This document shows positions 1 to 20,873 of a stretch of DNA of 20,873 nt, piece after piece. The stretch comes from Candidatus Baldrarchaeum yapensis (GTDB lineage Archaea > Asgardarchaeota > Baldrarchaeia > Baldrarchaeales > Baldrarchaeaceae), in NCBI GenBank assembly GCA_016840465.1, contig JAEOSH010000043.1, positions 1 through 20,873 of the forward strand, given 5' to 3'. The stretch's first letter is position 1. Each line of letters opens with the position of its first letter. Made by a program: the position numbers and the translations under genes. The notes under the pieces are model-generated. The model had not been told where the DNA came from, did not search any database, and saw only the letters and a program-made list of their open reading frames with translations.

Positions 1-141
1 CTCATAACCCACTATGAAAATTCTCTCTTCGTTCTCTGGGTACTTCTCTTTAATATGGGAATACAGTCCGCCGGACTGTATTCCCATATTAAAGAGAAGT
101 ACCCAGAGAACGAAGAGAGAATTTTCATAGTGGGTTATGAG
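1..141. repeat. Perfect 141-bp palindrome at the left edge (likely fold-back artefact)
   Basis: Bases 1-70 are the exact reverse complement of bases 72-141, with a single unpaired base (71) at the centre. The match begins at the very first base of the window. The right arm is continuous with an open reading frame that runs on into unique sequence, so the right arm looks like genuine genome and the left arm like a folded-back copy. Such near-zero-spacer hairpins at a contig end are usually made by amplification chimeras or assembly. A true covalently closed hairpin end is possible but less likely. Confidence 0.9.
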
Positions 142-237
142 GGTGCCAATCTCAAGCTTGTGCTTGATGTGCCCCTGCGGAGGGATGTTGTTAGCGAAAC
201 CGAACTCTCATGTCAGATTATTCGGCAAAGATATTAA
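73..237 (+). CDS. C-terminal fragment of an unrecognised protein
   Basis: An open frame of about 54 codons ends in TAA directly against the stop of the convergent scpB-like gene, with no gap between them. An in-frame ATG exists at 55, but it lies in the folded-back arm of the palindrome, so the first seven residues read from it are probably artefact and the true N-terminus is missing. The visible residues are charged and soluble in character (for example IKEKYPENEERIFIVGYEG). No motif is recognised and no function is assigned. The codon pattern looks coding, but the short length keeps confidence low. Confidence 0.4.
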   Translation, partial: GLYSHIKEKYPENEERIFIVGYEGANLKLVLDVPLRRDVVSETELSCQIIRQRY

Positions 238-675
238 TTAAAACTCTACGAGGGCGAAAAGAGATTCTGAGGGTCTAACAACCCCATTCCTCATTTTTAT
301 GAAACCAAGCCTTTCTAAGTATTTGAGATCCTCGAGCACGGTTTTCACTTCCACGCCACGCTCCTTAGCGACTTCCTCTATTTTTGCTTCTCCCTTTCCT
401 GCACATAATTTTATGACCGCAAATAGCGTTGCCTTCACTCTATCCGGTAGGAACCCCTCACCCTCGGTAAAAGCCAGATGCCACGTTTTTGAAAGAGGAT
501 TGTACATGAGTGAGAACCCCAGGAGAGATAACATGTATGAAACCCTCTCTAACGCCTTAATCGCACAAACTTCTCCAAAATCGTCCTCACGTAGGCCTAA
601 GAGCCTTATTATCTCCCGTAGGGATATTCCTTTGCCTCCCAAAAGCCTGCTCAACAATGCCGTGACCTCATTCAA
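238..675 (-). CDS. ScpB-like kite subunit of an SMC complex (tandem winged helix)
   Basis: A 145-residue protein at the end of the SMC operon. The first half (about residues 1-70) reads as a winged helix with a helix-turn-helix (LREIIRLLGL) followed by the hairpin GFSLMYNPLSKTWHL, which resembles the wing of ScpB proteins. The second half (about 78-145) is another winged helix with LPDRVKATLFAVIKL and LEDLKYLERLGFI, matching the second ScpB domain. ScpB/kite proteins dimerise on the kleisin linker and control the SMC ATPase and DNA entrapment. It is shorter than bacterial ScpB, which is near 190 residues. Its start overlaps the end of the scpA-like gene by 8 bases, so translation is probably coupled. 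The assignment rests on fold pattern and position; a plain wHTH regulator is the alternative. Confidence 0.65.
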   Translation of the reverse strand: MNEVTALLSRLLGGKGISLREIIRLLGLREDDFGEVCAIKALERVSYMLSLLGFSLMYNPLSKTWHLAFTEGEGFLPDRVKATLFAVIKLCAGKGEAKIEEVAKERGVEVKTVLEDLKYLERLGFIKMRNGVVRPSESLFALVEF

Positions 676-1234
676 TCATGATCACCTCGTTTTTGTCTTC
701 AGATAGCGATAGTCTCCCCGAAGATATCAATCTGAGGAGTGCAACGAATGCCATCAGCGTGGACCATCGATCTCCCATTTTAACCACATTTTCTACGCTC
801 GCCCTCCCTCCTTGCTCCGTTAAAAGCGAAAGTACCAGTCTAGACGCTCTTTTCAAGATATCCTCAAACCTTACGATACTTATCTCGACGTGTGGAGCCT
901 CAGAGCCTAACTCTATATGCTCGGTGAGCTCTTCTGCTTCTAAGCACCTCCTCTTCTCCGATAGCGATTTTAATCTCTCGAATGCTCTTCTGAGATCGTC
1001 GATTCCAATAAAGGGGAACATCAATGGAACTCCGGCTATTTTGATCTCTGGTTGTTCTCCCTCAAGGTTCATTAGTATGAGGTTTGCTATTTCGCGGATC
1101 TCCCTCTCGATAAGATCCAAAATTCTTGCAATTATCCTTAATGCTTCCCTTAGATCCATATTGTCGATCTCGGCAAGCACCTTTGAAATTAGCAAATTTA
1201 CGTCGCCACCGCTGCCCATCATAAGGGTCACCAT
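668..1234 (-). CDS. scpA: ScpA-like kleisin subunit of an SMC complex
   Basis: A 188-residue protein encoded directly after SMC. The N-terminus (SGGDVNLLISKVLAEID) resembles the start of ScpA kleisins, which binds the coiled-coil neck of one SMC head. The C-terminal 50 residues (WSTLMAFVALLRLISSGRLS followed by a beta hairpin) match the ScpA winged helix that binds the cap of the other head; the phrase F-ALL-L---G---L is typical. The middle (about 65-130) is acidic and less conserved, as expected of the linker that binds kite proteins. It overlaps smc by 7 bases and scpB by 8. Two further Met codons (residues 5 and 6) are alternative starts. ScpA bridges the SMC heads to close the ring; that role is taken from the family. 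Confidence 0.75.
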   Translation of the reverse strand: MVTLMMGSGGDVNLLISKVLAEIDNMDLREALRIIARILDLIEREIREIANLILMNLEGEQPEIKIAGVPLMFPFIGIDDLRRAFERLKSLSEKRRCLEAEELTEHIELGSEAPHVEISIVRFEDILKRASRLVLSLLTEQGGRASVENVVKMGDRWSTLMAFVALLRLISSGRLSLSEDKNEVIMIE

Positions 1235-4200
1235 TCCAGCTCTATTATCCTGCTAACGCCGCGGTCTTTCTGCAACACCACTCCGTAAATCTTATCGGCG
1301 AACAATCCGATGTCGGCGTGCTTATCCGGCACAAATACCAGCACCTGCCTTCCCTTTGAATTCTTACTGAGAATTTTCGCCGCAACGGTGCTATGCCTGA
1401 TGTCTAAGAAGATGACCGGCTCGTCGTAGGCAAATATGCGGCTGTGCGATCTCCTCTGAAGTGCACATATGAACGCTATTGCTATGATTGTCTGTTGACC
1501 CTTACTGAAGGTCTTGATGGCACGTTCAACGCCATCGCCTGTTTTTGCCCTCATCACCAAGCCCAGTTCCTCGAAGCTACCATCCAATGTGGCGCTGCAC
1601 CGTATGTCGATGTTGTTCTCCTCAAGCACGCTATTAACTTCCCTGATAATTGAATCCACCTCCTTCCTCAACTCCTCCAAGTACTTATCTTTCAACTTCT
1701 CCATGAGTTGGCTGACGGCACTTATTTTCCTCTCTACCTCGTTTATTCGCCTAGAAATTTCCTTTCGACTCTCCTGTAGCTGCTTTACCCTGTCCAGCAC
1801 ACTCTCATCGACTTCTCCCAGTTCTTCCAGTTCCTGCAATACCACCTCCTTGCGCGCCCTTATTTCTGCGATAGAGCGCACCTTCGAAGGGCGTTCGACT
1901 CCCATAATTTTAACCGAACTGTAGAGATTACCGAGTTCCTCCTCGATACGCCTAATCTCTTCCTCCAACGTCTCCATCTTCCTACTCACGTCCTGATATC
2001 TCTCATCGAATCTGCCCAACTCCTCACGAAGTTTCTCCTTGCGCTCTTTCAGTTTCGATATCTCCCTATCCACGCCCTCGATACTCGATTTGATTTCTTT
2101 TTTCTTCCCCTCCAGCAGTTCGACATTCTTCAGGCTTTTTCTCAAGTCGGCATCTGCCCTTTCCAACTCTTCCTCCAATTCGACCTTCACTGATGCCTTC
2201 TCGTTAATTCTGGTATCAATGCCTACGAGCATTTTCTCCAACTCTGTTATCAGATTTTTGCCCCTCTCAACCATCCTGTCCACTTTTTTCAACTCTCTAT
2301 CGTTCCTCTTCAACCCTTTCTCTATAGCGTCCAGCATGCCAATGAGTTTATCGTAATCTGCCGGTTTCCGCCCCTCTATTTCCTTTAACCCTGCGAGCGC
2401 CTCGTCAACTCTCCTCTTATACTCTTCTAACTCTTTCTTCAACCGCGATACTCTCTCCTTAGCATTTTCTATCTCCTCACGCAGACGAAGCTTGCGCTCG
2501 TGGAGTTCTCTCCATTTCGGGATCAGGTTGAGCAACTCTCTTATTCTTTCCAACTCTCTCCCATATCGCTCTACGTCATCCGATAATTGCTTACGCTTCT
2601 CCTCCAAGGTCTTCCGCCTATCTTCCAACTCTTCGAGCATCGCTTGGAGCCTTTTAACGCTGAGGAGACCGCGAGGTTCCCGCCTTGCCACCATTTTAAT
2701 GACGTAATTACGCCCCTCCACAACTTCGCCGTCCAGCGTGACGAATCTATAGTTGTACTTTCGGGAGAGTCTTATTGCACTATCTAGGTCTCTCACAACC
2801 ACAACTCTGCCGCAGATATCCCTTATCACGGGTCTCAGTTCCTCGGGAAACGTTATCAGGTCTTCGAGCCATCCCACGACTCCCTCCTCCCTTAGCTCCT
2901 CCTTCTCCTCAACCCGCTCGACCTTGGGCATGTAGATCGATACTCCGCGTGCGCGGTACTTCCTTCTTCTGAGGTCGTTTAAGATGTCGTTTTGTATCTC
3001 TTTTAATATCTTGAGGTCCATCTCGTCAAATACCACGAACGATAAGAGATCCCCGCCAAATATTATTTCGACGACCTCCGCGTACTCGTCCGGGACCTCC
3101 ATGTGCTTCATCAGCGGCCCCATAGCGTTAATGCCCCTTCTCTCAACTTCCTTTTCCAGCCTTGTGACCTCCTCCGGTATGCGTTTATCTCTGCTCAGAA
3201 GCTTCGCCCTCAACTCCCTAATCTCCCCGTCAAGGTTCGCCAGTTCCTTGGTGATCCTCCCCAGTTCTCCGATCAGTTCGCCCCTCTTCCTTTCGAGATC
3301 CTCCATTCTCCTCCTCAATTCTTCCTCGTTGTAATGCTCAATCTCCTCTCCAATTTCCTGAATCTCCTTGTTAACCTTCGCAAGTTCCTCATGTAGATCC
3401 CTGAGCCTGTCCATTTCGGCATCAACTTCTTTTTTCTTCTCCTCGAACGCCCTTCTCTCCGAATTATACAGTTCTCTTGCCTTAGACCATTCTCCTTCCC
3501 ACTCACGATAGTCCTTGAGTTTGTTCTCGACCTCCCTCTTCCTCTCATGTAGTTTCTCGATCTTCTGCTCGATCCTTGCTCTTCTATGTTTCAGTTCTGT
3601 GACCCTTTTCTCAACATTTCTGATGCATCCCTCGAGGACCCTTTTCTCTCGATCAAGTCTCTCCATCTCCGCTCTCAGGCGTTCAATCTTACCTATTATC
3701 TTGTCGTACTCCTTACGCTTCTCCTCGATCTTCATATTTTCGGCAGCAATTTCACCTTCCACCTTTCTCAGCACTTCCTCGAGCGACTTCTTCTTTTTCT
3801 CCAATTCCTCGATCCGTTTTCTGGTTTCAGAGATCATTGCGTTGATCCTCTCGATCTCATGGGCTAGATCTCCGCATTTCCCCTTCAATTCTTCCATTTT
3901 TCTTCTGCGTTCTGCAAGTTCTCGCTCCCTTTCAGATATCTCCGCCCATAGTTCCTCCGCTTCCAGTTTTTTAAGTTCCTCCTCCAGCTTTCTCTTTCTC
4001 TCCAATTTTTTGATCTGCGGACGTAGGTTCATCTCCTCCGAGTTGAGGGCCCTTAATTCCTCCTCCAGCAGTTTCTTTCTCTCCGACAGTTCCCTAATTT
4101 TATCAAGTTTATCTAGGATTTCCCTCCGATGCCCCGCAAGTCCTGTGATTTCCTCCACTGCCTCCCTCAGAGCAATGGGGTCGAGATCCTTGATCGCATC

Positions 4201-4605
4201 TATCTTCCCTTGAGGGCAGAATACGAACGGGTTGCCGGGGTCGGTCTCCAGTTCCCTGACTATCCTTCTGACGCTCTCGGCAGTTGTGAGTTTGCCGTTG
4301 ACGAAGTACTGTGGGGGCCTTCCCCTTACGACCCTTCTCCTAATGGTAATTGATTCCTGTCCATTGCTGAGCACCACCTCGACCCATGCCTCATTACAGC
4401 CGTGCCTGATGAAGTCCGACCAGCGCGGATACCTCTCATCCTTTTGGTTCGATCCCAAGACGAACCTTAGCGCCTGGAAGAGCGCGGTCTTCCCGGATCC
4501 GTTTTCCCCAACGAAAACTAAGAGTCCATCTTCGAGGTTTATCTCCTCATGTGCGTACGAGAGAAAATTATGGAGCGTTAACTTTACGATCCGCACCCCC
4601 TCCAC
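1228..4605 (-). CDS. smc: SMC-family chromosome/DNA-organising ATPase
   Basis: A complete 1125-residue SMC protein. The N-terminal head has Walker A GENGSGKT (33-40) and the Q-loop FCPQGK (Gln132). Two long charged heptad-rich coiled coils (about 155-480 and 665-1000) flank a hinge domain (about 485-660) that contains VTLDGEVVEGRNY. The C-terminal head has an ABC signature FSKGQQ (1033-1038), Walker B IFAYDEP (Asp1061, Glu1062), D-loop Asp1068 and the SMC-type ending YGVVLQKDRGVSRII. The signature is divergent: canonical SMC has LSGGQ/E, here Lys replaces the first Gly. The protein should dimerise at the hinge, trap DNA and extrude or bridge loops with the ScpA/ScpB partners encoded just downstream. 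The start overlaps the upstream gene by 38 bases; a GTG at codon 4 is an alternative. A relation to crenarchaeal coalescin (ClsN) is possible and untested. Confidence 0.92.
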   Translation of the reverse strand: MEGVRIVKLTLHNFLSYAHEEINLEDGLLVFVGENGSGKTALFQALRFVLGSNQKDERYPRWSDFIRHGCNEAWVEVVLSNGQESITIRRRVVRGRPPQYFVNGKLTTAESVRRIVRELETDPGNPFVFCPQGKIDAIKDLDPIALREAVEEITGLAGHRREILDKLDKIRELSERKKLLEEELRALNSEEMNLRPQIKKLERKRKLEEELKKLEAEELWAEISERERELAERRRKMEELKGKCGDLAHEIERINAMISETRKRIEELEKKKKSLEEVLRKVEGEIAAENMKIEEKRKEYDKIIGKIERLRAEMERLDREKRVLEGCIRNVEKRVTELKHRRARIEQKIEKLHERKREVENKLKDYREWEGEWSKARELYNSERRAFEEKKKEVDAEMDRLRDLHEELAKVNKEIQEIGEEIEHYNEEELRRRMEDLERKRGELIGELGRITKELANLDGEIRELRAKLLSRDKRIPEEVTRLEKEVERRGINAMGPLMKHMEVPDEYAEVVEIIFGGDLLSFVVFDEMDLKILKEIQNDILNDLRRRKYRARGVSIYMPKVERVEEKEELREEGVVGWLEDLITFPEELRPVIRDICGRVVVVRDLDSAIRLSRKYNYRFVTLDGEVVEGRNYVIKMVARREPRGLLSVKRLQAMLEELEDRRKTLEEKRKQLSDDVERYGRELERIRELLNLIPKWRELHERKLRLREEIENAKERVSRLKKELEEYKRRVDEALAGLKEIEGRKPADYDKLIGMLDAIEKGLKRNDRELKKVDRMVERGKNLITELEKMLVGIDTRINEKASVKVELEEELERADADLRKSLKNVELLEGKKKEIKSSIEGVDREISKLKERKEKLREELGRFDERYQDVSRKMETLEEEIRRIEEELGNLYSSVKIMGVERPSKVRSIAEIRARKEVVLQELEELGEVDESVLDRVKQLQESRKEISRRINEVERKISAVSQLMEKLKDKYLEELRKEVDSIIREVNSVLEENNIDIRCSATLDGSFEELGLVMRAKTGDGVERAIKTFSKGQQTIIAIAFICALQRRSHSRIFAYDEPVIFLDIRHSTVAAKILSKNSKGRQVLVFVPDKHADIGLFADKIYGVVLQKDRGVSRIIELEW

Positions 4606-5515
4606 CCCCTACCATGCTCCTTATCCTCTCAACAGCCTTCTTCGCTCTCATCAACCTGATGATCCTCCTCTCACGATCATCTAGCAGTATAAACGAGCAC
4701 TTAGCGAGAAGGATTTCCAGTTTCCTATCGAGGGGTTGCCCGATGTTGATCTTACGTATTAGCTTCTCGAACTCCTGCCCGTACTCGCTGATTGCCATCA
4801 TGTACATTTGATCCAGCATGTCGTCGGGAACCACGCTCTCCACAACCTTAGGCGCTGGCGGAAAGATTATCCTCTCGAGACAAAAGATAAAGTCCTCCGT
4901 CTTAACAACGTCCCTGTTGTTGCCGAACGCATAAGAAACCGCCATCTTGACGAGATTTATCAGGTCCGTCGCATAGAGTCCCTCCGTCATCTCTATTATC
5001 TTTCTCAGGTCGATATCGTACTTTACACCGTCGAGTAATACCCTCAGCGCCTCCCCCCTCTCACTTGGCCCCGGTTCATGCACTCTTAATACGAACTCGT
5101 TTATTGTTAGCGGGTTTTCCAATGGCGGGCTCAGCACCACTATTAAAAACTTCCCGTCGAAGGCCCTATTCTTAAGGAGATCCATCACGTGATCACAACT
5201 TGCCCACGTTAAAAGCACGACTTCCCTGAACTTAGAAGGTTCCATATGCTCGTTGGCCGATATTTCTGTTATATCTATGTTCATTTCGTTCAATACTGAT
5301 TTTATCGCTAAATCTATCATCGATCTGGGATCCGCATAAAGGATGACCCTAGATACCGGTTCCACTCTCAGGTTTTCCGTGAAAAACGTGCGGTTCCTCC
5401 ATGCAGTTATCAGAGCCTTCAATGCCTCTACTGTGTCCCTGCAACAGATGTTTGCGACGGCCTTGACCTTCTCCTCCCACGTGGCAACCCTTTTCTCTTT
5501 CTCACTCTCCGCCAT
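4568..5515 (-). CDS. AAA-fold protein with degenerate Walker A (pseudo-ATPase), SMC-operon component
   Basis: A 315-residue protein. Residues about 54-216 follow the layout of a classical AAA domain of the Cdc48/FtsH kind: VILYADPRSMIDLAIKSV sits where the strand-P-loop-helix (normally GPPGTGKT) should be, FLIVVLSPP resembles sensor 1, and PSERGEALRVLL...TEGLYATDLINLVKMA is a good small-lid region. The P-loop glycines and the catalytic Lys-Thr pair are missing, and no Walker B DE is seen, so it should not hydrolyse ATP by itself. The last 95 residues are helical and end in a glycine-rich tail. It lies between the VWA-peptidase gene (14-base overlap) and smc (38-base overlap). I infer an adaptor that connects the MoxR/VWA module to the SMC complex. 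No gene name is recognised. Confidence 0.7.
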   Translation of the reverse strand: MAESEKEKRVATWEEKVKAVANICCRDTVEALKALITAWRNRTFFTENLRVEPVSRVILYADPRSMIDLAIKSVLNEMNIDITEISANEHMEPSKFREVVLLTWASCDHVMDLLKNRAFDGKFLIVVLSPPLENPLTINEFVLRVHEPGPSERGEALRVLLDGVKYDIDLRKIIEMTEGLYATDLINLVKMAVSYAFGNNRDVVKTEDFIFCLERIIFPPAPKVVESVVPDDMLDQMYMMAISEYGQEFEKLIRKINIGQPLDRKLEILLAKCSFILLDDRERRIIRLMRAKKAVERIRSMVGGGGGADRKVNAP

Positions 5516-7283
5516 AGTATCCTCTCACCTCCTCTATGACCATCTTGGGGAGATCGTTTGCATCCTGCACGGGATAGATTTTTCCTCCCATTTGGAAGAA
5601 CGTTTTGAACTTTTTGCTCTGCAGATCCTCCTCCCTGCCGCCTATCAAGAACAGTACTATCTTGTGCCCCATTGACGCGATCTCCATTAGGCCCCTTAAT
5701 GCCTGCTTCCAGTTGTAGATCTCCGCATCGCTTATTATCAGAACCAACACCTGATCCCTCGCCTTTTGCACCAGCTCAATCAACTCCTCTATCGGAAGTT
5801 CCGTTCCTCCGCCCTGGTACGTCAGTAAGCAGTCCTCCACTTTCTTCCTGTCTCTGGTCCACTCACAAGTTATGGGCTCGTCCGAGAAGTTCAGCACCGC
5901 CATCCTGCAGTTTTTCCTCATTGCAAAATCCAAGGCAGCGAATGCGGACACTAGTGCCGCATCATACGGTCCCGATGGTCCGGCCGGGTTCCATAATTCC
6001 CAGAACATGCTACCTGAGCTATCTATCACTATAAGGAGGTCGGGAGGGGCACTTTTCTCACCATGCCTTTCGCTTTTCCTTTTTACCCATTTTCTGGTGG
6101 TAATGTTCGGAATGAGAACCGGGAATGTTTGAAGAGATTGCACGATGTCCAACTCCTCTATTGGGTCGCCGATACGCCACACCGTGGTGTATGCGGGCAA
6201 TGCGCTTCCCTCTCTTTTAACCCGCATTTTTATTTCGATCTTTGAGGCCGCTCTTGCGCGATACCAGAACCTTAAGAGGTCATGCCCCCTCAACATCGGA
6301 GACAGACCCAGTGAGGCAGAGGCGAACTTTCCAAAGTCTTGCCCTCGCTCTACAAACCGCCTCGCTATTTTTTCAAGGTCCTCCTCTGATAGTTCGCCCT
6401 TCCCCTCAGCGGCCTCCTTATCACGTATCTCCATGGGGTTTCCACGCATCAGGATAATAACATCTTTAGGAACTTCTGCAGGTGATCTTTCTTCTTCGGC
6501 ATCGGGCTTAGTGGCCATGGGGGACCCTGTTGACGACCCTCCGCAACCTGTGAGCATGGGTGCCGGCACTCCTAAACAGATGCCCTCACGGACTTCCTCC
6601 ATCAGCACGTCTCTTAGTATCTGTGCGACCCTGCGAGTCCTCTCGGGCCACGAGTTCTCGTCATCTATTCCATCCCTGACGGCATTTGCAAGTTCTCGCG
6701 CTATTCTGTCCTCCCTTTTTCCAATGTCTAGGCGAATCGGAAATCTAACACCCCACAGGTATTCATAGGTTCGGACGAGTATTTTGAATAGGGCACTCGG
6801 AGATCCGGTTACTCTAACCGCCTCTCTTATTATCACCTCGAGTGACCACAGCGTGTCATCCCGGAACATCTTAAACAGTTTTGTTTCGACCACGAGATCG
6901 GCAAACACGTTTACTGCGAAAACCGCGCGCATTGGGTCGAGTACAGATGCCGCCTCGGCGACCATGAACGAGGAATTAATTCTATCATATGGACAGTAGA
7001 TGTAATGTCCGATTTCATGCCTTGCCATACATCTGAAAAACCTGAGGAGCTCCGTTTCTCCAAGCTGGGGATGTCGAGCAACGTTCATATGAACCCGCCA
7101 ATCCTCCTCGCTTATGTAGAAGCCCGATGTTTTCATCTCGTCATATTCTATTTCCGGCTCGGGGATCGGTGGGTTGAGGAAGTCCGCGAGCGCGAGGTTA
7201 TACCCCTCCCTTGCGATATGCATAACTCTCTCCGGCGGAATCCCCCTCCCTCTGCGGAAGATTTTACCTAGCGCTTTCTCCAT
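5502..7283 (-). CDS. HExxH metallopeptidase-VWA fusion protein (DUF2201-like)
   Basis: A 593-residue protein with two recognisable parts. Around residues 80-135 it has a zincin motif HEIGH (His89, Glu90, His93), followed by NVFADLVVE (125-133), the pattern expected for the third-ligand helix of the DUF2201-type putative metallopeptidase domain. Residues 414-575 form a von Willebrand A domain with a full MIDAS: DSSGS (421-425), Thr494 in GGGTELP and Asp519 in ISDAE. A low-complexity linker with CGGSSTGS lies near 247-254. VWA proteins of this type work with MoxR AAA+ ATPases, and the MoxR gene ends only 4 bases upstream. The start ATG is preceded by GGTGATC, a good Shine-Dalgarno site. Its substrate is unknown; operon position points to the SMC complex. 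Confidence 0.85.
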   Translation of the reverse strand: MEKALGKIFRRGRGIPPERVMHIAREGYNLALADFLNPPIPEPEIEYDEMKTSGFYISEEDWRVHMNVARHPQLGETELLRFFRCMARHEIGHYIYCPYDRINSSFMVAEAASVLDPMRAVFAVNVFADLVVETKLFKMFRDDTLWSLEVIIREAVRVTGSPSALFKILVRTYEYLWGVRFPIRLDIGKREDRIARELANAVRDGIDDENSWPERTRRVAQILRDVLMEEVREGICLGVPAPMLTGCGGSSTGSPMATKPDAEEERSPAEVPKDVIILMRGNPMEIRDKEAAEGKGELSEEDLEKIARRFVERGQDFGKFASASLGLSPMLRGHDLLRFWYRARAASKIEIKMRVKREGSALPAYTTVWRIGDPIEELDIVQSLQTFPVLIPNITTRKWVKRKSERHGEKSAPPDLLIVIDSSGSMFWELWNPAGPSGPYDAALVSAFAALDFAMRKNCRMAVLNFSDEPITCEWTRDRKKVEDCLLTYQGGGTELPIEELIELVQKARDQVLVLIISDAEIYNWKQALRGLMEIASMGHKIVLFLIGGREEDLQSKKFKTFFQMGGKIYPVQDANDLPKMVIEEVRGYYGGE

Positions 7284-7287
7284 GTGA

Positions 7288-8997
7288 TCACCCCGTCAGT
7301 ATCTTCAGGAGTTTTTCGGCATCAGGGCCCGATATCTCGAGATACACGGGGTCATCATCCTCGGTTCCCGTGACGCTGACGGAGATCGTCACCCATGGAG
7401 TCCTGACAAAGCAGTATCCGATTCTTTCGAATAATGGTTTCAGCGATTCGTAGATTCTCCTATCCGGCACTTTGGCGATTATCTTCGGTCCTAAGTTCCT
7501 CCACTCCTTGAATGTTATCCGCACCATCTCGCATGTTAGTTTGTGTATTTGCCGATCCACTCTATCCAGGAGCCTCTCCCTGTAGGGTATATCCACGTCA
7601 CTGCTGAGTTTCTCCCTTATTTTTGCGAGGTCGCTCACCTTACCTGCTGTTATCGCCTTCTCTATCTCCGTAACGAACTTCCTGTACTTAGGAGAGTTTA
7701 GTTGCTTCACCAGCGGTAAAATGTCCACCTTGACAACGATGTCGCTACGCGCCCACAGTTCGAGTTTCTGAATGTCTTCTTTCGTCCCCGTCCCGCGCTC
7801 AAACTTTTCTAGGATGTCATATGCTTCCATCCGCGCGATGAACCGGTCCTTCACCAACTTCATAATATGTCTCGTAAACTTGAGCGGGTCCCCATAAAAT
7901 GGATGCTCGCGGAGGTTCTTATCGGAATACTGCACACGATGCCATACTACAAATGGTGCAATCGCCTCCACAACCTCTATCGTCACCCTATCCAAGTTTA
8001 GAAGCCATGCCAATGCTTTCGCATATCTGCTGATGTCCTTCGCTGCTCTTACGCTCAATGGAGTCAGTATCTTGTTACAGGGACATTTATCCGTGTTGAA
8101 GTGGCAACCCTGACACAGCCCGGTGTCTGGTCTGAGAATTCGGGCGTTCTCCTTACTCACCCGTATGCATGCCTTGTATTCGGAAATTATGCTACTTATG
8201 AATCTGGCGGCCCTAGGGTCGAGTTCCATTCTCTCGACCATGCCCCATATCTGCATCAGTTCCTTCTCGGTCAGAATTGCGGGGATTTGGTAATATTCAT
8301 CGAAACCGTAAAGTTTCTCGTCTTGGGTTCCGAGGATCACCTGCATCTCGACAGAGGAGGGCATTGTCACGGGAACCGCGATGCCGAACCTGTCAAGGAA
8401 GGGCAACCCCATTTCAAAGGTTCCTACGTCCTGAGGGTTCAGCGTCGCGTACAGCACGAAGTTTTCGCAACGGTATACTTTGTCAAAGTACTTTACCTGT
8501 CCTTCCGCAAGCAAAGATAGGAGGATGTCTTGGGCGTATGGACTAAGTCTATTCACCTCGTCGACAATCTTCCAGAAGTCCGTAACGAATCTCCTCCACA
8601 CGACGTCCTCTACTCCCTCTTTTAGTAACTTTCCCGGCTTAAGAGTGGCGACCATCTTCTCCTCCGTTATGTACGGGTGCGCCCTTACGACCGCCTCCTC
8701 TATCTCCCTTAACGACTTTCCGGTAAGCATCCTCCCGAGAATCTTAACGAGGGTGGTTTTACCACCCCCATGTCCCCCATATAGCAGCATCGTCCCACGG
8801 GGGACCAGCGCGTTAATGACCGCGAGTGTGAGGATTAATGGCAATCGCTTGACGGAGTATCGGCCGCTTCGGCCGGACGGAACCTTCACTTCTAGGCGTT
8901 CGCCGTGAACAAATAGTCTATGCACTTCAACCGTGTTTATTACTTCCCAGACCTTTCGCCTGAGGCTGTCCTCGGAGGCGCGGGGCAACCCGCACAC
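7288..8997 (-). CDS. MoxR-family AAA+ ATPase with Cys cluster
   Basis: A 569-residue protein, first in the SMC operon. Its AAA+ core has Walker A GGHGGGKT (74-81), Walker B IVDEVNR (144-150; the DE-NR form is typical of MoxR), sensor 1 ATLNPQD (Asn187) and an LDRF motif that supplies the probable arginine finger (Arg203). After the lid, four cysteines at 295, 298, 305 and 307, in the pattern CxxCx6CxC, suggest a zinc or Fe-S site. The C-terminal 150 residues are unrecognised. MoxR ATPases form rings that remodel clients together with VWA partners; the next gene is such a partner. The start used is GTG. The purine-rich stretch just before it would also suit TTG at codon 4, so the exact start is uncertain. 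Confidence 0.88.
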   Translation of the reverse strand: MCGLPRASEDSLRRKVWEVINTVEVHRLFVHGERLEVKVPSGRSGRYSVKRLPLILTLAVINALVPRGTMLLYGGHGGGKTTLVKILGRMLTGKSLREIEEAVVRAHPYITEEKMVATLKPGKLLKEGVEDVVWRRFVTDFWKIVDEVNRLSPYAQDILLSLLAEGQVKYFDKVYRCENFVLYATLNPQDVGTFEMGLPFLDRFGIAVPVTMPSSVEMQVILGTQDEKLYGFDEYYQIPAILTEKELMQIWGMVERMELDPRAARFISSIISEYKACIRVSKENARILRPDTGLCQGCHFNTDKCPCNKILTPLSVRAAKDISRYAKALAWLLNLDRVTIEVVEAIAPFVVWHRVQYSDKNLREHPFYGDPLKFTRHIMKLVKDRFIARMEAYDILEKFERGTGTKEDIQKLELWARSDIVVKVDILPLVKQLNSPKYRKFVTEIEKAITAGKVSDLAKIREKLSSDVDIPYRERLLDRVDRQIHKLTCEMVRITFKEWRNLGPKIIAKVPDRRIYESLKPLFERIGYCFVRTPWVTISVSVTGTEDDDPVYLEISGPDAEKLLKILTG

Positions 8998-9043
8998 CCC
9001 CTCTTTCCCACAACTTTCTCACTTAAAATCACAGCGTTTGCGC

Positions 9044-9055
9044 CTTTTAAATAAG
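9044..9055 (-). promoter_or_regulatory. Promoter (TATA box) of the MoxR-VWA-SMC-ScpAB operon
   Basis: On the minus strand the sequence ACTTATTTAAAAGG forms an AT-rich TATA-like element. Transcription would begin near 9020, leaving a leader of about 20-25 bases before the GTG of the MoxR gene. No other convincing promoter is seen within the six genes that follow, in line with one transcript. Confidence 0.5.
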
Positions 9056-9232
9056 TTCATGTATGCAAGATTGTTCCAAAGACTAGGAGCCTTGTCGGAG
9101 CTGTAAAACTTATTGGGAACGATATCTCGGCTCACGAGGAAAGAAAAGGACCCAGCCCTTACATTGCGAAAATGTCCATACCTATCGATAATATGGAGTG
9201 AAGATTTATGCCCTCATTCTTTCTTTAAAGCC

Positions 9233-9802
9233 TCACCGACCCTCCGGTATCATACCATTCGCCCTTAATTCCTCATACACTCTTCTCAAAAGTTCTCGAA
9301 TCTTCCGGCGCTTCTTCATGCCTCCCATCATCTGTGCAACCTTTCTGATGCTCCCTATTACCGAGATCATCTCGAGTATACGTCTTTCCTGTTTTGTCAG
9401 TTCCAGATGCTCCAGTGCAAGCCTCGCGATGTAGTCCACCGGAATCTTGCCATAGTATAGGCTCTCGGGGTCTATCCCCTCCCCGTACTTCTCGATCACG
9501 TCGAACTCTATTATCGTGACGTTAGACTCCGGCGATACGTTGCCGTAGTGGTACTTCAGGCTCTCTATGAGCTCGTCCCTGCTCTTGAACCCGTCCTTGT
9601 GCGCGTCCTCATCGGTGAGATCCTTCACCTTCTTGTGTTCAACTCTCCTTACCCGGGCCTTCGCTATTATTTTGCCGCCACAGTGGATGAAGACCTCATC
9701 TCCCTCGCTCAGCCGGCGTATGGTTCCCAGCCTTATGGTCGTGCACTTTTTCCCCTTCAGGACCTTCTCACGGTACTGCCGCTTTAGTTCTATGTACTTC
9801 AT
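9233..9802 (-). CDS. ASCH-domain protein with C-terminal helical/HTH-like extension
   Basis: Residues about 1-110 form an ASCH domain (PUA-like, RNA- or nucleotide-binding): KYIELKRQYREKVLKGKKCT leads into TIRLG, then EGDEVFIHCGGKIIAKARV and DLTDEDAHKDGFKSRDEL, the usual GxKxxTxR, GD and G-xS-xEL features. ASCH proteins are proposed to act in RNA handling; one bacterial member (YqfB) hydrolyses N4-acetylcytidine. The last 60 residues (LTKQERRILEMISVIGSIRK onwards) are helical and look like a helix-turn-helix of the sigma-4/LuxR kind, which is not part of plain ASCH proteins. I chose the ATG at 9802; the frame also has a GTG three codons upstream (9811). It is monocistronic and follows a 235-base gap that holds only small weak hairpins. 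Confidence 0.8.
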   Translation of the reverse strand: MKYIELKRQYREKVLKGKKCTTIRLGTIRRLSEGDEVFIHCGGKIIAKARVRRVEHKKVKDLTDEDAHKDGFKSRDELIESLKYHYGNVSPESNVTIIEFDVIEKYGEGIDPESLYYGKIPVDYIARLALEHLELTKQERRILEMISVIGSIRKVAQMMGGMKKRRKIRELLRRVYEELRANGMIPEGR

Positions 9803-9950
9803 CCCCAGCACCGTGGCTTATGTTGTCCTGAAAATCAGGGTACGGATACCTAATAAGTGTACCACTGAGTGAAGGATTTGCGAATCTATTTCTGTAGTAT
9901 CGGAGTCAGTTTAGCGGCGTTATGAGCAAAACTAAAGGGGAATTGCTAGC

Positions 9951-9967
9951 TATTGCTTAATGCAATA
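9951..9967. terminator. Short hairpin after vapC
   Basis: A six-base-pair stem TATTGC/GCAATA with a five-base loop lies 15 bases beyond the vapC stop. It could help end the vapBC transcript, but archaeal termination relies mainly on T-tracts, which are not obvious here. Weak call. Confidence 0.25.
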
Positions 9968-9981
9968 AGTGGCAAGAGTAG

Positions 9982-10389
9982 TTATCGAGTTGTTTGACCG
10001 ATTTCTAACTCTATGAGCTTTAATCCGTATCTTTTAAGCCGTTCAAAATGCTTCTTATTTCTTGCCCAGAGAAACGCGCCCCTCTGGATGGCCGTAGCGG
10101 CAATTATGGCGTCACGTGGATCCAGGGCCTCCCCCCGGTTCATCAGATCGGCCTCTATTTTTGCCGCGCAGTCGGCGGCCTCTATTGATATCGGCAAAAC
10201 CCCGAAGTATTTCTTGAGCAGATTCTTAAGGTAGCCTTGATCGGTCTTATACGCTCCCGTCATAAATTCGAAGTAAACCACAGCGCAGATCTTCAGATCG
10301 TACTTTTCCATGAGGCTAATAATTTTCTTAGGGTCGCCCTTCTCCAGCAGATCTATCAGCACGTCCGTATCTAGATGTACCTCGTTCAT
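9982..10389 (-). CDS. vapC: PIN-domain ribonuclease toxin (VapC family)
   Basis: A 135-residue single PIN domain. The acidic metal-binding residues are visible: Asp7 in HLDTDVLIDLL, Glu41 in VYFEFMTG and Asp93 (with Asp90) in LDPRDAIIAATA, with LWARNKKHFERL supplying the usual C-terminal Asn/Lys region. VapC toxins are Mg-dependent RNases that cut tRNA or rRNA when freed from VapB. It overlaps the antitoxin gene by 4 bases (ATGA-type junction), the standard VapBC layout. The full domain is intact with no sign of decay. Confidence 0.93.
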   Translation of the reverse strand: MNEVHLDTDVLIDLLEKGDPKKIISLMEKYDLKICAVVYFEFMTGAYKTDQGYLKNLLKKYFGVLPISIEAADCAAKIEADLMNRGEALDPRDAIIAATAIQRGAFLWARNKKHFERLKRYGLKLIELEIGQTTR

Positions 10390-10613
10390 TTCATCCTCCT
10401 CATCTGCTCTACTACTTTACGTATTTCCTCCAGACAACCCTCCGCTCGTACCTTCTCCAGATCAGAAATCAACTCCAGAGCCTTCATTCTCCTCCAGTGG
10501 TTTAACAGGAACTCTATCACCTCATTGAAACTCTGAAGTCCAAGTTCATTTTTCAGATTCTCCAGCCTCTCGAGAAGCGCTCTGTGCAGAGTGATCGTTG
10601 TGTATTCCCTCAT
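10386..10613 (-). CDS. vapB: VapB-type antitoxin, ribbon-helix-helix-like
   Basis: A 75-residue protein encoded directly before vapC. The N-terminal 35 residues (REYTTITLHRALLERLENL, then an asparagine-containing turn GLQSFNEVIEFLL) fit a ribbon-helix-helix DNA-binding fold: a beta strand, a helix, a turn and a second helix. The C-terminal half is a long charged helix (ALELISDLEKVRAEGCLEEI) suited to wrap around the PIN toxin. Antitoxins of this type neutralise the toxin and repress their own promoter. ATG start, single promoter upstream. Confidence 0.85.
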   Translation of the reverse strand: MREYTTITLHRALLERLENLKNELGLQSFNEVIEFLLNHWRRMKALELISDLEKVRAEGCLEEIRKVVEQMRRMK

Positions 10614-10644
10614 TCCGATCCGCCCCTATGAAATAGCATTTTCC

Positions 10645-10684
10645 AATATATCATATCAAGTATACATTAATGCATGAATACATT
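10645..10684 (-). promoter_or_regulatory. vapB: vapBC promoter region with possible operator repeats
   Basis: On the minus strand TATGATATATTGG (around 10645-10657) is TATA-like and would start transcription near 10622, about 10 bases before the vapB ATG. Just upstream are two direct copies of ATACATT (10662-10668 and 10678-10684, 16 bases apart) and the self-complementary ATGCAT. They could be antitoxin binding sites; this is inference from position only. Confidence 0.35.
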
Positions 10685-10712
10685 GTCATGAAATTTTGTT
10701 GCAGGGGCCCAC

Positions 10713-10722
10713 GAATTAAATT
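10713..10722 (+). promoter_or_regulatory. TATA-like element for the saccharopine-dehydrogenase-family gene
   Basis: GAATTAAATT lies about 50 bases before the ATG at 10771 and predicts a start of transcription near 10742. The short leader contains GGTGA (10746-10750) and GAGGGA (10758-10763), either of which could pair with 16S rRNA. The promoter faces away from vapBC across a 157-base divergent gap. Confidence 0.35.
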
Positions 10723-10770
10723 GTACCAAGGTGCAATTGCATTATGGTGAGGATCTCAGAGGGATAGTAG

Positions 10771-11910
10771 ATGAAAATACTAGTTCTCGGTTGTGGGAAT
10801 ATAGGATCCGCGATTGTAATGGATCTTACGAGGTCGATACCAAGTGCGGAAGTTGCGGTTGCCGATAACGATCTGAGGAAAATCACTCGATTAGCTAATC
10901 GATTGAAGGGGAAAATCCGACATGTACTCATTGATGCATCGAATCAGGAGAAACTTACACGGCTGTTTTCGAAATTTGATGTGGTGGTCGGTGCACTCCC
11001 TGGGAGATTGGGGTTTAATGCAATGCATGCTGCCATAAACGCGGGAACAAATATGGTGGACGTGTCATATACGCCGGAAAATCCTCTATTGTTGAATGAA
11101 GATGCTTTAAACGCGGGAGTCACAATAGTGCCGGACTGCGGTTTTGCGCCGGGATTAACAAATCTGATAGTCGGATTCTGCAGCTGCATATTCGACCAAA
11201 TCGATACTGTGAAGATCTTCGTTGGGGGATTGCCTCAAAGGCCCGTACCTCCCCTCGGATATGTTATTACATGGTCAGTGGAGGACCTGATAGAGGAGTA
11301 TACGAGGGACGCGAGGATAATAGTGGACGGCGAGATAGTAAGGGTCAGGGCTTTAGATGGAATAGAAACCGTGGAAATTCCACATGTAGGTACCCTCGAG
11401 GCGTTTTACACGGATGGGCTGCGCACTCTCCTTTACACGATGAGAAACGTGAGAAACATGTACGAGAAGACATTAAGATTCCCGGGACACGCTGAGAAGA
11501 TAAAACTGCTGAGAGATCTCGGGTTCTTCGATGATGACAAAGTAGAGGTTGAAGGGGTGGAGATACCCATCAACGTCTTCACCGCGAGGGTTTTAGAGAG
11601 GAGGTTGAGGGTGTCCGAGGTCAGGGACATGGTTGTAATGAGGGTTGAGGTTCTGGGGTACCATCAAGGAACGAAGAGAGTCATGATCTTCGACCTAGTG
11701 GATCGATTTGATGAGCGAGAGGAGATCACGGCGATGGCACGTGTCACGGGATACATGGCATCGACGGTTACGAAGATTCTGGCATCCGGGGAAATAAAAC
11801 AAAAGGGAATTGTTCCACCCGAAATTCTTGGGAGGGATACGGCAATATTTAAGAAAATTATAGAGGATCTCGGAAAGAGGAGAATTGTCATAAGAATCTC
11901 GGAAAAATAA
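10771..11910 (+). CDS. Saccharopine dehydrogenase/reductase-family NAD(P)-dependent oxidoreductase
   Basis: A complete 379-residue protein. It opens with a Rossmann dinucleotide site (KILVLGCGNIGSAIV, glycines 7, 9 and 12) and an acidic residue after strand 2 (AVADND), suggesting NAD rather than NADP. DVVVGALPGRLGFNAMHAAI and NMVDVSYT are typical of the saccharopine dehydrogenase family, as is PDCGFAPGLTNLIVG at about 126-140. The C-terminal half carries the family's substrate domain. Archaeal members are annotated as saccharopine or lysine 6-dehydrogenases, but the true substrate cannot be read from this sequence, and no lysine-pathway gene is nearby. Translation is supported by GGTGA and GAGGGA just before the ATG. 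Confidence 0.85.
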   Translation: MKILVLGCGNIGSAIVMDLTRSIPSAEVAVADNDLRKITRLANRLKGKIRHVLIDASNQEKLTRLFSKFDVVVGALPGRLGFNAMHAAINAGTNMVDVSYTPENPLLLNEDALNAGVTIVPDCGFAPGLTNLIVGFCSCIFDQIDTVKIFVGGLPQRPVPPLGYVITWSVEDLIEEYTRDARIIVDGEIVRVRALDGIETVEIPHVGTLEAFYTDGLRTLLYTMRNVRNMYEKTLRFPGHAEKIKLLRDLGFFDDDKVEVEGVEIPINVFTARVLERRLRVSEVRDMVVMRVEVLGYHQGTKRVMIFDLVDRFDEREEITAMARVTGYMASTVTKILASGEIKQKGIVPPEILGRDTAIFKKIIEDLGKRRIVIRISEK

Positions 11911-11975
11911 GAATCATAATAAGAGTGATGGCATCGTTCGCCAAGAACAATTTTGGCGGTCCCGCAAAGGGCATG

Positions 11976-11987
11976 CTTTTATATTTT
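11976..11987 (+). promoter_or_regulatory. TATA box of the PaREP1/HEPN-like gene
   Basis: CTTTTATATTTT is a strong TATA-like box. Transcription would begin near 12007, only a few bases before the ATG at 12014, so the mRNA is nearly leaderless. Confidence 0.5.
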
Positions 11988-12013
11988 CCTTTTGCATATA
12001 ACGGGGATAAACC

Positions 12014-12481
12014 ATGCGTAGGATTGAGGTTTCCGAGGGAATTTATGAGATCCTTTTGGAAATCGCCAGAATAAGGGGCAAAAGTATAGAAGAGATCATT
12101 GTTGAATCCGTTATTGAAGACCTAGATCCCAGAACAAGGATCGAGGTATACTTAAAACTCCATGAGAAGTTTCTGCGAGAGGCGGAGGATTTCTACGCCA
12201 AGGGCGATCTTGTACAGGCTGGTGAGAAGTACTGGGGCGCTGCAACGGCCCTCATCAATGCAATTGGTGAGAAAAGGGGATGGAAACATTACAGCCACAG
12301 GGACTATGCCGAAATTATAGAAAGATTATCCGAGGAGTTAAAAGAACCGCTGGGAAGGCTCTTTGCAAGCGTTGAGAGATTACACGCGAATTATTACCAT
12401 AATTTCCTGACAAAAACGAACTTCGAAGCGCATAGGGAGGATGCGCTTAAACTCATCACGAAACTCAAAGAACTCGTATGA
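12014..12481 (+). CDS. PaREP1-family HEPN-like helical protein
   Basis: A 155-residue, mostly helical protein. After a short N-terminal strand-helix part (RRIEVSEGIYEILLEIARIR), the segment YLKLHEKFLREAEDFYAKGD followed by LVQAGEKYWGAATALINAIG matches the PaREP1 family, common in crenarchaea. The pattern of helices with GD-VQAxEK-Y-A resembles HEPN domains. Near the end, ERLHANYYHNF contains Arg-x6-His, which could be the HEPN ribonuclease motif, but this is inference. No nucleotidyltransferase partner gene is present. Its 3' end faces the ARPP-1 gene, with 88 bases between the stops. Function is unknown; RNA-directed or partner-binding roles are possible. Confidence 0.75.
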   Translation: MRRIEVSEGIYEILLEIARIRGKSIEEIIVESVIEDLDPRTRIEVYLKLHEKFLREAEDFYAKGDLVQAGEKYWGAATALINAIGEKRGWKHYSHRDYAEIIERLSEELKEPLGRLFASVERLHANYYHNFLTKTNFEAHREDALKLITKLKELV

Positions 12482-12569
12482 TGCCTTAAAGATATTACCG
12501 GAGATCCCATCGTGGCAATCTTATTCGCAAAATAAAAGAAAAATTGAGAAGAACTTGGTATAGTTCGTC

Positions 12570-13568
12570 TTATAAAATGGATGGCCTGGTGCGGGCCATT
12601 CTCGAAGCCATTTCCTCCAGTGTATCTTTCTCCTTTGTCCTGACGGGCGCCACGAAAAGGTAATAGAGGCTTTCTCTCCGGCAGAGGGCAATTCCGTAAA
12701 GGTTTCCGTCTTTGCTTCTGAACCTTATGGCGTCACCGGCACCTCTTTTCTTCGTCTCTATGATCTCGAAGTCCATTTCACCGAAATCAGGGACTTTCAC
12801 ATCGTATTTCTCCTTCTTCTTAAATCTGAGAGCGTCGAGGGCAAAAGTTCTCGCAACCTTCTCTGCAACTCTTTCCCAAGCCCTAGGTGAGCCGTAGAGC
12901 TCCAGTGCCATGAACTCCCCGTTTATGAAGATGGCGGCACCAACCTGCCCCTCGACGCTCTTGAAGTTCCTAACGTATTCATCGACTTCATCGCTCTTTC
13001 GCTCGAACACGGCGGTTAGATCTGCAGTTGAGCTAGACACATCATATGATACAAGATAAGCACTTGCCATCGACCACACAGATCTCTGGGGAAGGAACTT
13101 TTCTTTGAGAGCAAGAGTCCTTAATAGCCGTGGCGCCGTATATTCCTTAGCGACCTTCATTTTCAATTCTCCTGAACCTCTGGAGATAGGGTGCCACCTT
13201 CCTGCCTCTATGCAGCGAACCTCTACGGTCATGGTAATGGGCTCTTCTTGGGTTGCGGGTATCAGGAAGGGCTCAAAGATCAGGCGGTTCTGGAGCCCCG
13301 CCTTTAGATTAACGAACGCGGGTATTAGGACATCAACATTTGCATTACTCGTTACGCTTACGGCCTCAACGCGAGCGCTAGGAAGCTCCTCCACCTTTAC
13401 TAGGCCCTGTTCCTCTGCATCGTCTATCAGGATAAATTCTGGCTCGTGCAACGCTCCCTTGGAGATTATCGGAATAATGGTGAGGTTCTTGTACGTTTGC
13501 GGCTCTCCGAACTCGTAAAACTCACCAAAGTTGTTTAAAATACTTTTGAGTACGGATACCTCCTGCAT
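12570..13568 (-). CDS. ARPP-1 / DUF6569-like protein
   Basis: A 332-residue protein. The first 130 residues carry the features I associate with the ARPP-1 domain (ARG and rhodanese-phosphatase-superfamily-associated protein): YKNLTIIPI near 26-34, VKVEELPSARVEAVSV, then LKAGLQNRLIFEPFLIPA (88-105) and the hallmark RCIEAGRWHP (118-127). The C-terminal part (about 180-320) continues with the family's mixed alpha/beta region, including GAAIFINGEFMALELYGSPR. The biochemical role is not established; gene-neighbourhood work by others links the family to ADP-ribose/NAD and stress modules. The start ATG is preceded by GGGAGG about 8-13 bases upstream and a TATA box at 13621-13634. Lengths and motifs look intact. 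Confidence 0.75.
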   Translation of the reverse strand: MQEVSVLKSILNNFGEFYEFGEPQTYKNLTIIPIISKGALHEPEFILIDDAEEQGLVKVEELPSARVEAVSVTSNANVDVLIPAFVNLKAGLQNRLIFEPFLIPATQEEPITMTVEVRCIEAGRWHPISRGSGELKMKVAKEYTAPRLLRTLALKEKFLPQRSVWSMASAYLVSYDVSSSTADLTAVFERKSDEVDEYVRNFKSVEGQVGAAIFINGEFMALELYGSPRAWERVAEKVARTFALDALRFKKKEKYDVKVPDFGEMDFEIIETKKRGAGDAIRFRSKDGNLYGIALCRRESLYYLFVAPVRTKEKDTLEEMASRMARTRPSIL

Positions 13569-13576
13569 TGCCCCAT

Positions 13577-13634
13577 CCTCCCATTTTGCAACTACTTTCG
13601 TTATAGGAGAATGAGATGAAGTATTTAATATTTG
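13577..13634 (-). promoter_or_regulatory. Promoter and ribosome binding site of the ARPP-1 gene
   Basis: Minus-strand CAAATATTAAATAC (13621-13634) is a TATA-like box predicting transcription from about 13602. The leader holds GGGAGG (13577-13582), which decides the ATG at 13568 as start; a nearer upstream ATG (out of frame, 13577 region) has no such site. Confidence 0.45.
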
Positions 13635-13670
13635 AGTTTCGGGAAGTAATGATCCCGCCCGTATCTTCGT

Positions 13671-14234
13671 TTACGCTTGTTGCTTTGCCTCCATGTGGGC
13701 ACGTTCCTTTAATATCCCTAGGAGTTCTTTCACGTATTTCAGTCGCGCCCTGACCTGCTCCGGTTTAAGTCTCGCCTCATGGAATCCCTCGACGTGTAGG
13801 AAGTATGCATGGTCCCAGTCGTCGTATATTCTCTCATTAATTTTTTCACTTAGCTTCCTCGCGGCGGCATCGAGTAAAGACAATGTCCATCTTCCTCGCT
13901 CTTTAGCTTTATTTGCTTCTTCGAGTTTCTCGGCTACTGCGAGGGCCTTAATGGCTTCTTCAGCCACCTTATACAGCTTTTCACATGCCTGAACGGTGTC
14001 TTTATCGACGAGTTTCTCGCCCTCTTCGAGGTACTTTTCGGCGAGTTCGGCTCTGGCTCTGACCTCATCCGTGGGATCCATGTTGAGTTCATGTATGAGT
14101 ACATCGATTAGTTTGGCTTCTACGTCGACGCCTAGGTCTCTGAGACGTCTAGCAACGGTTTCGGGTAGCCTGATAACGACTTTATAGATCATATTCATCA
14201 CGAATGTTTTTTCGTCCGACACGTTACTTACCAT
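13671..14234 (-). CDS. PaREP1-family protein
   Basis: Up to 187 residues. The N-terminal strand-helix part (YKVVIRLPETVARRLRDLGV) resembles a ribbon-helix-helix or CopG-like start. It leads into AELAEKYLEEGEKLVDKDTV and QACEKLYKVAEEAIKALA, the defining repeat of PaREP1 proteins, then DWDHAYFLHVEGFHEARL, also characteristic of the family in Thermoproteales and relatives. Function is unknown. Three Met codons compete as the start (14234, 14198 and 14192); the shorter two would begin at MNMIYKVV or MIYKVV, right at the conserved part, and may be correct. It is transcribed in the same direction as the ARPP-1 gene, which begins 102 bases downstream with its own promoter. Confidence 0.8.
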   Translation of the reverse strand: MVSNVSDEKTFVMNMIYKVVIRLPETVARRLRDLGVDVEAKLIDVLIHELNMDPTDEVRARAELAEKYLEEGEKLVDKDTVQACEKLYKVAEEAIKALAVAEKLEEANKAKERGRWTLSLLDAAARKLSEKINERIYDDWDHAYFLHVEGFHEARLKPEQVRARLKYVKELLGILKERAHMEAKQQA

Positions 14235-14521
14235 GATGCAGCTTGCCCTATTTGATTTTTCGTTATTGCCGAACGTGAAATTAGGCGAGTTGATATAGTG
14301 TGCCGATGCTATATTATCTCAAGATTGGAAGATGGTAAAAGATGCTACTCTTTTCTTTTCAGGCGTATCTCGTGGGCGTTTAAACGATAACAGGAAAAAT
14401 TCTGCAGTTGGTTTTTCCGGCAGTATTGATAGTTTAAGTGACACTTCGCTTACGCCGAACATTAAATATAACTAGCCGAAAAGTCAAAGTAAGAAATACG
14501 TCTAAGTGCTGAAATTGCCGA
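14235..14521. other. 287-base intergenic region with one hairpin and a TATA box
   Basis: No coding pattern is seen. An inverted repeat GGAAAAA/TTTTTCC with a 12-base loop lies at 14393-14418 and may be a terminator-like hairpin. A TATA-like ATTAAATATAA (14461-14471) faces the retropepsin-like pseudogene and predicts transcription from about 14492. Confidence 0.4.
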
Positions 14522-14934
14522 TTGGTGTTAACCGTGCGCGCCGTAAAGGAGGTCAGGATAAGATTCAAAGGAAGAGAGACAGCATGCACGGCGCTTTTTG
14601 ACAGCGGACCCGGCATTACGGCAATTCAGCGTAATTTCTTCGAGAAGCACTTCGGGTCGGAATGGTCAACTCTTGACAGACCGCTGGTTCTTTTCTGGAT
14701 TAATGGGAATCCATAAGGGTTGACAAGTACGCCTCTCTCATAATAGTCATAGATGAAGTTGCAATCCCCGAGGTCGTTTTCGTAGTGGACAAGTTCGTCG
14801 GAGAAGTCGAGGTGGAAGGCAGGAAGATCAAGTTACCCGAAGTGATAATAGGATCCGGGACTATGGACAAGTATGGCATAGTTTTGGATCCAAAGGAGGG
14901 CGTTAGAATCACCGGTGCTGGACTTTTGCTCTAA
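14522..14934 (+). pseudogene. Retropepsin-like aspartic protease, frameshifted
   Basis: Reading from a TTG (14522) or GTG (14525 or 14534), the frame gives VRIRFKGRETACTALFDSG, where ALFDSGPG is the catalytic Asp motif of retropepsin-like (clan AA) proteases (DTG/DSG), and continues to FWINGNP before TAA at 14714. The continuation of the same fold lies in another frame: IRVDKYASLIIVIDEV, EVEVEGRKIKLPEVIIGSGT and MDKYGIVLDPKEGV, ending at TAA 14934. The IIG plus dp-G ending is the expected C-terminal half of archaeal members. One inserted base near 14711-14713 would restore one protein of about 137 residues. This is a recent pseudogene, a sequencing error or, less likely, programmed frameshifting. 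Confidence 0.7.
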
Positions 14935-15072
14935 GGGATTATCGAAGGTTGTTTGAGTACTAATATTGTTAGAAGTGAGGTTTTTGGTGAGAATCTGCTA
15001 CTTTAGTGACCATTTAGGGGATTATAAAAAATGTTGGGTGATTATGAAGTGGAAGTCCTAAGGGCCCAGCGT

Positions 15073-15687
15073 TTAAGTTTCGGGGACTAAGGAGGCCGTT
15101 GCAAAAACGCTTCCCGCAACTATTGCGAAAGGCGCTCCCAGTGGCGCTATCACTTTCGGCACATCAAATGCCACGTCTATGCAAAGAGCATACACTTTTC
15201 CTCTCTCAAGGGCTCCCGCCGCCTCTACGAGTATGTGAATGGTTAATGCCTGCCTGCAGGTTGCAACTACGGTTCCGTCCTCCAAGTGTACCGTTATATT
15301 TCTGCACACCAGGAGAATATGCTTTATCTCCGCTCCGGCGGGCAAGTATATGTTCCCCGCCACTTGAACGTAGGAGCCGTTTGCGTAAAGCTTAACCGTG
15401 ATTCCTATTCCTGTCTCGGTAACGGTTTCGTTTCCAGCACCCGCCAGTACGATCTTGTCTATTGTCATGCTGACGTACTCGTAATTTATTTCGAAGGGCG
15501 GCGTGAAGTTTCGTCTGGGCGGCGGATCCGCGATGTAGATGTTCAGCAGGGCAGAGTTGCTCACGTACGCACCAACTTTATGTACCTGTTGTAATACTGG
15601 TTCTGATATTTCTGGAACAGTAAATACTACAATTGCAACTACCAACAGCAATATGACGATAGCTACCGCCTTCTTCAACTTAAACAC
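15073..15687 (-). CDS. Membrane-anchored extracytoplasmic beta-rich protein (DUF4382-like)
   Basis: The protein (204 residues from the GTG at 15687) begins MFKLKK followed by a hydrophobic segment AVAIVILLLVVAIVVFTV, a signal anchor. The rest is beta-rich with several N-glycosylation-type sites (NFT, NET, NGS, NIT) and faces outside the cell. The part ALLNIYIADPPPRR through EYVSMTIDKIVLAGA faintly resembles DUF4382 domains found in secreted proteins; treat this as weak. A longer frame reaches 15828, but a TATA box 27 bases upstream of the GTG (15711-15718) places transcription at the start codon itself, so the shorter leaderless form is preferred and removes an implausible cytosolic N-tail. 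Role unknown. Confidence 0.7.
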   Translation of the reverse strand: MFKLKKAVAIVILLLVVAIVVFTVPEISEPVLQQVHKVGAYVSNSALLNIYIADPPPRRNFTPPFEINYEYVSMTIDKIVLAGAGNETVTETGIGITVKLYANGSYVQVAGNIYLPAGAEIKHILLVCRNITVHLEDGTVVATCRQALTIHILVEAAGALERGKVYALCIDVAFDVPKVIAPLGAPFAIVAGSVFATASLVPET

Positions 15688-15710
15688 CGATTCTATATTC
15701 AGAGTACCGC

Positions 15711-15718
15711 AATATAAG
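15711..15718 (-). promoter_or_regulatory. TATA box giving a leaderless start for the membrane-anchored protein
   Basis: Minus-strand CTTATATT lies about 27 bases upstream of the GTG at 15687, the normal archaeal spacing from TATA centre to start of transcription. This fixes the translation start chosen for that gene. Confidence 0.55.
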
Positions 15719-15808
15719 CGTTTTTTACGGAAAATGTTGTTCCGAGAAGTGGATAATACCCCGTTGTTGGTATTGATATGCAAATACAGCACTATCATTG
15801 CGCAACCA

Positions 15809-15817
15809 CTTAAATAC
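15809..15817 (+). promoter_or_regulatory. TATA-like element of the radical SAM gene
   Basis: CTTAAATAC predicts transcription from about 15840 and a leader of about 15 bases containing GGGTG before the ATG at 15855. Together with the minus-strand box at 15711 it makes the 167-base gap a divergent promoter region. Confidence 0.4.
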
Positions 15818-15854
15818 GTATGAGACATTATCTCTCGGAAGTAGGGTGTAACGG

Positions 15855-17345
15855 ATGGCCTGCCTGAAGATCGTTATTCCACCATTCACGCATGTGCTCA
15901 TGCCCCCGCTCGGACCCGCCGCTCTTGTAGCGTACCTTAGGAATAAGTATGCCGATGTGGAAGTACTCGATTTAAACGTGTCACTTCTGAAGATGTTACC
16001 CAAAAGCGTTAGAAATTCGCGAGACTATGCACAAATAGCCGACCATGCGGCCAGACTTTGTGATAAGATTTTCAGGCGATGGGCGGAGAACCCCGACGCG
16101 GATATAGAACAACTAAATGCGCTTATCGATCAGATACTTTCCGGAAATCCACACATAGTAGGCTTCTCATACTACTTTACAAATTTTTTGCTCTTCCCTC
16201 TTGCCAGCAGGGTGAAAGAGGAAGATCCGGAATTGAAAATAGTCGTCGGCGGGCCCACCGCAACCTTTAGTTATAGAGAGATTCTCGAAGGAAGCTTTGG
16301 AGTCGACTTCGTGGTATTGGGGGAGGGCGAAATTCCGTTATCCCAGCTGTATAGAGTTCTTGTAGAGGATGGGGACATTAGAAGCGTCGATGGAATAGCC
16401 TATAGGGATGGAGATGGAAAGATAATTGCTAAAGATGTAACTCTGATAGACGATCTGAACTCGCTACCGATTCCGGATTTCGAGGGCTTCAGTTTGAAGG
16501 ATTATTTCCTAATGAGGGTCTCTAGGGGGAGGTCCACGTTCCTGCCACTGGAAACCTCGAGGGGATGCGTCTTCAATTGTGCATACTGTCAGGAGAGGAT
16601 TCTTTGGAGGACATACCGTGAGAAGAGACCCGAGAGGGTGGTAGAAGAGTTAGAGCACGTGAAGAAGAAATACGGGGCCAAGGGTGTATGGTTTTGGGAT
16701 AGTCTTCTCAACGCGAGACCCGGAAGGCTGGAAAGAATCTGCGATGCCATTAGATCGAGCGGAGTAAATGTGGAATGGGGCGGGAGTATCTCCATTGCAA
16801 ACGTAAGCATCAACACGGTGGGTAAGCTGTATGATGCTGGCTGTCGCTTCCTCCAAATAGGGATGGAAAGCGCAAGCACCGAGGTTCTTAGATCGATGAG
16901 AAAGCCCGTAGATGTGGAAAAGGCGGCGCTATTGATTAAGAAGTTGAGCGATGCGGGAATATGGGTGCACATCTTCTTCATGGTGGGTTTTCCCACCGAG
17001 CGGTGGGAGGACTTCGAGGAATCGTTGAACTTCCTCATAGGCAACGCAGATTACATAGACAGCATAAGCGTATCGCCCTTCAGCCCCGCTGAAAACACGC
17101 CGATCGTCCTAAACCCTCAGACGTTCAACATATCGGATCTGAGAAGGCTCGTTATAAGGACGAAAAAGGGCAATATACCGTGCGGTTTCTCATTCAGCAG
17201 CCCCCATGTTGACGAGGTGGAGGTGGAGAGAAGGTTCCAGGTCATGGTGGAACTGGCGGAGGAGCTGGGAATATTGATCGGCGAGTTCCACCCACTCTTT
17301 TACATGGCTGGGCAGGAGTACGAGGGGAGTTCTTTAAGCAAATAA
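15855..17345 (+). CDS. B12-binding-domain radical SAM protein
   Basis: A complete 496-residue protein. The N-terminal part (about 1-210) has the cobalamin-binding Rossmann-type layout seen in this class: PPLGPAALVAYLRN, VEVLDLN, HIVGFSYYF, IVVGGPTATF and VLGEGE. The usual DxHxxG lower-ligand motif is not seen, so any cobalamin would bind base-off. The radical SAM core has CVFNCAYC (Cys238, 242, 245) for the 4Fe-4S cluster, then LQIGMESAS and VHIFFMVGFPTERWEDFEES, typical strands of the barrel. Such enzymes do radical methylations, ring formations or other difficult reactions; the substrate here is unknown and no pathway genes adjoin it. A short GGGTG site precedes the ATG. The gene is intact in a neighbourhood of broken genes. 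Confidence 0.9.
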   Translation: MACLKIVIPPFTHVLMPPLGPAALVAYLRNKYADVEVLDLNVSLLKMLPKSVRNSRDYAQIADHAARLCDKIFRRWAENPDADIEQLNALIDQILSGNPHIVGFSYYFTNFLLFPLASRVKEEDPELKIVVGGPTATFSYREILEGSFGVDFVVLGEGEIPLSQLYRVLVEDGDIRSVDGIAYRDGDGKIIAKDVTLIDDLNSLPIPDFEGFSLKDYFLMRVSRGRSTFLPLETSRGCVFNCAYCQERILWRTYREKRPERVVEELEHVKKKYGAKGVWFWDSLLNARPGRLERICDAIRSSGVNVEWGGSISIANVSINTVGKLYDAGCRFLQIGMESASTEVLRSMRKPVDVEKAALLIKKLSDAGIWVHIFFMVGFPTERWEDFEESLNFLIGNADYIDSISVSPFSPAENTPIVLNPQTFNISDLRRLVIRTKKGNIPCGFSFSSPHVDEVEVERRFQVMVELAEELGILIGEFHPLFYMAGQEYEGSSLSK

Positions 17346-17875
17346 ATCGACCAAAGACCATGTAAAAAATGTAATAAAGCCGAGAAAAGCCACTTAGCCA
17401 TCTCTTCGTCGTGTTACGCAAAGCAATCCAAGGATGGCAGGATGGGAGCGGTTCAGAGGCCCGTTCTCCTCACAGATCGGCGACGTGCAATTTCATCATC
17501 ACCGGAAATGATAACCCTTCCTCGCAATATAAACTCACTCTTTGGGTTCCTCAGGTCTTGGAAGTCCCTTCCTCCTCTTCACGCCTATTTCGTCCCTCAG
17601 ACACCATATTCCTTCAAACGGATCCAGAATTACGATTCCGAGTTTCGACGCGAGGTTGTCGCTCACGATTATTTCCCTCTCCCCCAGCATCACTGTCACT
17701 TTAGCCGGTACGGGATCCGTCCTTCTATCATCTAACACCAGCTCTACAGATGCGGGGGCGTTAATACGCATTCCAAGGCTTCTCCTCCCACGAGTGTATA
17801 TCTGATCATTTCAGAAATAGACTATTCACTAGGATGAATATTGCCGATACTTTCAACCATCATGGAAACCCCAAC

Positions 17876-17884
17876 TTTTATAAA
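17876..17884 (+). promoter_or_regulatory. TATA box in front of the GC-rich RNA candidate
   Basis: TTTTATAAA is close to the archaeal TATA consensus and predicts a plus-strand start near 17907, the left edge of the RNA fold described next. The core TTTATAAA is its own complement, so it could also act on the minus strand, where only a 13-codon open frame follows. Confidence 0.5.
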
Positions 17885-17906
17885 CCCGGCTGGGAACATC
17901 GATCGT

Positions 17907-17990
17907 GGTGCCCGTCGATGTGGCCCCCGATGGGCCGCCGAGGGGATGAGGCGGCCGAGGGGGGAAGCCCGTGCGGGTTCCCAAAATACC
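17907..17990 (+). ncRNA. Candidate structured RNA, possibly an H/ACA-like guide with a kink-loop
   Basis: This block is about three quarters G+C, far above its surroundings, a known mark of RNA genes in thermophiles. It folds well: GGCCGCC (17933-17939) pairs with GGCGGCC (17950-17956) around the loop GAGGGGATGA, whose GA and UGA ends form the tandem sheared G-A pairs of an L7Ae-binding kink-loop. Below it CCCCC (17924-17928) pairs with a G run (17959-17964), then open strands of 7 to 9 bases, then CCCG/CGGG (17911-17914 with 17974-17977), which is the layout of an archaeal H/ACA guide. No clear ACA box follows. Competing pairings exist (GGGAAC/GTTCCC around it; GCCCGTGCG 17967-17975 with 18010-18018), so ends and class are uncertain. 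Confidence 0.5.
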
Positions 17991-18117
17991 CTTAGTTTCC
18001 AAAAGATAACGCACGGGCAACCACAATCCCATTCTTTCAATCATGGAATACGGAACTATTATCTCCGATTCATCCGATTCAAAGCCGCTGTTCACGAGCA
18101 CAGGCGCCACTATTTCC

Positions 18118-18225
18118 CTATCTCCGATTTTTATCTTCATCAGCACTCTTAGGCCCAATTTTTATTACCTCTTTCTTCCTTATTTTCCCGATCCTCCCAA
18201 CCTTCTTGCGAACCCTTATGAGCAT
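18118..18225 (-). CDS. Small basic ORF preceding the broken protease gene
   Basis: Thirty-five codons from ATG to TAG, strongly basic at the start (LIRVRKKVGRIGKIRKKEV). A GGTGA sits 6-10 bases before the ATG, and GCTATATATAC (18266-18276) is a TATA box whose predicted start (about 18244) gives a leader of roughly 19 bases. The ORF overlaps the protease start by 41 bases in another frame. It may be a real small protein or the remnant of an antitoxin-like gene. The good signals are the main support; the sequence is not recognised. Confidence 0.3.
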   Translation of the reverse strand: MLIRVRKKVGRIGKIRKKEVIKIGPKSADEDKNRR

Positions 18226-18265
18226 ACCACTCACCGGTACATACCAACTATGACTTCACGAAACC

Positions 18266-18276
18266 GCTATATATAC
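18266..18276 (-). promoter_or_regulatory. TATA box upstream of the small ORF and broken protease gene
   Basis: GTATATATAGC on the minus strand is a good TATA element. Its predicted start near 18244 lies just before the GGTGA and ATG of the 35-codon ORF, and upstream of the protease fragment at 18158. Confidence 0.4.
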
Positions 18277-18311
18277 CTGTTAATCGTGACCGTAAACCAA
18301 CGCCTGCACAT

Positions 18312-18557
18312 TCAGTTATGCACACACTTCTTAATTGAATATACTAGTTCAAGAAACCTGATCAAATGGCCGAATGCCGATCTTAATGTTTCCTCCCTAG
18401 ATTCCTCAATTAATCTTATAACATCCTTAATGCTGTTCAAATTGCGAAGTTTTAGGAACTCTTTTGCATCACGATAGCCTTTGAGAATTTCTTTGTCAAA
18501 CTTCTCTTCTAAAAGTAATAAACGGGCTATATAGTCCTCTATAAAATGGCTTTCAAA
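18312..18557 (-). pseudogene. Frameshifted C-terminal part of the TOPRIM gene
   Basis: Directly after the break in the TOPRIM gene, the next frame stays open for about 80 codons and reads FESHFIEDYIARLLLLEEKF, then FLKLRNLNSIKDVIRLIEES, ending at TGA 18312. The phrase (P)F-SH-IEDYI fits the usual C-terminal continuation of archaeal TOPRIM proteins of the DUF3226 kind, and there is no start codon of its own. Adding one base in the run CCCTTTGAA (about 18554-18560) would join it to the upstream part as one protein of about 225 residues. Confidence 0.65.
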
Positions 18558-18988
18558 GGGAGATCCCTAATTCCGGAGACAAGTATGAGTATTGGAAATT
18601 TTCCGTTTTTAATATCAAATAAATTTTCATCGACCGCATTCAGTTCTTTAACTGGAACTCCACTCGATTTTAACGAGTTCATGACGGATCGTGCTCTCTG
18701 CTCGTAATCATACTCATCCGCATCAATTATAACTCCAATAACTTTGATTTTCTTGGAAATTTGCGATAAAGTCGCAATATAGCTTGTAATTTCACGTATT
18801 GCTGGTACGCCTTCACAATCCGTCACTCCCATGTTAATATCCGGCAATTCTAATTTCTTAATGATGGCTTTTAGCACCTCCGCATCGGTCCTCCCTTCAC
18901 AAAGCACTATGACCTCTAACTCTTTAACAATTTTCCTAGCAAGTGCGTAAAACGCATTTTCATGAGGCTTTAACTGAACTATCGGCAC
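18539..18988 (-). CDS. TOPRIM-domain nuclease-like protein (C-terminally cut by a frameshift)
   Basis: The 149-residue open part holds a TOPRIM fold: VIVLCEGRTDAEVL (catalytic Glu31, then the G-TD of the family), GVTDCEGVPAI and VIGVIIDADEYDY (Asp89, Asp91). These residues bind Mg in topoisomerase/primase and OLD-type nucleases. It follows the ATPase gene after 12 bases, with GGAGG seven bases ahead of its GTG start, so both are made from one message. The pairing of an ABC/AAA ATPase with a separate TOPRIM protein recalls PARIS (AriA-AriB) and split OLD/Gabija-like defence modules. The frame ends early (LPLKAIL stop) because one base seems missing; the rest is in the next frame down to 18312. 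The TOPRIM core itself remains complete. Confidence 0.8.
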   Translation of the reverse strand: MPIVQLKPHENAFYALARKIVKELEVIVLCEGRTDAEVLKAIIKKLELPDINMGVTDCEGVPAIREITSYIATLSQISKKIKVIGVIIDADEYDYEQRARSVMNSLKSSGVPVKELNAVDENLFDIKNGKFPILILVSGIRDLPLKAIL

Positions 18989-19000
18989 ATCTATGCCTCC

Positions 19001-20095
19001 TCATATAATGTCCAGAAATCTGGGGTCTATTCCCATTCTATCAAGTACGCTGACGTTTTCCGGCGTTAGTCGCCGCACATTCACATTGCCGGCCTTATCT
19101 CTCTCCATGAAGAAGATAGCGACATCTACATTCTTTTCTCTGGCAATTGCGTTCAAGAGTTTTATGAGTTCGAGGCTATGAGTCGTTATGAACGCCTGGA
19201 CCCTGTTCTCCATCACCATCTCAAGAAAAATTTCGAGAGTCTTAGCAAGCCCGCTGGGATGCTGGTGATTCTCGGGTTCCTCGATGAGAACTGCCGTATT
19301 CTTGGATAACGCGGCTACCATTATTATCATCATGGAGACCTTTGCACCATCGCCCAAATCGTCAACTCTGACGATTGCATCCGGCAACTTTACGACCAAC
19401 TGGAAGATTTCACCGTACGGCACATAGGTTATGTCTTCGGCCTCCACGTCGTATCCGCTCTTCAACATCCGAATTATTATCTTATCAAGCCTATATTTCA
19501 GCAGATCCCTCCACAAAATCTTCTCAACATGCTCTATTTCACGCATCAGATTTGCATCTATGAACTCCATATCGCTTAGGAATCTTCTTACCTTCTCACC
19601 TCGTCCCCCGACAAACTCGTCCAAAACGCGCATTACGAGGTCCGTGGAAGTCTTCATCATGGACTTGTTTTTCGAATTTACGGCGCCATAATGTATTAGG
19701 CACATGTGATCGAAATCTCTATATGGCACCTCCAAGATCGGATGCTCATGCCACTCGAAAAGTTTCGTCTTTAACTTAATACCATCACAGAACACAAATT
19801 CCACTTCTATCGGATCCTCACACTTATACATGTGCCACAAAACCTCACGGTCCCTATCCCACGTTAACCCTCTGAACCCCCTCCGATTCAGGAGGTAGGA
19901 GATCTTATCCGATATACCGTCTTTCTTATGAAGTCTCTCCTCGAACTTAAAAGCGGCAGACGCTAAATATATGGCTTCGAGAAGCGAAGACTTCCCACTA
20001 TTGTTCCTACCTATAAACACGTTCACCCTGCTCAAACCTTCAATCTTGCAACTCTTTATTGCTCGATAATTCTTGATCTCGAGAGATGTTATCAT
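19001..20095 (-). CDS. OLD-like ABC/AAA ATPase (AAA_15/AAA_21 type)
   Basis: A complete 364-residue ATPase. It starts ITSLEIKNYRAIKSCKIEGL, the usual first strands, then Walker A GRNNSGKSS (29-37). DDLGDGAKVSMMIIM stands in the place of the ABC signature, Walker B is VLIEEPENHQHP (Glu272, Glu273), and AFITTHSLELI (His306) supplies the switch histidine. The segment between about 100 and 220 is the helical insertion typical of this class. There is no TOPRIM domain in this protein; the next gene provides one. Family members of this layout act in anti-phage or anti-mobile-element defence. The ATG is preceded by GAGGAGA four bases upstream; TATA-like elements lie at 20126-20136 and 20155-20164. 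Confidence 0.88.
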   Translation of the reverse strand: MITSLEIKNYRAIKSCKIEGLSRVNVFIGRNNSGKSSLLEAIYLASAAFKFEERLHKKDGISDKISYLLNRRGFRGLTWDRDREVLWHMYKCEDPIEVEFVFCDGIKLKTKLFEWHEHPILEVPYRDFDHMCLIHYGAVNSKNKSMMKTSTDLVMRVLDEFVGGRGEKVRRFLSDMEFIDANLMREIEHVEKILWRDLLKYRLDKIIIRMLKSGYDVEAEDITYVPYGEIFQLVVKLPDAIVRVDDLGDGAKVSMMIIMVAALSKNTAVLIEEPENHQHPSGLAKTLEIFLEMVMENRVQAFITTHSLELIKLLNAIAREKNVDVAIFFMERDKAGNVNVRRLTPENVSVLDRMGIDPRFLDII

Positions 20096-20300
20096 AAGAT
20101 CTCCTCTTTCCGCAGATCGATTGATGAATATATCACAAAATCAATAACGCATTGAGTTTATAACAACTTTATGCAAGAGAATTTCTCATACGAGATGCGG
20201 TTTCATAAGTGCGCCAAAAGGCCTCCTAGCCTCACCGGGTTAGAAAAGATAAAATATTGCACATAAAGTACCGTGAAACTCCCTTTAAACGACACCCGCT

Positions 20301-20555
20301 CTACTTACCAAAAAGCAATTTCACCAGTACCCTGAATTCGACCCACATGTGCAGGATTGTTAAAATCCCCATTACTATGCCACTAATCGTGTGGATCTTG
20401 CTGATAACGTCAACAGTCGCCTTGGGAAGATAGCCCCTTAAGAACTGTATCATGAGTATCCCGGTTACCAGCACCACGAAAAAGTCTATGAATAACAATA
20501 GCGTGACCGGCCGCCTGGCTTTCCTCCTAAGAGTTGCCACATACATTTCTCTCAC
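20301..20555 (-). CDS. Small two-helix membrane protein, DUF4405-like (possible haem binding)
   Basis: Eighty-four residues with a basic start (ATLRRKARRP) and two membrane helices, VTLLLFIDFFVVLVTGILMI (17-36) and about 53-75 with KIHTISGIVMGILTILHMWV. Two histidines (55 and 69) lie in the second helix region, 14 residues apart, the pattern by which DUF4405/cytochrome-b-like proteins may hold haem. No redox partner gene adjoins it in the window. It starts with GTG (20555) or ATG (20546). The TATA box predicts transcription from about 20557, so the GTG form would be leaderless. Expression is probably controlled by the palindromic operator immediately upstream. Confidence 0.75.
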   Translation of the reverse strand: MREMYVATLRRKARRPVTLLLFIDFFVVLVTGILMIQFLRGYLPKATVDVISKIHTISGIVMGILTILHMWVEFRVLVKLLFGK

Positions 20556-20557
20556 CA

Positions 20558-20597
20558 GGATAGTAAAAATTTTTACTATTTATAATCATTACTATCC
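20558..20597 (-). promoter_or_regulatory. Promoter with three-half-site operator for the DUF4405-like gene
   Basis: A perfect 20-base palindrome ATAGTAAAAATTTTTACTAT (20560-20579) lies between the TATA box (minus-strand TTATAAAT, about 20579-20587) and the start codon. A further copy of the half site occurs on the far side of the TATA box: GGATAGTAA (20558-20566) is matched by TTACTATCC (20589-20597). A dimeric repressor bound here would cover the TATA box and the transcription start. Confidence 0.65.
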
Positions 20598-20831
20598 GGA
20601 AACATAACTGCTGGTCAATCAATAGTGCCAAAAGGACAAGATCGGGGTGCATGGCAATTTTGCATGGCTGGCATGGTATCTTTGGTCAAGAAGCAGCAAT
20701 AAGAACGTCATTCTTACGCTCTAAGGGGTGCCCGTTGCGTCGACGACAGTATGCGTTCGACATCCTAATATAAAATTCCACGTCATATCCTAATGTGAGC
20801 CACGGAGAACTCCTATGGCACGTGATCGCAG

Positions 20832-20873
20832 ATGACAGAGGACAGTGATTTGTGCAGGGAGAAGTGCTTCGAG
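20832..20873 (+). CDS. Possible start of a gene cut by the window end
   Basis: An ATG at 20832 opens a frame to the last base, 14 codons beginning MTEDSDLCREKCFE. A TATA-like CTAATATAAAA lies at 20765-20775. Upstream GTG frames are closed by a stop. Too little is seen for any function; the two close cysteines are only suggestive. The preceding stretch from 20598 shows no coding pattern. Confidence 0.25.
   Translation, partial: MTEDSDLCREKCFE

Follow-up and report, generated by a model that had tools for sequence, protein, structure and literature searches.

A probable Smc5/6-related SMC cassette and its conserved association with a MoxR-VWA pair in Asgard archaea

Analysis of a 20,873-nucleotide stretch of the Candidatus Baldrarchaeum yapensis genome (contig JAEOSH010000043.1, hereafter the window) identified a locus in which genes for a divergent SMC protein, a kleisin, a kite and an AAA-derived subunit lie beside genes for a MoxR-type ATPase and a VWA protein, an association that recurs in other Asgard classes. 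On balance, and with modest confidence, we interpret it as encoding a chromosomal Smc5/6-related ring equipped with an AAA-derived docking subunit, together with a MoxR-VWA pair that would remodel SMC complexes. Such an arrangement suggests that the ring has a built-in way to be opened or released.

As the initial annotation had proposed, six co-oriented open reading frames that overlap or nearly abut are present on the minus strand of the window (Table 1), in a genome of 2.27 Mb that is 96% complete. The MoxR and VWA genes are separated by 4 bases, and the successive overlaps downstream are of 14 bases (VWA/pseudo-AAA), 38 bases (pseudo-AAA/SMC-b), 7 bases (SMC-b/kleisin) and 8 bases (kleisin/kite). 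That earlier description mentioned one visible promoter; a TATA-like box (TTATTTAAAAG) was read from the sequence upstream of the MoxR gene and is probably the promoter of the operon.

Table 1. Features of the SMC-b and MoxR-VWA locus in the window
Feature	Positions	Strand	Details and basis
MoxR-type AAA+ ATPase	7288..8997	(-)	569 aa; AAA_5 3.5e-10 and AAA_lid_2
VWA protein with N-terminal HExxH domain	5502..7283	(-)	593 aa; VWA_2 5e-4
Pseudo-AAA of Cdc48/p97 ancestry, conserved C-terminal extension	4568..5515	(-)	315 aa; AAA_lid_3 2e-5, no P-loop
SMC-b, divergent, probably Smc5/6-related SMC	1228..4605	(-)	1125 aa; SMC_N 3e-29, SMC_hinge 1e-13
SMC-b hinge domain PF06470, no zinc hook	2767..3123	(-)	SMC_hinge 1e-13
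Kleisin subunit, ScpA-like	668..1234	(-)	188 aa; profile comparison
Kite subunit, ScpB-like tandem winged helix	238..675	(-)	145 aa; profile and predicted fold
Walker A of MoxR, GGHGGGKT, intact	8755..8778	(-)	alignment
HEIGH (HExxH) of VWA protein, putative metallopeptidase motif	7005..7019	(-)	H89, E90, H93
MIDAS DSSGS of VWA domain, with T494 and D519	6009..6023	(-)	alignment
Degenerate Walker A position of pseudo-AAA, ADPRSMID	5312..5335	(-)	alignment
TATA-like box TTATTTAAAAG upstream of MoxR, candidate operon promoter	9044..9054	(-)	read from sequence

Single-sequence family searches returned no match for the kleisin and only generic winged-helix matches for the kite. A profile built from 12 cassette kleisins matched three canonical ScpA proteins with a probability of 93.8 (E 1.7e-7, 187 columns), against 0.4% for ScpB used as negative control, and weak PDB matches were to ScpA C-domains (4i99_C and 5xns_C). 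The kite profile matched canonical ScpB with an E value of 2e-4 (0.53 for the negative control), and the predicted kite model (pLDDT 89.5) resembled Nse1-Nse3-Nse4 (7dg2, Z 10.8), the ScpB N-domain (3w6j, Z 10.2) and ScpB (2z99, Z 10.1), matching both the N and C domains of ScpB among many other winged-helix proteins. At the level of profile comparison or predicted fold both identities were confirmed, and the locus contains the three components of an SMC-kleisin-kite complex, namely a hinge-bearing SMC ATPase, a kleisin and a kite with tandem winged helices.

Two classes of hinge SMC were detected in Asgard genomes, the canonical one and a second one that we call SMC-b. The SMC of the window, with its Walker A (GENGSGKT), hinge, Walker B (YDEP) and variant signature (SKGQQ), is a divergent second paralogue of the SMC-b class and not the canonical archaeal SMC; the initial annotation had recognised an SMC, missing its status as a second, probably Smc5/6-related paralogue. 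The SMC-b profile scored 145 bits with SMC5 and 142 bits with SMC6, versus 206 bits with SMC2/3, while the canonical Asgard profile scored 119 bits with SMC6 and up to 490-538 bits with SMC2/3/4, SMC5 falling outside its top 60; these scores hint at an affinity of SMC-b to Smc5/6.

Two head-domain trees grouped SMC-b with SMC5/6 (99.7/99 and 99.7/100). Under PMSF C20 the support of this wider clade fell to 37.8/77, or 69.8/85 without the family that we label f12, whose own SMC grouped with SMC5/6 at 90/94 (93/95 under PMSF), and AU tests retained alternatives to the SMC5/6 placement (p 0.37, 0.21 and 0.19). The references in these trees included yeast SMC2, SMC5 and SMC6, whose sequences match PDB chains over their full length, and nominal sequences of yeast SMC3, Bacillus subtilis SMC, human SMC5/6 and Pfu Rad50. 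PMC9389158 describes the same two-class split, crediting it to Yoshinaga and Inagaki 2021, and makes no mention of a kleisin; archaeal SMCs that group with eukaryotic SMC5/6 in trees, as SMC-b does in the two head-domain trees, were already known at the level of sequence and phylogeny. Those genomes of Jordarchaeum and Thorarchaeia that were examined also have a canonical smc-scpA-scpB operon, separate from the SMC-b genes. SMC-b is the sole hinge SMC of the window genome and of no fewer than 20 genomes that are at least 95% complete (for example G004, G013, G133, G135, G149, G151 and G156), which argues for a role in chromosome maintenance.

The fourth subunit belongs to a family whose profile matched CDC48/p97 at 1e-50. 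Its Walker A reads GTDF in Thorarchaeia and PGTDI or similar in Lokiarchaeia and is gone in the window and in a probable Jordarchaeia genome (G007), so that a functional Walker A is absent from the window, Jordarchaeum, Thorarchaeia and Lokiarchaeia; an intact one (GRPGTGKT) was found only in family f12. Judged by its motifs, this subunit is Cdc48-derived and has lost nucleotide binding outside f12, and the label pseudo-AAA given to it initially is apt at that level. The f12 cassette has a short SMC (about 840 aa), and the genome search found no MoxR-VWA pair in this family. The Walker A is lost where MoxR-VWA is present and intact where it is absent, a single phylogenetic contrast represented by one genus, which suggests that MoxR took over the ATPase role. 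The f12 cassette adjoins a ubiquitin operon with genes for ubiquitin (PF00240, 1e-11), E2 (3e-32), ThiF/E1 (1e-60), JAB (2e-17) and RING proteins, for an E2/RWD-RING protein and for a peptidase-RING protein of M48 type whose HExxH motif reads HELGH. It is as though a different ATPase and peptidase arrangement had taken the place of MoxR-VWA there. One f12 member (L197), possibly misbinned, belongs to a genome that is classified in a different family and has 9% contamination.

The other two genes encode a MoxR AAA+ ATPase and, next to it, a VWA protein with an intact MIDAS. Both the MIDAS and the HExxH motif (H89, E90 and H93) of the VWA protein were invariant in all 23 diverse members aligned, as was D129, a candidate third metal ligand, and in the predicted model a helix over residues 76-95 spans the HExxH. 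Residues 409-593 of the model, the region used for the search, matched VWA folds in the PDB, including Rpn10 (Z 17.6); for the N-terminal part, the VWA profile gave no informative PDB match, and Pfam searches of the 23 proteins detected no N-terminal family, with one SprT-like match at 0.17. The term VWA peptidase used in the initial annotation consequently holds at motif level, the peptidase itself being putative. In families f14 and f16, in which SMC-b was not found, the VWA proteins have lost the HExxH.

The VWA family was almost absent from 76 non-Asgard archaeal genomes, where the best match was one divergent protein (1.5e-47) without HExxH. All named homologues come from Asgard archaea (Thorarchaeota, Lokiarchaeota and Jordarchaeum, the named Lokiarchaeia records with relatives being Harpocratesius and Prometheoarchaeum sp.), and the genome search assigned such genomes to the phylum of the window. 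For both VWA and SMC-b, the tree mostly agrees with taxonomy.

What this pair does to the SMC complex may be read in another way, and it is conceivable, though we consider it rather unlikely, that MoxR-VWA serves the ring as a chaperone for its assembly or loading, inserting metal or assisting the folding of the SMC or the kleisin, with the HExxH binding metal structurally. The described MoxR-VWA pairs (CbbQO, NorQD and RavA-ViaA) activate or mature client enzymes; moreover, the alignment of MoxR reveals a conserved Cys cluster (LCxGCHFN...CN) suggestive of metal chemistry, and the HExxH is retained even in genomes where the genes are unlinked. However, the pair adjoins two SMC paralogues that share their architecture and have no known metal centre, and we continue to favour remodelling of the SMC ring.

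Comparison of gene order across Asgard genomes showed that the true core is a four-gene cassette (AAA-SMC-b-kleisin-kite), found in the lineage of the window, Jordarchaeum, Thorarchaeia, Lokiarchaeia including Harpocratesius, and family f12, and that MoxR-VWA is a separable second module. Of the six-gene operon that was first put forward as the unit, the conserved link between the modules stands, the unit itself being this smaller cassette. The same six genes occur in the same order in L025/G007, from another family that is probably of the Jordarchaeia; in Thorarchaeia the two modules are divergent, VWA-MoxR reading one way and AAA-SMC-kleisin-kite the opposite way; and in some Lokiarchaeia, including Harpocratesius, MoxR-VWA is convergent with the canonical smc-kite genes, the four-gene cassette of Lokiarchaeia being located far away. 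Among the 34 genomes with an AAA subunit detected as a strong profile match (E < 1e-56; tables counted by hand), 29 had this gene and the VWA gene on the same contig, no more than about 5 kb apart, and five had them on different contigs. Beyond these strong matches the search was swamped by Cdc48, and for this reason the Lokiarchaeal members were found by neighbourhood only. In 13 Lokiarchaeia-type genomes with both a VWA protein and a canonical hinge SMC, the two genes were adjacent in eight, about 7 kb apart in one, on different contigs in three, and 58 kb apart in the remaining one, where the SMC is a partial hinge ORF. Co-occurrence in 227 genomes, compiled by hand and ignoring phylogeny, gave 95 with both VWA and SMC-b, nine with VWA only, 13 with SMC-b only and 110 with neither.

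These data bear on whether the locus is a mere neighbourhood, that is, two housekeeping modules in chance proximity under a shared promoter. Most Lokiarchaeia have the two modules at separate places, with MoxR-VWA next to neither SMC, which would fit such an explanation and also indicates that the pair may have other clients. We nevertheless judge chance proximity improbable, given that two lineages have the modules collinear, that Thorarchaeia have them divergent and that in some Lokiarchaeia MoxR-VWA lies beside the other SMC, with adjacency kept through rearrangement and with the co-occurrence counted above. The initial annotation had made the functional link depend on its recurrence beyond this contig and on an unbroken order; the link does recur, in three arrangements, and the broken order leaves adjacency intact. 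That adjacency was regained with a different SMC paralogue argues for function and not for a frozen gene order.

A Wadjet-like conflict system, in which the SMC would sense foreign DNA and the VWA peptidase would be the effector, was another suggestion made at the outset. Wadjet consists of an SMC-kleisin-kite core plus an enzymatic module, a composition that the locus resembles, and PMC7159879 places MoxR-vWA pairs in ternary conflict systems; Pfam searches of the six proteins matched no third component or effector domain of such systems. Among the six proteins, however, PADLOC detected no JetA, JetB or JetD; the SMC had only generic coiled-coil/ABC matches and the other five nothing defence-specific, save a generic winged-helix match of the kite to CARF-type proteins. 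No effector or nuclease lies beside the locus, and the searches of IMG/VR viral contigs turned up neither a VWA relative nor a close SMC-b, the matches there being generic SMC/Rad50-like ATPases at 21-44% identity. Together with the taxonomy-following trees and the many near-complete genomes in which SMC-b is the only hinge SMC, this makes a defence role very unlikely, and Wadjet was rejected.

The locus is also distinct from coalescin (ClsN/ASRP), with which it shares a non-canonical archaeal SMC-superfamily protein, and the concern that it might be a known coalescin locus was dispelled. ASRPs have a zinc hook (PMC9389158), whereas SMC-b has a true SMC hinge (PF06470) and no CxxC in the protein, and it scored 130 bits with the ASRP model, against a cut-off of 300.

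For the ring-remodelling reading, we postulate that the pseudo-AAA docks on the SMC-kleisin-kite core and that the VWA protein either docks there or grips an acidic residue of the client through its MIDAS metal, like midasin. The MoxR ring would then hydrolyse ATP and pull the kleisin or the head interface open, freeing the ring from DNA, with the HExxH domain possibly trimming or cutting the subunit once it is extracted. The docking, pulling and cutting steps draw on the MoxR-VWA and midasin precedents, on the conserved motifs and on the contrast in Walker A, and from these we infer complex formation, unloading rather than loading, and proteolysis.

Compared with Smc-ScpAB, the locus has the same SMC-kleisin-kite gene order and detectable homology of kleisin and kite, the AAA subunit and MoxR-VWA being additions; some archaeal Smc complexes have been reported to lack kites (PMC7055376). 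With eukaryotic Smc5/6 (Nse1/Nse3 kites and Nse4 kleisin) it shares a kite and a kleisin, the tree affinity is not decisive by the AU tests, and the RING/ubiquitin link of f12 recalls the Nse1 RING. Unlike Smc5/6, SMC-b is presumably a homodimer, since each cassette has one SMC gene, and we know of no Smc5/6 counterpart of the AAA subunit and MoxR-VWA. The pair has in common with RavA-ViaA, CbbQO and NorQD, of which midasin is a giant relative, a MoxR AAA+ beside a MIDAS-bearing VWA protein, and it is set apart by the HExxH domain at the N-terminus of the VWA protein and by the linkage of its locus to SMC genes. Wadjet JetABCD likewise encodes an SMC, a kleisin and a kite with an enzymatic module; the window locus differs in its SMC, its want of a JetD nuclease and its taxonomy-following chromosomal inheritance. 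In the literature searched, outside of which lay preprints and most subscription papers, the cassette, its kite and AAA subunits, the MoxR-VWA pair and the ubiquitin linkage were undescribed, and no system joining SMC and MoxR/VWA was found, in agreement with the initial annotation; the combination of SMC-b cassette and MoxR-VWA thus appears to be undescribed.

With these results a probably Smc5/6-related archaeal SMC acquires a complete set of subunits, together with a partner machine that is conserved beside it, in Asgard archaea, which among known lineages are the nearest to eukaryotes. This offers a concrete test of the origin of Smc5/6, of whether archaeal SMC rings have active release factors, and of whether the ubiquitin connection of Smc5/6 antedates eukaryotes. 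A wider proposal, which we regard as possible and put forward tentatively, is that Asgard archaea possess a prokaryotic counterpart of Smc5/6, with kleisin, kite and Cdc48-derived AAA, and a dedicated release machinery, mostly MoxR-VWA with a separase-like metalloprotease and elsewhere ubiquitin, RING and peptidase proteins. If this is true, ubiquitin ligation would have been tied to Smc5/6 before eukaryotes arose.

At loci L194-L197, found in family f12 of Asgard genomes and in genome G176, the AAA-SMC-kleisin-kite cassette directly adjoins a ubiquitin operon, which encodes Ub, an E1-like protein, E2, RING, JAB and an M48 peptidase-RING protein. The AAA of these cassettes has an intact Walker A and an altered Walker B (IDNFD). 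A gene for a divergent VWA protein, with a distant MoxR upstream, was detected at L210 in the non-Asgard genome G388; this VWA lacks the HExxH motif, and the SMC of G388 is encoded on another contig.

No match to the SMC hinge was found in 66 of the 227 Asgard genomes searched, many of them belonging to family f17, and therefore SMC may be absent from these genomes or be of another class.

Regarding the window itself (see table), the inverted repeat, which lies at the contig end, is probably an assembly fold-back artefact, and the AAA_15/OLD-like ATPase and its neighbor possibly form a defense pair.

Features located in the window
Feature	Position	Remarks
Inverted repeat	1-141	arms 1-70 and 72-141, 100% complementary (perfect)
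MoxR	7288-8997	
PaREP1-family proteins (two)	12014-12481; 13671-14234	either side of an ARPP-1-domain protein
AAA_15/OLD-like ATPase	18539-20095	adjoins a DUF3226/TOPRIM-like protein

In the family of the window MoxR a cysteine cluster (LCxGCHFN...CN) is conserved, which may bind zinc or Fe-S.
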